Source of the DNA: Xanthobacteraceae bacterium 501b
Lineage (GTDB): Bacteria; Pseudomonadota; Alphaproteobacteria; Rhizobiales; Xanthobacteraceae
Assembly (NCBI GenBank): GCA_000378025.1
Contig: KB899087.1
Location: 2,294,001-2,358,000, forward strand
Length of the DNA: 64,000 nt
Reading direction: 5' to 3'
Position 1 is the first letter of the stretch; every line of letters starts with the position of its first letter. The notes under the pieces are model-generated. The model was not told the origin of the DNA. It searched no databases and was given only the letters and a program-made list of their open reading frames with translations. The translations under genes were made by a program, and so were the position numbers. Below are positions 1 to 64,000 of this stretch, piece after piece.

Positions 1-896
1 TGCGGCAGAACCGCCGACTGTTCGGGCGCGGGCTGGTCTATGGCGGCACGGCGGCGGGCGCGGTGCTGCTCATCGCCTTCGGCATGGCGGCCTCGGACAC
101 GCGCGGCTTTCCCGGGCGGCTCGCCCCGGAGATCCAGCGCGTTCTCGCCTTCACCCGCTATCCCTTCCGCGAGGTGGTGCGCGACGGCACCTGCTTCATC
201 AACGGCAACCGCCCGAAGGACCAGCCGGCGCCGGAATGCCTGCCAGACGCCCATCCCAGCCTCGTCCTGTGGGGCAGCAGCCATGTGGCGCAGTTCATCG
301 GCGCGCTGGAGCCGATCGCCAAGGCGCATGGCTATGCGGTGGGCCAGATGACCGCCGCCGCCTGCCCGCCGCTGGTGCAGTCGAACTTCGCCGCCATGTG
401 CGACCGGCTGAACCGATTCGCCTTCGACTGGCTGCTGGAGCACCGGCCGTCCATCGTGGTCATCGGCGGCGACACGCTGGTTTCGGAGGAGCATTTCCGC
501 CAGCTCGACGCCGACCTCGCCCGGCTGCATGGCGCCGGCATCCGGGTCATCCTGCTCGGCCCGGTGCCGCACTACAGGCGCCCGGCACCGGAAATCCTGG
601 CCGAACGCATGTACCGCAATGCGCCGAGCCGCCTCGCCGATGACGACCTCACCGAGGCCACGGGCCGCGCCGACCGGCTGATGGCGGCGCATTTCGCCGG
701 CAATCCGGATGTCGAGTTCGTCTCGCTTCTCGGCCTGTGCCCGGACAGGAACTGCCCGATGATGGTCGACGGCGCGCCGCTGCAGTTCGACCCCACCCAT
801 TTCACCCGCGAGGGCGTCTCCTATTTCGGCGACCGGCTCGGCGCACTGATCTTCGCCAATGCGCCCGCTCCGGCCCCAACGCCGCCGGCGCAGTGA
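1..896 (+). CDS. Acyltransferase-3/SGNH protein, C-terminal part (5' end outside window)
   Basis: The reading frame enters at base 3 and has no stop before 894, so this is the 3' end of a longer gene. The first ~35 residues resemble the last membrane helix of an acyltransferase-3 (OafA-like) integral membrane domain. The rest is a periplasmic SGNH-type domain with a GSSH serine block (Ser codon near base 276) and a C-terminal D-P-T-H-F block near base 790, the usual Asp/His pair. Such proteins O-acylate cell-surface glycans. It is clearly paralogous to the next gene: the junction after the membrane domain, the xWGxSHxAxFI motif and the C-terminus match nearly residue for residue. Substrate unknown. 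Confidence 0.85.
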   Translation, partial: RQNRRLFGRGLVYGGTAAGAVLLIAFGMAASDTRGFPGRLAPEIQRVLAFTRYPFREVVRDGTCFINGNRPKDQPAPECLPDAHPSLVLWGSSHVAQFIGALEPIAKAHGYAVGQMTAAACPPLVQSNFAAMCDRLNRFAFDWLLEHRPSIVVIGGDTLVSEEHFRQLDADLARLHGAGIRVILLGPVPHYRRPAPEILAERMYRNAPSRLADDDLTEATGRADRLMAAHFAGNPDVEFVSLLGLCPDRNCPMMVDGAPLQFDPTHFTREGVSYFGDRLGALIFANAPAPAPTPPAQ

Positions 897-1008
897 GAGC
901 GGGAACCGGCGGCCCTATGGCCGCACAGCCACACTCGCGGCCTAAGTGGGCGTGCGGCAGGGGACAGGCGCGCGCGAGGCATGCCCACGCGCCGCCAGAG
1001 CGTTCATA

Positions 1009-2940
1009 ATGAGGCCCGCCTTGCCCCCCTCGCCTGCCTCACCCAGCCTGCGGTCTGCCGTGCATCATCCCCTGCGCTATCGCGCCCATATTGACGGCCT
1101 GCGCGCCGTCGCCGTCCTCGGCGTCGTCCTCTATCATTTCGGTGCGACGTGGCTGCCGGGCGGGTTTGTCGGCGTCGACGTGTTCTTCGTCATTTCCGGC
1201 TTCCTGATTTCCAAATCGATCTATGCCGATGTCGAGGCCGGCCGCTTCTCGCTGTTCGGCTTCTATGAACGGCGCATCCGCCGCATCGCGCCGGCTTTCC
1301 TGGTCGTCACCGCCCTCACCGCCGCCTTCGCCGCGCTCATCCTGCTGCCTTATCAGATGATGATCTTCGGCCGCTCGGTGCTGTGGTCGGTGTTCGCCGT
1401 CGGCAACATCTTCTTCTTCCAGCGCACCGACTATTTCGGCCCGGCGGCGCAGGAAATGCCACTGCTGCATTACTGGTCGCTGGGGGTGGAGGAGCAGTTC
1501 TATTTCCTGTTCCCGGCGCTCATCCTCGTTCTGCAGCGCTTCGGCCGGCGAGCGATCCTCTGGAGCGTGCCGGCGCTGTTGCTCGCCTCGCTGGCCGCCA
1601 GCCAGTTCATGGTGACGCGCGACCCCGCCGCCGCCTATTTCCTGCTGCCCTTCCGCGCCTTCGAAATGCTGATCGGCGCAGCGCTGGCGCTGCCCGGCCT
1701 GCGCTTTGCCGAGCGGCGGGCGGTGCGCGTGGCGGCGGGAACGGGCGGCTGCGCCTTGATCCTGGGCGGCATGGTCGGGCTCAGCTCCGCCTCGCCCTTT
1801 CCCGGGCTGCTGGCGCTCATTCCCTGCCTGGGCACGGCGCTGGTAATCTGGGGCGGCGAGGCCGGGCCGAGCCTGCCGACCCGGCTGCTGGGCAGCCGGG
1901 TGATGGTGTTCTTCGGCCTCATTTCCTATTCGCTCTATCTCGTCCACTGGCCCATCGCCTCGCTCGGCCGGGAGTGGCTGGGCCCGGTGGCGCCGCTGCC
2001 CTTTCTCCTCGGCGGAGTGGCGCTGTCGGTGCTGCTGGCCTTTCTCTCCTGGCGGTTCATCGAGCAGCCGGTGCGCGTCAACCGTCGCCTGTTCACCCCG
2101 AAGGTGCTGGTCGGTGCCACGGTGGCGGGCACGCTGGCGCTGGCCGCCTTCGCGCAGACCGCCATCGCCACGCGCGGCCTGCCTCAGCGGCTCGACCCCG
2201 AGGTGCGGCGCCTCGCCGCCTATGCCTTCTACAACGCCGACCCGGTGTTCCGGCAGGGCGTGTGCTTTACCCCCTTCTTCCAGGCCGAACTCGCCATCAA
2301 GCCGGAATGCCTGCCCACCACCCACCCCTCGGTGCTGGTATGGGGCAACAGCCATATCGCCCATTTCATCACCGCGATCATCGCGGAGGGCGAGGCGCGC
2401 GGCTATGCGGTTGGCCAGATCACCGGCGCCGCCTGCCCGCCGGTGCTGGAAGCCGAAGGCTCCCGCCTGCCCTATTGCGCGGCGATGAACGCCTTCGCCC
2501 GCGACTGGGTACACGCCAACAAGCCGGACATCCTGGTGCTCGGCGGACTGGGCACGCCCTCGCCGGAACTGGACGCGGCGCTTGAGGGCTTCGCCCGCGA
2601 GGGCATCCGCGTGGTGGTGGTCGGCCCTGTGCCGCTCTACCGCGACGCGGTGCCGAAGCTGCTCGCCCGCCGCCTCATCGCCGGCGACGGCAATACCGGG
2701 GCGGGCGACGACCTTCTCCCCAGCGCCCGCCTGCACGATGAGCGGCTGCGGGCGCATTTCGCCGGCAACCCGGATGTCACCTACATCTCGGTGTTCGACG
2801 CCGCCTGTGGCGGCACCGACTGCCCGCTGACGGTGGACGGCGTGCCGCTGCAGCATGACCCCTCGCACTTCACACAGGCCGGGGCGAACTTCTTCGGCCG
2901 CCCGGTCAGCGCGCTCATCTTCGGCGCGCCGGCGAAGTAA
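1009..2940 (+). CDS. Acyltransferase-3 with C-terminal SGNH domain (OafA/YrhL-like)
   Basis: About 643 residues. The N-terminal half is an integral membrane acyltransferase-3 domain starting with YRAHIDGLRAVAVLGVVLYHF (the typical R-x-x-D-G-L-R-A-x-A-V block with a helix-1 His) and roughly ten hydrophobic helices. The C-terminal ~250 residues form a periplasmic SGNH-like domain with WGNSH and H-D-P-S-H-F blocks. The family transfers acyl groups from the membrane to O-antigen, exopolysaccharide or other surface glycans. ATG 1009 is chosen because the homologous part begins soon after; an in-frame start at 946 would add 21 residues of no family likeness. Tandem duplicate of the preceding gene. 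Acceptor glycan not inferable. Confidence 0.88.
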   Translation: MRPALPPSPASPSLRSAVHHPLRYRAHIDGLRAVAVLGVVLYHFGATWLPGGFVGVDVFFVISGFLISKSIYADVEAGRFSLFGFYERRIRRIAPAFLVVTALTAAFAALILLPYQMMIFGRSVLWSVFAVGNIFFFQRTDYFGPAAQEMPLLHYWSLGVEEQFYFLFPALILVLQRFGRRAILWSVPALLLASLAASQFMVTRDPAAAYFLLPFRAFEMLIGAALALPGLRFAERRAVRVAAGTGGCALILGGMVGLSSASPFPGLLALIPCLGTALVIWGGEAGPSLPTRLLGSRVMVFFGLISYSLYLVHWPIASLGREWLGPVAPLPFLLGGVALSVLLAFLSWRFIEQPVRVNRRLFTPKVLVGATVAGTLALAAFAQTAIATRGLPQRLDPEVRRLAAYAFYNADPVFRQGVCFTPFFQAELAIKPECLPTTHPSVLVWGNSHIAHFITAIIAEGEARGYAVGQITGAACPPVLEAEGSRLPYCAAMNAFARDWVHANKPDILVLGGLGTPSPELDAALEGFAREGIRVVVVGPVPLYRDAVPKLLARRLIAGDGNTGAGDDLLPSARLHDERLRAHFAGNPDVTYISVFDAACGGTDCPLTVDGVPLQHDPSHFTQAGANFFGRPVSALIFGAPAK

Positions 2941-3117
2941 CGGGGCAACCTGTGGCATTCGTGCCATAGCGCCGGGCAAATTTGCCCGTATTCGCGCGCT
3001 GCTAGGCAATGCTCCGATTTTCGCCGCATACTGTGGCACCCGCGCCCGCGCTTTGCCGCCGGGCGAGGGCTTCCATCCGCCACGGGTGACGGAACGGGCC
3101 ATTTCATGGGGCTTACG

Positions 3118-3711
3118 ATGCGACTTAAGACACTGGCTGCCCTGGCGCTGGGCGCCGCGATTCTCGCCGGCAGCGCGCCGGCCATGGCGCAGAGCGCGAG
3201 CACGCCCTCCTTCTTCAGCTTCTTCCCGCGCCCTTCCAATTTCGGCAACGGGCCGGTGAAGGGATATTCCTCGATCCGCCGGCAGGTCGTGCCCTATACC
3301 GGCAAGTACAAGCCCGGCACCATCGTGGTGAACACCGCCGAGCGCCGGCTCTATCTGGTGCAGGACAATGGCACGGCGGTGAAATACGGCATCGGCGTCG
3401 GCCGCGACGGCTTCCGCTGGGGCGGCGTCAAGACCATTACCCGCAAGGCCGAATGGCCGGGCTGGACCCCGCCGCCGCAGATGCTGCAGCGCCGCCCCGA
3501 CCTGCCGCGCTACATGCCCGGCGGCATCGACAACCCGCTCGGCGCCCGCGCCATGTATCTGGGTTCGACGCTCTACCGCATCCACGGCTCCAACGAGCCG
3601 GAGACGATCGGCCAGGCGGTGTCGTCCGGCTGCTTCCGCATGACCAATGACGACGTGACCGACCTCTATGACCGCGTCCGCGTCGGCACCCAGGTGGTGG
3701 TGCTGAACTGA
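3118..3711 (+). CDS. L,D-transpeptidase (YkuD domain), secreted
   Basis: About 197 residues. A signal peptide (RLK, hydrophobic core, APAMAQS cleavage region) precedes a YkuD catalytic domain. The signature is complete: H156-G-S-N then S170-S-G-C172-F-R174-M, with Cys172 the nucleophile. The family makes 3-3 peptidoglycan cross-links or attaches proteins to peptidoglycan in the periplasm; single-domain proteins of this length are common in Hyphomicrobiales, often in several copies. ATG 3118 has GGGG six bases upstream; ATG 3106 is an in-frame alternative adding four residues. Convergent with the DUF971 gene, with a strong hairpin between them. Confidence 0.9.
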   Translation: MRLKTLAALALGAAILAGSAPAMAQSASTPSFFSFFPRPSNFGNGPVKGYSSIRRQVVPYTGKYKPGTIVVNTAERRLYLVQDNGTAVKYGIGVGRDGFRWGGVKTITRKAEWPGWTPPPQMLQRRPDLPRYMPGGIDNPLGARAMYLGSTLYRIHGSNEPETIGQAVSSGCFRMTNDDVTDLYDRVRVGTQVVVLN

Positions 3712-3723
3712 CGCCAGGGCGTC

Positions 3724-3754
3724 ATCCCGGACGGCCGGAAGGCCGCTCCGGGAT
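3724..3754. repeat. Extragenic palindrome / possible convergent terminator
   Basis: Inverted repeat ATCCCGGA at 3724-3731 with TCCGGGAT at 3747-3754, plus inner arms GGCC 3733-3736 and GGCC 3741-3744 around GGAA. It lies between two converging genes. There is no T-run, so it is more like the GC-rich REP-type palindromes common in Hyphomicrobiales intergenic DNA, though it could also stop transcription from either side. Confidence 0.6.
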
Positions 3755-3786
3755 CGCCCTCAATGCCGGCGCACGGCGCGGTTGCC

Positions 3787-4179
3787 TCAGTGCCGGCGCA
3801 CCGCGCCGGGGGCATCGCGCGAAAGGTTCTTGGCCGCCAGTTCTTGCAGATAGCGCTTGAAGCGCGTGTCCTGGTCGCGGCCCAGTTCGTGCAGCAGGTC
3901 CCAGGTGAAGATGCCGGTGGAATGGCCGTCGTCGAAAATCAGCCGCACGGCGTAATTGCCGACCGGTATAGCCTCCTCGATCCGCACCTCGCGCTTGCCC
4001 GCCACCAGCTGGCGGTCGGCCGGCGAATGGCCCTGCACCTCGGCGGAAGGGCTCTCCACCCGCAGCAGCTCGGCCGGGATGATGTAGCTCGCCCCGCCCT
4101 CGAAGGCGATGGTCAGCGCACGGCGATCCTTGTGCACCTTGATTTCGGTCGGCCAGAATGTGCCAGCGGCATCGGTCAC
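3787..4179 (-). CDS. DUF971 (gamma-butyrobetaine hydroxylase-like N-terminal domain) protein
   Basis: About 130 residues. Matches the small stand-alone form of the DUF971/GBBH-like N-terminal domain: an opening W-P-T-E-I-K, then Y-A-V-R-L-I-F-D-D-G-H-S-T-G-I-F-T-W, and the tail L-L-H-E-L-G-x-D. In alphaproteobacteria this domain is often a separate gene near moaA or Mrp-type Fe-S genes, and here moaA is the divergent neighbour. I chose the GTG start at 4179 because AGAGGAAG lies 7 bases upstream; an upstream in-frame ATG at 4278 has no such site. Biochemical role unknown; a link to Fe-S or molybdenum cofactor handling is only contextual. Confidence 0.8.
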   Translation of the reverse strand: MTDAAGTFWPTEIKVHKDRRALTIAFEGGASYIIPAELLRVESPSAEVQGHSPADRQLVAGKREVRIEEAIPVGNYAVRLIFDDGHSTGIFTWDLLHELGRDQDTRFKRYLQELAAKNLSRDAPGAVRRH

Positions 4180-4383
4180 GGGCGTCTTCCTCTCTTCTCG
4201 TTCCTTCCCACATAGACAGGCAGCGCGCTTTCGCCAAGCGCCGGAGCTTTCGGGGCGTTTGGGCAAAGCCACTGTCACGAATGGGTTAGGCTATCGGCCG
4301 ATAGGCCCCTGCGCCTTGGCAGACGGGGCGCCGAGCCTTAGAAATGGAAGAAGAACAGCGCCCATCGGCGCGGGAGCGACTGC

Positions 4384-5430
4384 GTGAGCACCAGCGAAGC
4401 CGTCATCGACCGTATCCAGTTCGGCGCCCCACGCGCGCCGCTGGTCGACACGTTCGGCCGCGCCGTCACCTATCTCAGGGTTTCGGTGACGGACCGCTGC
4501 GACTTTCGCTGCGTCTACTGCATGGCGGAACATATGACGTTCCTGCCCAAGCCCGAACTGCTGACGCTGGAAGAACTCGACCGCCTCTGCTCCGCCTTCG
4601 TCGCCCGCGGCGTGAAGAAACTGCGCCTCACCGGCGGCGAGCCGCTGGTGCGCCGCGACGTGATGACCCTGTTCCGCTCGCTCGGCCGGCATCTCGATTC
4701 GGGTGCGCTGGAAGAGCTGACGCTCACCACCAATGGCTCGCAGCTCGCCCGCTTCGCCCGCGAACTCGCCGATTGCGGCGTCAAGCGCATCAATGTCTCG
4801 CTCGACACGCTCGACCCCGACCGTTTCCGGGCGCTGACCCGCTGGGGCGACCTCGGCAAGGTGCTCGCCGGCATCGACGCGGCTCAGGAAGCCGGCATCC
4901 ATGTGAAGCTGAACGCCGTCGCGCTCGCCGGCGAGAACGAGCATGAGATCCCCGATTTGATCCAATGGGCGCATGGCCGCGCCATGGACGTGTCGCTGAT
5001 CGAGGTGATGCCGCTCGGCGAGACCGGGGCGGAGCGCGCCGACCAGTATCTGCCGCTGTCCACCGTGCGCGAGCGCCTCGCCCGACAGTGGACGCTGGAG
5101 GACATTCCGTTCCGCACCGGCGGCCCGGCGCGTTATGTCAGCATCCGCGAAACCGGCGGCCGACTCGGCTTCATCACCCCGCTGACGCATAATTTCTGCG
5201 AGGGCTGCAACCGGGTCCGCGTCACCTGCACCGGCACGCTCTATATGTGCCTCGGCCAGGAGGACGCGGCGGATCTGCGCGCCCCCCTGCGCGCCTCCGA
5301 GAGCGACGAGAAGCTGCACGCCGTGCTCGACGACGCGATCTTCCGCAAGCCCAAGGGGCATGATTTCGTCATCGACCGCCCCGGCCGCGCCCCCTCCGTG
5401 CGCCGCCATATGAGCGTCACCGGCGGCTGA
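4384..5430 (+). CDS. moaA: GTP 3',8-cyclase MoaA (molybdenum cofactor)
   Basis: 348 residues. Radical-SAM enzyme making 3',8-cH2GTP from GTP, the first step of molybdopterin synthesis. The N-terminal [4Fe-4S] cluster is C39-x3-C43-x2-C46 ([10 protein letters not shown]) and the second, substrate-binding cluster is C272-x2-C275-x13-C289 ([10 protein letters not shown]). The protein ends in GG, as active MoaA does; that tail is needed for function in the family. Starts at GTG 4384. It stands alone here with no other moa genes nearby. Full length and all key residues present. Confidence 0.96.
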
Positions 5431-5504
5431 GCCGGGCGGCTCCTGCGAGCGTGCCGCATGGCTGCCGCGCGCTCCGCCGTGTTGCTGCGCTGCAATACAA
5501 CGTG

Positions 5505-5518
5505 CATATGATCATATG
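5505..5518. promoter_or_regulatory. 14-bp perfect palindrome, probable operator of the MFS gene
   Basis: CATATGATCATATG is a perfect palindrome in an otherwise GC-rich stretch, 57 bp before the likely start of the MFS exporter. A dyad of this kind fits an operator for a dimeric repressor of the MarR, TetR or PadR type. No regulator gene is adjacent, so the binding protein is unknown. The site also contains an in-frame ATG at 5516, which I regard as part of the operator and not the translation start. Confidence 0.5.
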
Positions 5519-5575
5519 AATCACGCTGCTAAACAGCAGCCAACACACCCTTTTTCGATCATAGAGCGTTCCGCG

Positions 5576-6763
5576 ATGCAGCTTCCGCTGTTGGCCCTGG
5601 CCATGGCCTCCTTCGGCATTGGCACGACCGAATTCGTCATCATGGGCCTGCTGCCGGAGGTCGCCGCCGACCTCGGCGTCACCATCCCCGCTGCCGGGCT
5701 TCTCGTCACCGGCTATGCGCTGGGGGTGGTGGTCGGCGCGCCGATCGTCGCCGTCATCACCAATTCCCTGCCCCGCAAGGGCACGCTGATCGGCCTTGCC
5801 AGCATGTTCGTGCTGGGCAATTTCCTCTGCGCCATCGCGCCGGACTATTGGTTCCTCATGGCGGCCCGCGTCGTCACCGCCTTCTGCCATGGTGCCTTTT
5901 TCGGCATCGGCGCTGTCGTGGCGGCCAATCTGGTGCCGCCCAACCAGCGCGCCAGCGCCATCGCGCTGATGTTCGCCGGGCTGACGCTGGCCAATGTGCT
6001 GGGCGTGCCGCTCGGCACCGCGCTGGGCCAGGCCGCGGGCTGGCGCTCCACCTTCTGGGCGGTGGTGCTGATCGGCATCCTCGCGGTCAGCGCCATCGCG
6101 CTGTGGGTGCCGCGCGACATTCCCCATGCCTCGGGCAACATCCTGCGCGAATTCGCGGTGCTGAAGCGCCCGCAGGTCATCCTCACCATGCTGATGAGCG
6201 TGCTGGCCTCGGCCAGCCTGTTCTCGGTGTTCACCTATATCGCGCCGCTGCTGCGCGACGTGACCGGCTTCACCCCGCACGCCGTCACCTATGTGCTGCT
6301 GCTGTTCGGGGTGGGAATCACCATCGGCAATCTCTTGGGCGGCAAGCTGGCCGACTGGCGGCTAATGCCCTCGCTGATGGCGAGCTTTGTCGGGCTGGCC
6401 GCCATTCTGGTGGCCTTCGTGTTCCTCAGCGCCTCGGCCGCCGCTACCGTGGCCACCGTCTTCATCTGGGGCATTCTGGTGTTCGCCGTGGTGCCGCCGA
6501 TCCAGATGCGGGTCGTCGACGCGGCGGAGGGGGCGCCCAACCTCGCCTCCACGCTCAATCAGGGCGCGTTCAATCTCGGCAATGCCGCCGGCGCCTGGAT
6601 CGGCGGGGCGGCGATCACGGTCGGCATCGGCTATGCCGACCTGCCCTGGGTGGGCGCGGCGCTGGCGGTCGGCGCGCTCGGCCTGTGCGTCGCCTCGCAG
6701 GCGCTGGAACGGCGCACCGGCGGGCTGGTCGCAGCCGACGCGCTCGCCTGCGAGGAATGCTGA
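5576..6763 (+). CDS. MFS transporter, AraJ/arabinose-efflux-permease type
   Basis: About 395 residues with twelve predicted membrane helices. The opening MQLPLLALAMASFGIGTTEFVIMGLLPEVA is the hallmark of the AraJ/PbuE/YdhP drug-efflux branch (the GTTEF motif in helix 1), followed by an ITNSLPRKG loop and a G-x-x-x-G-x-x-L-G-T block in helix 5. The family exports sugars, purines or drugs by proton antiport. Start ATG 5576 is preferred over ATG 5516 because it directly precedes the conserved helix and because 5516 sits inside the palindrome at 5505-5518. Substrate cannot be told from sequence. Confidence 0.88.
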   Translation: MQLPLLALAMASFGIGTTEFVIMGLLPEVAADLGVTIPAAGLLVTGYALGVVVGAPIVAVITNSLPRKGTLIGLASMFVLGNFLCAIAPDYWFLMAARVVTAFCHGAFFGIGAVVAANLVPPNQRASAIALMFAGLTLANVLGVPLGTALGQAAGWRSTFWAVVLIGILAVSAIALWVPRDIPHASGNILREFAVLKRPQVILTMLMSVLASASLFSVFTYIAPLLRDVTGFTPHAVTYVLLLFGVGITIGNLLGGKLADWRLMPSLMASFVGLAAILVAFVFLSASAAATVATVFIWGILVFAVVPPIQMRVVDAAEGAPNLASTLNQGAFNLGNAAGAWIGGAAITVGIGYADLPWVGAALAVGALGLCVASQALERRTGGLVAADALACEEC

Positions 6764-6870
6764 ACCGCGCTCTCCTTTGAGGGCACATTTTCCCCGGCGC
6801 CGGCGCGATGGCCGCGTTTGCGCCGCCTTTGAACGACTTTTAAGGCGTTCCCGCCTTCGGACCCCGTTTC

Positions 6871-7797
6871 ATGCACGCCCCCAGCGCCAAGCGCGGCATT
6901 CTGCTGATGATCGCCGGCTCGTCGATCTTCTCGACCAATGACGCCTTCTCCAAGCTGGCGCTGGCCCATATCCCACCCTCGCAGATCCTGGCGATGCGCG
7001 GCGCTCTGGCGGCGCTGCTGCTGCTCGCCGTGCTGGGCTGGATGGGGCTGCTTCCCTCGCTGCGCTACATGATGGACCGGCGGGTGCTGCTGCGCTCCGT
7101 CACCGAGGCCTGCGTGGCGCTGCTGTTCATCACCTCGATCTCGGTGATGTCGATCGCCGATTCCACCGCCATCCTGCAGGTCACTCCGCTCGCCACCATG
7201 GCGGCGGCGGTGCTGTTCTTCGGCGCGCATATCAGCTGGCGGCAATGGCTGGCGGTCGCCATCGGCTTCCTCGGCGTGACGCTGATCGTCAAGCCCGGCA
7301 GCTCGGCCTTCGACGCGATGGCGCTGCTGCCGCTGGGCGCCGCCCTGCTCATGGCCTTTCGCGACTTCGTCACCGGGCGGATAGGCACGCATGTGCCGAC
7401 CCTTATCGTCACTTTCAGCACGGCGGTGGTGGGCATGGGCTTCGGCTTTGCCGGCAGCTCGGTCGAGACCTGGCACGCGCCTGATGCGACGACGCTGGCC
7501 TATCTCGTCGGCGGCAGCGTCTCGCTGATCATCGGCCAGATGCTCACCATCGCGGCGATGCGGACCGGCGACATCTCGGTGGTGGCGCCGTTCCGCTATG
7601 CCGCCGTGGTCTGCGCCGTCGGCCTCTCGGCCGTGGTGTTCCACGACATGCCGGATCTGGTGTCGATCGGCGGCATGGCGCTCATCATGGCGGCGGGGCT
7701 CTACACCATGCACCACCATATGAGCGCCCGCGCCCTCACCGCCGCCCGGCCGGCGCCGCGCGAGGCCGCCTGCGAGGGGCCCCGCGCCGGCGGCTGA
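6871..7797 (+). CDS. DMT-superfamily (EamA) permease
   Basis: 308 residues with ten hydrophobic helices in two EamA repeats; the first begins KRGILLMIAGSSIFSTNDAFSKLAL and the second near residue 155. The members act as exporters or importers of small metabolites such as amino acids, S-adenosylmethionine or nucleosides. The C-terminal ~25 residues are Ala/Arg/Pro-rich and cytoplasmic. It lies 107 bp after the MFS gene in the same direction and converges on the TRAP binding protein with only 3 bp between stops. Substrate unknown. Confidence 0.85.
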   Translation: MHAPSAKRGILLMIAGSSIFSTNDAFSKLALAHIPPSQILAMRGALAALLLLAVLGWMGLLPSLRYMMDRRVLLRSVTEACVALLFITSISVMSIADSTAILQVTPLATMAAAVLFFGAHISWRQWLAVAIGFLGVTLIVKPGSSAFDAMALLPLGAALLMAFRDFVTGRIGTHVPTLIVTFSTAVVGMGFGFAGSSVETWHAPDATTLAYLVGGSVSLIIGQMLTIAAMRTGDISVVAPFRYAAVVCAVGLSAVVFHDMPDLVSIGGMALIMAAGLYTMHHHMSARALTAARPAPREAACEGPRAGG

Positions 7798-7800
7798 GCC

Positions 7801-8910
7801 TCAGCCCTTCTGGCGGGCACGGATCATGTAGCCGTCATAAGGGTATTCGCCGACCTGCCACCACAGATATTCCTCGTTGCGGAAGGCGAGCATCGACTCG
7901 TAGATGGTCTTGAATTCCGGGTTCTTGGCGGAAATCTCCGCCATCAGCGCGATGTTCTCCTTGTACGCCGCGTCCATCACCTCCTGCGGGAAGGGGCGCA
8001 GCTGCGCCCCGCCGGCCACCAGCCGGCGCAGCGCCGCCGGGTTGCGGGCGTCGTACTTCGCCAGCATGTCGGAATTGGCATAGGCGGAGGCGGCCTCGAA
8101 CGCCGCCTGATAGGAGCGCGGCAGCTCGTTCCAGGCCGGCAGATTGGCGACGAAATGGATGGTCGGGCCACCCTCCCACCAGCCGGGATAATAGTAGAAC
8201 GGCGCCACGCGGTTGAAGCCGAGCTTCTCGTCATCCACCGGGCCGACAAATTCGGCGGCGTCGATCGTGCCCTTCTCCAGCGCGGGATAGATGTCGCCGC
8301 CGGCGAGGTTCTGCGGCACCAGGCCGAGCCGCGCCAGCACCTGCCCGGCAATGCCGGGAATGCGCATCTTCAGCCCCTTCAAATCGGCGAGCGACTTGAT
8401 CTCCTTGCGGAACCAGCCGCCCATCTGCGCCCCGGTATTGCCGCCGGCGAAGCCGATGACGTTGCTCGTGGCGAGGAAGGCGTTCTGCAGCGCGTTGCCG
8501 CCGCCATGGTAGAGCCACGCCGTCTGCATCCGGGCGTTCAGCCCGAAGGGCAGCGTGGTGAAGGGCGCATAGGCGGGGTTCTTGCCGATATAGTAATAGA
8601 GCGCGGTCTGGCAGACCTCCACCGTGCGGTTCTGCACCGCGTCCAGCGCCTGCAGGCCGGGCACGATCTCGCCGGGGGCGAACACGTCGATGGTGAAGCG
8701 CCCGTCCGTGGCCTCGCCGACATATTTCGACAGCAGGGTGGCGGCGCCATAGATGGTGTCGAGCGATTTCGGATAGCTCGACGTCATTCGCCAGCGCAGG
8801 GTGGGCAGGGTCTGGGCGATGGCGGGCGCCGCCAAGGTCGAGGCGGCGGCGGCGGCGGTGGCGAGGCCGGCACCCTTGATCAGGCCCCGGCGGGAAGGCG
8901 AATGCGGCAT
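7801..8910 (-). CDS. TRAP transporter solute-binding protein, DctP family (Tat-exported)
   Basis: 369 residues. The N-terminus SRRGLIKGAG followed by an Ala-rich core and AAPAIAQ is a twin-arginine signal peptide. The mature part begins LRWRMTSSYPKSLDTIYGAA and has the DctP/TakP layout, with the LFGLNARM block and the conserved Arg in the FRKEIKSLADLKGLKMRIPG segment that salt-bridges the substrate carboxylate. TakP-like members bind 2-oxo acids. No TRAP membrane subunits (DctQ/DctM) lie nearby, so this is an orphan periplasmic receptor. About 65% of residues look shared with the next gene, indicating a tandem duplication. Confidence 0.9.
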   Translation of the reverse strand: MPHSPSRRGLIKGAGLATAAAAASTLAAPAIAQTLPTLRWRMTSSYPKSLDTIYGAATLLSKYVGEATDGRFTIDVFAPGEIVPGLQALDAVQNRTVEVCQTALYYYIGKNPAYAPFTTLPFGLNARMQTAWLYHGGGNALQNAFLATSNVIGFAGGNTGAQMGGWFRKEIKSLADLKGLKMRIPGIAGQVLARLGLVPQNLAGGDIYPALEKGTIDAAEFVGPVDDEKLGFNRVAPFYYYPGWWEGGPTIHFVANLPAWNELPRSYQAAFEAASAYANSDMLAKYDARNPAALRRLVAGGAQLRPFPQEVMDAAYKENIALMAEISAKNPEFKTIYESMLAFRNEEYLWWQVGEYPYDGYMIRARQKG

Positions 8911-8938
8911 CGGCGTTTCCTCTGTGTTTTTTTGCTTT

Positions 8939-8959
8939 CCTCTCCCCGACGGGGAGAGG
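8939..8959. repeat. Short extragenic palindrome
   Basis: CCTCTCCCC (8939-8947) and GGGGAGAGG (8951-8959) form a 9-bp stem with a GAC loop between the two TRAP receptor genes. The CTCTCCCC...GGGGAGAG core is a familiar dispersed palindrome in Hyphomicrobiales. There is no T-run on the minus-strand 3' side, so I do not call it a Rho-independent terminator. Confidence 0.5.
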
Positions 8960-8969
8960 GAGAAGCCCC

Positions 8970-10058
8970 CTACCCCCGCGTGCGGGCGCGGATCATGTAG
9001 CCGTCATAGGGGTATTCGCCAACCTGCCACCACAGATACTCCTCGTTGCGGAAGGCGATCTGCGCGTCCATGATCTTCTTGAAGCCGGCATTCTTGGCGC
9101 CGATCTCGGCGATCAGCTCGTTCGAGGCCTGCCAGGAGGCGTCGAGGAAAGCCTGCGGAAAGGTGCGCAGCTGGGCACCCGCCGCGACCAGCCGGCGCAG
9201 CGCCGCCGGGTTGAAGGCGTCGTATTTCGCCAGCATGTCGGCATTGGCATAGGCCACCGCCGCCTCGAACGCGGCCTGGTAGCTCTTGGGCAGGGTGTTC
9301 CACTTGTCGCGGTTGACCACGACATTCATCGTCGGCCCGCCATCCCACCAGCCGGGATAATAGTAATAGGGCGCCACCCGGACGAAGCCGAGCTTCTCGT
9401 CATCATAGGGCCCGACCCATTCGCAGGCGTCGATCGTGCCCTTTTCCAGCGCGGCATAGATGTCGCCGGGGGCGATCTGCTGCGGCACCACGCCGAGCTT
9501 GGCCACCACCTGCCCGGCAATGCCGCCGATGCGGAACTTCAGGCCGCGGAAGTCGGCGAGGTCCTTCACCTCCTTGCGGAACCAGCCGCCCATCTGGGTG
9601 CCGGTATTGCCGCCGAGAAAGCCGACGAGGTTGTATTTGGCGAGGAACTCGTCCTGCAATTCGCGCCCGCCACCATGGTAGAACCAGGCGTTCTGCATGC
9701 GCGCATTCAGCCCGAACGGCATGGTGGTGAAGCAGGCGAAGGACGGGTCCTTGCCGGTGTAGTAATAGAGCGGCGTCTGCGCGATCTCGACCGTGCCGTT
9801 CTGCACCGCGTCCAGCGCCTGCAGACCGGGCACGATCTCGCCGGCGGCGAAGTTCTGGATGACGAACCGCCCCTGCGTCACCTCGCTCACATATTTCGAC
9901 ACCAGCTCATTGGCGCCGAAGATCGCGTCGAGCACCTTCGGCACCGAGGAGGTGAGCCGCCAGCGGATCTGCGGCGCGTCCTGCGCCAAAGCGGGCGCCG
10001 CCAGCGCGCTCGCGGGGGCGGCGATGGCGGCGGTGCGGAGAAAGTCGCGGCGCTTCAT
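8970..10058 (-). CDS. TRAP transporter solute-binding protein, DctP family (paralogue)
   Basis: 362 residues. KRRDFLRTAAIAAPASALAAPALAQ is a Tat-type signal. The mature protein is the close paralogue of the downstream gene and shares blocks such as PGLQALDAVQN, TMPFGLNARMQNAW and the ending NEEYLWWQVGEYPYDGYMIRAR. The family delivers carboxylate substrates to DctQM permeases. Start 10058 is chosen because GAGGGA lies upstream and the Tat motif begins at once; an upstream in-frame start at 10136 would place 26 Cys-rich residues ahead of it. Probably co-transcribed with the following receptor gene, 59 bp away. No permease genes in the window. Confidence 0.9.
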   Translation of the reverse strand: MKRRDFLRTAAIAAPASALAAPALAQDAPQIRWRLTSSVPKVLDAIFGANELVSKYVSEVTQGRFVIQNFAAGEIVPGLQALDAVQNGTVEIAQTPLYYYTGKDPSFACFTTMPFGLNARMQNAWFYHGGGRELQDEFLAKYNLVGFLGGNTGTQMGGWFRKEVKDLADFRGLKFRIGGIAGQVVAKLGVVPQQIAPGDIYAALEKGTIDACEWVGPYDDEKLGFVRVAPYYYYPGWWDGGPTMNVVVNRDKWNTLPKSYQAAFEAAVAYANADMLAKYDAFNPAALRRLVAAGAQLRTFPQAFLDASWQASNELIAEIGAKNAGFKKIMDAQIAFRNEEYLWWQVGEYPYDGYMIRARTRG

Positions 10059-10212
10059 GGGCAGGCATCCCTCGCAAATGGGCGAGCGATGTTTGCAACA
10101 GCCCGCCGCGCAGGGCAACCGGCTTGGCTGATGCACGGGCCGGCGCGCAAATGTTCTTGCTCTGTTCGCGTTCCCTCGCTAGCTTTTCCCGGTCATCGGG
10201 GAGACGTTGCAC

Positions 10213-11043
10213 ATGGACGACAAGGCCGCCCGCTTCCGCGCCCTGCATGAGGGGCCCGGCGCCTTCATCCTGCCCAACCCGTGGGACGCCGGCACGGCGC
10301 GCATCTTCGCCGCGATGGGCTATCCCGCTCTCGCCACCACCAGCGCCGGCATGGATTTCTCGCGCGGCGTCGCGGAGGGGACGACCTCGCGCGCGGATCT
10401 GTTCGCCCATTGCGCCAGCATCGTCGCCGCGACGCCGCTGCCAGTGTCGGCCGATCTCGAAATGGGCCTTGGCGACAGTCCCGAGAGCGCGGGCGAGACC
10501 ATCCGCACGGCTGCCGCCCTTGGGCTGGCCGGCGGATCGCTGGAGGACCATACCGGCCGCCGCGACGCGCCGATCTACGATTTCACCCTCGCGGTGGAAC
10601 GCATCGCGGCGGCGGCGGAAGCGCGCCAGGGCCTGCCGGGCGATTTCGTGCTCACCGCGCGGGCGGAGAATTTCCTGTGGGGTCGGCCCGATCTCGACGA
10701 CACCATCCGCCGCCTGCAGGCCTTCGAGGCGGCGGGGGCCGATGTGCTCTATGCCCCCGGCCTGCCGGATATCGCGGCGGTGCGCACGGTCTGCGCGTCG
10801 GTGTCCCGGCCGGTGAATGTCGTCATCGGCATCGGCAAGACGCGCTTCACCCGCGACGAACTGAGCGAGGCCGGCGTGCGGCGCATCAGCATCGGCTCCA
10901 GCCTCGCCCGGCTCGCCTATGGCGCGGTGATCCGCGCGGCACAGGCAATGCAGCGCGCGGGGCGGTTCGATTTCCTCGACGAGGCCATGGGCTTCGCCGA
11001 GATCGAGGCGCTCTTCGCCACGTTCGAGGCACAGCAGCGATAG
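10213..11043 (+). CDS. Isocitrate lyase/PEP mutase family protein
   Basis: About 276 residues. Single TIM-barrel domain of the PEP mutase/isocitrate lyase superfamily: NPWDAGTARIFAAMGYPALATTSAGMDFSRG, then ADLEMGLGD (metal-binding acidic pair) and LTARAENFLWG. The family makes or breaks C-C or P-C bonds next to a carboxylate. This short subgroup is annotated as carboxyvinyl-carboxyphosphonate phosphorylmutase-like or 2-methylisocitrate lyase-like, usually without known substrate. ATG 10213 with GGGGAGA upstream is the likely start; TTG 10207 is possible. Divergent from the TRAP receptor pair, so it could process their ligand, which is inference. Confidence 0.82.
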   Translation: MDDKAARFRALHEGPGAFILPNPWDAGTARIFAAMGYPALATTSAGMDFSRGVAEGTTSRADLFAHCASIVAATPLPVSADLEMGLGDSPESAGETIRTAAALGLAGGSLEDHTGRRDAPIYDFTLAVERIAAAAEARQGLPGDFVLTARAENFLWGRPDLDDTIRRLQAFEAAGADVLYAPGLPDIAAVRTVCASVSRPVNVVIGIGKTRFTRDELSEAGVRRISIGSSLARLAYGAVIRAAQAMQRAGRFDFLDEAMGFAEIEALFATFEAQQR

Positions 11044-11078
11044 GCCGGACGGGGCAGCAAGGCGGGGGAGATGCCCCC

Positions 11079-12257
11079 TCACCCCTCCATGACGATGCGC
11101 GGCGCGGCGCGGGCCGTGCTACGGCGGCCGGCGAGCGAATCGCGCACCGATTGCGCGATGGCGCGGTAGATGCCCGCCTCCGGGCTGTCCGGTCGGGTCG
11201 CCACCACAGGCAGGCCGGCGTCCGACGTCTCGCGGATCGACATCTGCAGCGGCACCTCGCCGAGGAAGGGCACGCCGAGCCGCTGCGCCTCGTGCCGCGC
11301 CCCGCCATGGCCGAAAATATCCGAGCGTGTGCCGCAGTGCGGGCACATGAAGTAGCTCATGTTCTCCACCACGCCGAGAACCGGCACATTCACCTTCTGG
11401 AACATGGCGATGCCGCGCCGCGCGTCGATCAGCGCGAGGTCCTGCGGGGTGGAGACGATCACCGCGCCGGCCAGCGGCACCTGCTGCGCCATGGTCAGCT
11501 GCGCATCGCCGGTGCCGGGCGGCATGTCGACGACGAGAATGTCGAGCGGCGCCCAGTTCACTTCCTTCAGCATCTGGCTGATCGCCGACATCACCATCGG
11601 CCCGCGCCAGATCATCGGCGTCTCTTCCTCCACGAGGAAGCCGATCGACATCACCTTGAGGCCGAAGGCCTGCATCGGGGTGATCATCCGGCCGTTCACC
11701 TCGGGGCGCCCCTTCAGCCCCATCAGGCGCGGCACGGAGGGGCCGTAAATATCGGCGTCGAGCAGGCCGACCTTGAGCCCGGAGGCGGCGAGGCCTAGCG
11801 CCAGATTGGCCGCCAGCGTCGACTTGCCCACCCCGCCCTTGCCCGAGGCCACCGCGATGATGGCGCCGACACCCGGCAGGCCCGGCGCTTCCTTCTGCGG
11901 ATCGGCCGGGGGCTGGGCATGGGTGTGTCCCGCATGGGAATGGCCGGCATGGGAATGGCCGCCGGGCGCGCGCGCGGCCGCCGGCGTGTGCGAGGCGACC
12001 GGGGGCAGGCCGGCCTTGCGCTCGGCGGTGAGCGCCACCAGCGCCGAGGTCACGCCCGGCGTGCCGCGCACGGTGCGCTCCACGGCGGCGCGCACCGGCT
12101 CCCAGGCCTGCGCCTGCGCGGCATCGACCGTGATCGACATGTAGACCTTGCCGTCCGAAACAAGGATGTCGGACAGCACGCCGGCCTCGGTCACGGGACG
12201 GCCGTCGGGGGCGGAAACCTGCGCCAGCCGCGCCTTCACATCGTCTGCCGTCGCCAT
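11079..12257 (-). CDS. apbC: Mrp/NBP35-family Fe-S cluster carrier ATPase with His-rich linker
   Basis: 392 residues. Residues 1-85 are an MIP18/DUF59-like domain and residues 130-392 a P-loop ATPase. The deviant Walker A is GKGGVGKST at 139-147, the switch regions DADIYGPSVPRL and VVDMPPGTGD follow, and the cluster-binding C305-P-H-C308 pair is present. ApbC/Mrp binds and transfers [4Fe-4S] clusters to apoproteins in the cytoplasm. The two domains are joined by an unusual linker, residues 101-113, with six His in an HSHAGHSHAGHTHA-like repeat that looks able to bind metal. Stands alone, divergent from the amino acid ABC operon. Confidence 0.93.
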   Translation of the reverse strand: MATADDVKARLAQVSAPDGRPVTEAGVLSDILVSDGKVYMSITVDAAQAQAWEPVRAAVERTVRGTPGVTSALVALTAERKAGLPPVASHTPAAARAPGGHSHAGHSHAGHTHAQPPADPQKEAPGLPGVGAIIAVASGKGGVGKSTLAANLALGLAASGLKVGLLDADIYGPSVPRLMGLKGRPEVNGRMITPMQAFGLKVMSIGFLVEEETPMIWRGPMVMSAISQMLKEVNWAPLDILVVDMPPGTGDAQLTMAQQVPLAGAVIVSTPQDLALIDARRGIAMFQKVNVPVLGVVENMSYFMCPHCGTRSDIFGHGGARHEAQRLGVPFLGEVPLQMSIRETSDAGLPVVATRPDSPEAGIYRAIAQSVRDSLAGRRSTARAAPRIVMEG

Positions 12258-12506
12258 CGCGCGCTTCTCCTCAATAGACCTGTTTCAAGCTGAGACACAC
12301 CAGCGCGGGCGCAGCGTCAACCCGTGCCGCGCCATTGCCCGATCGGCCGGCCTGATGGTGCCGCACTGCACAAAAATGGATCAGTTCGACTTTCTGACTA
12401 GGGATGCAGCAGCCCCCGTTGCACTACATTCGGAATTAGTGCCAGCATGGGTTGCCGGGAACGACAGAACACACCGGCGAAGCACACAGTATCAGAGGGG
12501 AACATC
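12258..12506. other. Intergenic region between divergent apbC and ABC receptor genes
   Basis: 249 bp holding both promoters. The right half is relatively AT-rich (around 12370-12460), as expected for the promoter of the binding-protein gene. I see no convincing operator dyad, riboswitch or small gene here. Confidence 0.5.
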
Positions 12507-13298
12507 ATGAGGCTCGTCACCCGGTTCGCGGCCGTGGCCATTCTCGCAGCGGCCATCCTTGCCGTGCCCCTGGCCGGCGGCGCCTCCGCCAAGGAATGGA
12601 AGACCGTCCGCATCGGCACCGAAGGCGCCTACCCGCCCTTCAACTATATGGACAAGGGCGAGCTGAAGGGCTTCGACATCGACATCGCCAAGGCGCTGTG
12701 CGCCGAGATGAAGGTGGAATGCACTTTCACCGCGCAGGATTGGGACGGCATCATCCCCGCGCTGCTGGCCGGCAAATACGACGCCATCGTCGCCTCGATG
12801 TCGATCACCGAGGAACGCAAGCAGCAGATCGCTTTCTCCAACAAATACTACAAGACCGCCGCCATCTTCGCCGCCCCCAAGGACAGCAAGATCACCGACA
12901 CCTCGCCGGCCGCGCTCAAGGGCAAGGTGCTGGGCGCGCAGGCCTCGACCATTCACTCGAACTACCTCGAAGACGTCTACGCCAAGGCCGGCGCCGAGGT
13001 GAAGCTCTATGGCAAGCAGGACGAGGCCAATCTCGACCTCGCCAATGGCCGGCTCGACGCGGTGCTGGCGGACAAGATCGTGCTGCTGGAATGGCTGAAT
13101 TCCAAGGATGGCGGCTGCTGCCAGTTTGTCGGCGCCGACCATACCGACGCGAAATATTTCGGCGAGGGCATCGGCGTCGGCATCCGCAAGGGCGACCCCG
13201 AGCTGGTGGCGATGTTCAACAAGGCGATCGACGCGATCGTCGCCAACGGCACCTACAAGACCATCAACGACAAGTATTTCCCCTTCAGCGTCTACTGA
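12507..13298 (+). CDS. Polar/basic amino acid ABC transporter substrate-binding protein
   Basis: 263 residues. Signal peptide ending GGASAKEW, then the family-3 solute-binding fold: VRIGTEGAYPPFNYMDKGELKGFDIDIAKALC, DWDGIIPALLAGKYDAIVASMSITEERKQQIAFSN and LPGQ-like GAQASTIHSNYL. These match the lysine/arginine/ornithine, histidine and octopine/nopaline receptors (ArgT, HisJ, OccT). The adjacent C-C in KDGGCCQF is typical of the disulphide region. AGAGGGGAAC precedes ATG 12507. First gene of a receptor-permease-permease operon. Confidence 0.92.
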   Translation: MRLVTRFAAVAILAAAILAVPLAGGASAKEWKTVRIGTEGAYPPFNYMDKGELKGFDIDIAKALCAEMKVECTFTAQDWDGIIPALLAGKYDAIVASMSITEERKQQIAFSNKYYKTAAIFAAPKDSKITDTSPAALKGKVLGAQASTIHSNYLEDVYAKAGAEVKLYGKQDEANLDLANGRLDAVLADKIVLLEWLNSKDGGCCQFVGADHTDAKYFGEGIGVGIRKGDPELVAMFNKAIDAIVANGTYKTINDKYFPFSVY

Positions 13299-13373
13299 CG
13301 CCCGCGCCGCAGCGTCGTTCCGGCACGGCCGGGGCGGCGCCTTTTCGTCGAACCGTGGGGCGCGCCATCCGTC

Positions 13374-14096
13374 ATGTTGAATCTGCTTGAGCTGCTGTCC
13401 TTCGGCCCCAATGGCTGGGGCGACGAGATTTTGCAGGGCGCGCTGCTCACCATCGAGCTCGCCCTCGTCACCCTCCCCGTCGGCATCGTCATCGGCCTTG
13501 CCGTGGCGGTGGCCAAGGATTCGCGCTCGCGGGCGCTGCGCGCGGTGGGCGACCTCTACACCACGGTTTTTCGCGGGCTGCCGGAACTGCTCACCCTGTT
13601 CATCGTCTATTATGGCGGGCAGATGCTGCTCACCCGCCTCGCTGGCTATGTGGTCGAGGGCGCCCATATCGAGGTGAACCAGTTCGTCGCCGGCGTGGTG
13701 GCGCTGGGGCTGGTGCTCGGCGCCTTCTCCAGCGAGGTGCTGCTCGCCGCCATCCGCGCCGTGCCGAAGGGCCAGAAGGAGGCGGCGTCCGCCCTCGGCC
13801 TGTCGGGCTGGAACACCTTCCGGCTGGTCACATTCCCGCAGCTCTGGCGGGTCGCCCTGCCGGGCCTGTCCAACAACTGGATGGTGCTGCTGAAAGACAC
13901 CTCGCTGGTCTCGGTCATCGCCATCAGCGATCTGATGCGCCAGACCTCGATCGCGGTGGGCGTGACCAAGCAGCCCTTCTTCTTCTACCTCGTCGCCTGC
14001 CTCATCTATCTCGTGTTTTCCGGCCTTTCGAGCATCGTGTTCACCGCGCTGGAAAACCGGGCCTCGCGCGGCTTCAAGCGGGTGGGAGGCCATTGA
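13374..14096 (+). CDS. Amino acid ABC transporter permease, HisQ/OccQ type
   Basis: 240 residues with about five membrane helices and the BPD_transp_1 EAA loop (KGQKEAASALGLSGWNTFRLVTFPQLWRVALPGL). The TVFRGLPELLTLFIVYYGGQ block is characteristic of the HisQ/OccQ half of a heterodimeric polar amino acid importer. It pairs with the next gene, whose start overlaps its stop. No ATP-binding subunit follows, so the complex needs one encoded elsewhere. Confidence 0.92.
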   Translation: MLNLLELLSFGPNGWGDEILQGALLTIELALVTLPVGIVIGLAVAVAKDSRSRALRAVGDLYTTVFRGLPELLTLFIVYYGGQMLLTRLAGYVVEGAHIEVNQFVAGVVALGLVLGAFSSEVLLAAIRAVPKGQKEAASALGLSGWNTFRLVTFPQLWRVALPGLSNNWMVLLKDTSLVSVIAISDLMRQTSIAVGVTKQPFFFYLVACLIYLVFSGLSSIVFTALENRASRGFKRVGGH

Positions 14097-14845
14097 TGGA
14101 ACCGTTTCTCGGCTCGCTCGGCGAGGGCTTCCTTTGGGCGATGGGGCTGATCGGCCTCAACGCCGATTTGATGAGCCGCTACGGCCTGCGCTTTCTCGAC
14201 GGCGTCTGGGTGACGCTGCAGCTGGTCGGGCTGTCCATCGTCTTCGGCGCCGTGCTGGCGCTGCCGCTCGCCATCGCCCGGGTGGAAGGCGGCAAGGTGC
14301 TCTCCCGCGCGGCCTTCACCTATTCCTATTTCTTCCGCGGCACGCCGCTGCTGGCGCAGACCTTCCTCATCTATTACGGCGCCGGCCAGTTCCGCGAACA
14401 GCTCACCGATATCGGCCTGTGGTGGTTCTTCCGCGATGCCTTCAACTGCGCGGTGTTCACCTTCACGCTGAACACCGCCGCCTACCAGTCGGAGATCCTG
14501 CGTGGCGGCATCCAGACCCTGCCGGCGGGGCAGATGGAGGCGGCGCAGGCGCTCGGCCTGTCGCGGGTGCTGGCCTATCGCAAGATCATCCTGCCGCAGG
14601 CGATCGCGGTGGGGCTGCGCCCGCTGGGCAATGAGCTGGTGCTGATGATCAAGGCCAGCGCCATTGCCTCGGTCATCACCGTCTACGATTTGATGGGCGT
14701 CACCCGCCTCGCCTTCTCCCGCTCCTATGACATGGAGGTCTATCTCTGGGCGGCGGTGCTGTATCTGCTGATGGTCGAGATCGTGCGGCGGGTGTGGAAC
14801 GTGCTGGAGCGCCGGCTGAACCGGCATCTTCTGGTGTCGCGGTAG
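14096..14845 (+). CDS. Amino acid ABC transporter permease, HisM/OccM type
   Basis: 249 residues, about five helices, EAA loop AGQMEAAQALGLSRVLAYRKIILPQAIAVGLRPLGNEL and the FFRGTPLLAQTFLIYYG block of HisM/OccM permeases. ATG 14096 overlaps the preceding stop (TGATG), indicating translational coupling; a TTG codon directly before it is a less likely start. Completes the membrane part of a polar amino acid importer. The ATPase gene expected here is absent: the next gene is a convergent DNA-repair-type protein. Confidence 0.92.
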   Translation: MEPFLGSLGEGFLWAMGLIGLNADLMSRYGLRFLDGVWVTLQLVGLSIVFGAVLALPLAIARVEGGKVLSRAAFTYSYFFRGTPLLAQTFLIYYGAGQFREQLTDIGLWWFFRDAFNCAVFTFTLNTAAYQSEILRGGIQTLPAGQMEAAQALGLSRVLAYRKIILPQAIAVGLRPLGNELVLMIKASAIASVITVYDLMGVTRLAFSRSYDMEVYLWAAVLYLLMVEIVRRVWNVLERRLNRHLLVSR

Positions 14846-14857
14846 CGCGACCGGTTC

Positions 14858-14935
14858 CATCCTTCGAGGCTCGCTTCACTCGCACCTCAGGATGACGGCG
14901 TTCAAGCGAACAAGTATCGTCATGCTGAGGTGCCG
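14858..14935. repeat. Extragenic repeat element (Hyphomicrobiales type)
   Basis: CATCCTTCGAGG (14858-14869) pairs with CCTCAGGATG (14885-14894), and a related copy in partial form follows at 14918-14935 (GTCATGCTGAGGTG). The motif CATCCTTCGAGGCTCGC...CACCTCAGGATGA is a dispersed extragenic repeat I know from Bradyrhizobium/Rhodopseudomonas-like genomes. It fills the gap between the converging permease and glycosylase genes. Confidence 0.6.
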
Positions 14936-14981
14936 GCCGCAGGCTGGCTTTGACGCACGCAGGGCCTTGATTCCCACCACC

Positions 14982-15617
14982 CTACCCCAGCAGCCGCGCC
15001 ACCTCGGCGCGCAGCACCGGCACGAGATCGGCCTCGAACCAGGGGTGGCGCTTCAGCCAGCCGGTATTGCGCCAGGAAGGGTGCGGCAGCGGAAGGAAGC
15101 GGGGATTCTCGCGCGCGTCAAAAATCTCGCGCCAGCGCTCCACCCGCTCGCTCAGCCCGCCGCCCGCGAAGCGCTCCAGCCCGAGCCGCCTGAGATGATA
15201 GGCCTGCGCCGCCGCCCCCACCGCGACGACAAGATCGAACGGCGCCCGCGCGGCGAACAGCCGGTCATGCCACAGGCCAGCGCATTCCCGGCGCGGCGGC
15301 AGGTCGCCGCCCTTGCCGTCCTGCCCGGGAAAGCAGAAGCCCATCGCCGCCACCGCGATGCGGTCAGGGTCATAGAAGGTCTCGGCGCTGACCCCGAGCC
15401 AGTCGCGCAGCCGGTCGCCGGAGGCATCGGTGAAGGAGCGGCCGGAGCCGTGCACCTTGGTCCCCGGCGCCTGCCCGGCAATGAGGATTTTGGCGCGCGG
15501 CCCGACATGCAGCACCGGGCGCGGCGCATGCGGCAGCGGTTTTCCGCGCGGCGTCTCCACGCAGAAGCGGCAGGCGCGGATCTCAGTGAGCAGGGCGTCG
15601 AGGTCGTCGGCGGGCAT
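14982..15617 (-). CDS. Uracil-DNA glycosylase family protein
   Basis: 211 residues. Shows the UDG-superfamily layout: an N-terminal ACRFC cysteine pair, motif 1 GQAPGTKVHGSGRSFTDASGDRLRDWLG, and C-terminal motif 2 PLPHPSWRN. This resembles the family 4/5-like proteins and the stand-alone UDG-like group rather than Ung. Superfamily members remove uracil or damaged bases from DNA; the exact base specificity cannot be told. Start ATG 15617. Positioned convergent to the amino acid permease and followed by a thermonuclease-like gene upstream. Confidence 0.82.
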   Translation of the reverse strand: MPADDLDALLTEIRACRFCVETPRGKPLPHAPRPVLHVGPRAKILIAGQAPGTKVHGSGRSFTDASGDRLRDWLGVSAETFYDPDRIAVAAMGFCFPGQDGKGGDLPPRRECAGLWHDRLFAARAPFDLVVAVGAAAQAYHLRRLGLERFAGGGLSERVERWREIFDARENPRFLPLPHPSWRNTGWLKRHPWFEADLVPVLRAEVARLLG

Positions 15618-15651
15618 GGCGCTTAGATAGGGAGCCTTCGCCCGCCCGTCA

Positions 15652-16206
15652 TCACTCCGCCGGGCGTGGATGGCGCGCCCGCCACTCCGCCGGCGTCTCG
15701 AACGGGCCGGCCCAGATGCCGGCGCCGGCTGCCCGCGCCGCCCGCTCTTCGGCGCCGTAGGCCAGCCCCAGCGCCACCGCCCAGCCCTGCCGCACCAGTT
15801 CCGCCCCGATATCCCAGCCGTCGACCGCGCAGCGCGCCACGGCGCGGCCATAGCGGTCCTCGTCCACGGGCCGGCAACTCACCTCGCCCTGGGCGACGAG
15901 CGCCGCCAGCGCCGCGCGCGCCTTCATCCCGCAGGGCCAGGCCTTCGCCCCCTCGCCGCACTCCTGATGCAGTTCGGGCGCGTCGATGCCCTCCAGCCGC
16001 ACCCGCTCGCCGGATATCTCCAGGCTGTCGCCATCCGCCACCCGCACCGCGCCGGTGAGCGGGGGGATGAAGCGCTCGACCAGCAGCGCAATCAAGATCA
16101 GCACGCCAGCGAGGGCAATCCCGCGCCACGTCTGTGGCCGCCAGCCCCGTGGCCGCCAGCCGCGCGGAGGGCGATGTCGCTGCGCGCGTGACGGGTTGAA
16201 CCCCAT
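15652..16206 (-). CDS. Membrane-anchored thermonuclease-family (SNase) protein
   Basis: 184 residues. An Arg/Pro/Trp-rich cytoplasmic N-terminus (about 28 residues) is followed by one membrane helix (GIALAGVLILIALLVERF) and a staphylococcal nuclease-like OB fold: VRVADGDSLEISGERVRLEGIDAPELHQ, then DRYGRAVARC. The conserved Asp, Arg and Glu positions of the SNase active site are visible. It would hydrolyse nucleic acid on the periplasmic face, or may be catalytically modified. The four-cysteine pattern (CGEG...PCG...CRPV...RCAV) is common in alphaproteobacterial members. Confidence 0.83.
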   Translation of the reverse strand: MGFNPSRAQRHRPPRGWRPRGWRPQTWRGIALAGVLILIALLVERFIPPLTGAVRVADGDSLEISGERVRLEGIDAPELHQECGEGAKAWPCGMKARAALAALVAQGEVSCRPVDEDRYGRAVARCAVDGWDIGAELVRQGWAVALGLAYGAEERAARAAGAGIWAGPFETPAEWRARHPRPAE

Positions 16207-16212
16207 TACCAG

Positions 16213-16304
16213 CCCTCATGGCCGGGCTTGACCCGGCCACCCAGCCCCACCGCGCGCACCACCCGGTAAAGGCTGGATCCCCGGGTCAAGCCCGGGGATG
16301 AGGG
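16213..16304. repeat. Paired inverted extragenic palindromes (REP-like unit)
   Basis: Two related hairpins in opposite orientation: GGCCGGG/CCCGGCC at 16220-16238 and ATCCCCGGG/CCCGGGGAT at 16277-16299, both built on a GGGCTTGACCC-like core. They are framed by an outer inverted repeat, CCCTCAT at 16213-16219 and ATGAGGG at 16298-16304. This is the known style of Hyphomicrobiales dispersed palindromic unit (GGCCGGGCTTGACCCGGCC). It lies between the nuclease gene start and the cobT stop. Confidence 0.7.
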
Positions 16305-16347
16305 TCGAAGGTTCAGACGCACCACGTCGCGCCGCACGGCCGTCCCT

Positions 16348-17370
16348 TCACGCCCCCGCCACACCCGCCTCGGCAAAGGTCGCCATGCCGCCATGGCAGG
16401 CCAGCGCCGATTTGATGATGCCGATGGACAGCGCCGCGCCGGAACCTTCCCCCAACCGCATGTCGAGATCGAGCAGCGGGCGCAGGCCGAGCCGCTGCAG
16501 CACGGCGCGATGCGCCGGCTCGGCCGAGACATGGCCGGCGAGGCAATGGTCAAGCGCCGAAGGGTCGAGCGCCTTCAGCACGGCGGCGGCGGCCGTCACC
16601 ACATAGCCGTCGAGCACCACAGGCACGCGCTGCAGCCGCGCGGCGAGGATGGCGCCGGCCATCGCCGCCACTTCGCGCCCGCCCAGCTTGCGCAGCACTT
16701 CCAGCGGGTCGTCCAGATGCCCCTTGGCGCGCGCCACCGCCGCCCGCACCGCCTCGATCTTGCGTTCCAGCACCTCGCCGGTGGCGCCGGTGCCGGGGCC
16801 GACCCAGTCGCCCGCCTGCCCGCCATAAAGCCCGTGGAAAATGGCGGCGGCCACGGTGGTGTTGCCGATGCCCATTTCGCCGAGGCACAGCAGGTCCGGC
16901 TCGCCGGCCAGCGCCTCCATGCCGAAGGCCATGGTGGCGGCGCATTCGGCCTCGGTCAGCGCGTCTTGTTCAACGATATCCGGCGTCGGCAGGTCGAGCG
17001 CGAGGTCGAACACCCTGAGCCCGGCGCCGAACACGCCGCAAATCTGGTTCACCGCCGCCTTTCCGGCGGTGAAGGTGGCGACCATCTGCTTGGTCACGTC
17101 CGAGGGGTAAGGCGAGACGCCGCGCCCCGCCACGCCATGGGTGGCGGCGAACACCGCCACGGTCGGCCGGTTGATCTGCGGAATCTCCCGACCCTGCCAG
17201 CCGGCGAGATGGATGGCGATTTCCTCCAGCCGGCCCAGCGCGCCGGGCGGCTTGACGAGTTGCCCCTGCCGGGCGGCCGCGGCGGCGCGGGCGGCCATGT
17301 CCGGCCCCGGCATCTGGGCAACGAGGTTGCGGATATCGTCAAAGGGCAGGCCGGTGGCGGAGCGCAGCAT
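16348..17370 (-). CDS. cobT: Nicotinate-nucleotide:dimethylbenzimidazole phosphoribosyltransferase CobT
   Basis: 340 residues. Makes alpha-ribazole phosphate from dimethylbenzimidazole and nicotinate mononucleotide for the B12 lower loop. Recognisable blocks are KPPGALGRLEEIAIHLAGWQ, AATHGVAGRGVSPYPSDVT, LGEMGIGNTTVAAAI and the catalytic-glutamate loop MRLGEGSGAALS (E308, matching Salmonella Glu317). Start ATG 17370 gives the standard length; the frame stays open further upstream but that extension looks Arg-rich and non-homologous. Divergent from bluB, which makes its substrate. No cobalamin riboswitch is evident in the shared leader. Confidence 0.96.
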   Translation of the reverse strand: MLRSATGLPFDDIRNLVAQMPGPDMAARAAAAARQGQLVKPPGALGRLEEIAIHLAGWQGREIPQINRPTVAVFAATHGVAGRGVSPYPSDVTKQMVATFTAGKAAVNQICGVFGAGLRVFDLALDLPTPDIVEQDALTEAECAATMAFGMEALAGEPDLLCLGEMGIGNTTVAAAIFHGLYGGQAGDWVGPGTGATGEVLERKIEAVRAAVARAKGHLDDPLEVLRKLGGREVAAMAGAILAARLQRVPVVLDGYVVTAAAAVLKALDPSALDHCLAGHVSAEPAHRAVLQRLGLRPLLDLDMRLGEGSGAALSIGIIKSALACHGGMATFAEAGVAGA

Positions 17371-17389
17371 GGGAGCCTCAGCAGCAAAA

Positions 17390-17424
17390 CGGACGGGGCA
17401 AACCGGACGGGGCAAAACGGAAGA
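17390..17424. repeat. Short tandem direct repeat in cobT/bluB intergenic DNA
   Basis: CGGACGGGGCAAA(A)C appears twice in direct succession and is partly repeated on both sides in the cobT leader. Likely slippage-derived; no function can be assigned. The whole 190-bp region between cobT and bluB otherwise shows no conserved regulatory box. Confidence 0.4.
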
Positions 17425-17560
17425 TGCAGGGTGAAGAAGTGTCGCCTCGGGCGCCAAGGCGGGGTAGACCCTCACCGAGGGACGCGCAACCCTCACGCAG
17501 GCCGCCGCGCCCCGGCGATTTCGCATGGAAGCGCGCGGGCGAGCAAGAAGGCGATCACGG

Positions 17561-18250
17561 ATGGAAGCCCGCAAGGAAGCCCCCTTGGCCGTTCCTCTCA
17601 AAGCCCCTGCCGCCACGCCGCCGGACTTCGACGCCGCCTTTCGCGACCGGCTCGACGCGCTGTTCGCCTGGCGGCGCGATGTGCGCTGCTTCCGCACCAC
17701 CGCGCTCGACGCGGCGGAATATGACGCGCTGCTGGCGGCCGCCTGCCGGGCGCCGAGCGTCGGCTTCAGCCAGCCCTGGCGGCTGGTGCGGGTGCGCGAC
17801 GGCGACCGGCGCACGGCCATCCGCGCGCTGTTCGAGGCCGCCAATGCCGAAGCGCTGGCGCTGCAGCCGGCCGAGCGCGCCGGCCTCTATGCACGGCTGA
17901 AGCTCGCCGGGCTGGACGACGCGCCCGAACATCTCGCCGTCTTCGTCGAGCCGGACCCTGCGAGCGGCCACGGGCTCGGCCGCGCCACCATGCCGGAAAC
18001 GGTCGCCTATTCCGCCGTGCTCGCCATCCACACGCTGTGGCTGGCGGCGGCGGCGCGCGGCATCGGGGTCGGCTGGGTGTCGATCCTCGCCCCGCAGGCG
18101 GTGGCGGCTGCGCTGGAGGTGCCCGCGCAGTGGCGGCTCGTCGGCTATCTCTGCATCGGCTATCCCGCCGAAGCCTCACCCGTGCCGGAGCTGGAGCGCG
18201 CCGGCTGGGAGCAGCGGCGGCCGCTCACCGAGCTACTGGTCGAGCGCTGA
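17561..18250 (+). CDS. bluB: 5,6-dimethylbenzimidazole synthase BluB
   Basis: About 229 residues of the nitroreductase-like fold. BluB fragments reduced FMN with oxygen to form dimethylbenzimidazole. Family marks include FAWRRDVRCFRTTALD at the N-terminus, CRAPSVGFSQPWRLVRV, the Asp-containing segment, and PETVAYSAVLAIHTLWLAAAARGIGVGWVSIL. Start ATG 17561 is preferred; an in-frame start at 17525 would add 12 Arg-rich residues. It is followed 12 bp later by cobS and is divergent from cobT, making a compact lower-ligand module. Oxygen-dependence of BluB implies aerobic B12 completion. Confidence 0.94.
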   Translation: MEARKEAPLAVPLKAPAATPPDFDAAFRDRLDALFAWRRDVRCFRTTALDAAEYDALLAAACRAPSVGFSQPWRLVRVRDGDRRTAIRALFEAANAEALALQPAERAGLYARLKLAGLDDAPEHLAVFVEPDPASGHGLGRATMPETVAYSAVLAIHTLWLAAAARGIGVGWVSILAPQAVAAALEVPAQWRLVGYLCIGYPAEASPVPELERAGWEQRRPLTELLVER

Positions 18251-18262
18251 ACGGAATCGCCG

Positions 18263-19045
18263 ATGCCCCTCCCCATCCTTTCAGATGTGCCCGCCGCGCT
18301 GCGCTTCCTCTCGCGGCTGCCGGTGCGGCTGCCCTCCGAACCGCAAGAGGACGGCCCGCCCGATCTCGACCGCCTCGGCCCGGCCCTGCCGCTGGCTGGC
18401 GCCGTGCTGGGGCTCATCGCCGCCTCGGTGCTGGTGGTGGCGCAGGCAATCGGGCTGGGGGATTTTCTCGCCGCCACGCTGGCGGTGACGGTGCTGGTGG
18501 CGATCACGGGGGCGCTGCACGAGGACGGGCTGGCGGATGTCGCCGACGCGCTCGGCGGCTGGAGCGTCGAGCGGCGGCTGGAGATCATGAAGGACAGCCG
18601 GGTCGGCGCCTTCGGCGTGTGCGCTCTGATCCTGGCCTTCGCCCTGCGCATCGGCGCGCTGGCGGGGCTGCTGGAGACCGGGCCTTTAGCGGCGGCGGCC
18701 GGGCTCGTCGCGGCGGTCAGCGTCTCCCGCCTCGCCGGATTGTGGATGCTCGCCGCCCTGCCCTTCGCCCGGGCGGACGGTCTCGCCCGCAGCGTCGGGG
18801 TCCCGGGGGTGGCAAGCCGGCGGCTGGCGCTGGGCGTTGGACTCATTGTTGCGACTGCACTGATCGTCCACCTCATCGGCCTGACTGGCCTGATCGGCGG
18901 GACGCTTTTCGGGGTTGTGATTTTCCTCGGCGTGGTTCGCCTTGCGCGCGCCCAATTCGGCGGGCAGACCGGCGATGTCGCTGGAGCCGCCACCCTTCTG
19001 GTCGAAATTGCCTTCCTGATCGGCCTGCAAATCTTCGCGCGCTGA
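18263..19045 (+). CDS. cobS: Adenosylcobinamide-GDP ribazoletransferase CobS
   Basis: 260 residues, membrane-embedded with about six helices. Joins alpha-ribazole (phosphate) to adenosylcobinamide-GDP, the last assembly step of B12. The conserved acidic segment ALHEDGLADVADALGG followed by RRLEIMKDSRVGAFGV is diagnostic, and the N-terminal ALRFLSRLPVRLP is typical. Directly downstream of bluB. With cobT and bluB it supplies every lower-ligand step, though the corrin-ring genes are not in this window. Confidence 0.95.
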   Translation: MPLPILSDVPAALRFLSRLPVRLPSEPQEDGPPDLDRLGPALPLAGAVLGLIAASVLVVAQAIGLGDFLAATLAVTVLVAITGALHEDGLADVADALGGWSVERRLEIMKDSRVGAFGVCALILAFALRIGALAGLLETGPLAAAAGLVAAVSVSRLAGLWMLAALPFARADGLARSVGVPGVASRRLALGVGLIVATALIVHLIGLTGLIGGTLFGVVIFLGVVRLARAQFGGQTGDVAGAATLLVEIAFLIGLQIFAR

Positions 19046-19122
19046 CGCCCTGCCGGCCCGGCGCTTAACCGGATCGACAGGAAATTGCGCCAGAGTCAGC
19101 CGTCCCTGAGCGTACCGGATCC

Positions 19123-19302
19123 ATGTCCCAAACCCTTTCCACACCTTGCGTTTCCGTCTGCACGCTGGATGCCGCCGGGCGCCTTTGCCTCGGCTGCGGC
19201 CGCACCCTGGAGGAGATCGGCGCGTGGTCCACGCTCGGCGAAAACGAGCGGCGCGCCATCATGGCCCGCCTGAGCCAGCGCCCCGCAGGAGCCGCGCGAT
19301 GA
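19123..19302 (+). CDS. DUF1289 small cysteine protein
   Basis: Only 59 residues: MSQTLSTPCVSVCTLDAAG..., with four cysteines at 9, 13, 22 and 25 (C-x3-C-x8-C-x2-C) followed by G-R-T-L-E-E-I-G-A-W. That pattern is the DUF1289 (YdhL-like) family, thought from the cysteine spacing to bind a metal or Fe-S cluster. Its stop codon overlaps the ATG of the next gene (ATGA at 19299-19302), so the two are translationally coupled. Role unknown. Confidence 0.88.
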   Translation: MSQTLSTPCVSVCTLDAAGRLCLGCGRTLEEIGAWSTLGENERRAIMARLSQRPAGAAR

Positions 19303-20021
19303 ACGCCGATCGCCTGATGTGGATCGTCGTCATCGGCCTCGCCGGCGGCATCGGCCTGGTGTTCTTCGCCTCGCGCTATGGCGACGTCGGCGGCCTCGGC
19401 GCCAACGACTTGGCGCAGCTCGTTTTTTACGGATCCTTGCTCCTGGTCGTCGGTGCCAGCGTGTTCGCCACATTCACCGGCAGGCTGGGCGAAGCGCTGC
19501 GCGCCGCCGCGCTCTGGCTGGTGATTTTCGCTGTTCTGGCCGTGGGTTACTCCTACCGGGTCGAACTGCACGCCGTCGCCTACCGCGTCCTGGCCGAACT
19601 GGCCCCAGGCTACGCCGTCCCCCTCGCCGACAACGGCCCGGCGGTCGAAGTGGCCCGCGCCCGCGACGGCGATTTCAACGTGCGGGTAGAAGTAAACGGC
19701 AACAGAATACCTATGCTGGTCGATACCGGCGCCTCCAGCGTCGTGCTGACGCCCGAGGATGCGGTGGCGGTGGGTCTGCCGCTGGAATTCCTGCGCTACG
19801 ACATCCCCATCGACACCGCCAATGGCCGCGGTCGCGCGGCCGCAGTGGTACTTGAGCGCATTGGCATCGCTGGCTCGATCGACGAACGCGACGTGCCCGC
19901 CCTCGTCGCCAGCCCGGGCACGCTCAAGCACAGCCTGCTGGGCATGACCTTCCTCTCCCGCCTCGCCAGCTTCGAGATTCGCGGCGAGAAGCTGGTGATG
20001 CGGGCCAAGATGCTGGACTAG
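19299..20021 (+). CDS. Membrane-anchored retropepsin-like aspartic protease (TIGR02281 type)
   Basis: 240 residues. Three hydrophobic segments (about 7-24, 40-58 and 70-85) precede a soluble clan-AA protease domain from ~115. The catalytic triplet is D142-T143-G144-A-S in MLVDTGASSVVL, then LGMTFLSRL, the typical second half of the single-copy domain. Such proteins act as dimers. Alphaproteobacterial members are membrane-bound with the protease outside the cytoplasm by prediction. The DUF1289 gene overlaps its start by four bases. Substrates are unknown. Confidence 0.87.
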   Translation: MNADRLMWIVVIGLAGGIGLVFFASRYGDVGGLGANDLAQLVFYGSLLLVVGASVFATFTGRLGEALRAAALWLVIFAVLAVGYSYRVELHAVAYRVLAELAPGYAVPLADNGPAVEVARARDGDFNVRVEVNGNRIPMLVDTGASSVVLTPEDAVAVGLPLEFLRYDIPIDTANGRGRAAAVVLERIGIAGSIDERDVPALVASPGTLKHSLLGMTFLSRLASFEIRGEKLVMRAKMLD

Positions 20022-20036
20022 CGGCGTTTCTTCGTC

Positions 20037-20873
20037 TCACTCGACGATCAGCGCCACCACGAAGCGCAGGCCGACGATGAGCAGATACAGACCGAACCCA
20101 ACCTCCAACTGACGCCGGGTGAAGCCGTGCGCCAGCCGGGCGCCGAGCGGCGCGGCCAGCGTCGCGATGCCGCCCACCAGCACCAGCCCCGGCAGCGAGA
20201 CATAGCCGAGCGAGAAAGGCGGCAGGTCCTCCAGATGCGGGATGCCGCTTATGATGTAGCCGATCGTCCCCGGCACCGCGATCAGCGCCCCCAGCCCGGC
20301 CGAGGTGGCGATGGCGGTATGGATCGGGACCCGGTAGAGGGTAAGCACCACGGTGGCTATGCCGCCGCCTGATATGCCGATCAGTGGCGCCGAGGCGCCG
20401 ATGCCGAAGCCATAGAGCGCCATGGGCAGCCGCCCCGGCAGCGTGTCAGCAAGAACCCAATTGTCACGCCCGAACAGCAGCTTCGACGACATCAGCGCGG
20501 CGAACAGCACGAAGGCGATCTTCAGCACCACGTCCGGCGACACCGCCGCCAGCAAGGTGCCCGCGACGACGCCGGCGATCAGCGGAACCGCCCATTGCCG
20601 CATGATCGAATTGTCGATTTTGGTGCGGCGTCGATGGGCGAAATAGGAGCGCAGCGCCGTCGGCACGATGATGGCGAGCGCCGTGCCCACCGAGAGATGC
20701 ATGCGCTCGGAATCGTCGACCCCCACCGCGCCGAACACCTCATAGAGCACCGGCACCACGATGGCCCCGCCGCCAATGCCGAACAGGCCGGCGAGGATGC
20801 CGGTGGCAAGGCCGGCCACCAGCAGCACGCCGGACAGCCACAGCAGATGTTCGAGAGGAATTGCCTGCACCAT
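20037..20873 (-). CDS. TauE/SafE-family anion permease
   Basis: About 278 residues and eight hydrophobic helices. The two family repeats are visible: GILAGLFGIGGGAIVVPVL near the N-terminus and GASAPLIGISGGGIATVVL in the middle. The family moves sulfite, sulfoacetate, taurine-related or other organic anions across the inner membrane. ATG 20873 (or an adjoining upstream GTG) starts the protein. No sulfur-metabolism gene is next to it, so the substrate is open. Confidence 0.88.
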   Translation of the reverse strand: MVQAIPLEHLLWLSGVLLVAGLATGILAGLFGIGGGAIVVPVLYEVFGAVGVDDSERMHLSVGTALAIIVPTALRSYFAHRRRTKIDNSIMRQWAVPLIAGVVAGTLLAAVSPDVVLKIAFVLFAALMSSKLLFGRDNWVLADTLPGRLPMALYGFGIGASAPLIGISGGGIATVVLTLYRVPIHTAIATSAGLGALIAVPGTIGYIISGIPHLEDLPPFSLGYVSLPGLVLVGGIATLAAPLGARLAHGFTRRQLEVGFGLYLLIVGLRFVVALIVE

Positions 20874-20923
20874 CACGCCACCACGTTTCGTCCTGCGTCG
20901 GATCGCCCCGTGATGGCACGGAT

Positions 20924-21925
20924 TCAGGCGACAAGCGACCGGCGTTCTTCGGCCTTGCGCACCTCGTCGACGGCCGCGCGCAGCACATCGAGGCCGGCCT
21001 CCGGCTTCACGCCCTCGGTTGCCAGATGGCGCCGGAAGGCACGCGCGCCGGGACGCCCGGTGAACAGGCCGAGCATATGGCGGGTGATGTCGTGGAGCCG
21101 GCCACCCGCCGCGAGGTGGGCGGCGACGTAAGGTTCAAAGGCAGTCACGGCCGTGAAGGCGTCGGCGTGCGGATCCTCGTCACCGAAGAACAGGCTGTCG
21201 ACCTGCAGCAGCAGTTCGGGTTGCTGATAGGCCGCGCGGCCAAGCATGACGCCATCGACATGCGCCAGTTGCGTCTGCACCACCTCCAGCGTGGTGATGC
21301 CACCGTTCAGACTGACCGGCACATCGGGCAGCCGCGCCTTCAGCCGGTGCACCCGGTCATAATCGAGCGGGGGAATGTCGCGATTTTCCTTGGGTGAAAG
21401 ACCTTGCAGCCATGCCTTGCGGGCATGGACGATGAGCCCGTCCGCGCCGGCCGCCAATACCGAATCCGCAAGCGCGTCGAGGGCGACCTCGGGGTCCTGC
21501 TCGTCGACGCCGAGCCGGCATTTCACGGTGACGGGGATGGTAACTTCCGCCTTCATGGCGGCAACGCACGCCGCCACCAGCGCCGGATCAAGCATCAGGC
21601 AGGCGCCGAAATTGCCGCCCTGCACCCGATCCGAGGGGCAGCCGACATTGAGGTTGATTTCGTCATAACCCCACTCGGCGCAGATCACTGCGGCCTTCGC
21701 CAGCGCCACCGGGTCCGACCCGCCGAGTTGCACCGCGATCGGATGCTCGACTTCCGAAAAACCGAGCAGCCGCTCACGGTCCCCGAAGATCACCGCATTC
21801 GCCGTCACCATCTCGGTATAAAGCAGTGCCCGACGCGAAAGGCCCCGGTGGAACGCCCGGCAATGCCGGTCGGTCCAGTCCATCATAGGGGCCACGGAAA
21901 ATATAAATGATTGATTTTTCGACAT
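20924..21925 (-). CDS. dusA: tRNA-dihydrouridine(20/20a) synthase DusA
   Basis: 333 residues. FMN-dependent reduction of uridine 20/20a in the tRNA D-loop. The start FSVAPMMDWTDRHCRAFHR and the block EINLNVGCPSDRVQGGNFGACLMLDP (with the catalytic Cys in GACLM) are DusA hallmarks, followed by KCRLGVDEQDPE and HARKAWLQGLSPKENRDIPPLDY. The C-terminal TRHMLGLFTGRPGARAFRRHL helical tRNA-binding segment is complete. The upstream ~220 bp are AT-richer than average and hold its promoter. Confidence 0.96.
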   Translation of the reverse strand: MSKNQSFIFSVAPMMDWTDRHCRAFHRGLSRRALLYTEMVTANAVIFGDRERLLGFSEVEHPIAVQLGGSDPVALAKAAVICAEWGYDEINLNVGCPSDRVQGGNFGACLMLDPALVAACVAAMKAEVTIPVTVKCRLGVDEQDPEVALDALADSVLAAGADGLIVHARKAWLQGLSPKENRDIPPLDYDRVHRLKARLPDVPVSLNGGITTLEVVQTQLAHVDGVMLGRAAYQQPELLLQVDSLFFGDEDPHADAFTAVTAFEPYVAAHLAAGGRLHDITRHMLGLFTGRPGARAFRRHLATEGVKPEAGLDVLRAAVDEVRKAEERRSLVA

Positions 21926-22146
21926 TATTTTTGTAATTTCGAGAAGTTGGGCCGCGTCGTGTGTACTCGATTTTTCGCCACGATACGCCCCATTTTCCGG
22001 ATTTTCGACGCGCGAGTGTGGCCCGCCCCGATTGAGTGGTCCAGTTCGACCCTAGGAACTGCCGCTCCAGCGGTTCGAGGGCGACAGATTGGCGTGCGCA
22101 GCCTTTTGGGCTTGGCCCGATCGCGATGAGAAGAAGGTCGACGGGC
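21926..22146. other. Intergenic DNA upstream of dusA
   Basis: 221 bp, AT-rich near dusA (T-rich tract 21908-21945), probably the dusA promoter and leader. The left operon's GMC gene ends at 22147. I see no gene, repeat or clear terminator hairpin. Confidence 0.4.
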
Positions 22147-23844
22147 TCAGCGCCCGTCACGGATGAAGCCGGCGATGCGCTCGGCGATCATGATGGTGGG
22201 CATGTTGGTATTGGCGCGCGGGATCGACGGCATCAGCGAGGCGTCGGCGACGCGCACGCCTTCGACGCCCAGCACAGTGCCAAGCGGCGATGTCACAGCC
22301 TCCGGGTCGTCGGCCCGGCCCATGCGGCAGGTTCCCGAGGGGTGCCAGGTGCCGCCGACATTCGTCCGCACGAAATCGGTCAGCGCGTCGTCGTCGGATA
22401 AGAGTCCGCGCAGGGTGATGCCCTGCGTCACCACCGCATGGATCAGCGCCGCGCGCAGCGGACCGGCCCAATCGAGCAGCCCGGCGAGCACGCCGCGCTG
22501 CATCGCGTTCCAAGCACCCGGCACCGCGATCCTGGCGACGCGCGGCGTGTAGCTCGCCGGGAACACCACGTCGCGCGCGCCGTCCATGCCGGGATCAAGC
22601 AACACCTCCCCGCCCATGCGGAGCGCCGCCTTCAGGCGGACCAGATCGCGCTCGTCGCTGAGCATGCGAAAATCGACTTCCGGCTCCACGCTTGAGTCAC
22701 GCGAGGCAAGGCGCAGGAAGCCGCGCGAACAGGACTTGTTCACCCAGAAGAAGAGGCTGCCGGTGCGCAACCCCACCGAATGCCAGCCGGCGCGCGAGAG
22801 GATCGCCGCGTGCATGTCGCCGGCCGGGGTTCCGGGCAGGCCCGAGGAGTAGCGCCAGATCGACTGTTCATGGTGCTCGCCCGGGTTGCGCTCGCGCAAG
22901 CGCGGCGGCAGCCAGGTCGCAACCGCGATCGAGGGGTGCTCCATCAAATTGCGGCCGACGCCCCGCCGATCGCACACCACCGGGATGCCGAGCGCGCGCA
23001 GTTCCTCCGCTGGGCCGATACCCGAGCGGAGCAGCAGCGTGGGCGAGTGAATGGCGCCGGCCGCGAGCACCACGTGCCGCGCGGTGATGGTGAAGCGCCG
23101 GCTCCCAGCGGTCTCAACCTCGGCGCCGATGGCACGGGTGCCCTCGAACAGAAGGCGCGTTGCAACATGGCCGGTGAGGATCGTCAGGTTGGCACGACGC
23201 CGGACCTCCGGCGTGAGATAGGCGAGCGAGGTGGGCTGGCGTTCGCCGCGATCGTCCACCGCCACCACGCCGCGAAAGGTGCCGTCTTGCCACAACCCGT
23301 TCTGGTCGGGCCGGATCGGGTAGCCGCGCCTGTCCAGCGTTGTCATCACCCGGGCGACGAAGGGCGAGATCTGCGCGTCGCCGATGCGGCGTAGCACCAG
23401 CGGGCCGCTGGAGCCATGCAGCGTGCCGTCAAAGTCGCGGTCGGCCTCCATGGCGCGGAACACTGGCAGGCAGGCCTCCCAGTTCCACCCCTGCGCGCCG
23501 AGCGCCTCCCATTCGTCATAGTCCCCGGGAGCGCCGCGATTGGCCATCAGCGCATTGATCGCCGAGCCGCCGCCGAGAATCCGGGCCTGCTCGTAGCGCC
23601 GGGGCCGGCGGCCGGCATTCCTCGCCGTGTCCCCCATCAGTGCCGTCAGCTTGCTCCAGATGTTGGACGTGTCGAGATAGGCGCGGCCGGGATAGCGCGC
23701 CTGCACCTCGGCCGGGATGTCGCCGACCGTCACATTGCGCCCGGCCTCGACGAGGATGACGTCCTGACGCGGGTCTTCGGAGAGCCGCGCGGCCAGCACA
23801 CAGCCGGCCGAGCCGCCGCCAAGGATCAGTATGTCGGTGTTCAT
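22147..23844 (-). CDS. GMC-family oxidoreductase (choline dehydrogenase-like)
   Basis: 565 residues. N-terminal FAD-binding LILGGGSAGCVLAARLSED and the GMC signatures GGGSAINALMANRG and AAGAIHSPTLLLRSGIGP. The C-terminal GTWHPSGTCRMG holds the active-site His, followed by DASLMPSIPRANTNMPTIMIAERIA. Such enzymes oxidise primary or secondary alcohols; choline dehydrogenase is the best-known close relative. It is the last gene of the amine-type ABC operon, so an amino alcohol substrate is plausible. Start ATG 23844 lies 4 bp after the permease stop. Confidence 0.9.
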   Translation of the reverse strand: MNTDILILGGGSAGCVLAARLSEDPRQDVILVEAGRNVTVGDIPAEVQARYPGRAYLDTSNIWSKLTALMGDTARNAGRRPRRYEQARILGGGSAINALMANRGAPGDYDEWEALGAQGWNWEACLPVFRAMEADRDFDGTLHGSSGPLVLRRIGDAQISPFVARVMTTLDRRGYPIRPDQNGLWQDGTFRGVVAVDDRGERQPTSLAYLTPEVRRRANLTILTGHVATRLLFEGTRAIGAEVETAGSRRFTITARHVVLAAGAIHSPTLLLRSGIGPAEELRALGIPVVCDRRGVGRNLMEHPSIAVATWLPPRLRERNPGEHHEQSIWRYSSGLPGTPAGDMHAAILSRAGWHSVGLRTGSLFFWVNKSCSRGFLRLASRDSSVEPEVDFRMLSDERDLVRLKAALRMGGEVLLDPGMDGARDVVFPASYTPRVARIAVPGAWNAMQRGVLAGLLDWAGPLRAALIHAVVTQGITLRGLLSDDDALTDFVRTNVGGTWHPSGTCRMGRADDPEAVTSPLGTVLGVEGVRVADASLMPSIPRANTNMPTIMIAERIAGFIRDGR

Positions 23845-23848
23845 AGCG

Positions 23849-24634
23849 CTAGGACCGCCCGCGCTCGCCGCGCGCATTGAGCGCCACCAGCATGACGACG
23901 AGGAAGGAGACAGCCGTGAGCAGCGTGCTGATCGCGGCGATGGTCGGATCGATCTCGTCACGCAGCGCGGTGAACATGCGCTTGGTCAGCGTCTGGTACT
24001 GGCCGCCGGAGATGAACAGCGCCACCACGGTCTCGTCGAGCGCCGAGATAAAGGCGAACAGGAGGCCCGTGATCACGCTCGGGCGGATCTGCGGCAGGGT
24101 GACGATGAAGAAGGTGCGCAGCCGGTTCATGCCGAGACTGCGCGAGACCATTTCCTGCGCCGGGTCGAACTTCCGCAGCCCCACCAGCACCGAGGTGATG
24201 ACATAAGGCAGGCCGAGCATGACATTGGCAAGGATCAGGCCGGTCATGGTCGCGAGCAGGCCGACATTGGCATAGACGAGAAACACGCCGACGGCGGTGA
24301 TCACGATCGGCACCACCAGCGGCAGCATCAGCACGACCTGCAGGCTGCGGACCAGGCGAGAACTGGCGAGATTGAGCGCATAGGCGGCGGCGGTTCCCAT
24401 CACCGTGGCGATGATGGCGCTCGCCACCGCGACGATCAGGCTGACGCGCGTCGCCTGCATCCAGGCGGTGCTGGCGAGATAGGCCTCGTACCAGCGCAGC
24501 GACCAGGAAGGCGGCGGAAAGGCGAGGAAGCGCGCGCCGGAGAACGACATCGGCACGATGATGACGATGGGAATGATCAGCCACAGCAGGACAAGGCCGA
24601 CAAACGCACGCAAAAGCAGTTTGGAGACCGCCAT
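23849..24634 (-). CDS. ABC transporter permease, PotC type
   Basis: 261 residues, about six helices. LVLLWLIIPIVIIVPMSF at the start and the EAA loop QEMVSRSLGMNRLRTFFIVTLPQIRPSVITGLLFAFISALDETVVALF mark the PotC/spermidine-putrescine subclass, where the ALDE-motif helix is typical. Start ATG 24634 lies two bases after the stop of the PotB-type partner. Together they form the membrane channel of the importer. Confidence 0.93.
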   Translation of the reverse strand: MAVSKLLLRAFVGLVLLWLIIPIVIIVPMSFSGARFLAFPPPSWSLRWYEAYLASTAWMQATRVSLIVAVASAIIATVMGTAAAYALNLASSRLVRSLQVVLMLPLVVPIVITAVGVFLVYANVGLLATMTGLILANVMLGLPYVITSVLVGLRKFDPAQEMVSRSLGMNRLRTFFIVTLPQIRPSVITGLLFAFISALDETVVALFISGGQYQTLTKRMFTALRDEIDPTIAAISTLLTAVSFLVVMLVALNARGERGRS

Positions 24635-24636
24635 GG

Positions 24637-25509
24637 TCAGCGCGCCCCCATGATGCGCTCGAACGGGATCACGAAGCTGGCGAGGCGGAAAATGAAGAAC
24701 ACGCAGGCCAGCAGCACCACGCTGATCGAGGAGGCCGCGCCCCATTCATTGTAGACCTCGATGTTTCGCGAAACCAGCATGGAAACCATGTAGGTCCGCC
24801 CGCCGCCGAGCAGTTCCGGCGTGATGTAGAAACCGAGCGTCAGCACGAAGACCAGCACCATGCCGGCAACCACGCCGGGCAGGGAAAGCGGCAGGAACAC
24901 GCGCATGAATACATGCAGCGGTGTGCCGCCGAGGCTGGAGCCCGCCATGGTCAATTCGGGCGGGATCTTCTGCATGGTGGCGTAGAGCGGCAGAACCATG
25001 AAAGGCAGCAGGATGTGCACGGTCGCGACGATCGTGCCGAATTCGTTGTTGACCAGCGTGAGCGGGGTGTCGACCAGTCCGAGCTCAGTCAGGGCGGTAT
25101 TCACCAGGCCACGCCGCTGCAGCAGGATCAGCCAGGCATAAGCGCGCACGAGAACGCTGGTCCAGAACGGCAGCACCACCATCGCCAGGATGAAGAGGCT
25201 CCAGCGCCGGGAGGCCCCCGCCGCCACATAGGCGACGGGGTAGCCGAGAATGAGGGCCGCAGCCGTCACGATGAAGGCCATGCGAAAAGTCTGCAGGAAG
25301 GTCATCCAGTAGACGTCGTCGGTCAGGAACCGCGCATAATGCGCCAGGGTGAACCCGCCATCCTGCCGCACCGATTGCCAGGCCAGCCAGCAGAGCGGCA
25401 CGATTAGGAGGCCGCCCACCACAGCGAGCGCCGGCGCCAGCAGCAGCAGGACCAGGCGTCGCTCGCGCCGCTGATGCGCGAGCGACGGGTTGACCGACGA
25501 CATCGACAT
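24637..25509 (-). CDS. ABC transporter permease, PotB type
   Basis: 290 residues. A long cytoplasmic N-terminus leads into LVLLLLAPALAVVGGLLIVPLCWLAWQSV, with six helices and the EAA loop PPELTMAGSSLGGTPLHVFMRVFLPLSLPGVVAGMVLVFVLTLGFYITPELLGGG, the PotB/PotH signature. Separated from the binding-protein gene by a ~100-bp dispersed repeat, which may uncouple expression of the receptor from the permeases. Confidence 0.93.
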   Translation of the reverse strand: MSMSSVNPSLAHQRRERRLVLLLLAPALAVVGGLLIVPLCWLAWQSVRQDGGFTLAHYARFLTDDVYWMTFLQTFRMAFIVTAAALILGYPVAYVAAGASRRWSLFILAMVVLPFWTSVLVRAYAWLILLQRRGLVNTALTELGLVDTPLTLVNNEFGTIVATVHILLPFMVLPLYATMQKIPPELTMAGSSLGGTPLHVFMRVFLPLSLPGVVAGMVLVFVLTLGFYITPELLGGGRTYMVSMLVSRNIEVYNEWGAASSISVVLLACVFFIFRLASFVIPFERIMGAR

Positions 25510-25522
25510 GGAAGCCTCCTCG

Positions 25523-25624
25523 CTAGAGCACTTCCGGTGAAAGCCGGTTCACCGTGCGTGCTCTAGGTTTTTGTTTTTACGCATTTTCTTCACGCGAACC
25601 GGAACCCACTTCGCCCGAAAATGC
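25523..25624. repeat. Hyphomicrobiales dispersed intergenic repeat inside an ABC operon
   Basis: A two-hairpin unit. The left arm CTAGAGCAC (25523-25531) pairs with GTGCTCTAG (25558-25566), with an inner pair CGGTGAA/TTCACCG (25535-25541, 25548-25554). The right arm GCATTTTC (25581-25588) pairs with GAAAATGC (25617-25624), separated by CACGCGAACCGGAACCCACTT. This TTTTTGTTTTTACGCATTTTCTTCACGCGAACCGG layout is a dispersed element known from many Hyphomicrobiales genomes. It fills the gap between the receptor and permease genes. Confidence 0.8.
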
Positions 25625-25639
25625 GCGAACAGCCCTCGC

Positions 25640-26677
25640 TCACTTCTGGATGAAGGACGCCCAGCGCTTCTGCGCTTCCTCACCCGCCGGCGAGCTCCAC
25701 CACGCTACCGAGATCAACACCTGCTTGGCCGCATTCTCCGGCGAGCTCGGCATCTGGGCGGCGCGCTCGGGCGAGATTTTGCCCGTCTTATAAGCGGCGG
25801 GGTTGCCCGGGCCGTAATCGATATAGGCCGGGAAGTTCGCCTGGATGTCCGCCGAGATCGCCGCGTTCAGGAACTTGTAGGAGGTGTCCAGATTGGGCGC
25901 GCCCTTGAGGATGCAGAGCGAGGTTTCCTGCAGAAAGCCCTGATTGAAGGTGTAGCCGATCGGCGCACCTTCCTTGATCACCGCAGTGACGCGGCCGTTC
26001 CACGCCATCTCCATGTCGATCTCGCCATCGGCGAGAAGCTGAGCCGACTGGGCACCGGACGTCCACCACACGGTGACATGGGGCTTCAGCTGCTCCAGCT
26101 TCTTGAAGGCGCGGTCGACATCGAGCGGGTAGAGCTTGTCGGCCGGCACGCCATCCGCCAGCAGCGCCGCCTCCAGCGTCGCCATCGGGTGGCTGCGCAG
26201 CGCCCGCGTGCCCGGGAATTTCTTCACGTCCCAGAAATCGACCCAGCTCTTCGGCCCGTTTTCGCCGTACTTCTGCTTGTTGAAAGCAAGGACCGACGAA
26301 TAAAACTCATAGGGAACCGAATAAGCCGTCTTGTAGTCGGCGGGAATTTCGGCGGCATTGGGCAGCCGGGAGAAGTCGAGCTTCTCGATCATGCCCTGCT
26401 CGCCGCCGCGAATGCAGTCCTTGGTCGGTGTGTCGATCACGTCCCAGATCGGCTTGCCGGTGGCCGTCTGGGTCTTCAGTACCGGCCAGGCGTCGGGCGA
26501 GGAGTCCTGGTTGATGGTGATGCCGAGTAGCTTAGCGACCGGATCGAGGATGGCCTTGGTCTGGGCCTCCTGATAGGCGCCGCCCTGGGAGACGAAGGTG
26601 ATCTGTTCGGCTGAAGCGGCCGCGGCCGACAGCAGCAGCGCCGCCGTTATCGCAGGTATCGAGAGTGTCACGCGCAT
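25640..26677 (-). CDS. ABC transporter substrate-binding protein, PotD/family-1 type
   Basis: 345 residues. Signal peptide ending AAAASAEQ, then VSQGGAYQEAQTKAILDPVAK, typical of the PotD-like group that binds polyamines or related cationic compounds. The fold elements WDVIDTPTKDCIRGGEQGMIEKLD and LAWNGR-like MEMAWNGRVTAVIKEG are clear. Start ATG 26677 has GAGGAGA six bases before it; an in-frame upstream ATG at 26698 is weaker. Its operon partners suggest an amine substrate. Confidence 0.92.
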   Translation of the reverse strand: MRVTLSIPAITAALLLSAAAASAEQITFVSQGGAYQEAQTKAILDPVAKLLGITINQDSSPDAWPVLKTQTATGKPIWDVIDTPTKDCIRGGEQGMIEKLDFSRLPNAAEIPADYKTAYSVPYEFYSSVLAFNKQKYGENGPKSWVDFWDVKKFPGTRALRSHPMATLEAALLADGVPADKLYPLDVDRAFKKLEQLKPHVTVWWTSGAQSAQLLADGEIDMEMAWNGRVTAVIKEGAPIGYTFNQGFLQETSLCILKGAPNLDTSYKFLNAAISADIQANFPAYIDYGPGNPAAYKTGKISPERAAQMPSSPENAAKQVLISVAWWSSPAGEEAQKRWASFIQK

Positions 26678-26741
26678 TACGGTTCTCCTCTGGGTCATTC
26701 TTGTCGGCCGCTGGCGTCGCTGAAGCGATGATCGCGGCGCA

Positions 26742-28064
26742 TCATCGCCCTATGGCGTCGAGGAACTGGTACCAGCCCGCGACCAGGCGGACGGCGGGTT
26801 CGCGCAATCCGTAGAAGGGGATGGGAAGAAGCGGCTGCCGTGTCAGCAGGCCGAGATCGGGCGTGCCACCAGTGACCAGCGCGGCGACATGGCGGCCGAT
26901 CCCGGAGGCGAGGGCCACGCCGGTGCCGTTGTAGCCAACCGAATAGACGACGCGGTCGTCGAGCCGCCCGAGATGCGGCAAGCTGTCCAGCGTCATGGCC
27001 ACCAGCCCCGACCAGCGATGCGTCACCGTCACCGAGGCGAGCTGAGGGAACTGGCCCACCATGGCCTTTTCCAGCGCCGCGAAGGCTGCCACGCTGTCGC
27101 TCTTGCCGAAGGCGCCGCGCCCGCCATAGAGCAGGCGATCGCCTGATTTTCGGAACCAGCGCATCATGCGCCGCGTCTCGGTGTAGCTGCGGCCGCCCGC
27201 CAGCAGCGCTTCGCCCGGGGTGCCCGCGAGCGGTTCGGTGGCGATCATCGCCGAGCGGAACGGGATGATCGATGTCCGCACGCTCGCTGTCGCCGGTGTC
27301 AGGTCGGAATAGGAATTGGTGGCAATGACGAGCTGGCGCGCGGTGATCCGTCCGGTTGGCGTCTCCACCTGAACGCCGGCGCCCTCGTGCCCAACTCGGA
27401 TGACCGGCGTGTTCTCGTGGATGACGATCCCCAGAGCCTTGAGCCCAGCCGCCATGCCGAGCACGAAGTTGAGCGGGTGGATGACACCGCCATGGGTGTT
27501 GAGCATGCCGCCGGTGAAGCCGCGCGAGCCGGTCTCGGCCGCCACCTCCTCGGCACTCAGGATAGAGACCCCGGTGTCGCCCAGTGCCTCGCGCAGCCAT
27601 GTGGCTTCGCTCCTGAGCCCCTCGAATGTGTGGGCATTGTGAGCGCAGCGCAGCGAGCCCGACGGTCGGTAGTCGGCGCCCGCAATGCCGAGTTCCTCGA
27701 CCAGCTGGCCGACATGCTCGATCGCCTCCAGCCCGAGAGCGTGCATGCGGCGCGCCGTGTCGAGGCCATGGCGCGCCGCGATCTCGTTGAAGCCGATGCG
27801 GAACTTGCCGGACACAACCCCGCCATTGCGCCCGCTGGCGCCCCAGCCGATGCGGTTGGCCTCGATGACCACAGGCGAGAGGCCGGCCCTGGCGAGATAG
27901 AACGCTGTGGAGAGCCCGGTATAGCCGCCGCCGATAATGGCGACGTCGAAGATGTGGTCGCCCGACAGGCTCCCGAATGCCGGCCGCGCGACCGAAGTCG
28001 CCTGCCAGAGCGAGCCGCTGTCGATCCGGTACGTGGGGGCGGCCATACCCGTCGGGCTCGGCAT
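26742..28064 (-). CDS. FAD-dependent amine oxidase-like protein (DAO/PuuB type)
   Basis: 440 residues. Rossmann FAD motif VAIIGGGYTGLSTAFYLARAGLSPVVIEA followed by NRIGWGASGRNGGVVSG, the arrangement of gamma-glutamylputrescine oxidase and glycine/sarcosine oxidase relatives. RVVYSVGYNGTGVALASGIGRHVA near the end closes the FAD site. Oxidises a C-N bond in an amine or amino acid. ATG 28064 overlaps the HAD gene stop (ATGA), so the two are coupled. A GTG-like longer start at 28091 is unlikely. Confidence 0.9.
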   Translation of the reverse strand: MPSPTGMAAPTYRIDSGSLWQATSVARPAFGSLSGDHIFDVAIIGGGYTGLSTAFYLARAGLSPVVIEANRIGWGASGRNGGVVSGKFRIGFNEIAARHGLDTARRMHALGLEAIEHVGQLVEELGIAGADYRPSGSLRCAHNAHTFEGLRSEATWLREALGDTGVSILSAEEVAAETGSRGFTGGMLNTHGGVIHPLNFVLGMAAGLKALGIVIHENTPVIRVGHEGAGVQVETPTGRITARQLVIATNSYSDLTPATASVRTSIIPFRSAMIATEPLAGTPGEALLAGGRSYTETRRMMRWFRKSGDRLLYGGRGAFGKSDSVAAFAALEKAMVGQFPQLASVTVTHRWSGLVAMTLDSLPHLGRLDDRVVYSVGYNGTGVALASGIGRHVAALVTGGTPDLGLLTRQPLLPIPFYGLREPAVRLVAGWYQFLDAIGR

Positions 28065-28786
28065 CAGGCGGCCGCGCGGGCGGCGGCGCACTCCGCATCG
28101 ACCGCGTCGGCGAGTTGCTTGAGCGAGGAGAAGTGGAAGTCCGGCTTTGTCATCACCTTGGGATCGGGCGTGCCGCCAAAACCCTTCTGGCCCTGGCGGC
28201 GCTCGATCCAGCAGGTAATGTAGCCCTCGGCCTTGGCGACGCCGATGTCGTGATACTGGCTCTGCGCGACATGCAGGATCTCACACTGCTGGAAGCCGAG
28301 CGCGGACTGCCGGCCCTTGTTGAAGGCGAAGAAGCGGGGATCAGGCTTGGCGCATCCGGTCTCGTCGCAGGTGACGCTGTCATGGAACGGATTGCCGAGC
28401 GTGGCGGAATAAGCGGAGAAGGCGGTGCGGTCCGCATTGGTCATGGCGACGAGGCGGAAGTTCTTCCGCAGCCGGCGCAGCGCCTCGACGGAATCGGCGA
28501 AGGCCGGCCAGCGCAGCACTGCGAGCTGGAAGGCCTCGGCGGTAGCTTCGTCATTGTTGAAGCCGCATTCATTGGCGAGCGACAGATAGACGTCCTTCAT
28601 CGCGAAGGAGGAGCGGCCATAGTTTTTATCGCGGCCCCGCTTGTAGGGCTCGAAGATCTCGTCGTCGCTGGCTGCCGCCGCCTTCGGCCCGCCCAGCGCG
28701 CGCACCGCGCCGAGGACACCCGCCTCGAAATCGATCAGCGTGCCGACCACGTCGAACGTCATGACCTTGAAATCGGTGAACTTCAT
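28064..28786 (-). CDS. HAD-superfamily hydrolase (haloacid dehalogenase type II-like)
   Basis: 240 residues. Nucleophile block TFDVVGTLIDFE (Asp12), motif II AMTNADRTAF, motif III KPDPRFFAF and the final acidic pair in AQSQYHDIGVAKAEG. The form FDxxGTLxD is shared by L-2-haloacid dehalogenases and phosphatases of the same group. Located between the ATPase and the amine oxidase-like gene of an amine uptake operon, so it may hydrolyse a phosphoryl or halo group on the imported compound; this is inference. Confidence 0.85.
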   Translation of the reverse strand: MKFTDFKVMTFDVVGTLIDFEAGVLGAVRALGGPKAAAASDDEIFEPYKRGRDKNYGRSSFAMKDVYLSLANECGFNNDEATAEAFQLAVLRWPAFADSVEALRRLRKNFRLVAMTNADRTAFSAYSATLGNPFHDSVTCDETGCAKPDPRFFAFNKGRQSALGFQQCEILHVAQSQYHDIGVAKAEGYITCWIERRQGQKGFGGTPDPKVMTKPDFHFSSLKQLADAVDAECAAARAAA

Positions 28787-28823
28787 TTTCTGCGTTCCTC
28801 TTGGAAGGTGTCGGTAATTCGGG

Positions 28824-29915
28824 TCAGCGGACGTTCGGCACGACGATGGTGTCGTCCGGGTGGATGGCGACGGCGATGCGCTCGCCCGGCATCTTGAGCA
28901 GCGAACGGCCCTGGTGATTGCTCGGCACCCTGAGGCTGAGCCGCGCGCCCCGGTCGAGCTCCAGAAAGATGCGGATGCTCTCGCCCTGGTAGAGGGTCTC
29001 GGTCACGACGCCGCTCAGCACGTTTTCCATTCCCGGCCCCGCGTCCGCGACGATGGTGAGCTTCTCGGAATGGACAGCGAGGAACAGTTCGGTGACTCCC
29101 GGCACCGGCCGCGCGGAGATGAGGCGCGTGCCGTCGAGATCGACCGAGCGGTCATCCAGGCGCCGCACCGGAAGCAGCGTCGCCTCACCGATGAAGCCGG
29201 CGACGAAGGCATCCGCCGGATGGTCATGCAGACGCTCCGGCGTATCGACCTGGATCAACTGCCCCTTGTTCATGACCGCGACGCGATCGCTCATGGTGAG
29301 CGCCTCGCGCTGGTCGTGCGTCACATAGATCATCGTCGCCGCGAGCTTGCGGTGCAGGTGCTTGAGCTCGATCTGCATGGTCTCGCGCAACTGCTTGTCC
29401 AGCGCGGAGAGGGGCTCGTCCATCAGGATCAGGCGCGGCTCGAAAATCATGGCGCGGGCGAGCGCGACGCGCTGCCGCTGGCCGCCAGACAGTTCGTGGA
29501 TCTTGCGCGCGCCGAAACCGCCGAGTTCCACCATGTCGAGCGCGGATTTGAGCCTGGCCGGCCATTCGGACTTCGGCATACGCCGCGCCCGCAGCGGAAA
29601 CGTCACGTTCTCAGCGACGTTCATGTGCGGGAACAGCGCGTAGTTCTGGAACACGATGCCGATGTCGCGCTTGTGCGGCGGCTCGAAGGTGATGTCGCGC
29701 TCGCCGAGGAAGATCGCGCCGGAGGTCGGTTGGACGAAGCCGCCGAGAATACCGAGCAAGGTGGTCTTTCCCGAGCCGGACGGCCCCAGGATCGAGACGA
29801 ACTCCCCCGGCGCGACGTCGAGGTCGATCGCGTCGAGCGCGCGGAAGCTTCCATAGAACTTGGAAGCGCCGCGAATGGAAACCCCTACCGTGTCACGCGA
29901 AATCACTGTCGACAT
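28824..29915 (-). CDS. ABC transporter ATP-binding protein, PotA type
   Basis: 363 residues. Walker A GPSGSGKTT (44-52), Q-loop FQNYALFPHMNV, signature LSGGQRQRVALARA, Walker B LILMDEPLSALD and the C-terminal TOBE domain (about 270-363). Identifies the energising subunit of a polyamine/iron/amine-type importer. Start ATG 29915 is chosen since it directly precedes the homologous part; an upstream in-frame start at 29984 adds 23 residues. First gene of the operon, divergent from the LysR gene. Confidence 0.95.
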   Translation of the reverse strand: MSTVISRDTVGVSIRGASKFYGSFRALDAIDLDVAPGEFVSILGPSGSGKTTLLGILGGFVQPTSGAIFLGERDITFEPPHKRDIGIVFQNYALFPHMNVAENVTFPLRARRMPKSEWPARLKSALDMVELGGFGARKIHELSGGQRQRVALARAMIFEPRLILMDEPLSALDKQLRETMQIELKHLHRKLAATMIYVTHDQREALTMSDRVAVMNKGQLIQVDTPERLHDHPADAFVAGFIGEATLLPVRRLDDRSVDLDGTRLISARPVPGVTELFLAVHSEKLTIVADAGPGMENVLSGVVTETLYQGESIRIFLELDRGARLSLRVPSNHQGRSLLKMPGERIAVAIHPDDTIVVPNVR

Positions 29916-30175
29916 GCTGTTCCCCGGCTCGCCCGCGAGACCGCTGTCGCGACACATCCCCTCGCCATGGGACCTCCTTCGCAAAGCTACGGCGGAACGT
30001 TACATCGCGCGCAGCAGATGCTGCCGCGTCTGCGAGGCGGCTTCTGCCGCACACAGGCCACTATGCGGCGCGGCCACGTCCGAATGCTCTGATCGCGGGC
30101 CCGAAACGAGCCTTCCATGGCGGCAGGAAACCAATGATCGACGCCGCATTCAATTGAAAAAATATCCGGACAAAG

Positions 30176-30188
30176 TTACATTATGTAA
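30176..30188. promoter_or_regulatory. LysR-type box (T-N11-A palindrome) overlapping the regulator start
   Basis: TTACATTATGTAA is a perfect 6+1+6 palindrome with the T-N11-A form bound by LysR-type regulators. Its last base is the A of the ATG of the LysR gene. A site here would let the protein repress its own gene while sitting in the intergenic region shared with the divergent ABC operon. Confidence 0.6.
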
Positions 30189-31144
30189 TGCGTAAACTGC
30201 GTCTCGCCCTGCCATCGATGAATGGCTTCTTCACGTTCGAGGCTGCGGCGCGCTGTGGCAACTTCGCCCGCGCCGCCGAGGAGCTCAACGTGACACCGGC
30301 CGCCGTGAGCCGGATGATGGGTCGGCTGGAGGACCATCTCGGCATCATCCTGTTCGACCGAACGCCCGGCGGCGTGACGCTGACCGAGGCCGGGCGGATC
30401 CTCTATGAGGCCGTTTCGCGCGGCTTCTCGGGCTTCGAGCATGCCCTGCGCGAAATCGAAGACCGCAAGACGGGCGTTCAGACCGTCACCCTGTCGGTCT
30501 CGACCGGCTTCACAACGCACTGGATCATGCCGCACATGGCGGAGATCAAGCGGGCCTTCCCTTCGCTCGAACTGCGTTTCCAGCTCATCATGTCGGCACT
30601 GTCCGGGCCGGTATCGGATGTTGACCTCGGCATGCGCTTCGTCGACGGCCCGGACGAGCGGCATGAGGCGAGCTACATCATGCCGGAGATTCTGGTGCCG
30701 ATCTGCAGCCCGGGCTACCGCGACCGGCAGCAGCATTCGCCGGCCGATGCAGCGACGGAAAGCTTGATCAATTTCGGCGACGCGCAGCCCGACTGGTCGC
30801 AGGTGTTCTTTCCCGGCGACCCCGGCGCGGCGACCAATTCGATGATCTTCTCCGACTATGCGATCGTCGTGCAGGCGGCGATGCTGGGCCAGGGCGTGGC
30901 ACTCGGCTGGCTCAACGTCACCTGCCACTGGCTGCGGACAAGGGCCCTTGTCCCGGCGAGCCCCAGTGTCAGGGTCACGGGCCGGCACTGCCAGTTCGTG
31001 CGCTCGCGTGACAAGCCGCTGCGGCCGATCGTGGCCGATCTGCGCGACTGGTTCATTGCGCGGCTCGGCGAAGATGTCAGGCAGGTCGCCCAGCTCTATC
31101 CGGAGCTTCAGCTTGAAGCGCTGCTCGAACGCGGGCGCGCGTGA
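30188..31144 (+). CDS. LysR-family transcriptional regulator
   Basis: 318 residues. N-terminal winged helix LPSMNGFFTFEAAARCGNFARAAEELNVTPAAVSRMMGRLEDHLGIILFDRTPGGVTLTEAG, then a periplasmic-binding-like sensor domain (VTLSVSTGFTTHWIMPHM). GcvA-like in that the opening helix reads LPSMNGFFTFEAAAR. It is divergent from the amine-type ABC operon, separated by 272 bp, and very likely controls it in response to the imported compound. A T-N11-A palindrome touches its start codon. Confidence 0.92.
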   Translation: MRKLRLALPSMNGFFTFEAAARCGNFARAAEELNVTPAAVSRMMGRLEDHLGIILFDRTPGGVTLTEAGRILYEAVSRGFSGFEHALREIEDRKTGVQTVTLSVSTGFTTHWIMPHMAEIKRAFPSLELRFQLIMSALSGPVSDVDLGMRFVDGPDERHEASYIMPEILVPICSPGYRDRQQHSPADAATESLINFGDAQPDWSQVFFPGDPGAATNSMIFSDYAIVVQAAMLGQGVALGWLNVTCHWLRTRALVPASPSVRVTGRHCQFVRSRDKPLRPIVADLRDWFIARLGEDVRQVAQLYPELQLEALLERGRA

Positions 31145-31481
31145 GCACTCGACGGTCGCGACCGCGCCGAAACGCCTCGTCAGCTGAACCAATGCCCATA
31201 TTGGTTGAACAGCCACCTCCTCCCCGCCATCGATAGAAATTCGCGACCATGTGCGGCGCGATCGGAAAGGCCGTGCCCTGCCCTGCCAAAGGCCGGCTAA
31301 TCTCGACAGGCTTTGTTGACGTAAGGTCAGGGCCAATATAAAACCAAAACCGAATAGGTTGCGATTGATTGAATGGGACACTGAGGTGTCGCCAGCGTCC
31401 CTCGCGGCACGCACGGGCCGCCAGAGCCCGGATGAAACAAAATTGCACGAGAAAGAGCATCCTTGCGGGAGGAGCGTGGAC
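31145..31481. other. Intergenic region with a possible promoter for the decarboxylase-tct operon
   Basis: 337 bp with no convincing gene. A TTGACG box at 31316-31321 and TAAAAC at 31339-31344 are spaced 17 bp and could be a sigma-70-type promoter for the rightward operon. The frame of the following gene stays open back to 31359, but that part lacks family likeness. Confidence 0.4.
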
Positions 31482-32477
31482 GTGGGTACGCCGACCAATA
31501 TCTCGATGGCCTTCTGGAACCATGATCGCGTTCAGGCGCTGATCGACGGCACGCTGGCCCTGCCCGGCTTCACCACTGACATCCACGTCCTGCCGACGAG
31601 CGCGCTGTTTCCGATCGCCGTGCAGGAGGCGCGCTTTGACGTCACCGAACTTTCCCTTTCCAGCCACATCCTGCAGGTCTCGCGCGGCACTCCCGATTAC
31701 ACGGCCGTACCGGTCTTTCTCTCGCGCTCCTTCCGCCATAACGGCTTCTTCAAGCGGGCCGGCTCCGGCATAAACACCCCGGCGGACTTTGCCGGCCGCG
31801 CCATCGGCGTTCCCGAATATCAGATGACCGCCGCGCTCTGGATGCGCGGCATTCTCAATGATGATTATGGCGTGCGCGCCGAAGACGTCTCCTGGCGCAC
31901 CGGGGCGCTCGACCAGGGCGTGCGCCGCGAGCGCCTGGCTCTCACCCCGCCAGCGGAACTTTCGATCACGCCGATCAACGAGGGCGAGACGCTGCAGGAC
32001 CTGCTCCTCGCCGGTGCGATCGACGGCCTGCTGGCCCCCAATCCGCCCAAGGCCTTCCTCGACGGCGACCCGCGCATCGAGCGCGTCTTCCCCGATTTCG
32101 AGGCCGCCGAGCGCGCCTATTTTGCCCGGACCGGGTTCTTTCCGGTCATGCATGTGCTGGCGGTGCGGGACACGCTGGTCCGGCGCCATCCCGATCTGCC
32201 GATGCAGCTGTTCGACACGTTCCGCAGCGCACGCGACCTGGCGATGCAGAGGTTGCGGGAAATATGGCTCGGCTCGGCGAACCGGCTGACGCTGCCCTGG
32301 CTGAACGCCAGCATGGAAGCGACCCTGGCCACCATGGGCCGCGACTACTGGCCCTATGGCTTCACAGCCGCGCGCACCGAGCTTGCCGCCGCCTGCCGCT
32401 ATTCCACCGAGCAGCACCTCGCCATGCGGCAGGTCTCGCCAGAAGAGCTTTTCCACCCGTCGACACTCTGGACCTGA
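31482..32477 (+). CDS. 4,5-dihydroxyphthalate decarboxylase-like protein
   Basis: 331 residues. Resembles 4,5-dihydroxyphthalate decarboxylase (Pht5/OphC) across its length, with blocks SALFPIAVQEARFDVTELSLSS, LSRSFRHNGFFKRAGSGI, IGVPEYQMTAALWMRGIL and a C-terminal WPYGF. These proteins have a periplasmic-binding-protein-like fold; the true enzyme removes CO2 from 4,5-dihydroxyphthalate. Start GTG 31482 follows GGGAGGAG by seven bases. Next to a TctC-B-A carboxylate importer, a role in using an aromatic or other polycarboxylate is plausible. Confidence 0.78.
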   Translation: MGTPTNISMAFWNHDRVQALIDGTLALPGFTTDIHVLPTSALFPIAVQEARFDVTELSLSSHILQVSRGTPDYTAVPVFLSRSFRHNGFFKRAGSGINTPADFAGRAIGVPEYQMTAALWMRGILNDDYGVRAEDVSWRTGALDQGVRRERLALTPPAELSITPINEGETLQDLLLAGAIDGLLAPNPPKAFLDGDPRIERVFPDFEAAERAYFARTGFFPVMHVLAVRDTLVRRHPDLPMQLFDTFRSARDLAMQRLREIWLGSANRLTLPWLNASMEATLATMGRDYWPYGFTAARTELAAACRYSTEQHLAMRQVSPEELFHPSTLWT

Positions 32478-32535
32478 ACGAAGCCAGGGACGGTGGAACT
32501 GGACAAACGACAACAGACCAAACGGGAGGACTTTC

Positions 32536-33531
32536 ATGACGACAAGGACAAGGAGTGCCGGCGCGCTCGCCATTACCTGCGCGCTTTCCTGGGCCATGGC
32601 CGCCACCGTGCCCGCATTGGCGCAAACCGAGATGCGCGCGCCCAAGGGGCCAATCGAGATCACCGTCGGTTCCGGCGCCGGCGGATCGCCCGATGTCATC
32701 ATGCGGACCATGGCCAAGATCATGAATGATGGCCTGGTCGAGAACCCGATCGTGGTCCAGAACCGGACCGGTGGCGGTCATTCCAACGCCTACAACTATG
32801 TCCTGGGCAAGAAGGGCGACGAGAACGTCCTCCTCACTTTGGCCTCGCCTGTTTTCACCACCCCGATCGTCCAGGGCACGCCCTCGGTGATCGACCAGGT
32901 CACGCCGATCGCCGGCTTCGTCCAGTCGGAGCTGGTGTTGCTGACCAACCCGGACGGCAAGTTCAACACGCTTGAAGAGTTCGTGGCCGCCGCCAAGGCG
33001 CAGCCCGGCCGTGTCCGCATCGCCGGCGGCGCCTCGGGCGGCAACGACCATCTGGCCACCGCTCTGGTCGAGCAGGCCGCCGACATCAAGCTGACCTACA
33101 TTCCGCATGAAAGCGGCTCGGCGGCGCAGGCCACCTTCCTCGGCGGCAATGTCGAGGGCCATTTCGCCACGCTGGCAGAGGGCCTGACCCTCATCGAATC
33201 CGGCAAGGCCAAGCCGCTGGCCATTCTCTCGGAGAAGCGCCGCACCGAGCCCGGCTACAAGGATGTGCCAACCGCGAAGGAACAGGGCGTCGACGTTGTC
33301 TACCTTCAGTTCTGGGGCGTGGCGGGTCCTCCGGGCCTCGATCCGGCCGTTGCCGCCTGGTGGGCGGACAAGTTCCAGAAGGCCACGGAGACCCAAGCCT
33401 GGAAGGACACGATCGCCAAGAACCTGCAGCTGTCCACCTTCTACGGGCTGGAGGACGCCGGGGCCTATTTCAAGCGTGAGCAGGACACGTTCCGACGTCT
33501 CCTGACAAGCGTCGGCCTCGCGAAGAACTGA
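32536..33531 (+). CDS. Tripartite tricarboxylate transporter solute-binding protein (Bug/TctC family)
   Basis: 331 residues. Signal peptide ending ATVPALAQ, then ITVGSGAGGSPDVIMRTMAKIMNDG, the Bug N-terminal loop with G-x-GG-S/x-D, and NRTGGGHSNAYNYVLGKKGD, and HESGSAAQATFLGGNVEGHFA. Binds carboxylates and delivers them to TctAB. GGGAGGA precedes ATG 32536. Follows the decarboxylase-like gene by 58 bp and precedes tctB by 16 bp. Confidence 0.93.
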   Translation: MTTRTRSAGALAITCALSWAMAATVPALAQTEMRAPKGPIEITVGSGAGGSPDVIMRTMAKIMNDGLVENPIVVQNRTGGGHSNAYNYVLGKKGDENVLLTLASPVFTTPIVQGTPSVIDQVTPIAGFVQSELVLLTNPDGKFNTLEEFVAAAKAQPGRVRIAGGASGGNDHLATALVEQAADIKLTYIPHESGSAAQATFLGGNVEGHFATLAEGLTLIESGKAKPLAILSEKRRTEPGYKDVPTAKEQGVDVVYLQFWGVAGPPGLDPAVAAWWADKFQKATETQAWKDTIAKNLQLSTFYGLEDAGAYFKREQDTFRRLLTSVGLAKN

Positions 33532-33547
33532 CCGGCGGAGCCAGACG

Positions 33548-34000
33548 ATGAGACTTCTCGCGGCACTTCCCGCTCTGTTCATGATCGGGCTGTCCCTGAT
33601 CGTCGGCCTTGGGACGATGGGCCTGCGCTATTGGGACGGCGTGACGCCGGGGCCTGCGTTCTTTCCCGTCTGGCTTGCCGCTGCGGGGGCGCTGCTGGCC
33701 ATGATTCTGCTCGTTCAGCAGTTTCGTGGCCACTCCCTCGGCGATCTCGATTTTCCCGACAAGGCCGGCTTCCTGCGTGTCGGCGCGACCCTCGCGGCGA
33801 TGGTCGGCATGGGCCTGGTGACGCCTGTCATCGGCATGGTGCCCGCCGTCGCCCTCTTCATCGGGATCATGCTGACGATCGTGCTGCGGCAGAAGCTGGT
33901 GCCCAGCCTCCTCACCGCCGTCGGCGTGGCCGTCGGCGTCGAGCTCGTCTTCGTGCGTTGGCTGGGCGTTTCCCTGCCGACTTTCGCCTTCAGCCTTTGA
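33548..34000 (+). CDS. tctB: Tripartite tricarboxylate transporter small membrane subunit TctB
   Basis: 150 residues, four hydrophobic helices, the size and pattern of TctB. The conserved G-P-A-F-F-P-x-W segment in the first loop (GVTPGPAFFPVWLA) is diagnostic. It pairs with TctA to form the membrane part of a sodium- or proton-driven carboxylate importer. Located between the binding protein and tctA, as in complete TTT operons. Confidence 0.9.
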   Translation: MRLLAALPALFMIGLSLIVGLGTMGLRYWDGVTPGPAFFPVWLAAAGALLAMILLVQQFRGHSLGDLDFPDKAGFLRVGATLAAMVGMGLVTPVIGMVPAVALFIGIMLTIVLRQKLVPSLLTAVGVAVGVELVFVRWLGVSLPTFAFSL

Positions 34001-34011
34001 GTGCGCGAACC

Positions 34012-35499
34012 ATGACCATCCTCGAATTGCTCGGCCAGGGTTTCGCGACGGTTCTCACACCGGCGGGCCTCGGCTTCGTCTTTCTCGGCGTGCTGATCGG
34101 CCAGATCGTCGGGGCGCTGCCGGGCATCGGGCCGGCGGCGGGTATGGCGCTGCTGCTGCCGCTCACCTTCGGCCTCGACCCGGCGATCGCCATCATGATG
34201 CTGGCCGGCATCATGTATGGCGGCCAGTATGGCGGCACGCTGACCTCCGTCCTCATCAACGTGCCGGGCGAGGCCTCGGGCGTCATGACAGCGGTGGACG
34301 GACACAAGCTGGCGCGCGAGGGGCGGGCCGGCACGGCGCTGTCGATTGCCGCCATCGGCTCCTTCATCGCCGGCATCGGCGCCGTCATCGCCGTCACCTT
34401 CATTACCCCGACGCTCAGCGACTTCGCGCTGCGCTTCAATGCGCCGGAATATTTCCTGCTCGCTCTTCTCGGCGTCACCGCGACCGCCAGCCTCGGCGCC
34501 TCGCCGGTGCGTGCGCTGATGGCCGGCGTGCTCGGGCTGATGATCGCGCTGGTCGGCGCCGACCCCGTAACGGGCGCCCCGCGCCTGACCTTCGACCAGC
34601 CCGCTTTGTTCGAGGGGATCGACTTCATCCCCGTGGCCATCGGCATCTTCGGCATAGGCGAGGTGCTGGCCTCGCTGGAGCGGGCACAGGCGATCGAGCC
34701 GATCCGCACCCGTTTTCGCGACATGCTGCCGAAGATGAGCGACTGGGTCGCCACCCGCGCCGCCATTCTGCGCGGTGGCATCATCGGCCTGTTCGTCGGC
34801 ATCATGCCCGGAGCCGGCGCTTCGGTGGCCTCGCTGCTCGCCTATCTCACAGAGCGCAAATTCAGCCGCCATCCCGAGCGCTTCGGCAAGGGCGCGCTGG
34901 ACGGCGTGGCTGCCGCCGAAGCGGCGAACAATTCGGCCTCGCATGGCGCGATGATCCCGATGCTGGCCCTCGGCATTCCCGGCTCGGCATCTACGGCGGT
35001 GCTGCTGGCGGCGCTCATCCTGCACGGCGTTCGCCCCGGCCCGATGCTGATGCAGCAGGAATCGACGCTGGTCTGGGGCCTCATTGCCTCGATGTTCGTC
35101 GGCAACCTGTTCCTGCTGATCATCAACCTGCCGCTGGCTCCGCTGTTCGCGGCGCTGCTGCGCGTGCCCTATGTCTACCTGGCTCCCGGCATCCTCGCGC
35201 TCTCTCTGGTCGGCGCCTATGCCGCGACGCTGGACCTGGGCACGGTGTGGATGTGCATCGTGTTCGGCGTGCTGGGCTGGCTGATGATCAAGTTCGACAT
35301 CCCCCGGCCGCCGCTGGTGCTGGCGCTGGTGCTCGCGCCGATGCTGGAAATGTCGCTGCGCCAGTCGCTGCTGCTCTCCTTCGGCAGCCTGTCGATCTTC
35401 GTCGAGCGCCCGATCGCCGCCGTGCTGCTGATGGTGGTTCTGCTCTCCCTCGCGCTGCCCGTCTTCGGCGCGCTCAAGCGGTCCCGGGTCCGCTCCTGA
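34012..35499 (+). CDS. tctA: Tripartite tricarboxylate transporter large membrane subunit TctA
   Basis: 495 residues with ten to twelve helices. Diagnostic TctA blocks are ALPGIGPAAGMALLLPLTFGLDP, AGIMYGGQYGGTLTSVLINVPGEASGVMTAVDG and GLFVGIMPGAGASVASLLAYLTERK followed by FGKGALDGVAAAEAANNSASHGAMIPMLALGIPGS. It forms the main channel of the secondary carboxylate importer with TctB and the TctC-like receptor. ATG 34012 lies 11 bp after the tctB stop. Confidence 0.96.
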   Translation: MTILELLGQGFATVLTPAGLGFVFLGVLIGQIVGALPGIGPAAGMALLLPLTFGLDPAIAIMMLAGIMYGGQYGGTLTSVLINVPGEASGVMTAVDGHKLAREGRAGTALSIAAIGSFIAGIGAVIAVTFITPTLSDFALRFNAPEYFLLALLGVTATASLGASPVRALMAGVLGLMIALVGADPVTGAPRLTFDQPALFEGIDFIPVAIGIFGIGEVLASLERAQAIEPIRTRFRDMLPKMSDWVATRAAILRGGIIGLFVGIMPGAGASVASLLAYLTERKFSRHPERFGKGALDGVAAAEAANNSASHGAMIPMLALGIPGSASTAVLLAALILHGVRPGPMLMQQESTLVWGLIASMFVGNLFLLIINLPLAPLFAALLRVPYVYLAPGILALSLVGAYAATLDLGTVWMCIVFGVLGWLMIKFDIPRPPLVLALVLAPMLEMSLRQSLLLSFGSLSIFVERPIAAVLLMVVLLSLALPVFGALKRSRVRS

Positions 35500-35567
35500 C
35501 GACACAGCCTATTCGACCGGGCCGCCATGCGGTCCGGCCGGGACAAGGCGCATGCCGCTGTCGGGTC

Positions 35568-36374
35568 TCAGTCCAGCTCCAGCCGGGCGAGGTGGAGCTT
35601 CACCCCGCTCTTCTCGGCCACGCTGGCGAGATCACCCACCGGCGCCGCCTCGGTGACGAGCAGGTCGATGTCGCAGAGCGAGCCCAGCCGCACCAGCCCG
35701 CGACGGCCGAACTTGCTGCTGTCAATGGCCAGGATCACCCGCCCGGCCTGCATCATGGCGGCCCGCACGGCGGCGACTTCGGCATAGTCGTCATCGCCGA
35801 TATCGCCGTCCTCGTCGATGCCGCTGACCGAGATGACCACGAAATCGAACTTGAAGGCCTGGATGAACTCGGCCGAGGTCTGGCTGAACACGCCGCCATC
35901 CACCTGCCGCACGAAACCGCCTGGCACGGCGATGGTGAAATCCGTGCAGTCGCTCAGCGTCGATGCGACGCGCAGGCTGTAGGTGACGACGCGCAGTGCC
36001 TTGTGGTCGATGAGCGCGCGGGCGACGGCTTCGCAGGTGGTGCCGGTGTCGAGGAAGACCGAGGCGTTGTCGGGAACGAGGCGGGCGATGGCGGCGCCGA
36101 TGGCGTCCTTGGCCTCCGCATTGGCGATGCGGCGCTGGCGATAGACGGTCGGGTCGATCGGGGTCGAGGCCACCGCGCCGCCATGCAACCGGCGCACCTT
36201 GCCCTCCAGTTCGAGCGCGACGATGTCCCGCCGCGCGGTCTGGGTCGTCACCGAGAAACGGCTCGCGATCTCCTCGATCGAGATATAGCGGTGCTGGTCG
36301 AGATGCTGCACCAGAAAGGCGCGCCGACGCGCCTTCTTGCCCTCGTCATCCCGCTCGTCGTCGCGCATCTGCAT
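35568..36374 (-). CDS. DeoR/GlpR-family transcriptional regulator
   Basis: About 268 residues. N-terminal DeoR winged helix (ISIEEIASRFSVTTQTARRDIVALELEGKVRRLHGGAV) and a C-terminal sugar-phosphate-sensing domain with DTGTTCEAVARAL and DSSKFGR. Usually represses sugar or polyol catabolic genes and responds to phosphorylated sugars. It converges on tctA, so it is not obviously its regulator. Start at ATG 36374 precedes a short charged stretch; an in-frame start at 36440 is possible. Confidence 0.88.
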   Translation of the reverse strand: MQMRDDERDDEGKKARRRAFLVQHLDQHRYISIEEIASRFSVTTQTARRDIVALELEGKVRRLHGGAVASTPIDPTVYRQRRIANAEAKDAIGAAIARLVPDNASVFLDTGTTCEAVARALIDHKALRVVTYSLRVASTLSDCTDFTIAVPGGFVRQVDGGVFSQTSAEFIQAFKFDFVVISVSGIDEDGDIGDDDYAEVAAVRAAMMQAGRVILAIDSSKFGRRGLVRLGSLCDIDLLVTEAAPVGDLASVAEKSGVKLHLARLELD

Positions 36375-36513
36375 GTGGGCTCTCGAAAGCACAGCGTCAA
36401 AATAGCCAGCGACCCATGCGGCGTCCATTCGGCGCCGCATGGGTCGAGACGAGCCGATGCCGACCGGAACGTGAGGTCCCGGCCGGCGGATGATGAATAC
36501 GGAACGCGGTGCG

Positions 36514-39500
36514 TCAGAACCTGACGCTCAGCGTGCCCGTCAGGCCGTTATCGCTCTGCCCCGAGCCAAACTGCCCATCATAGCCGATACTGATGGTAGC
36601 ATATTCCGTAGCAGCAAACTCGATACGTGCACCGAGTACAGCAACATTTTCGGCGATCGGCGCGCCGGCGACCGAAAACACGTTGCCGCCGGCAAATGCG
36701 AGCGAGGCTTCGGGGGTGATATCGCCAGAGGCATATTGCCAGCCGACCGTGCCGTGCAGCGTAGTTTGCGTGCCACCGAGGTCGAAGCGGGTGGAGGCGC
36801 GCAGGCCGAGCGTGGTGAAGAAGGTGTCGAGGCCTTCGCTCCCACCGCCAAGGGCGGTAACCCCGCCCTGCTCGGCGAAAGAGTCGTTGCTGAAGTGGAC
36901 ATAGGCGAGGTTGACGAAGGGTTCGAGCATGCCCTTCTCGTGCTCGAACCGATAACCCAGCTCGCCGAAGGCCTGGGTGGTTGCGGCATCGTAATCGGCC
37001 GTCAGCCGCTCGCTGATGGTGGGGATGTTGACCTGGCGCGTGCTGTCGATGCTGTGCCAGGTATAGGCGGCGCCAAGGCGCACGCCGACCGGGCCGGCCT
37101 GCGTTCCCGCATAGAGACCCAGATGGACATTGTCGCTATTGGCGCTGGCGGCGAGATCGTCCAGGCTGACGGAGGTCTGGCTGTAACCCGCCAGCATGCC
37201 CACGCGCCAGTTGCCGGGCAAACCGGCATCAAGGCCGCCAAGTACGCCGCCCGTGTTGCTGGAAAGGCCGGAGGCGTTGCCGTTGCCGTCGACCTCGTTC
37301 CACGCTCCGAAGCCGCGCATCCACATGGCGACTTCCTTGGTGTCCGCCGCCACCGGGCGGGGCGCCTTGGTGTCGAGGCCGACCACCGCCATGTCGGAGA
37401 GCAGCGTCTCACCGCCCGAGGCGAGCAGGCGGTCATTCATCGCGTCGCGAACGAACCGGCTGTTGCCGACCAGCACGCCGGCGGTGGAGGCATGCACCTC
37501 GCCGCCAATCTGGGTGAAGATGGAGCGCGCCGTCGCTGCGTCCTGCATGACGATGGCGTTGTACAGCGCATTGCCATAGCCCAGGCTCTCGGCGCCGCGC
37601 GCCGCCGCCTGCTGGTTGCTGGTGTAGCCAACCTTGTCGAAGGCGGTGTCGTTGCGCGCCATGGTGAGCCGGATGTCGGTCGCGCCATAGGCCAGCGTCG
37701 GGTCGAGGAAGGCGAGGCTGGAGGTCACGTCGGCGAACGCCCCCTCAATGCCGCCGGCCGAGGTGAGGATGGTGTAGGCGGTTTCGGGCAAATAGTTGCC
37801 GCCGGCCGCGATGCCGATCACGCTGCCGCCTTCGATAGTGGTGGCGCCGGTGACGGCGACGAGGTCGCTCTTGCCCTCGGCGTTGAGTTCGACCTGATAG
37901 ATGGAACCGGCGGCGAAGGTCAGGTTGCCCGCCACGTTGAGCGTGCCGATGGACTGGCCGGGCGCGAGCGTGCCGCCGGAGGCAACGCGCAGATTGCCCA
38001 CCGTGCCGGTGCCAGCCAAGGCGGCGCCGTCGAAAACGGTGGTCAGGGACGAGGTGGCGATCGACCCGTTGACGACCAGCAGGCCCTCTTCGACCTTGGT
38101 CTCGCCGCTATAGGTGTTCTGGCCGAACAGGCCGAGCGCACCCTCGCCCAGCTTCGTCAGGCTGCCGGTGCCGGAAATCACCCGGCCGATCGCCACGGCG
38201 TTGTCCGCCGCGGCGACTTCGATGCCGCCCCCCCCGGCTTCCAGCACGACGGCGCGGTCGAGCAGCGTCATGGCGGTGCCGGCAATGCGCAGCGAGCCAT
38301 TATCGAGATGCAGGCTCGCCGCCGAGGTGCCGAGCGCGGCGTCCTCGTCTACGATGACCGTGCCGCCATCGGTGATCAGCGTCTCGCCGATGAAGCTGTG
38401 GTCGTCGATGCAATAGTCGACAATGGCCTGCTGGAAGCGCGGATCGGTGCTCGTGCAGTCGAGCAGCGTCTTCTTCTCCTCCGGCGTCAGGCCGGTAAGG
38501 ATCGGATTGCCGTTCTCGTCAGAAATCTGCCCGAGATAGACATCGGTCCGCATATTGTTGCGCGTGAGGTAGAATTCCTTGTTCTTCTCCTCGAACAACG
38601 AGGCGTCGGAGCCCCACACCAGACGGTTCTTCTCGACTTCCTTGCTATCGACCGTCTCCTTATAGGTCTCCAGCGCCGGGCCGATCCATTTCAGCGTGTG
38701 TGCGACCGGCTCGTGGTCAGCAAGCGGGGCGCTGCCATCATTGGTGAAGCCGACATCGTCGAGCACGCCGGTATAGGCGTCATTGGGATCGTCGACGATG
38801 GTGTACCACTTGCCGAAGGGACGGGAGACCATGAAATGGTCAATCGTCACCCGGTCCCAGCTGGTCCAGGTATTGGTCGCGTCCTCGCCGGCCGAGGGCC
38901 AGGTCGTGGTGCCGTCGCCCAGTTCGTGCGGCGCGAAGGGTTCCCGCTCCGCCGCGGTGGTGAGAAGCATGTACTGCTTCTTCAGCACGTTCATCGTCAC
39001 CGGCGTGTTCGACGCCACCGGATAGGTTTCGTCCTCGAAGGTGACGCCGTTCTGCGCCATGTCCTTGGCGATGATCTGTTCCCACTGCCGCCAGCTCAGC
39101 TGCGAGTAGCTGGTCTTGCCGGGAAACTCGTCGCGGTGGGTGTTGAAATAGTCCTGGATCACGTTGCGATAATGGGTCAGCCCATTGCCGTCGACCACCT
39201 GCATTGACGCCGCATAGGCCTCGTAATCCGCCGCCTTGCCATCCGGCGTGTATTCCTTCGCCAGCTGCTTCCACAGCGCCGATGAGCCTCCGTCGACGAT
39301 GGTGCGGGCGAAGAGATAGGATTGCTGCTGCGCGCCGTGGAGACCGCGCTCAGAGACGTCGCCGGCATTGAAGTCACCGACGAGAATGATCGGCGTATCC
39401 GAACTGGCCGCCCAGCTGTTCATGCCCTTCACCTCGTTGAGGCGGGCATTGGGCTCATCGTAGTAGTTGAGATGCACCGAGCCGATGATCGTCTGGGGAA

Positions 39501-39912
39501 CGCCGTTCTGCGCGTCGATCTTCTGGTAGGCGACGGCGTCGCCGAGGGTGCTGGAGCCGAACGTGCCGGACAGCCGGCTGACCACGCTGACATCGCTGAT
39601 CTGGGTGCCGGTATACGTACCGAGCCCGGCATCGCCCAGCATCTGGGTGAGGCCCGGAATGTACTTGGTATTGGTGCGCGATTCCTGCAGGGCGATGATG
39701 TCGTAATTGCCGTTTGTGAAGAAATCGGAGGTGACGTTGAGGTTGTTGGCGTACTGGTCGCCCCAGGTGTTCAGCGTCAGGATACGGAGCGTTCCGTCTT
39801 CCGCATGACCGGCGGCGGTACCGAGCACCGTCATCGCGGCACCGCACAGAAGCCGCGACGTCATGGCGGCAAGGCTGAAGTCACGTCGATGGCGGGTCTT
39901 CCTGATAGTCAT
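36514..39912 (-). CDS. Autotransporter with an endonuclease/exonuclease/phosphatase-fold passenger
   Basis: 1132 residues. Signal peptide ~1-37 (AAGHA-ED). Residues 40-408 are an EEP (DNase I/sphingomyelinase-like) domain with all expected catalytic positions: N48 (TLNTW), E77 (LQES), H147 (GSVHL), D180/N182 (GDFN), D358/H359 (DRVTIDHF) and D399/H400 (ADHEP). A long insert (about 183-350) separates GDFN from the DRVTIDH block. Then a linker, beta-helix autotransporter repeats (GSLTKLGEGALGLFGQNTY, about 560-760) and a C-terminal autotransporter barrel ~858-1132 ending in the required Phe. It should display or release a phosphodiesterase, nuclease or phospholipase-type enzyme at the cell surface. 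Confidence 0.92.
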   Translation of the reverse strand: MTIRKTRHRRDFSLAAMTSRLLCGAAMTVLGTAAGHAEDGTLRILTLNTWGDQYANNLNVTSDFFTNGNYDIIALQESRTNTKYIPGLTQMLGDAGLGTYTGTQISDVSVVSRLSGTFGSSTLGDAVAYQKIDAQNGVPQTIIGSVHLNYYDEPNARLNEVKGMNSWAASSDTPIILVGDFNAGDVSERGLHGAQQQSYLFARTIVDGGSSALWKQLAKEYTPDGKAADYEAYAASMQVVDGNGLTHYRNVIQDYFNTHRDEFPGKTSYSQLSWRQWEQIIAKDMAQNGVTFEDETYPVASNTPVTMNVLKKQYMLLTTAAEREPFAPHELGDGTTTWPSAGEDATNTWTSWDRVTIDHFMVSRPFGKWYTIVDDPNDAYTGVLDDVGFTNDGSAPLADHEPVAHTLKWIGPALETYKETVDSKEVEKNRLVWGSDASLFEEKNKEFYLTRNNMRTDVYLGQISDENGNPILTGLTPEEKKTLLDCTSTDPRFQQAIVDYCIDDHSFIGETLITDGGTVIVDEDAALGTSAASLHLDNGSLRIAGTAMTLLDRAVVLEAGGGGIEVAAADNAVAIGRVISGTGSLTKLGEGALGLFGQNTYSGETKVEEGLLVVNGSIATSSLTTVFDGAALAGTGTVGNLRVASGGTLAPGQSIGTLNVAGNLTFAAGSIYQVELNAEGKSDLVAVTGATTIEGGSVIGIAAGGNYLPETAYTILTSAGGIEGAFADVTSSLAFLDPTLAYGATDIRLTMARNDTAFDKVGYTSNQQAAARGAESLGYGNALYNAIVMQDAATARSIFTQIGGEVHASTAGVLVGNSRFVRDAMNDRLLASGGETLLSDMAVVGLDTKAPRPVAADTKEVAMWMRGFGAWNEVDGNGNASGLSSNTGGVLGGLDAGLPGNWRVGMLAGYSQTSVSLDDLAASANSDNVHLGLYAGTQAGPVGVRLGAAYTWHSIDSTRQVNIPTISERLTADYDAATTQAFGELGYRFEHEKGMLEPFVNLAYVHFSNDSFAEQGGVTALGGGSEGLDTFFTTLGLRASTRFDLGGTQTTLHGTVGWQYASGDITPEASLAFAGGNVFSVAGAPIAENVAVLGARIEFAATEYATISIGYDGQFGSGQSDNGLTGTLSVRF

Positions 39913-40520
39913 CGTGCAGTCCCCATGCGCCCGGAATTGCCGCAGCCTGGCCCGGGAGCGCCGATGGCTCCGGGATTCAGGTCGGCGTTGATCGAGGACT
40001 GTTGCTTTGGCAGATCAATATGTCACTTAGATAACATTTTCGGCAGCATTCCACGGGGAGGATGATGCCTTGGTATCGCCGTTCCCGGGATGGAGGCGCT
40101 GGACCGCCGCCGCAATGGTCCATGGGGTGCACCTTCGCCATGCGCGGCGCGCAGCCATCAAGAAGAGACGTGCCGCACCGGGCGACGTCATCCCATTAAC
40201 TAACTGATTTAGCTTCAACTTTGTTTGCCACGGGCCACAGCGTCATGTAGGCACCCGCCGAGATTCGATAAGGCCATGCGCGGCGCGCCGCCTTCCCCTG
40301 CCTGCCCGTCGCCCCAAGCGAACGCGCCGATTGGTCGGAGCCCCCACAGCGCCCGCCTTGCGGCCTCCACCCATCAGGGTTCCGGTGAAGACCACGGCGC
40401 AGCAAACAAAAATGTCGCTAAACGTACATTCGTTGACATTTTCACTGAGGACGTCGAACCGCCCGCCATGTACCGCTCACTGCGCGCAGCCGAAGGTCGA
40501 GCTGAGCTGCAACGTCAATG
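39913..40520. other. Long intergenic region upstream of the autotransporter gene
   Basis: About 600 bp with no supported gene. The part next to the autotransporter start (about 40005-40045) is AT-rich and probably carries its promoter. Further right there are short open frames on both strands but none with family likeness, a signal peptide or a good ribosome site. Confidence 0.5.
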
Positions 40521-40556
40521 AAAAAGGGAGCAGGGATAACCACCCCTGCCCCCTTT
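40521..40556 (-). terminator. Rho-independent terminator of the small membrane protein gene
   Basis: Stem AAAGGGAGCAGGG (40523-40535) with CCCTGCCCCCTTT (40544-40556), 12 of 13 pairs, loop of eight bases. Read on the minus strand it follows the stop at 40609 and ends in CCCTTTTT, a proper U-tail. Confidence 0.8.
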
Positions 40557-40608
40557 CAGATCCTTCGGCCACATCGAGGCCGGACGGATGCGGCTTAAGC
40601 CGCTCGGC

Positions 40609-40869
40609 TCACCAGCTGTGGCGATCGCGGCCGATCAGATAGCCGACCACCACTCCCGCCAACGCCGCCGTGACCATGCCGGGAAGCACGTCGATCCGGT
40701 TGGCGACGGCGGCATTGCCGGCCGCATAGAGTCCCGAGGCGCGGTCAGCAGCATCGCTGACGCCCTCCCGCACCGCGTCGGTCGCGGCGGAAACATTGCG
40801 ACCCGTTTCACGCATCAGCGCATCGGCGCTGGAGGGCAGGTTCTCGTTGATCTTGTTGGCATCGACCAT
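40609..40869 (-). CDS. Small membrane-anchored protein, YqjD/ElaB (DUF883)-like
   Basis: 86 residues. A charged helical N-terminus rich in Ala, Asp and Glu (MVDANKINENLPSSADALMRETGRNVSAATDAVREGVSDAADRA) precedes one C-terminal membrane helix (VLPGMVTAALAGVVVGYLIG) and the tail RDRHSW. This shape resembles DUF883-type inner-membrane proteins that tether ribosomes or respond to stationary phase, but the similarity is by architecture only. AGGAG eight bases upstream supports ATG 40869 over ATG 40875. Its own terminator follows. Confidence 0.7.
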   Translation of the reverse strand: MVDANKINENLPSSADALMRETGRNVSAATDAVREGVSDAADRASGLYAAGNAAVANRIDVLPGMVTAALAGVVVGYLIGRDRHSW

Positions 40870-40939
40870 CGGCATGCTCCTGACATTGACTGCCGGAACA
40901 ACGCCCGCTGCCCGTTAGCGTTCCCACCGGGAGGCGCCA

Positions 40940-41467
40940 TCAGCCGGCCCGGATGACGAAGGGTCCGACGAATTGCTCCTCGCAATCCTCGGTCGTGCCG
41001 GCCTGCCAGGACTGCACGAAGAACCGCCCCGCCCCGCCGAGCCCGATGATCGGCGTGTGCCAGACGCCGCGCCGGTAGACCACGCCGCCCCCGCCGGAAA
41101 AGTGGAAGGCGCGCAGCGTGGCGAGGTCCGGGCGCCCGTGCCCCTCATCGAGGCAGACGGCCAGGATGAAGTCTTCCGAATGCATGGCAACGATGGCTTG
41201 CTGCGAAAAGGCATGGCGTTCCAACAGCCGCACCACCAGTGGTAGCGCCTGCGGTGCCGTTTCGAACACCGAGGCGACAAGCCGACTTCCCGGCCGTGTA
41301 TCCGCATCGATCCGTGCAATGTCGTAGCGCAGCGCGGTGCCGGCATTGACATGCACCGGGTCAGCAGCACCGGCGCGCACGAGATGGCCATAGGGGCGAA
41401 AGAGGGCCGCGGTGGCCGGGAGCAGTCGCACCTCCAGCCGGGCTTCGATATCCGTGTTCTCGCTCAA
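40940..41467 (-). CDS. Ureidoglycolate lyase-like protein (AllA family)
   Basis: 175 residues. Cupin-like AllA family: RLLPATAALFRPYGHLV at the start, RRGVWHTPIIGLGGAGRFFVQSWQAGTTEDCEEQFV at the end. AllA splits ureidoglycolate to glyoxylate and urea, the last step of allantoin breakdown. It is divergent from the GntR gene, which also carries GGTCAGACC boxes, and opens a cluster with hydantoinase and PuuE-like deacetylase genes. Whether it acts on ureidoglycolate or a related ureido acid is unknown. Confidence 0.85.
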   Translation of the reverse strand: MSENTDIEARLEVRLLPATAALFRPYGHLVRAGAADPVHVNAGTALRYDIARIDADTRPGSRLVASVFETAPQALPLVVRLLERHAFSQQAIVAMHSEDFILAVCLDEGHGRPDLATLRAFHFSGGGGVVYRRGVWHTPIIGLGGAGRFFVQSWQAGTTEDCEEQFVGPFVIRAG

Positions 41468-41555
41468 GCACGCCTCATTACCGTGGACACTTGCGCTCGC
41501 CCGGCAAGTGCGTCAATCGAACATTTGGGGGCAGCGAAGTGACCAAAATTTGAAC

Positions 41556-41566
41556 TGGTCAGACCG
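41556..41566. promoter_or_regulatory. GGTCAGACC operator copy 1 (GntR)
   Basis: TGGTCAGACCG in the gap between the AllA-like and GntR genes. The palindromic core GGTCAGACC (centre A/T) resembles the TGGTNNNACCA half-site pattern of FadR-subfamily GntR proteins such as PdhR and LldR. It is placed to act on both divergent promoters. Confidence 0.65.
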
Positions 41567-41611
41567 GCTCCAACGGTGCCATCCTTGCAGCGAGTGACGG
41601 AATTTAGCCAG

Positions 41612-42373
41612 ATGCGTAAAGCGGTGCAAGGTGCCGGCGAAAACAGTGGTCAGACCGATTCAACAGCCAAGCGCCGGCGCCAGCCGGCCCCCACGGCGGC
41701 CCAGCTCGCCGTGAGCGCGCTGCAGAAGCTGATCGAGGACCGCAAGCTCGGGCCGGGCGCGCCATTGCCGCCGCAGCGCGACCTGGCGCGGGAGTTCAAC
41801 ATCAGCCGCGCTACGCTGCGTGAGGCGCTGTCGATCCTGGCCACGATCGGCCTCATCGCCATCGAGCCTGGACGCGGCACCTTCGTGCGGGCGACCGCCG
41901 AGGGCGGAGAGGCAGCGCCTGCTCCCTCCTGGCGCTTCGCCGCCCGCTATTCCCCGGCCGAGGTCTACCAGTTCCGCTACATCGCCGAGAGCCACGCCGC
42001 GCAGCTGGCGGCGATGACCCGCACCGAGGCGGAGATCGAGGAGCTGAAGGAGAATGTGCAGGCCTTCCGCGCCGCTGCCCACGCGCAGGACTTCGCCGCC
42101 TTCGCGCAGATCGATTTCGAGTTTCATAAGTTGGTCATGCGCTTCTCGCGCAACCGCCTGCTGGCCGACATGCACGACACGTTCGGCCGCGTGCTGCTGG
42201 AAAGCTCGCGGCTGCCGGTGCGGCGCGACAAGCTGTGGGACCCGGTAATGGAGCATGAGCGCGTCGTCGAGGCGCTCACCATGGGCGACCCGGAAGGCGC
42301 CGGCTATTATATGCGCCGCCATCTCAGCCGCACGGCAGACCGCGCAGGCATCACCATGACCGAATTCGTCTGA
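41612..42373 (+). CDS. GntR-family regulator, FadR/FCD subfamily
   Basis: 253 residues. Winged helix LIEDRKLGPGAPLPPQRDLAREFNISRATLREALSILATIGLIAIEPGRGTFVRA followed by an all-helical FCD sensor (from ~100) with EFHKLVMRFSRNRLLADMHDTF and a C-terminal ExxRHLSRTA metal/ligand motif, RRHLSRTADRAG. Likely controls the surrounding catabolic island. Its gene contains a second copy of GGTCAGACC 37 bp after the start codon, suggesting autorepression. Start ATG 41612; the frame is open back to 41576. Confidence 0.9.
   Translation: MRKAVQGAGENSGQTDSTAKRRRQPAPTAAQLAVSALQKLIEDRKLGPGAPLPPQRDLAREFNISRATLREALSILATIGLIAIEPGRGTFVRATAEGGEAAPAPSWRFAARYSPAEVYQFRYIAESHAAQLAAMTRTEAEIEELKENVQAFRAAAHAQDFAAFAQIDFEFHKLVMRFSRNRLLADMHDTFGRVLLESSRLPVRRDKLWDPVMEHERVVEALTMGDPEGAGYYMRRHLSRTADRAGITMTEFV
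41648..41658. promoter_or_regulatory. GGTCAGACC operator copy 2, inside the GntR coding region
   Basis: TGGTCAGACCG, identical in 11 bases to copy 1, lies 92 bp downstream of it within codons for N-S-G-Q-T-D. An operator just inside the gene would fit looping or roadblock autoregulation. Residues here are in the poorly conserved N-terminal tail, so the DNA is free to serve as a site. Confidence 0.6.
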
Positions 42374-42424
42374 GCTTTGGGCGCCGCAGCCCCCACCGCG
42401 GCAGGAACAGCGAAAGGAACGCGC

Positions 42425-43324
42425 ATGGCCAAGGAAATTTTCGTCTCCTACGGCATCGACGTCGACGCCGTAGCGGGCTGGCTCGGCTCCTATGGCGGCG
42501 AGGACAGCCCCTGCGACATTTCCCGTGGCGCCTTCGCCGGCAAGGTTGGCAGCCTGCGCCTGCTGCGGCTGTTCGAGAAATGGGGCATCAAGACCACCTG
42601 GTTCATTCCCGGCCATTCCATCGAGAGCTTCCGGGCGGAAATGCAGGCAGTCGCCGATGCCGGCCACGAAATCGGCATGCACGGCTACAGCCACGAAAAC
42701 CCCATAGCCATGACCCCCGAGCAGGAGGAGGCGATCTTCGACAAATGCGTCGACCTCATCACCCAGCTCGCTGGCAAGCCCCCGCGCGGCTATGTGGCGC
42801 CGTGGTGGGAATTCGGCTCGAAGACCAACGAGCTGCTGAAGCAGAAGGGCATCAAGTACGATCACTCGCTGATGCACAACGACCATCACCCCTATTACGT
42901 GACCGTCGGCGACAGCTGGACCAAGATCGACTATTCGCAGCACCCCTCGACCTGGATGAAGCCCTATGTGCAGGGCGAGGAGACCGACCTCATCGAGATT
43001 CCCGCCTCGTGGCATCTCGACGACCTGCCGCCGATGATGTTCATCAAGGCGGCGCCGAACAGCCATGGCTTCGTCTCGCCGCGCGACATCGAGGACACCT
43101 GGCGCGACCAGTTCGACTGGGTCTATGAGAATTACGACTACGCCGTCTTTCCCATCACCATCCATCCCGACGTCTCCGGCCGCCCGCATGTGCTGAAGAT
43201 GCACGAGCGGCTGTTCGACTACATCAAGGGCCATGAGGGCGTGAAGTTCGTCACCATGGAGGAGATCGCCGACGACTTCGCCCGGCGCTTTCCGCGCAGC
43301 GGGGCCGCCCGGCCCGCACCCTGA
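42425..43324 (+). CDS. Polysaccharide deacetylase-fold amidohydrolase (PuuE/allantoinase-like)
   Basis: 299 residues. NodB-fold protein with the acidic pair D12/D14 (YGIDVDAV), metal His in HGYSH (H86, H90) and the [11 protein letters not shown] block. This layout, including the [11 protein letters not shown] and [12 protein letters not shown] segments, matches the PuuE-type group that contains metal-independent or metal-dependent allantoinases and related C-N hydrolases. It would open a cyclic ureide or remove an N-acyl group. GAAAGGA precedes ATG 42425. First of the rightward genes after the GntR regulator. Confidence 0.85.
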
Positions 43325-43333
43325 GGCACGGCA

Positions 43334-43636
43334 ATGTGCGGGCTTTGCGGCGCCTTCGCCGGCAGCGACCACTGGACCGCCGGCACGGGAGCCGGCGGCA
43401 GCCTCACGCCGACGGCGGACCGCCGCGCCCGCGCCGCCTGCGCCAATGAGGTGCTGCGGCTCTATGGGCTGCGGCTCGACGAATGGGCGGGCCGGTTCAC
43501 CCTGCGCTCGCGAACCGGGCGCATGGCGGTGGTCGAGCATCTCGGCGCCCTGTGGCCGGAGGCGGAAAAGCTCGTCGGCCAGCCCTGCGATCCGCTCGAC
43601 CCGGCCGTGATCGAGCGGATCGAACGCAGCCGATGA
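43334..43636 (+). CDS. Unknown 100-residue MCGLCG protein
   Basis: 100 residues. Starts MCGLCGAFAGSDHW, resembling the Cys2 start of class II glutamine amidotransferases (MCGIxG), but far too short to be one and lacking later amidotransferase motifs. The rest is helical with conserved-looking RLYGLRLDEWAGRFTLRSRTGR and a closing Asp-Pro. It sits between the PuuE-like deacetylase and the CobW GTPase and overlaps the latter by four bases, so it is probably a partner in metal or cofactor insertion. I do not recognise a family. Confidence 0.75.
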   Translation: MCGLCGAFAGSDHWTAGTGAGGSLTPTADRRARAACANEVLRLYGLRLDEWAGRFTLRSRTGRMAVVEHLGALWPEAEKLVGQPCDPLDPAVIERIERSR

Positions 43637-44685
43637 GCGCGCCGGAGGGACGTGCCGCCAAGCTGCCGGTGCATGTGCTCACCGGCTTTCTCGGTGCGGG
43701 AAAAACCTCGCTGCTGCGACGGCTGCTCGCCTCGCCGGCGCTGGCCGATACCGCCGTGCTGATCAACGAGTTCGGCGAGGTGGGGCTCGATCATCTTCTG
43801 GTCGAGGCGGTGGACGAGGACATCGTGCTGCTGAAAAGCGGCTGCGTCTGCTGCACGGTACGGACCGACCTCAAGGAAGGGCTGGTCAATCTGATGGAGC
43901 GCCGCCGGCACGGCACGCTGCCGCCCTTCGCCCGCGTGGTGCTGGAGACTACCGGCATCGCCGATCCCGGCCCGATCGTCGCCACGCTGACCGCCGACCC
44001 GATGCTGCGCCATCAGTTCCGCCTCGGCGGCATCGTCACCGTCGTCGACGTGCCGAATGGCGTGTGCAATCTCGCGTCCTTCCCGGAATCGCTGCGGCAG
44101 GTGGCGGCGGCGGACCGGCTGGTGATCAGCAAAAGCGACCTCGCCTCCCCCGAGGAAGCCGCCACACTGGCCGCACGCCTCTCAGCCCTCAACCCGAGCG
44201 CGGCTCTGGTCACGCTGCTACCGGACGAGGAACCCGATATCGACCTCCTGCTCGGCGACCCTACCGATGAGGCGCACCGCGCCGCCGAGGTCCAACGCTG
44301 GATCGCCGCGGCGGCCGCGCGGGAGGGCGGCTGGCGCTTTCACGGCCATGCCGGGCATGAGCCGGACCGGCATGGCGATATCCGGGCCTTCGTCATCCGT
44401 GCCGAGGTACCGCTGGCCTGGCCGCGCTTCGCGCTCTGGCTGTCCATGCTGCTGAACCGCCATGGCGGCGAGATCCTGCGGCTCAAGGGCCTGCTGTCGA
44501 TCGAGAATGTCGCGGAGCCGGTCGTCATTCAAGGTGTGCAGCACCTCGTCCACGCGCCCGAGCACCTCAAGGCGTGGCCCGGGGGCGCCTCCGGCACGCA
44601 GATCGTGATGATCGCGCGCAGCCTCGATCCCGCGCTGGTACAGCGTTCCTTCGACGCCTTTGTCGGCTCAAGCCAAGCTCAGTAG
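43633..44685 (+). CDS. CobW-family G3E GTPase (metallochaperone-like)
   Basis: 350 residues. Walker A GFLGAGKTSLL (18-28), the metal-binding C71-V-C73-C74 motif in LLKSGCVCCTV, LETTGIADPG switch, and VISKSDLAS in place of NKxD. A short CobW C-terminal domain ends with the HAPEHLKAWPG segment. G3E GTPases deliver zinc, cobalt, nickel or iron to target enzymes. ATG 43633 overlaps the preceding stop (ATGA). A natural client is one of the metallo-hydrolases in the cluster, especially the hydantoinase or the PuuE-like enzyme. Confidence 0.9.
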   Translation: MSAPEGRAAKLPVHVLTGFLGAGKTSLLRRLLASPALADTAVLINEFGEVGLDHLLVEAVDEDIVLLKSGCVCCTVRTDLKEGLVNLMERRRHGTLPPFARVVLETTGIADPGPIVATLTADPMLRHQFRLGGIVTVVDVPNGVCNLASFPESLRQVAAADRLVISKSDLASPEEAATLAARLSALNPSAALVTLLPDEEPDIDLLLGDPTDEAHRAAEVQRWIAAAAAREGGWRFHGHAGHEPDRHGDIRAFVIRAEVPLAWPRFALWLSMLLNRHGGEILRLKGLLSIENVAEPVVIQGVQHLVHAPEHLKAWPGGASGTQIVMIARSLDPALVQRSFDAFVGSSQAQ

Positions 44686-45440
44686 CGCCCGACCAGCAGC
44701 CCGCCATCCACCGCGATCACCTGCCCGGTCATGTAGCGCGCCGCTGGCGAGGCGAGAAAGAGAATGACGCCGGCAATGTCCTCGGGCTCGCCGACGCGCC
44801 CGAGCGGGATGAAGTCGGCGGCCTTTTCCAACCCCTCGGGCCCTAGCGAATGCTCGCGCGAAAGCGCCTGCGCGGTGCGGATATAGCCGGGCGCGACGCC
44901 GTTGACGGTGATGCCATCGCGGGCCAGTTCCACCGCCAGCCCGCGCACCAGCCCGACCACGCCGGCCTTGGCGGCGGAATAATGCACATGCTCGTCCCAG
45001 CCATAGGCGACGCCCATGATGGAGGAGAGCGCCACGACCGTGCCGGCCTTGCGCGCCCGCATGCCGGGAGCGGCGGCGCGCACGATCCGCATGATGCCCT
45101 TGAGGTCGACGTCAAACGTCCGGTCCCACGCCTCGTCGCTCATCACCCCCAGCGGCACCTTCTTGGCGATGCCGGCATTGGCGATGATCGCGTCGATGCG
45201 CCCGAGCCGCGCCTCCACACCGGCCACCAGCGCGTCGGTGGCGGGGGTCGACGTGACGTCGAGCGGCGCGAACTCGGCGCGGCCGCCCGCATCGGCAATG
45301 GCGCGGGCAACGTCACCGCCCTCCGCCTCCAGCACATCGGTGACGACGACATGGTAGCCGGCGCGGGCGAAGGCGAAGGCGGTCGCACGGCCGATTCCGA
45401 TCCCCGCCCCGGTGACGAGGGCGACCGGCGCGCCGGTCAC
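44679..45440 (-). CDS. SDR-family oxidoreductase
   Basis: 253 residues. TGxxxGIG cofactor motif VTGAGIGIGRATAFAFA, NAGIAKK, catalytic Ser in LSSIMGV and Y-S-A-A-K, with the C-terminal G-R-V-G-E-P-E-D-I-A block. An NAD(P)-dependent alcohol dehydrogenase or reductase. GTG 45440 overlaps the hydantoinase stop in a GTGA, so it is translationally coupled. Its 3' end overlaps the 3' end of the CobW gene by seven bases. Last gene of the leftward operon. Confidence 0.88.
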   Translation of the reverse strand: MTGAPVALVTGAGIGIGRATAFAFARAGYHVVVTDVLEAEGGDVARAIADAGGRAEFAPLDVTSTPATDALVAGVEARLGRIDAIIANAGIAKKVPLGVMSDEAWDRTFDVDLKGIMRIVRAAAPGMRARKAGTVVALSSIMGVAYGWDEHVHYSAAKAGVVGLVRGLAVELARDGITVNGVAPGYIRTAQALSREHSLGPEGLEKAADFIPLGRVGEPEDIAGVILFLASPAARYMTGQVIAVDGGLLVGRY

Positions 45441-46867
45441 GCCGCGCCCCCCGCCGGCACGGCATAGGGGGAGAGCTCGCGCTTGAGAAAACCGCCATCG
45501 CCGGGCTCGCCGACGATGCGGCCGTCTTCCGCCATCACCTTGCCGCGCAGCAGCGTCATGACAGGCCACCCGGTGACCGCCATGCCCTCATAAGGCGTGT
45601 AGTCGGCACCGTGATGCATCAGCTCCTGACGGATGGTTTCCTTCCGGTTGGGGTCCCACAGCACGATGTCGGCGTCGAAGCCGGGGGCGATGGAGCCCTT
45701 CTTCGGGTAAAGGCCGTAGATCTTGGCGTGGTTGGTCGAGGTGAGCGCGACGAACTCGTTGAGCGTGATGCGCCCTTCCACCACGCCCTTGGAGAACAGG
45801 ATCTGCATCCGCGTCTCGACGCCGGGAATGCCGTTCGGCACCCAGCGGAAGGAGGTGCGGGCCTTCGGGTTCAGCTTGCCCATCTCGCCCTCATAGAAGA
45901 AGGCGCAATGGTCGGAAGAGAAGGTCTGGAACACGCCGGTGCGGATGCCTTCCCAGATGGCGTCCCAGCTCGCATGGTCGCGTGGCGGCGGCGAGCAGAC
46001 ATACTTTCCGCCGCTCTCATCCATGTTGAGGCCCTTCATGTCCTCGGCGGTGAGCGCGACATATTGCGGGCAGGTTTCGCCATAGACCTTGAGGCCGCGC
46101 TGCTGCGCCCAGCGGATCTGCTCCATCGGCTCGCGCCCGGAGACATGCACCACCATGATTGGCACATCGGTCAGCTCGGCATGGCTGATGGCGCGGTGGG
46201 TGGCCTCGCGCTCCACCGATTGCGGGCGGGAGACGCCGTGATAATAGGGCGCCGTCTTGCCGGCCGCCTCCAGCTTCTGGGTCATGTAGCGGATGGCGTC
46301 ATAGCCCTCGCAATGGACCATGACGAGCGCGCCGCAGCCGCGCGCGCAGTCGAACACTTCCAGCAACTGGCGATCGTTCAGCACCAGGTCGTCATAGGTC
46401 ATGAACACCTTGAACGAGGTGTAGCCGTCGCCCACCAGTGCCGGCAGTTCCTGTCCCAGCACGCTGGCCGAAGGGTCGGAAATGATGAGGTGGAAGCCGT
46501 AGTCGCAATAGCATCTGCCCTCGGCTTCCTTGTGATAGTCCATCACGCTCTGGCGCAGGCTGGCGCCGCGCGGCTGCAGCGCGAAGGGCAGCACCGTGGT
46601 GTTGCCGCCGGCAATGGCGGAACGGGTGCCACTCTCGAAATCATCCGCCATCGCCGGCCCGCCAAAGGCCGGCTGGGCGAGGTGCACATGGCTGTCGATG
46701 CCGCCGGGCATGACGAGAAGCCCCGAGGCGTCGATCACCTTGGCGCCGCCGGTCAGGCTCTCGGCCACCGCCACGATGCGCCCGTCGCGGATGCCGACAT
46801 CGGCGCGCACCGTGTCCGAGGCGGTGACGACAGTGCCACCGCGTATGACCGTATCGAATTCGCTCAT
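45437..46867 (-). CDS. hydA: D-hydantoinase/dihydropyrimidinase
   Basis: 476 residues. Binuclear metalloamidohydrolase: H60-x-H62 (GIDSHVHL), carbamylatable K153 (SFKVFMTY), H185 (VMVHCEG), H241 (VVHVSGREP) and D319 (SSDHCAFF). All five ligands are present. It hydrolyses the ring of dihydropyrimidines, hydantoins or similar cyclic imides/ureides to N-carbamoyl acids. The N-carbamoyl amidase that normally follows is not in the cluster, which instead has SDRs and an AllA-like lyase. Central enzyme of the island. Confidence 0.95.
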   Translation of the reverse strand: MSEFDTVIRGGTVVTASDTVRADVGIRDGRIVAVAESLTGGAKVIDASGLLVMPGGIDSHVHLAQPAFGGPAMADDFESGTRSAIAGGNTTVLPFALQPRGASLRQSVMDYHKEAEGRCYCDYGFHLIISDPSASVLGQELPALVGDGYTSFKVFMTYDDLVLNDRQLLEVFDCARGCGALVMVHCEGYDAIRYMTQKLEAAGKTAPYYHGVSRPQSVEREATHRAISHAELTDVPIMVVHVSGREPMEQIRWAQQRGLKVYGETCPQYVALTAEDMKGLNMDESGGKYVCSPPPRDHASWDAIWEGIRTGVFQTFSSDHCAFFYEGEMGKLNPKARTSFRWVPNGIPGVETRMQILFSKGVVEGRITLNEFVALTSTNHAKIYGLYPKKGSIAPGFDADIVLWDPNRKETIRQELMHHGADYTPYEGMAVTGWPVMTLLRGKVMAEDGRIVGEPGDGGFLKRELSPYAVPAGGAA

Positions 46868-46903
46868 GGGCGCCTCGCTGGATGCGTTGGGTAAGAAACG
46901 GGA

Positions 46904-47659
46904 TCAAAGCATGATGTCGCCGCCATTGGGCGACAGCGTCTGACCGACATAGAAGGCGCCGGCCTGCGAGGCGAGCATCAGGATGGTGGGGGCGATCTCC
47001 GACACCTGGCCGAAGCGGCCGAGCGGGATCTCGGTAAGCTTGCGGGCGCGCCATTCATCGGTGAGGCCGCCCAGCAGAACCGTCTCGGTAGCGCCGGGAG
47101 CGATGGCGTTGACGGTGACGCCATGCGGCGCCCCCTCATAGGCCAGCGCCCGGGTGAAGCCGACAATGCCGGCCTTGGCGGCGCAGTAATGCGCCAGCGC
47201 CGGGGCACCGCGATAGGCGAGCTGCGAGGCACAGTTGATGATCCGGCCGTAGCCGCGCGCCAGCATGTCGGGGAAGAACTGGCGGGTGACAAGGAAATGC
47301 CCGCGCAGATGCACGCCGATCATCCGGTCCCATTCCTCGATGGAAAGGTCGACAAACGCCTTGTCGCCGCCGATGCCGGCCATGTTGACGAGGATATCGA
47401 CCTGGCCAAGCTTCTCCTTGGCCCAGACGGCCATGGCCTCGACCGCCGCGGCATCCGAGACGTCGCATTCGGTACCGAATACCCGGTGGCCCGCTTGCGT
47501 CAGCCGCGCTTCCAGCACCGCCGCATTGGCACCGTCGCCGGCATGGCAGAAGGCGACTTCGGCGCCGTAGCGGGCGAAGAGTTCCACCACCTCGCCGCCA
47601 ATGCCCCGGCTGCCGCCGGTGACGAGCGCCTTGCGGCCGTGAAGCGAAAATTCCTGCAT
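46904..47659 (-). CDS. SDR-family oxidoreductase (3-oxoacyl-ACP reductase-like)
   Basis: 251 residues. TGGSRGIGGEVVELFARYGAEVAFCHAG cofactor site, NMAGIGGDK, Ser in NCASQLAYRG and Y-C-A-A-K. Classical SDR. Shares only moderate similarity with the other SDR of this operon, so it is a second, independent dehydrogenase. Start ATG 47659. Located between hydantoinase and epimerase genes, both in the same direction. Confidence 0.88.
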   Translation of the reverse strand: MQEFSLHGRKALVTGGSRGIGGEVVELFARYGAEVAFCHAGDGANAAVLEARLTQAGHRVFGTECDVSDAAAVEAMAVWAKEKLGQVDILVNMAGIGGDKAFVDLSIEEWDRMIGVHLRGHFLVTRQFFPDMLARGYGRIINCASQLAYRGAPALAHYCAAKAGIVGFTRALAYEGAPHGVTVNAIAPGATETVLLGGLTDEWRARKLTEIPLGRFGQVSEIAPTILMLASQAGAFYVGQTLSPNGGDIML

Positions 47660-47672
47660 CGGTGCGGCTTCC

Positions 47673-48584
47673 TCAAGCTGTACGGGCCGCGATCCAGTCC
47701 GCATAGGACCGGATGCCCGCCTCGAGATCGAAACGCGGGGCGTAGCCGAGATCGTGGGCTATGGCGGAGATGTCGAAGCGCCGGTGCACCTCGTCCACCG
47801 GGTCGGGACCGGGCGCGAGGGCGATGTCGGCCTGCGGCAGCACCCGCGTCACCGCCTTGCCCACCTCGCCCAGCGTCACATAGGTGCCGCCCGTCGCGGT
47901 GTAGACGCGACGGGCCGGTGCAGGGGCGTCCAGCGCCAGCAGGAGCGCCGACACCGCGTCTTCGACATGGATGAACTGGCGGAAGAAATCCTGGCCGAAG
48001 GGCAGGCGCGTCGGCCGGCCGGCCAGCGCGTCCTCGATCATGGTGCGGATGACGCAATCGGTCGTCCGCCCTGGCCCGTAGACCCAGGACAGGCGGATGG
48101 CGAGCGCATCGACGCCGAACTGGCGCCAATAGGTCCAGAGCAGCGCCTCGCTCGCCGCCTTGCTGCCGCCATAGACCGAGGTCGGGCGCAGCACCACGTC
48201 TTCCGGCACGGGCCCTTCGGGCGTGTCGCCATAGGCGCTGGTGGAGGAGCAGAATACCAGCCGGCGCAGCTGATGAATACGCGCCAGCTCCAGCATGTTG
48301 GCGGTGCCCACCACATTGACCTGCACCATGGAATACGGGTTGTCGCGCGCCACCATCGGGCCGGAATGGGCGCCGCAATGAATGATCGCCTCAAGCGGAT
48401 ACTCTGCCGCGATGGCGTGCAGGCGGTGAATGTCGGTGAGGTCGCAGGCGAGCAGCGGCAGCCCCTCGCGGGTGCGTTCAACCAGATCGATGGCGACGAC
48501 CTTGCGCCCCTGCGCCTCCAGCGTGCCGCGCACCGCGTTGCCGATCAGCCCGGCGCCGCCGGTGACGAGGATATGGCGTTCCAT
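47673..48584 (-). CDS. NAD-dependent epimerase/dehydratase (extended SDR)
   Basis: 303 residues. TGGAGLIGNAVRGTLEAQG cofactor site, IHCGAHSGP, SSTSAYG and Y-G-G-S-K active site. Resembles nucleotide-sugar epimerases and uronate-type dehydrogenases. Starts one base before the stop of the fused ATPase gene. Its place in a ureide-transport operon suggests the imported compound carries, or is converted to, a sugar or polyol-like part; this is an inference from context. Confidence 0.87.
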   Translation of the reverse strand: MERHILVTGGAGLIGNAVRGTLEAQGRKVVAIDLVERTREGLPLLACDLTDIHRLHAIAAEYPLEAIIHCGAHSGPMVARDNPYSMVQVNVVGTANMLELARIHQLRRLVFCSSTSAYGDTPEGPVPEDVVLRPTSVYGGSKAASEALLWTYWRQFGVDALAIRLSWVYGPGRTTDCVIRTMIEDALAGRPTRLPFGQDFFRQFIHVEDAVSALLLALDAPAPARRVYTATGGTYVTLGEVGKAVTRVLPQADIALAPGPDPVDEVHRRFDISAIAHDLGYAPRFDLEAGIRSYADWIAARTA

Positions 48585-50264
48585 TCACGCGGTCCCGGCA
48601 AGGCGGCGGGCCTCGGCCCGGTCGCGCTGGAGCAGGCCCTGCTCGATGGGCAGTTCGGCGGAAAGCAGCATGCGTGTGTAGTCCTGCGTCGGGTGGGCGA
48701 AAATGGTTTCGGTCTCGCCAAATTCGACGATCTTGCCGTGCCGCATCACCGCGACATTGTGGGCGAGCGAGCGCACCGAGTTGAGATCGTGGGTGATGAA
48801 CAGCGCCGACATACCGATCTCGGCCTGCAGATCGCGTACCAGGTCGATGATCTGCGCCCGCACCCTTATGTCGAGCGCGGTGGTTGGCTCGTCGAACACC
48901 ACGAAATCCGGCCCGGTGGCCAGCGCGCGGGCAATGCCGATGCGCTTCTGCTCGCCGGCGGTCAGTTCATGGGGATAGGCGTCGGCAAGGCTCAGCGGCA
49001 GGTGGACCAGATCGAGCAGCTGCCGTACCCGTCGCTCGCGCCCCCTGGCGTTGAGGCCAGGGTCGAGCCGCAGCGGCTCGGCGATCAAGGCGCGCACTGG
49101 CCAGCGCGGGTTGAGCGCGACATAGGGTTCCTGGAACACCATCTGCAGCCGCCGGCGCAGCGGGCGGAATTCCTTGGCCGGCATGTCGGTGATATCGACG
49201 CCGTCAAAGGTGATGCCGCCGCCATCGCACTCCAGCAGGCGCACGAGACATTGCCCCACCGTGGTCTTGCCGGAACCGCTCTCGCCCACCAGCGCCAGCG
49301 TTTCGCCGCGCCCGACCGAGAAGGACACGTCGTCGATCGCCCGCACGACCTCGGTGCTGCCGGCTATGGGGAAGAATTTCTCCAGCCGACGCACGTCCAG
49401 CAGCGGCTTTGCGTGCGTGGCTTCGGCCATGCCCTGCGCCGCCCCCTCGCCTTGCCCCGCCATCGGCGTCGGGCGCACCCGCGCCGCGTCCAGCAGCGTG
49501 CGGCTGTAGTCGTCGCGCGGCCCCTGGAGGAAACGACCGACCTCGCCCAGCTCGACGATGCGCCCGCCTTTCATGATCGCCACCCGGTCGCAGTAATGGG
49601 CGATGATGCCGAGGTCATGGGTGATGAGCACGACGCCAGCGCCGAGTTCGCGGCAACGCTTCACCAACAGATCGAGCACCTGCACCTGGATGGTGGCGTC
49701 AAGGCCGAGCGTGGCGTCGTCGGCCAGCACGATGTCGGGGTTCGCCACCATTGCCATGGCGATAACCACGCGCTGGGCCATGCCACCGGAAAGTTCGTGC
49801 GGATAGGCCTTGGCCCGGCGCTCGGGATTGACGATGCCAACCTGGGCCAGAAGGTCCACCGCCGCCGCCCACGCTTCCCGGCGGCCACAGGCGCGGTGCG
49901 CCCGCAGCACGCGGGCGATCTGCGCCCCCACCGTCGCCACCGGGTCGAGCAGCGCCTTGGCATTGGTACCGATGAGGGCTATGCGGGCCCCGCGCAACTT
50001 GCCCTGCTCCGCCTCGTTGAGCCCGAGCACCGAGGCGCCGTCGAGCCGGATGTCGCCCTCGACGATGCGGCCCCCCTCGGGCAGCAGGTCGAGCAGGCTG
50101 CGCGCCAGCACAGACTTGCCGGCGCCGGTCTCGCCGACAATGCCCAGCACCTCGTCGCGGCGCAGCTCAAAGGAAACGCCGGACAGCGCCTTGGGCGCCC
50201 CCTCGCCGAAATCGACGCTGAGATGGTCCACCGCCAGCAGCGGCGCGGCATCAGGAGCTCTCAT
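48585..50264 (-). CDS. Fused dipeptide-type ABC transporter ATPase (DppD-DppF)
   Basis: 559 residues with two complete nucleotide-binding domains. The first has Walker A GETGAGKSV and signature LSGGMAQRV; the second GESGSGKTT, LTAGEQKRIGIARAL and Walker B VVFDEPTTALD. Both show the oligopeptide-ABC C-terminal Cys-free DYTRMLLSA tail. A single-chain DppD/DppF fusion (GsiA/YejF style) energising the two permeases. Start ATG 50264 overlaps the permease stop (ATGA). Confidence 0.94.
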   Translation of the reverse strand: MRAPDAAPLLAVDHLSVDFGEGAPKALSGVSFELRRDEVLGIVGETGAGKSVLARSLLDLLPEGGRIVEGDIRLDGASVLGLNEAEQGKLRGARIALIGTNAKALLDPVATVGAQIARVLRAHRACGRREAWAAAVDLLAQVGIVNPERRAKAYPHELSGGMAQRVVIAMAMVANPDIVLADDATLGLDATIQVQVLDLLVKRCRELGAGVVLITHDLGIIAHYCDRVAIMKGGRIVELGEVGRFLQGPRDDYSRTLLDAARVRPTPMAGQGEGAAQGMAEATHAKPLLDVRRLEKFFPIAGSTEVVRAIDDVSFSVGRGETLALVGESGSGKTTVGQCLVRLLECDGGGITFDGVDITDMPAKEFRPLRRRLQMVFQEPYVALNPRWPVRALIAEPLRLDPGLNARGRERRVRQLLDLVHLPLSLADAYPHELTAGEQKRIGIARALATGPDFVVFDEPTTALDIRVRAQIIDLVRDLQAEIGMSALFITHDLNSVRSLAHNVAVMRHGKIVEFGETETIFAHPTQDYTRMLLSAELPIEQGLLQRDRAEARRLAGTA

Positions 50265-51103
50265 CGACGGTCCCTCATCGTCGGGTCGGAGAGGTCCTTG
50301 GCCATGTCGCCGATCAGCGCGAAGCTGAGCACGGCGATGACGATGGCCAGCCCGGGGAACAGTGACACCCACCACACGCCGAGGATCATCTGCTGCGCCC
50401 CGGAAGACACCATCAGCCCCCATTCCGGCGTCGGCATGCGAACCCCGGCGCCGACAAAGGACAGGCCGGCGGTGAGCAGGATGGCGAGGCCGACGCTGAT
50501 CGAAATCTGCACGATCGCCGGGGTCAGCGCATTGGGCAGGATGTGGCGGAACATGATGGAGAAGTCGGTCGCTCCACTGCACCGCGCCGCTGCCACGAAG
50601 GGCCGCTCGCGCAGGGAAAGCACCTCCGCCCGGATAACGCGGGCGAACATCGGGATGAACAGCACGGCGAGCACGATCGACACGTTCCAGATCTCCTGCC
50701 CCATGACAGAGACAAGCGCCATGCCAAGCACGAAGATCGGGAAGGACTGGATGAAGTCGAACATCCGCATGACCAGAGAGGACAGCCAGCCGCGATAGAA
50801 GCCGATCAGCAGCCCGACCGGCACGCCGATGACGAAGGCCACCGCGACGGCGGTCAGCGAGATCAGCAGGTTGATGCGGGTGGCGTAGATGACGCGGGCA
50901 TAGATATCCATGCCCGACACATCGGTGCCGAACCAGTGCGCCAGCGAGGGCGGCTCCAGCGAGGCCAGCGGATCGGCCTCGACAGGCGAATAGGAGGTGA
51001 GCCAGGGCGCGAACAGGATGGCGATGATCTGCAGCGCCAGCAGCACCAGCCCGATGACCGCCCCAGGATGGCGGCTGAGATAGCGCGTGAAGGTCGCCCT
51101 CAT
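50261..51103 (-). CDS. Dipeptide/oligopeptide-type ABC transporter permease, DppC
   Basis: 280 residues. Typical DppC start (RHPGAVIGLVLLALQIIAILFAPWLT) with the LAHWFGTDVSGMDIYARVIYATRINLLISLTAV block and EAA loop ARCSGATDFSIMFRHILPNALTPAIVQISIS. Pairs with DppB to form the membrane channel. ATG 51103 overlaps the DppB stop in an ATGA. Though the family is peptide-named, many members carry other small solutes. Confidence 0.94.
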   Translation of the reverse strand: MRATFTRYLSRHPGAVIGLVLLALQIIAILFAPWLTSYSPVEADPLASLEPPSLAHWFGTDVSGMDIYARVIYATRINLLISLTAVAVAFVIGVPVGLLIGFYRGWLSSLVMRMFDFIQSFPIFVLGMALVSVMGQEIWNVSIVLAVLFIPMFARVIRAEVLSLRERPFVAAARCSGATDFSIMFRHILPNALTPAIVQISISVGLAILLTAGLSFVGAGVRMPTPEWGLMVSSGAQQMILGVWWVSLFPGLAIVIAVLSFALIGDMAKDLSDPTMRDRR

Positions 51104-52152
51104 ACCCGGATCCTCGGATCGGCAAGTTCGTAGAGGATGTCGACCACGGTGTAGACGACCAGGATGAAGGCGGCGGCCACCAGCACGAAGCCTTGCAGCG
51201 CGGGATAATCGCTGTTCACCACCGCCTGCACCGCATATTGCCCCAGCCCGCCCCAGGAGAAGATCGTCTCCACCAGCACCGCCGCCCCGAGCAGAAAGCC
51301 AACCATGAAGCCGACCAGGGTGATGATCGGCGGCAGGCAGTTGCGCAGGGCGATCCGGCGGATGGTTCGCTCCGGCAGGCCCGAAGCGCGGGCGTGGCGG
51401 ATGAAATCGCTGCGGTAGACATCGGCGAACACCGTCTTGGTCATCTTCATCAGCGCGCCGGCATTGACGATGGCGAGCGTCAGCACCGGCAGCACGAGCC
51501 GCCCGACCGAGGAGAAGAAGGCCTGCGGGTTGCCGGCGATGAGGCTGTCGATGGTGTAGAAGCCGGTGACAACGGGCGGTGGGGCGACGAAGGTGTCGAT
51601 GCGCCCGAAAGGCGCCGCCGCCCAGCCGAGCATGTAGAAGAAGAAGTAGATCAGCAGCAGCCCGATCCAGAAATCCGGGATCGCGCCGGCGGCAAGGCCG
51701 TAGATGCGGCTGCCGATATCCACCGCCCCGCCTGGCCGTACCACCGAGACGATGGCGAGCGTCACGCCGATGAGGATGGTGAGGATCATGGCATAGGTGA
51801 TCAGCTCCAGCGTCGCCGGGGCGCGCTCCAGAAGGTCGGAAACCACAGGCTGGGAGGTGAAGATCGAGGTGCCGAGATCGCCGTGCAGGGCGCTCCAGAC
51901 ATAGCGCAGGAACTGGTCCCACACCGGCAGGTCGAGCCCCAGCCGCTCGCGAAAGGCGGCGATGGTCTCGGGCGTCGCCATGTTGCCGAGCAGCAGCAGC
52001 GCCGGGTCGCCCGGCAGCAGGCGCACCAGCAGGAACGTCACCATCATCACGCCGAAGAGCTGGGGCACCAGCATGAACAGGCGGCTGACGACGATTTTCA
52101 GGGGGCGGGGAACGGTGCCCCAGAAACCGGCAAGGCGGACGGCGACAGTCAT
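51100..52152 (-). CDS. Dipeptide/oligopeptide-type ABC transporter permease, DppB
   Basis: 350 residues. LFMLVPQLFGVMMVTFLLVRLLPGDPALLLLG at the start and the HARASGLPERTIRRIALRNCLPPIITLVGFMVGFLLGAAVLVETIFSWGGLG block are hallmarks of DppB. The periplasmic loop between helices is longer than usual (about 205-240). Forms a heterodimer with DppC. Confidence 0.94.
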   Translation of the reverse strand: MTVAVRLAGFWGTVPRPLKIVVSRLFMLVPQLFGVMMVTFLLVRLLPGDPALLLLGNMATPETIAAFRERLGLDLPVWDQFLRYVWSALHGDLGTSIFTSQPVVSDLLERAPATLELITYAMILTILIGVTLAIVSVVRPGGAVDIGSRIYGLAAGAIPDFWIGLLLIYFFFYMLGWAAAPFGRIDTFVAPPPVVTGFYTIDSLIAGNPQAFFSSVGRLVLPVLTLAIVNAGALMKMTKTVFADVYRSDFIRHARASGLPERTIRRIALRNCLPPIITLVGFMVGFLLGAAVLVETIFSWGGLGQYAVQAVVNSDYPALQGFVLVAAAFILVVYTVVDILYELADPRIRV

Positions 52153-52234
52153 GCGGGGCTCGTGCGTCCGGTGGGGGGAGGCGCGGCGAGTGGCCCGGCC
52201 GAAGCCGGGACCCTCTTGGGCGAGCGGCGGCGGC

Positions 52235-53917
52235 TCACTCCTTGTACATGTCGTAGAAGGCGTTGCCGTTCGGCGTGTACCAGGAATAGCCCTTCACATT
52301 GGCCCGCGTGGCCAGCTGGTAGCCCGGATTCATCAGGAACACCCAGGGCGCGCCCTCCATGGTGATCTGCTGCACCCGCTTCATGTCGACCAGGCGCTTG
52401 GCTTCGTCGGTGCTGGTCAGGCCTGCATTGATGAGAGCGTCGACCTCTCCGCTCTTGAACTTCGAGTAGTTGATCGCGGAGGCGCTGTTGAGCCAGAGAT
52501 TGGCGACATAGGCCGCGTCCGGCACGATCGCCATGTCGCGGAAGAAGTACATCGGCACCTCGCCCTTGGTGTAGCGCTCGACCAGGGTCGAAGCCGGCAG
52601 CTTCAGCAGCTCGACATCGATGCCACCCTTGGCGAAGGCCGATTTCAGAATGACCGCGATCTCTTCTTCGATCTGGTCGCCGGTGCGGTAGGCGACCTGG
52701 GTCTTGAAGCCGTCGGGGAAGCCGGCTTCCTTCAGCAGTTCCTTCGCCTTGGCAGGATCGTTGTTGAAGAAGAAATACTCGTCGGTGAAGGCCGGGTAGA
52801 TCTCGGAGATCGGGCTCTTGGTGAAGCGCGCCGTGTTGAAGTACACGCTCTTGAGGATTTCCTCGCGCGGCACGAGGTAGTTCACTGCCTGGCGCACCTT
52901 CAGATTGTCGAAGGGCGGCTTGGCGTTGTTCATTTCCACGCGGTGGATGAAGTTACCGAACACCTTGTAGACGGTGACGCCCGGCATCTTGGAGAGCAGC
53001 GCCAGCTCGCGCGGCAGCAGATATTCGGCGACATCCACCGAGCCCGCCTGCAGCGCGGCGACGCGGTTGGCCGAGGTCGGCATCTCGCGCAGGATCACCC
53101 GCTTCAGCTTGGCCGGGCCACGCCAGTAGTTCGGATTGGCGTCATAGACCACTTCCTGGCCCGGCGTGTATTTGGTGATCTGGTAGGGGCCGAAGGAGGC
53201 GGTGTTGGTGGAGAGCCAGCGCGCGCCCCATGGGTCTTCAGGGGTCAGGTGCTTCTTCACCTCGGTGGCGTCGAGAATGCCGAGGTCGCTGTTGATCCAG
53301 ATACGGTCCAGCAGCGGCGAGGGATTGGGGATCGCCACCGTGACCGTGTAGTCATCCACCTTGGTGAAGGCGACCTTGGGATCCTCGATCTTGAAGATCT
53401 GGGTCATGTACCAGTGGAAGTTCGACTTCATGTTCCAGCCGCGCTCGAACGACCACATCACCGTGTCGGCGTTCAGCTCGTTGCCATTGTAGGACTTCAC
53501 GCCCTTGCGCAGCTTGAAGGTGATGGACTTCTTGTCGGGCGAAAGCTCATAGCTTTCCGCCAGAACACCGACGATGGTGGTGAAATCCTCGTAGAGGATG
53601 CCGTCCTCGCCCTTCTTTTGAGCGTAGCCAAGCAGGCGCTCATTGACGTTGCGGCGCACCTCGTGGCCGGCCTCGGTGGGCGGGTATTCCTGGTCGAGCG
53701 ATTCCGGAGTGCGCGGGGCGGCGACCACCAGCGTGGTTTTGGCGTCCTGCGCCTGCGCCGGCAAAGGCGCGGCGAGCAGCGCCGCGAGGAGGCCGGCACC
53801 GACGCCGCCGGCCAGCCGGCCGGAAAGGGTGAGGCGCGAGGCCGGCGCCATGTCGCGGGACGGGGCGAGGACCCGCCGTCCAAGGTCGAGAAGTCCGGTA
53901 CTCACTGTGCCAAGCAT
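52235..53917 (-). CDS. ABC transporter substrate-binding protein, family 5 (DppA-like)
   Basis: 560 residues. A long N-terminus (about 57 residues) ends in GLLAALLAAPLPAQAQDA, a signal peptide. The mature protein has the family-5 fold: LVVAAPRTPESLDQEYPPTEAGHEVRRNVNERLLGY, KSITFKLRKGVKSYNGNELNADTVMWSFERG and the FVALQAGSVDVA region. Binds the solute in the periplasm. Two GGTCTGACC boxes lie 44-82 bp upstream, so its operon is likely under the GntR regulator. Start ATG 53917; TTG 53935 is also possible. Confidence 0.93.
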   Translation of the reverse strand: MLGTVSTGLLDLGRRVLAPSRDMAPASRLTLSGRLAGGVGAGLLAALLAAPLPAQAQDAKTTLVVAAPRTPESLDQEYPPTEAGHEVRRNVNERLLGYAQKKGEDGILYEDFTTIVGVLAESYELSPDKKSITFKLRKGVKSYNGNELNADTVMWSFERGWNMKSNFHWYMTQIFKIEDPKVAFTKVDDYTVTVAIPNPSPLLDRIWINSDLGILDATEVKKHLTPEDPWGARWLSTNTASFGPYQITKYTPGQEVVYDANPNYWRGPAKLKRVILREMPTSANRVAALQAGSVDVAEYLLPRELALLSKMPGVTVYKVFGNFIHRVEMNNAKPPFDNLKVRQAVNYLVPREEILKSVYFNTARFTKSPISEIYPAFTDEYFFFNNDPAKAKELLKEAGFPDGFKTQVAYRTGDQIEEEIAVILKSAFAKGGIDVELLKLPASTLVERYTKGEVPMYFFRDMAIVPDAAYVANLWLNSASAINYSKFKSGEVDALINAGLTSTDEAKRLVDMKRVQQITMEGAPWVFLMNPGYQLATRANVKGYSWYTPNGNAFYDMYKE

Positions 53918-53960
53918 GTTGCGTCCCAAGGTCAAGGGTGTCGGTTAAGATGGCTCATGC

Positions 53961-53969
53961 GGTCTGACC
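53961..53969. promoter_or_regulatory. GGTCTGACC operator copy 3
   Basis: Same nine-base core as at the GntR gene, 44 bp upstream of the binding-protein start, in the promoter position of the leftward importer-hydantoinase operon. Confidence 0.65.
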
Positions 53970-53982
53970 TGTTGTTAGGATT

Positions 53983-53999
53983 GCGCGGTCTGACCGCGC
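53983..53999. promoter_or_regulatory. Extended 17-bp palindromic operator copy 4
   Basis: GCGCGGTC-T-GACCGCGC is a perfect 8+1+8 palindrome around the GGTCTGACC core, 26 bp from copy 3 centre to centre. The most symmetric copy in the window and likely the strongest regulator site. Confidence 0.7.
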
Positions 54000-54225
54000 T
54001 GGCAATTCCAAATTTTGGACGCCTTTTCGCCTCCCAATTAGGCAAATGGGCGGATGGGCCGCCCGATACCTCCGGCCGGCACGCTGCATGAACACCATGC
54101 AAAATCTATTTCTCCGTGGCCCTGAGGATCAATCGCCCAAGGAGCAGGCACCCACCGACCCTGCCCCGCGCCGACCGCAGCGCCCGGCTCGGGAGATAAT
54201 CGGCCCGCCAAAGGAACTGCAAAGA

Positions 54226-54234
54226 GGTCAGACC
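54226..54234. promoter_or_regulatory. GGTCAGACC operator copy 5
   Basis: GGTCAGACC followed by ACAATTTG, echoing the AAAATTTG next to copy 1. It lies about 300 bp upstream of the importer operon, possibly an auxiliary site for DNA looping. Confidence 0.5.
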
Positions 54235-54330
54235 ACAATTTGAGATTGTTGGCATCGCCGGGTGCCTCTGGAGGCCGCCCTTCGCGCGCCGAGGACTGCC
54301 GGCCGAAGGCTGGGCGGCGCCGCGGCGGCC

Positions 54331-55047
54331 CTAGCCTTCCGTCGCCGGATGGATGTGCGGGTGCGCGTGGGTATGGGCGTGGGCGTGGGTGTGCAGCGCG
54401 GCCGGGGAGAGGTGGCCGTTTTCGATCGCCATCGCCCGTGTCGCCAGTTCGGCGATGAAGCCGTCATCATGCGACACCAGCAGCATGGCGCCGGGAAAAG
54501 CGTGCAGCGCCGTACGCAGCCGCCTTCCGTTCTCGGCGTCGACGCCGTTGGTGGGCTCGTCCAGCAGCAGCACGTCGGGTTTCATCGCCAGCAGTCCGGC
54601 GAGGCAGACGAGGCGCTTTTCGCCGCCGGAAAGCCGATGGCTGATACGCGACGCCAGCGCGCCGATGCCCAGCATCGTCAGCACCTCCTCGGCCCGGCGA
54701 AAGGCCTCTGCCTGGGTGCAGCCGAGATTAAGAGGGCCGAAGGCGACATCCTCGATCACGCTCGGGCAGAACAGCTGGTCGTCGCTGTCCTGGAACAGAT
54801 AGCCGATGCGCGGGCGCAGGGCGCGGAAGTCGCGTTCGCTCCGGCAGGACGTGCCGAACAGCCGGACCTGCCCGGCGCTTGGGCGCTCCAGCCCGACAAT
54901 GGTGCGCAGCAACGTGGTCTTGCCCGCCCCATTCGGGCCGACAATAGCCAGCCGCTCGCCCGCGGCGAGGGCGAGATTAACCGCGCGCAGCACGGCCGCA
55001 CCGTCACGGGCGACGGTGACATCCTCAAGGGCGAGCAGCGCGTTCAT
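54331..55047 (-). CDS. nikO: Nickel ECF transporter ATPase NikO with C-terminal His tail
   Basis: 238 residues. CbiO/NikO ATPase: Walker A VGPNGAGKTT, Q-loop FQDSDDQLFCPSV, signature LSGGEKRLVCLAG and Walker B VLLLDEPTNGVD. The C-terminus carries eight His at alternate positions (219-233), which would bind nickel or cobalt. It energises the NikMLQ membrane complex. ATG 55047 overlaps the nikQ stop (ATGA). Last gene of nikKMLQO. Confidence 0.93.
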   Translation of the reverse strand: MNALLALEDVTVARDGAAVLRAVNLALAAGERLAIVGPNGAGKTTLLRTIVGLERPSAGQVRLFGTSCRSERDFRALRPRIGYLFQDSDDQLFCPSVIEDVAFGPLNLGCTQAEAFRRAEEVLTMLGIGALASRISHRLSGGEKRLVCLAGLLAMKPDVLLLDEPTNGVDAENGRRLRTALHAFPGAMLLVSHDDGFIAELATRAMAIENGHLSPAALHTHAHAHTHAHPHIHPATEG

Positions 55048-55775
55048 AGCCGGTCCGCCATCGTCACCGCGAGACCGAAGACCAGCGCGGCACAGAAGCC
55101 CGCCCAGTCGCGCGCCGTGGGGGACGGCGGTGCCAGGCGGGGAAAGCGACCTTCATAGCCCCGGCAGCGCATGGCCTCCTCGACACGCTGCGCCCGCTCC
55201 AGCGCCCGCACCAGCAGCATGCCGAGGAGATGGCCATAGCTGCGCCAGCTGTGGCGGTTCGTGCCGGGGCGGAACCCGCGCATCCGCATCGCTTCCTGCA
55301 GCCGCCGCGCCTCGTCGCGGATCAGCGAGAGATAGCGCGCCGTGAGCACGAACAGGCGCACGAGAACCTCAGGCACATAAAGCCCGCGCAGGGCGGCGCC
55401 GAGCCGCACCGGCTCGACCGCGCCCAACAGCGCCGTGAGCGCCAGAACTGATGCGGAAACCTTGGCTGCGATCAGCAAAGCGCGCTCCATGCCCTCGACG
55501 CTGGCGGTCAGCGGGCCGAGGGAAAACAGCGGCTGGCCCGCCATCGTGAAGGGAAGCGTCGCGAACAGAAGCAGCAGGAAACCCTCGACATGCATCAGCC
55601 GCCGCCAGAGCCGGGCATCGGGCCGGCGCCAGGCGGCAACCAGACCTGCCACAGTGAGCGCCGCCAACGCCACGGGAAGCGTGCGCAGTTGCGATACGCA
55701 GGCGATGAAGATGAAAGCGGCGACGAGGCGCAGGCGCAGGTCGCATGCCGGACCCTGCGGTGTCGCCACCGTCAT
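55044..55775 (-). CDS. nikQ: Nickel ECF transporter transmembrane coupling protein NikQ
   Basis: 243 residues. CbiQ/EcfT fold with several helices and the two cytoplasmic coupling helices marked by EAMRMRGFRPG and EAMRCRGYEG (Ala-Arg-Gly motifs). Links NikO to the substrate-binding NikM. ATG 55775 overlaps the nikL stop (ATGA). Confidence 0.92.
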   Translation of the reverse strand: MTVATPQGPACDLRLRLVAAFIFIACVSQLRTLPVALAALTVAGLVAAWRRPDARLWRRLMHVEGFLLLLFATLPFTMAGQPLFSLGPLTASVEGMERALLIAAKVSASVLALTALLGAVEPVRLGAALRGLYVPEVLVRLFVLTARYLSLIRDEARRLQEAMRMRGFRPGTNRHSWRSYGHLLGMLLVRALERAQRVEEAMRCRGYEGRFPRLAPPSPTARDWAGFCAALVFGLAVTMADRL

Positions 55776-56317
55776 GCCCGCCGCCCGCGCGCCCACAGGC
55801 CGATGCCGGCGAGGCCGAGAATAAGGAAGACACCGGAAAGGATGTCGGCATAGCGCAAGCGCGCATCCATTTGTTCGATCCGCTCCATCAACGGCGCCAC
55901 CTGCCGCTGCACCGCCGACTCGACCAGCGAGGCAAGGCGGGCGTCTGGGTCGATCGGGGCCAGGCTGTCCGTCGGCAGCGCCGGGGCGGCGACCACCTCT
56001 CCCCCGAAGCGCGAGGCCGGCAGCGTCACCGAGGCGATATGCCCCTCGCGCGTGTCGACCGTCACCGTGGCGTCCGTGGGCGACTGCGGCACAGGGAAGG
56101 CGAAGCGCCCCTCCCCGTCCGTTGTCCCCGAAGCGATCGGCCCGCCGGCGGCATCCCGGGCCACCCACGCCGTCTGCGCCGCGCGACCGCCACCGATGAA
56201 GAAGGCGTAGCCCTTCACCTCTGCGCCTTCCACCGTGGCGAAGACCTTCAGCTTGTGCGCCTGCGCCGCGCCGGCAAAGGCCAGCACCAGCAGCAACGCC
56301 GTCAGCAGACGGATCAT
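55772..56317 (-). CDS. nikL: Nickel transporter accessory protein NikL
   Basis: 181 residues. Signal peptide cleaved before or near A-H-K-L, leaving an N-terminal His typical of the NikL/NikK accessory proteins, then a DUF4198-like beta domain (LKVFATVEGAEVKGYAFFIGGGRAAQ). A C-terminal helix ~165-178 anchors it in the membrane. Assists nickel delivery to NikM in nikKMLQO systems. Starts inside the nikM stop (ATGA). Confidence 0.87.
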   Translation of the reverse strand: MIRLLTALLLVLAFAGAAQAHKLKVFATVEGAEVKGYAFFIGGGRAAQTAWVARDAAGGPIASGTTDGEGRFAFPVPQSPTDATVTVDTREGHIASVTLPASRFGGEVVAAPALPTDSLAPIDPDARLASLVESAVQRQVAPLMERIEQMDARLRYADILSGVFLILGLAGIGLWARGRRA

Positions 56318-56928
56318 GGCGCGACCGGGCGCAGCGCCTCGGGCTGCACGCGGGCGAGGAAGGAGACGATGGCGGCGGTGACGAAGGCCTCCACGAGGGC
56401 GAGCGGCAGATAGGTGGCGATCACCACGCGGGCCGCCGGCGTATAGTCGCTCGACGACAGCCACAGCGACAGGGCGACGAGCCCTCCCGTTCCCAGCACA
56501 GAAAGTCCTCCGGCCAGCGCGCCGGCCGCCAGCCGCACCGAAGGCCGCGCGGTGGCGCGGATCAGCGGCCCCAGCGCGAGCCCGCACAGCACCCCCGGCA
56601 GCGCGATGTTCACCGTGTTCACCCCGAGCGTCGTCAGCCCGCCGAACCCGAATAGCAGTGCCTGCAACAACAGCGCCACCAGCACGGCGAGAAAGGCGGC
56701 GGTGCCGAGCATCACCCCCATCAGCCCCGCCAGCAGCAGGTGCACGCTCGACGGCCCCACCGGCACCGCCACCAGCGACCCCGCGAAGAACGCCGCCGCC
56801 AATATGGCGGTGCGCGGGATCATCCGGTCGTCGAGCCGCCGCAGCCCCAGCGCCACACCGCCGGCGGCCAGGAGCCCCCCGGCGACGAGCACGGGCGCGG
56901 ATAGAAGGCCGTCGGGAATATGTGCCAT
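56314..56928 (-). CDS. nikM: Nickel ECF transporter substrate-specific subunit NikM
   Basis: 204 residues with about seven helices. N-terminus MAHIPDGLLSAP is the CbiM/NikM metal-entry motif; after Met removal His is the second residue and, in the family, coordinates the metal. PVGPSSVHLLLAGLMGVMLG and GLTTLGVNTVNIALPGVLCG are the expected blocks with the metal-lining His and Asn. The membrane receptor for Ni(2+) (or Co(2+)). Confidence 0.94.
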   Translation of the reverse strand: MAHIPDGLLSAPVLVAGGLLAAGGVALGLRRLDDRMIPRTAILAAAFFAGSLVAVPVGPSSVHLLLAGLMGVMLGTAAFLAVLVALLLQALLFGFGGLTTLGVNTVNIALPGVLCGLALGPLIRATARPSVRLAAGALAGGLSVLGTGGLVALSLWLSSSDYTPAARVVIATYLPLALVEAFVTAAIVSFLARVQPEALRPVAP

Positions 56929-56932
56929 CCGT

Positions 56933-57718
56933 CTACTTCCCGGCCCCCATATCGGTCGCCTTCACCCAGATCAGCGCGCCGTCTTCCACCGGCACCTCTT
57001 TGCCCTCGGGCGAGGTCATCGGCGTGTCGCCATCCAGCAGCGCGGCGAAGCCCCACCAGCCGGCGCGCGGCATCGCATAATGGAAGGTGCCGTTGGCGTC
57101 GGCCTTCAGCACCTGCGTCACGAATGCGTCGTTCGGCGGCGTGACCGTGCCGTCATTGACGAACTCGACCTCGACTTCGGCGAAGGGCACCGGCTTGCCG
57201 GCCTTCAGCACGACGCCGGAGAAGAGATTGCCCGTCCACAGCCCGGTCGGCCGGGTGAGCGGCTGGATCTCCACCGGCAGCCCGACCAGTTCGTCCCAGC
57301 CCTCGCCCGAGGCGTAGCTGTCGACGATCACCTTGGAATAGTGGACGATGTACTTGCCTTCCGAAGGCTCCCAATAGGGCTGCGGCTCGACATAGAAAAT
57401 CGCCGCGCCCGGCTCCTTCAGCTCATAGCTCAGCGCCCAGGCGCTCTTGCCGTCGACCGGCTTTTCGCTGATCTGGCCGAGGAGGTCGGTGGTGGTGCCG
57501 CCCGCCAGCACGCCCGCCTTGGCTGGCTTCTTCATCTCCATCACCGGCCCGCCCTCGACCGGATGGGTGAACACCATGTCGATAGTCACCATCCCGCCGT
57601 CCGGCAGCACGTCGGTGGAGGGGATGATCTCCTGGAAATGCGCCCGCGCCGGCGCCGCGCCAAGCGGCAGGGCAAGGGCGGCGAAAGCGACGAGGCCGGC
57701 CTGGAAGCGACGGGGCAT
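56933..57718 (-). CDS. nikK: Nickel transporter periplasmic component NikK (DUF4198)
   Basis: 261 residues. Signal peptide ends AAPARA-HFQEIIPS, so the mature protein starts with or next to His. DUF4198 domain: VTIDMVFTHPVEGGPVMEM and PNDAFVTQVLKADANGTFHYAMPRAGWWGFAALLD. NikK is the soluble or tethered component of nikKMLQO systems. First gene of the operon; its start lies 13 bp from the NikR-type operator, whose arm overlaps the ribosome site region. AAAGGA precedes ATG. Confidence 0.9.
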   Translation of the reverse strand: MPRRFQAGLVAFAALALPLGAAPARAHFQEIIPSTDVLPDGGMVTIDMVFTHPVEGGPVMEMKKPAKAGVLAGGTTTDLLGQISEKPVDGKSAWALSYELKEPGAAIFYVEPQPYWEPSEGKYIVHYSKVIVDSYASGEGWDELVGLPVEIQPLTRPTGLWTGNLFSGVVLKAGKPVPFAEVEVEFVNDGTVTPPNDAFVTQVLKADANGTFHYAMPRAGWWGFAALLDGDTPMTSPEGKEVPVEDGALIWVKATDMGAGK

Positions 57719-57727
57719 GCAGCGTCC

Positions 57728-57761
57728 TTTGTATGAATTACGTTATGAAAAATCATACAAA
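57728..57761. promoter_or_regulatory. NikR operator (GTATGA-N16-TCATAC)
   Basis: TTTGTATGA (57728-57736) and TCATACAAA (57753-57761) are exact inverted arms separated by 16 bp. This is the consensus GTATGA-N16-TCATAC of Escherichia coli NikR, extended by three matching bases on each side. It lies between the nikK start (57718) and nikR start (57863) and is well placed to repress nikK and perhaps nikR. Confidence 0.88.
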
Positions 57762-57862
57762 CGATACTCTGCCTCCGGCAAGGCCAAAATCCCATCCCTG
57801 GGGAAATTCTTGCCGGGATCAGGGTGATAACCTAACCTCACCGCATTCGGCCGGGAGCTCTC

Positions 57863-58336
57863 ATGCAGCGGATCACCATCGCCATCGACGACGATCTGGC
57901 CGCCCAGCTGGATGGCTTCATCCAGGAGAGCGGCGCCGCGAACCGCTCCGAGGCGATACGCGATTTGGTGCGCCGCGGCCTCTCCGCCCGCCCGGACGGT
58001 CCCGCGCACGCTTCCTGCTTCGGCGTCATCAGCTGCGCCATCGACCAGTCGGTGCGCAATCTCGCGGCCCGGGTGCCGCAGGGCCGGCTCGACCGTCACG
58101 ATCAGACGGTCGCCGCCCTTTCGGTGCCGCTCGATCACTCGACCTCGGTCGATGTGACGGTGATGCGCGGGCAGGTCGGCGACATCGCCGCCTATGCGCA
58201 GGCGCTGTTTCTGGAGCGCGGCGTGATGCATGGCGCGCTCAGCCTCATCCCGGTAACTGAGGACAAGGCTCCTCACGTCCACAATCAGGGCTCCCCGCAC
58301 GCGCACACGCATCTGCGGGTGAAGAGCGGGTTCTAG
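57863..58336 (+). CDS. nikR: NikR-like ribbon-helix-helix regulator with non-canonical metal site
   Basis: 157 residues. The N-terminus MQRITIAIDDDLAAQLDGFIQESGAANRSEAIRDLVRRGL is a standard NikR DNA-binding domain, and the C-terminal ACT-like fold aligns without gaps. But the nickel ligands of the E. coli protein are all replaced: H76 by Leu, H87 by Ser, H89 by Pro and C95 by Ser. The C-terminal tail instead has His at 138, 140, 146, 148 and 150. Divergent from nikKMLQO and next to a consensus NikR operator, so it probably still regulates nickel uptake through a different sensing mode. Confidence 0.9.
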   Translation: MQRITIAIDDDLAAQLDGFIQESGAANRSEAIRDLVRRGLSARPDGPAHASCFGVISCAIDQSVRNLAARVPQGRLDRHDQTVAALSVPLDHSTSVDVTVMRGQVGDIAAYAQALFLERGVMHGALSLIPVTEDKAPHVHNQGSPHAHTHLRVKSGF

Positions 58337-58341
58337 AACGG

Positions 58342-58377
58342 AAAAAGGCGCGCTCGACGGGAGCGCGCCTTCTTCAT
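58342..58377. terminator. Bidirectional terminator between nikR and the YeaQ-type gene
   Basis: AAGGCGCGCTC (58345-58355) and GAGCGCGCCTT (58361-58371) form an 11-bp stem with a five-base loop, flanked by A5 on the left and TTCTTCATTT on the right. It serves nikR on the plus strand and the convergent small membrane protein on the minus strand. Confidence 0.85.
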
Positions 58378-58398
58378 TTAGTGCGGTCGGCCGGTGCG

Positions 58399-58650
58399 TC
58401 AGTTTCGTATCGCCCGGACCAGCCCGATCAATATGCAGGCGCCAATGACGCCGGCAACGAGATAGCCGATCCAGCCGCCGAAGCCGACGCCGATCAGGCC
58501 GAAGAGGAAGCTGGCAATCGCCGCGCCGATGATGCCGAGGACGATATTGAGGAAAATCCCCGTGCCGGTCTTCATGATGGCGGAGGCGATCCAGCCCGCC
58601 AGGCCGCCGATGATGATGGCGGCGATCCAGCCAATCTGTGCGTCTTCCAT
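58399..58650 (-). CDS. GlsB/YeaQ/YmgE-family membrane protein
   Basis: 83 residues, nearly all membrane: IGWIAAIIIGGLAGWIASAIMKTGTGIFLNIVLGIIGAAIASFLFGLIGVGFGGWIGYLVAGVIGA. The Gly-rich three-helix pattern and the K-T-G-x-G-I-x-x-N-I-x-L-G-I-I-G-A block are diagnostic of the transglycosylase-associated (Tag) family, upregulated by stress in many bacteria. Start ATG 58650. Function at the molecular level unknown. Confidence 0.9.
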   Translation of the reverse strand: MEDAQIGWIAAIIIGGLAGWIASAIMKTGTGIFLNIVLGIIGAAIASFLFGLIGVGFGGWIGYLVAGVIGACILIGLVRAIRN

Positions 58651-58759
58651 GCGAATGTCTCCCAGAGCCCCAGTTGGATGCCGGGGATAAACGCACGGGC
58701 CCGTGCGCTGTTCCCGCAACAGGGTACGCCGTGACGGTATTTTTGGCGACGCCCCCCCC

Positions 58760-60289
58760 TCACGCCGTCGGCGCGGGCGCCTGCTGGCCGATGGCGCGAC
58801 CGGCCGCGACGGGCCGCTCGAGCCCGGCATGGGCGGCGGCGATCACCGAAACGGTCGCGCGCACCTGCACGGCGGCCGGGGCTGCGCGGCCGGCCTTGCT
58901 ATCGACATGCAGCAGCATATGCTCTCCGGTGGCGATCTCGCGGCGCTCGGGACCGGCATAGAGCCGGTGGAACACATGCAGCCGCTTCTCATCCGTACCG
59001 AGGATCTGGGTGGTGCAGACCAGCACCTCGCCCAGCTTCGCCTCGTCGAGATGCCGCAGATGGGTTTCCACCGTGTAGTAGCTGTGCCCGCCCTCGACAT
59101 AGGCGAGATCGACGCCGATCAGCCGCAGCAGCGCGTCGGTAGCGTCGCCGAACACCTGGAGATAGCGGTGCTCGGTCATGTGGCCATTATAGTCGATCCA
59201 GGCCGGCGAGACGCGGGCCTCCACCAGCGCCAGCGGTGCGGAGGTGTCGGGGGCCGGCGCGGCGCCCGCCTGTGCCCACAGGCGCTGCTCGAACTCCTTG
59301 AGGAGCTTGCCCGCCCCCCAGCCCTCCCCGCCCTGCCCCGCCTTCAGCGCCTGCACGATGCCGACAAGGTTCTCGTCGCGGATGCGCTCCAGTTCGCGAA
59401 TGGAGAGGCCGGCCGCCTGCGCATCGGATTGCGCGCCGATCTTCTCCACCAGCGCGTCGTCGAGGTCGACCACATCGGTGAGCTTGGTCCACGGCCATGC
59501 GAGGCACGGACCGAACTGGGCGAGGAAATGGCGCATGCCGGCTTCCCCGCCGGCGATACGGTAGGTCTGGAACAGGCCCATCTGCGCCCAGCGCAGGCCG
59601 AAGGAATAGCGGATCACGTCGTCGAGCGTCTCGACGTCGCAAATATCGTCCTTGATCAGCCACAGCGCCTCGCGCCACAGCGCCTCCAGCAGCCGGTCGC
59701 CGACAAAGGCTTCGATCTCGCGGGCGATTACCACGCCCTTCATGCCGATGGCGTCGAGCACCGCCTTGGCCCGCGCAACCGTGTCCGACGTGGTTGACGC
59801 GCCGCCGACGATCTCCACCAGCGGCAGCAGATAGACCGGGTTGTAGGGGTGGGCGACGAAGAGCCGGCCGGGATGGGTCAGCCCCGCCTGAAGATCGGTC
59901 GGCTTGAGGCCGGAGGTGGAAGAGCCGAGCAGCGCGTCCGCCGGCGCGGCGGCGTCGATCTCCGCCAGCACGCGGCGCTTGAGGTCGAGCCGCTCGGGCA
60001 CGCTCTCCTGCACCCATTGCGCGTCCGCCACCGCCTCCGCCACACTGACGCAGAAGGTCAGCCGGCCGCGCTTGGGCAGCGGCGCGCCCGTGAGCAGACC
60101 ATAGGCGCGCTCGGCATTGGCCAGCACCTCGGCGACAATGCGTTGCGCGTCGGGGTGCGGATCGAACACCTTCACGTCGATGCCGGCGAGCAGAAAGCGG
60201 GCGATCCAGCCGCCGCCGATGACTCCGCCGCCGATGCAAGCGGCGCGGGAGATGGGGGCAAGGCCCCCGGGAAGGGTCGCCGTCATCAT
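58760..60289 (-). CDS. lcdH: L-carnitine dehydrogenase fused to a thioesterase
   Basis: 509 residues. The N-terminal ~320 residues are a 3-hydroxyacyl-CoA dehydrogenase-type NAD enzyme (CIGGGVIGGGWIARFLLAG; HPYNPVYLLPLVEIVGG), matching carnitine 3-dehydrogenase. From ~351 a hotdog thioesterase follows with the DYNGHMTEHRYLQVFGDA motif. The fusion is the known dehydrogenase/betainyl-CoA thioesterase of carnitine catabolism: it oxidises carnitine to 3-dehydrocarnitine and releases betaine from its CoA ester. Followed upstream by the BKACE gene, 7 bp away. Confidence 0.9.
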   Translation of the reverse strand: MMTATLPGGLAPISRAACIGGGVIGGGWIARFLLAGIDVKVFDPHPDAQRIVAEVLANAERAYGLLTGAPLPKRGRLTFCVSVAEAVADAQWVQESVPERLDLKRRVLAEIDAAAPADALLGSSTSGLKPTDLQAGLTHPGRLFVAHPYNPVYLLPLVEIVGGASTTSDTVARAKAVLDAIGMKGVVIAREIEAFVGDRLLEALWREALWLIKDDICDVETLDDVIRYSFGLRWAQMGLFQTYRIAGGEAGMRHFLAQFGPCLAWPWTKLTDVVDLDDALVEKIGAQSDAQAAGLSIRELERIRDENLVGIVQALKAGQGGEGWGAGKLLKEFEQRLWAQAGAAPAPDTSAPLALVEARVSPAWIDYNGHMTEHRYLQVFGDATDALLRLIGVDLAYVEGGHSYYTVETHLRHLDEAKLGEVLVCTTQILGTDEKRLHVFHRLYAGPERREIATGEHMLLHVDSKAGRAAPAAVQVRATVSVIAAAHAGLERPVAAGRAIGQQAPAPTA

Positions 60290-60296
60290 CGTCTCC

Positions 60297-61199
60297 TCAG
60301 CGCTTCACCAGCTTCAGCTTCTCGCGCACCTCGGCCGGGCCGATGATCCGCGCCCCCATATTCGTCAACACGTTAGCGGCCTTCTCGACCAGCTGGGCGT
60401 TAGTGGCGAGCTGGCCCTTGCCGACATAGAGGTTGTCCTCCAGCCCGACCCGCACATTGCCGCCCGCCAGCACTGCCGCGGCGGGATAAGCCATGGCGTT
60501 GCGGCCGATGGAGAAGGCGGAGAAGGTCCACCCGGCCGGCACATTATTGACCATCGCCATAAAGGTGTTGAGATCGTCAGGCGCGCCCCAGGGAATGCCC
60601 ATGCACAGCTGGATCAGCACCGGGTCCTCGATCAGCCCTTCTTCGGCGAGTTGCTTGGCAAACCAGAGGTGCCCGGTGTCGAACGCCTCGATTTCGGGGC
60701 GCACGCCCAGCGCCGTCATCTGCCGCGCCATCTCGCGCAGCATGGACGGCGTGTTGGTCATGACATAGTCGCCGAGATTGAAGTTCATCGTGCCGCAGTC
60801 GAGCGTGCAGATTTCCGGCAGGCATTGCGCGACATGGGCGACGCGCTCGGTGGCGCCGGCCATGTCGGTGGCTTTCTCGTTGAGTGGAAACGGAGCCTCG
60901 ACGCCGCCGAAAACGAGATCGCCGCCCATGCCGGCGGTCAGGTTCAGCACCACGTCGACCTCGGCCGAGCGGATGCGGTCGGTCACTTCGCGATAGAGCT
61001 CGAGGCGGCGCGAGGCGGCGCCGGTCTCGGGCTCGCGCACATGGCAGTGCACCACCGCCGCGCCGGCCTTGGCGGCGTCGATCGCACTGTCGGCGATCTC
61101 TCGCGGGGTGATCGGCACATGGGCGGAGCGGCCGGTGGTGTCGCCGGCGCCGGTGACGGCGCAGGTGATGAAGACATCGCGATTCATCTGCAGGGGCAT
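60297..61199 (-). CDS. BKACE-family (DUF849) 3-dehydrocarnitine cleavage enzyme
   Basis: 300 residues. TIM barrel with the zinc-binding H51-C-H53 in VVHCHVRE and Glu254 in VRVGLEDNLYVG, both expected in 3-keto acid cleavage enzymes. The family swaps acetyl-CoA onto a beta-keto acid; next to lcdH the substrate is most likely 3-dehydrocarnitine, giving acetoacetate and betainyl-CoA, which the fused thioesterase then hydrolyses. Start ATG 61199; an upstream in-frame start at 61256 is weaker. Divergent from the regulator. Confidence 0.92.
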   Translation of the reverse strand: MPLQMNRDVFITCAVTGAGDTTGRSAHVPITPREIADSAIDAAKAGAAVVHCHVREPETGAASRRLELYREVTDRIRSAEVDVVLNLTAGMGGDLVFGGVEAPFPLNEKATDMAGATERVAHVAQCLPEICTLDCGTMNFNLGDYVMTNTPSMLREMARQMTALGVRPEIEAFDTGHLWFAKQLAEEGLIEDPVLIQLCMGIPWGAPDDLNTFMAMVNNVPAGWTFSAFSIGRNAMAYPAAAVLAGGNVRVGLEDNLYVGKGQLATNAQLVEKAANVLTNMGARIIGPAEVREKLKLVKR

Positions 61200-61250
61200 G
61201 GCGGGGTTCCTGAAAGCGTGAACGGAGCTTGACGGCAAAGCGAAGTCGTG

Positions 61251-61268
61251 ACGCAACTATTTACGCAA
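61251..61268. promoter_or_regulatory. Possible AraC-type direct repeat
   Basis: ACGCAA occurs at 61251-61256 and 61263-61268, 12 bp apart (about one helical turn), in the 92-bp gap between the BKACE and regulator genes. Direct repeats spaced this way are typical of AraC-family sites. Suggestive only. Confidence 0.35.
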
Positions 61269-61291
61269 TCGATTTTTCATTCTGCGAAGCC

Positions 61292-62257
61292 ATGATCTTT
61301 GCCCCCGCCGACGACGCGCTCGATGTCACGCTGCTGCTGTTTCCCGGCCTGTCGCTGCTCTCTCTGGCGGCGACGCTGGACCCGATGCGCGGCGCCAACC
61401 GCGTGCTGGGGCGGCTGGCCTTTCGCTGGAAGCTGGTGTCGATGGACGGCCAGATGCCGACAGCCAGCTGCGGCCTGCCGATCCCGGTGGACGGCGCCTT
61501 CGATGCCGGCGCGCGGCAGGACGTGCTGATGGTGGTGGCCGCCTTCGAGGCGGCGCGCTTCGCCACCCCGCCGATCCTCAAGGCGATCCGCGCCGGCGCC
61601 AAGCGCTCGTCCGCCACGGGCGGCATCGAGTCGGGCTCATGGCTGATGGGCTTCGCCGGGCTGCTGGAGGGGCGCCGCGCCACCACCCATTGGGAGGACC
61701 TGGAGGACTTCGCCGCCCGCTTCCCCGAAACCGACGTGCAACCGGACCGCTTCGTGATCGACGAGCCGGTGTTCACGACAGGCGGGGCCACCCCGGCGCT
61801 CGACTGCATGCTGGCGCTGATCCGCGCCCGGCACGGCTATTCCGCCGCGCTCGATGTCGCCAGCCTCTACATCTATGAGGAAGTGCGCGCGGGCTCGGAC
61901 GTGCAGCCCATCGTCTCGCTCGGCCGCATTCGCCAGCACGAGCCGCGCGTGGCCGAGGCGATCCGGCTGATGGAAACCCATATCGACCGCCCGCTCACCG
62001 TAGCGGCCATTGCCCGGCGGGTGGGCGTGTCGACGCGGGGGCTGGAGACGCTGTTCGTTAAAACGGTGGATGTGTCGCCCGGCGCCTATTACGTCACGCT
62101 GCGGCTGAAGGCGGCGCGGCGGCTGGTGCTCGACACCAATCTGCCGATCGCCGACATCGCCGAGCGCACCGGCTTTTCCGCCATCGCCTCGCTGTCGCGG
62201 GCGTTCCGGCGGCAGTTCGGCGCGCCGCCCTCCGCGGCGCGCCGTCAGCGATTGTAA
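61292..62257 (+). CDS. GlxA/AraC-family regulator (CdhR-like)
   Basis: 321 residues. The N-terminal ~180 residues are a DJ-1/GATase1-like sensor domain (ALDVTLLLFPGLSLLSLAATLDPMRGAN) and the last ~100 an AraC double helix-turn-helix (PLTVAAIARRVGVSTRGLETLFVKTVDVSPGAYYVTLRLKAARRLVLDTNLPIADIAERTGF). This layout is shared by CdhR and GbdR, which activate carnitine and betaine genes in Pseudomonas. Divergent from lcdH-BKACE and convergent with the binding protein. Start ATG 61292; the frame extends back to 61229. Confidence 0.91.
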   Translation: MIFAPADDALDVTLLLFPGLSLLSLAATLDPMRGANRVLGRLAFRWKLVSMDGQMPTASCGLPIPVDGAFDAGARQDVLMVVAAFEAARFATPPILKAIRAGAKRSSATGGIESGSWLMGFAGLLEGRRATTHWEDLEDFAARFPETDVQPDRFVIDEPVFTTGGATPALDCMLALIRARHGYSAALDVASLYIYEEVRAGSDVQPIVSLGRIRQHEPRVAEAIRLMETHIDRPLTVAAIARRVGVSTRGLETLFVKTVDVSPGAYYVTLRLKAARRLVLDTNLPIADIAERTGFSAIASLSRAFRRQFGAPPSAARRQRL

Positions 62258-62262
62258 AAGGC

Positions 62263-63207
62263 TCAGAGGCCGAGGCCCGTCTTCACCGCCGCCGCGCCGG
62301 GCTTGCCGTCGAGCGTCGTCACGCCGGCCAGCCATTTCTCGACCGCCGCCGGGTTCTGCTTCATCCACGCCTTCACCGCGGCATCGGGCTGCATCCCCTT
62401 GTCGAGAATGTCGCTCATCAGGCGATCTTCCATCGCCACGTCGAAGACGAGGTTCTCCAGGAGCTTGCCGACATTCGGGCAGTCCTTGACGTAGCCCGGC
62501 CGGGTCAGCGTCAGCACGCTGGCGCCGCCATCCTTGGGCCCGAACACGTCATTGCCATTGGTGAGGTATTCGATCGGCAGGTTGACGTTCATCGGGTGCG
62601 GCCGCCAGCCGAAGAACACCACCGGCTCGCCCTGCTTGATGCGGTGGCCGACCTGGGTAAGCATCGCCTGCTCGCTGGATTCCACCAGATCGAAACCCTT
62701 CAGCCCGAACGTGTCCTCGGTGATCATCTTGGAGATGGTGGCGTTGGCACCGCTACCGGCCTCGATGCCGTAGATCTTGCCCTGCAGCTTGTCCTTGAAT
62801 TTGGCGATGTCGGCATAGGTCTTCAGCCCGGCATCATAGGCCGCCTTGGAGGTGGCGAAGCCGATGCGCGCGCCGTCGAGATTTGTGGCGACCACGTCGA
62901 TCTTGCCGGCCTTCACAAGAGGAACCTGTGTCGGCTCCTGCAACGGCATCCAGTTGCCGAGGAAGATGTCACGGTCGCCATTCTCCAGCGCCTTGAAGGT
63001 GATGGCGACCGAGAGCACGGCGACGTCGGGCTTGTAGCCGAGATGGGTGAGCAGTTCGTCGGCCACCGCCGTGGTCGCGGTGATGTCGGTCCAGCCGACA
63101 TCGGAGAAGCGCGGCTTGGCGCAGGAAGCGGGGTCCACGGCAAAGGCGGAGGACGACATGAGCGTGGCGGACAAGGCGACGCACGTCACGAGCAGGCGTG
63201 AAATCAT
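62263..63207 (-). CDS. Choline/betaine/carnitine ABC transporter substrate-binding protein (ChoX/CaiX-like)
   Basis: 314 residues. Signal peptide ending SSSAFAVD, then the quaternary-amine receptor fold: FSDVGWTDITATTAVADELL, LGNWMPLQEPT, GSGANATISKM and FFGWRPHPMNVNLPIEYL. The spaced Trp residues form an aromatic cage for trimethylammonium groups in ChoX and ProX. No permease or ATPase genes are adjacent. Being beside carnitine genes, it probably feeds carnitine or betaine to a shared transporter. Confidence 0.9.
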   Translation of the reverse strand: MISRLLVTCVALSATLMSSSAFAVDPASCAKPRFSDVGWTDITATTAVADELLTHLGYKPDVAVLSVAITFKALENGDRDIFLGNWMPLQEPTQVPLVKAGKIDVVATNLDGARIGFATSKAAYDAGLKTYADIAKFKDKLQGKIYGIEAGSGANATISKMITEDTFGLKGFDLVESSEQAMLTQVGHRIKQGEPVVFFGWRPHPMNVNLPIEYLTNGNDVFGPKDGGASVLTLTRPGYVKDCPNVGKLLENLVFDVAMEDRLMSDILDKGMQPDAAVKAWMKQNPAAVEKWLAGVTTLDGKPGAAAVKTGLGL

Positions 63208-63341
63208 GGCTGTTCCCTCGATTGGCGATCATGCCGCAGACCGGCATCGCAAGGGAAAGCCTATCGACAGGTGAGCCGGTTGATTGACCTTGTTCGAAGT
63301 AGAGATGACCGAATGCGCAGCCCCGCCATCCCCGCCCGCGC

Positions 63342-64000
63342 CTATTCGCGCCCGCTGAGCCGCAGCAGCGCGGCGTGGACGACGGCATTGCCGGCCCACA
63401 TGGCGCCGGGCCGGGTGAAATCGCCCTCGAAGCTCACCAGCCCGCCGGCCTCGCGCACCAGCACCATGCCGGCCCAGCAATCCCAGCAATGCAGCGTCGG
63501 GTCGTAATAGCCGGCGAGGCGGTTGGCGGCGACATAGGCCAGCATCAGCGCCCCCGAGCCGACGCGGAACAGCACGCCGCCCTCGCGATAGAGCCCTTCG
63601 ACAAAGGCACCGACTTCGGCGGGCGACGCCTTTTGCGTGGCGCCGAAACCGATGGTGGTGGAGGCGATGGTCCAGTCCGGGTTCATCGCCAGCGCCCGCC
63701 CGTTGAGCCGGGCGCCACCGCCCGCGACGGCGGAATAAAGCTCGCGCAGCATAGGAGCGTAGATCACGCCGGCGACCGGTTCCGTCCCCCGCGCGATGCC
63801 GATTGATACCGTCCAGTTCGGCTGGCCGACGAGAAACGGCATGGTGCCGTCGATTGGGTCGATCACCCAGACGAAGCCGGACGTGCCCTCCGTTGCCGCC
63901 TCTTCCTCGCCGACAATGCCGTCGCCCGGGAAATGCCGGCTGATCGTCCGGCGCAACCAGGCCTCGATGCTGCGGTCGGCCTCGCTGACGAGATCTTGCG
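63342..64000 (-). CDS. Inositol monophosphatase-family protein, 5' end outside window
   Basis: About 219 codons in window. The frame runs off the right end (reading D-L-V-S-E-A-D-R-S-I-E from 63995). IMPase motifs: GEEE (metal), WVIDPIDGT, and the C-terminal WDCWAGMVLVREAGG, which is the second Asp-binding motif in a form W-D. Substrates of the family include inositol phosphates, fructose-1,6-bisphosphate and adenosine 3',5'-bisphosphate; the particular one cannot be told. Only the C-terminal ~220 residues are seen. Confidence 0.9.
   Translation of the reverse strand, partial: QDLVSEADRSIEAWLRRTISRHFPGDGIVGEEEAATEGTSGFVWVIDPIDGTMPFLVGQPNWTVSIGIARGTEPVAGVIYAPMLRELYSAVAGGGARLNGRALAMNPDWTIASTTIGFGATQKASPAEVGAFVEGLYREGGVLFRVGSGALMLAYVAANRLAGYYDPTLHCWDCWAGMVLVREAGGLVSFEGDFTRPGAMWAGNAVVHAALLRLSGRE

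Follow-up and report, generated by a model that had tools for sequence, protein, structure and literature searches.

The window analysed here, a 64,000-nucleotide stretch of the genome of Xanthobacteraceae bacterium 501b, encodes a protein whose descent and fold make it a NikR, although it lacks the metal site that defines a canonical nickel-responsive NikR. The loss of the nickel ligands is a clade-wide trait and not the mark of one decayed gene. Across the clade a C-terminal histidine tail is fixed and under purifying selection, and the gene in the window adjoins a NikR operator placed before nickel-uptake genes. Our best explanation, which we hold at about even confidence, is a NikR-descended repressor of nickel uptake that would remain nickel-responsive, its metal site having shifted from the core of the tetramer into the tail.

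Descent and fold of the protein

The gene and its parts are located as follows:

57863..58336, plus strand: nikR-like gene (ATG at 57863, stop at 58336; 157 amino acids), a member of the clade in which the canonical nickel ligands are lost
57863..57982, plus strand: ribbon-helix-helix DNA-binding domain, codons 1-40 (R3, T5, S29, E30, R33 and D34 kept; positions 23 and 25 changed)
58088..58147, plus strand: former nickel site, codons 76-95 (L76 at 58088-58090, S87 at 58121-58123, P89 at 58127-58129, S95 at 58145-58147)
58256..58333, plus strand: C-terminal tail, codons 132-157 (four histidines, H138, H140, H148 and H150, shared by all clade members; strands predicted at 121-138 and 146-153)
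58345..58371, plus strand: terminator-like hairpin 3' of nikR, a computed prediction

The domain order that marks a NikR by descent and fold, a ribbon-helix-helix domain followed by the ACT-like NikR_C, is present, with Pfam matches to RHH_1 at residues 3-39 and to NikR_C at 54-129, both above cut-off. The best PDB matches of the predicted structure are NikR proteins. E. coli NikR (1q5v) aligns with the clade profile in HMMER from residues 1-131 on 1-131 with no gaps, and residues 50-132 of the AlphaFold model superpose on residues 50-132 of the nickel-bound E. coli domain 1q5y_B with an rmsd of 1.3 Å (83/83 residues). Among the NCBIfam models, NF002815 scores the protein as a nickel-responsive NikR above its cut-off (121.4 bits, cut-off 83), although the canonical nickel site is absent; the scores for TIGR02793 (117.3 bits, cut-off 175.45) and NF003381 (80.3 bits, cut-off 105) fall below theirs. 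The possibility that the genome also encodes a canonical NikR was considered and rejected, since the single NikR_C match in the source genome (5.1 Mb) is the nikR of the window.

Loss of the nickel site and changes in the core

In canonical NikR, the planar four-coordinate nickel site consists of H87, H89 and C95 together with H76' from a neighbouring subunit, and in E. coli this site is the established basis of nickel sensing (PMC7055735). The window protein lacks it, with L76, S87, P89 and S95 at the same numbering both by sequence and by structure superposition. This gap-free replacement, first read from the sequence in the initial annotation, is borne out by the HMMER alignment and by the superposition on 1q5y_B, in which no other His or Cys comes to lie at the ligand positions. 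Misalignment as the cause is rejected by both comparisons.

Pooling and deduplication of homologues yielded 45 distinct variants, all alphaproteobacterial, 71 canonical proteins with the ligand set HHHC, and two others. Since H87, H89 and C95 are absent from all 45 distinct homologues, chance or a sequencing artefact is likewise rejected. The replacement L/S/P/S is shared by 30 of the 45; the remaining patterns are LSPA (6), HSPA (5), QSPS (2), LSPT (1) and HTPA (1), and H76 is lost in 39/45. The changes also reach further than the four ligands, all of them correctly named as lost from the start. Y58, H62 and E97 are, like H76, H87, H89 and C95, invariant in 71/71 canonical rows, and the variants keep them in 15/45, 5/45 and 20/45 cases, respectively, with D replacing E97 in the other 25. 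Titles and abstract openings in the open-access literature searched gave no account of a NikR without nickel ligands.

Other core positions are fixed in the variants. S57, R75, H92, L115, F116, E118, H123 and L128 are invariant in 45/45, whereas H occurs at positions 92 and 123 in just 43/71 and 45/71 canonical rows. H79, E30 and D34 do not vary across the 28 rows of alignment A1. E30 and D34, whose side chains coordinate K+ in E. coli NikR (PMC7055735), are thus kept at this low-affinity site in all 28 rows. Such constraint forms the basis of the main rival to the tail reading, in which sensing would still take place in the core, through H79, H92 and H123, through the low-affinity site (E30, D34 and the 116-121 loop) or through both, and the tail would only help. 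The fixation of R75, S57, L115, F116 and E118 fits a core rebuilt in this way. Contrary to expectation, however, clade-specific constraint did not cluster significantly near either the low-affinity site or the old nickel site (circular-shift fractions 0.39-0.42), and a core site leaves the fixed tail unexplained. We regard a rebuilt core site as unlikely, though it is the strongest of the competing readings.

Distribution and phylogeny of the variant clade

A collection scan returned 27 relatives with 50-97% identity, in Ancylobacter, Kaistia, Methylobacterium/Methylorubrum, Breoghania, Gemmobacter, Marivivens, Maritimibacter, Afifella, Pseudoroseomonas and other genera. Carriers made up 4/149 genomes in the family sample, 20/297 in the order sample, 1/385 in the class sample and 3/398 in the phylum sample, with the source genome counted in each. 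A bit-score gap (192 vs 151) separates the variants from the rest. Variant rows were chosen by a profile that includes the tail; lower-scoring hits were also inspected, and further ligand-poor groups were found there.

Clade trees were built without the ligand columns and without the tail. All 45 variants formed one clade in a tree from which L111 was left out (SH-aLRT 100), and 13 variant representatives did so in the careful tree (support 100/100, the bootstrap being not quite settled). The careful (70-row) and 128-row trees omitted L230, L110, L231, L111, L088, the RHHT/YHHT rows and rows with more than 20 gaps; rows exceeding 88% identity to one already kept were dropped from the 128-row quick tree and those exceeding 72% from the careful tree. 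For a further NikR homologue tree, duplicate rows and rows containing over 30 gaps were removed. In the careful tree, the HSPA rows lie near the clade base, with one placed higher. This mostly basal position suggests that H76 was probably the last ligand to go, perhaps more than once.

Ligand loss also occurs outside the clade. The f28 group (L204, L206, L213, L215, L201 and L200) has RQPV, LQPF or QAPR at the ligand positions and no His tail, which means that ligand loss does not require such a tail. The 70-row careful tree rejects a single origin of the variants and f28 (p-AU 0.016), and the 128-row quick tree does not (p-AU 0.578); f28 is probably a separate ligand loss, and the two losses likely had separate origins. 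Members of the f34 group (L216-L219 and L210) show HQHC, HQYC or QRPC at these positions and very long His-rich C-termini. An outlying group of NikR_C-like proteins (L111, L182, L220, L221 and L229) has RHHT or YHHT.

The C-terminal histidine tail

The tail motif HxH-x5-9-HxH-xx[VI]xxx[FL] is present in 45/45 variants vs 0/71 canonical HHHC rows. It is also absent from the 75 remaining hits, namely 59 HHHC proteins, which brings the canonical total to 0/130, and 16 other ligand-poor ones; the 45 and 71 rows were deduplicated on identical aligned sequence, and the further 59 were not. The variants have 25-39 residues after position 130 (sd 2.6), compared with 2-59 (sd 12.0) in canonical rows. 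The four histidines H138, H140, H148 and H150 are invariant, and H146 is present in 31/45. Because relatedness is higher among the variants than among the canonical rows, the apparent conservation of the variants is inflated. The pN/pS ratio is less exposed to relatedness; in a codon comparison of 12 members it was 0.28 in both the tail and the DNA-binding domain, 0.19 in the core, and higher in the two linkers (0.53 and 0.56). The tail is therefore under purifying selection.

AlphaFold, run on 89 rows as a monomer, predicts strands at 121-138 and 146-153, with block pLDDT values of 75, 76 and 86 from residue 131. For L009, a canonical control with a His-rich tail, the same 89 rows in monomer form gave no strand after residue 131 (blocks 73, 64, 65 and 78), and the pLDDT contrast between the two tails is modest. 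The predicted strands likely form a beta-hairpin, and by its register H138, H140, H146, H148 and H150 would share one face.

The proposal in the initial annotation that the His tail (138-150) may be the replacement sensor is thus the leading candidate, as the tail is diagnostic of the clade, carries four invariant histidines, is held by purifying selection and has predicted strands. The looser pattern HxH-x5-9-HxH nevertheless occurs in 29/71 canonical NikRs, in which His-rich tails are common, so that the presence of a tail does not by itself imply sensing. Some canonical NikRs (L087, L008 and L107) have a similar tail, and hence the tail could have come first.

Operator and transporter locus

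The elements on the other side of nikR are as follows:

57731..57758, no strand assigned: NikR operator GTATGA-N16-TCATAC, exact, with symmetry further out (about 57728-57761) in the source genome
57752..57781, minus strand: predicted sigma-70 promoter toward nikK; -10 TATGAT (57757-57752) overlaps an operator half-site; consensus match only
56933..57718, minus strand: nikK (DUF4198; Pfam), first in the transporter cluster and divergent from nikR
56314..56928, minus strand: nikM, CbiM family (Pfam, NCBIfam)
55787..56317, minus strand: nikL, NikL family NF058648 (NCBIfam)
55044..55790, minus strand: nikQ, CbiQ family (Pfam, NCBIfam); the range is the stretch searched, with a putative start
54331..55047, minus strand: nikO, CbiO-like ABC ATPase with a His-rich C-terminus of its own (Pfam, NCBIfam)

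The tail of the transporter ATPase NikO, encoded at 54331-54400, reads THAHAHTHAHPHIHP. On the far side of nikR, positions 58760-61200 hold what we take to be a dehydrogenase-thioesterase fusion, adjoining a gene of BKACE type and a GlxA-like regulator of the AraC family (61229-62257). This gene set is reminiscent of carnitine catabolism.

The operator lies between nikR and the divergent nikK, so that GTATGA-N16-TCATAC stands at a nickel-import operon. Its description as an exact consensus was upheld by a mismatch search against shuffled sequence, in which it is the sole match in the window at up to 2 mismatches (mean 0.42 in shuffles at the same tolerance). The source genome holds one exact copy, and three further sites with 1 mismatch have no established tie to nickel genes. 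The extra symmetric bases (TTT...AAA) noted initially are present in the source genome, but they are not conserved across the clade, and those on the nikK side likely belong to the ribosome-binding site of nikK. One promoter toward nikK is predicted, compared with a mean of 0.1 in shuffles, and the overlap between its -10 box and the operator half-site fits repression of nikKMLQO.

In the source genome, urease alpha has two strong matches and one weak, partial match; the [NiFe] hydrogenase family has none. The weak match to Urease_alpha (25.2 bits) lies at 46757-46879 on the minus strand, in a 488-aa open frame that perhaps encodes another amidohydrolase. The urease matches bear on a reading in which the tail would store nickel or hand it over, for example toward the urease pathway, and would not be the allosteric site. 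His-rich tails are frequent in NikRs with a full core site, NikO of the same cluster is also His-tailed, and the two strong urease matches would supply a destination. A mere store does not account for a tail fixed in motif and nearly in length, as given above, and we judge this function quite improbable as the explanation.

A shift in DNA recognition

Within the DNA-binding domain, position 23 is mostly R, H or K in canonical rows and mostly S or T in variants (41/45), and position 25 changes from Y (68/71 canonical rows) to A (41/45 variants). The half-sites also differ in their continuation, being mostly GTATGA-[AT][AT] (WW) for variants and mostly GTATGA-[TC]G (YG) for canonical proteins. 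G at half-site position 8 was found in 2/56 variant and 54/84 canonical half-sites, with a Fisher p of 3e-14 that is not a true probability, as the sequences are related. The DNA-binding domain, described at first as intact, does keep R3, T5, S29, E30, R33 and D34, but not positions 23 and 25. Similarly, the view that DNA recognition was conserved while the sensor was rebuilt holds for the operator core and the lost ligands, but not for the bases just inside the half-sites.

Operators and nickel-uptake targets across genomes

nikK is present in 28/45 variant loci, and 25 of these 28 have an operator within 1 mismatch of the consensus, exact in 21. Among the 17 variant loci without nikK, an exact operator was found in 3 and none in 14 within the stretch available. 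Canonical loci have an operator in 22/71; nikK accompanies 3 of these, where the operator is exact. In G084, G366, G275 and Kaistia G1141, nikR is displaced and an exact operator still precedes nikK. In G264, G293, G261 and G394, the exact operator stands before a gene for a NikA-type solute-binding protein (Pfam SBP_bac_5), whose best NCBIfam match is NikA in three and GsiB in the fourth, the scores in the three being far below cut-offs. In G416 the site precedes a nikL/nikM-like pair.

In three Methylobacterium-type genomes the gene that follows a 1-mismatch site resembles a TonB receptor; in one of the three it is divergent from urease genes. A fourth genome has such a site before a DUF4198 gene. 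These assignments draw on a Pfam run for one TonB-type receptor and the DUF4198 gene and on NCBIfam for two receptors. At L144, around 1501-1580, the 1-mismatch NikR-type site lies before a TonB-dependent receptor gene and divergent from urease genes, and this receptor is a candidate outer-membrane nickel receptor. Urease genes also adjoin L139, where they are annotated, and L044, by reading of its ORFs.

All 13 variant genomes scanned contained a site with at most 1 mismatch, exact in 7/13. A reversed-pattern control in the same genomes gave 7 1-mismatch sites on one strand in 4/13, so that some 1-mismatch sites must be due to chance. In a genus scan, no operator was found in two members without a nikR hit, and the reversed pattern gave 0 sites in 7 genomes. 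From these gene contexts, the recognised targets of the variants appear to be mostly nickel uptake, also where nikR has moved.

Operators also occur beside NikR homologues without the tail, a point against the tail reading. L110 (1507-1902), with RQPY and no tail, has an exact operator just upstream of its gene (1941), and L220, with RHHT and no tail motif, has one near its gene. The six f28 genomes had no exact operator and a 1-mismatch site in two.

The target data also bear on the alternative raised in the initial annotation, a constitutive or metal-independent repressor. Under this view the protein would repress constitutively or answer another signal, with Arg75 or other new residues mimicking the metal. 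The window protein has indeed lost all four classical ligands, and R75, which adjoins position 76, is invariant in 45/45 variants. Nonetheless, this alternative is disfavoured and rather improbable, because, with at most 12 candidates scored per genome, none of the 20 order-sample carriers had a NikR hit (E <= 1e-10) other than the variant, because the operator precedes nickel-uptake genes in much of the clade, and because the four tail histidines are invariant. Roseomonas marmotae is a counter-example to one NikR per genome, as both types are present. Its variant, annotated as a nickel-responsive NikR, is encoded on p1318-3 beside nikKMLQO and urease genes, with an operator of 2 mismatches, whereas its canonical HHHC protein is encoded on p1318-4 beside nikA-nikB-nikC, with an exact operator.

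Proposed mechanism

In the preferred reading, that of a nickel-responsive repressor with its site in the tail, we infer metal binding, nickel as the metal, allostery and repression. Sufficient intracellular nickel would lead to metal being bound by the C-terminal tail and not by the lost H76/H87/H89/C95 site. The ligands would be H138, H140, H148 and H150 on the likely beta-hairpin, joined by H146 where it occurs and possibly by H92 and H123 of the core. Metal binding would order the hairpin and favour the DNA-binding form of the tetramer, which may then occupy GTATGA-N16-TCATAC over the -10 region and shut off nikKMLQO. Two points lower our confidence in the tail reading slightly, namely the modest pLDDT contrast and the retention of operators beside proteins that have no tail.

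The evolutionary counterpart, a relocation of the sensor in which the allosteric nickel site moved to a new C-terminal His4-5 beta-hairpin with fold, operator core and regulon unchanged, is put forward tentatively and at slightly less than even confidence. Intermediate stages would then be represented by proteins that combine a canonical core with a similar tail and by early-branching members in which H76 is kept. If the tail senses metal, the clade offers a natural experiment in replacing an allosteric metal site without rewiring the regulon.

Comparison with known systems

A published phenotype of Paracoccus yeei nikR (PMC11578231) was set aside as evidence for the clade, since the plasmid NikRs of that species match at 36.6-38.2% over residues 1-130.

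With canonical NikR of E. coli, H. pylori and P. horikoshii, the variant shares the architecture and fold of RHH and NikR_C, the operator core, E30/D34 and a nickel transporter as target, and with the E. coli protein also a gap-free alignment. It differs in the loss of H87, H89 and C95 (45/45) and of H76 (39/45), in frequent changes at Y58, H62 and E97, in its conserved tail with four invariant His, and in operators of the form GTATGA-WW rather than GTATGA-YG. Canonical alphaproteobacterial NikRs with a low-complexity His-rich tail, such as L009, share HxH repeats in the tail; their HHHC core is intact and their tail length variable, and the tail of L009 is predicted as coil. The ligand-poor NikRs of f28 and f34 resemble the variant in having lost the ligands partly or wholly, with Pro recurring at position 89, and differ in being without the tail motif. 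With both types present, Roseomonas marmotae makes a direct comparison between the canonical and the variant NikR possible within one species.
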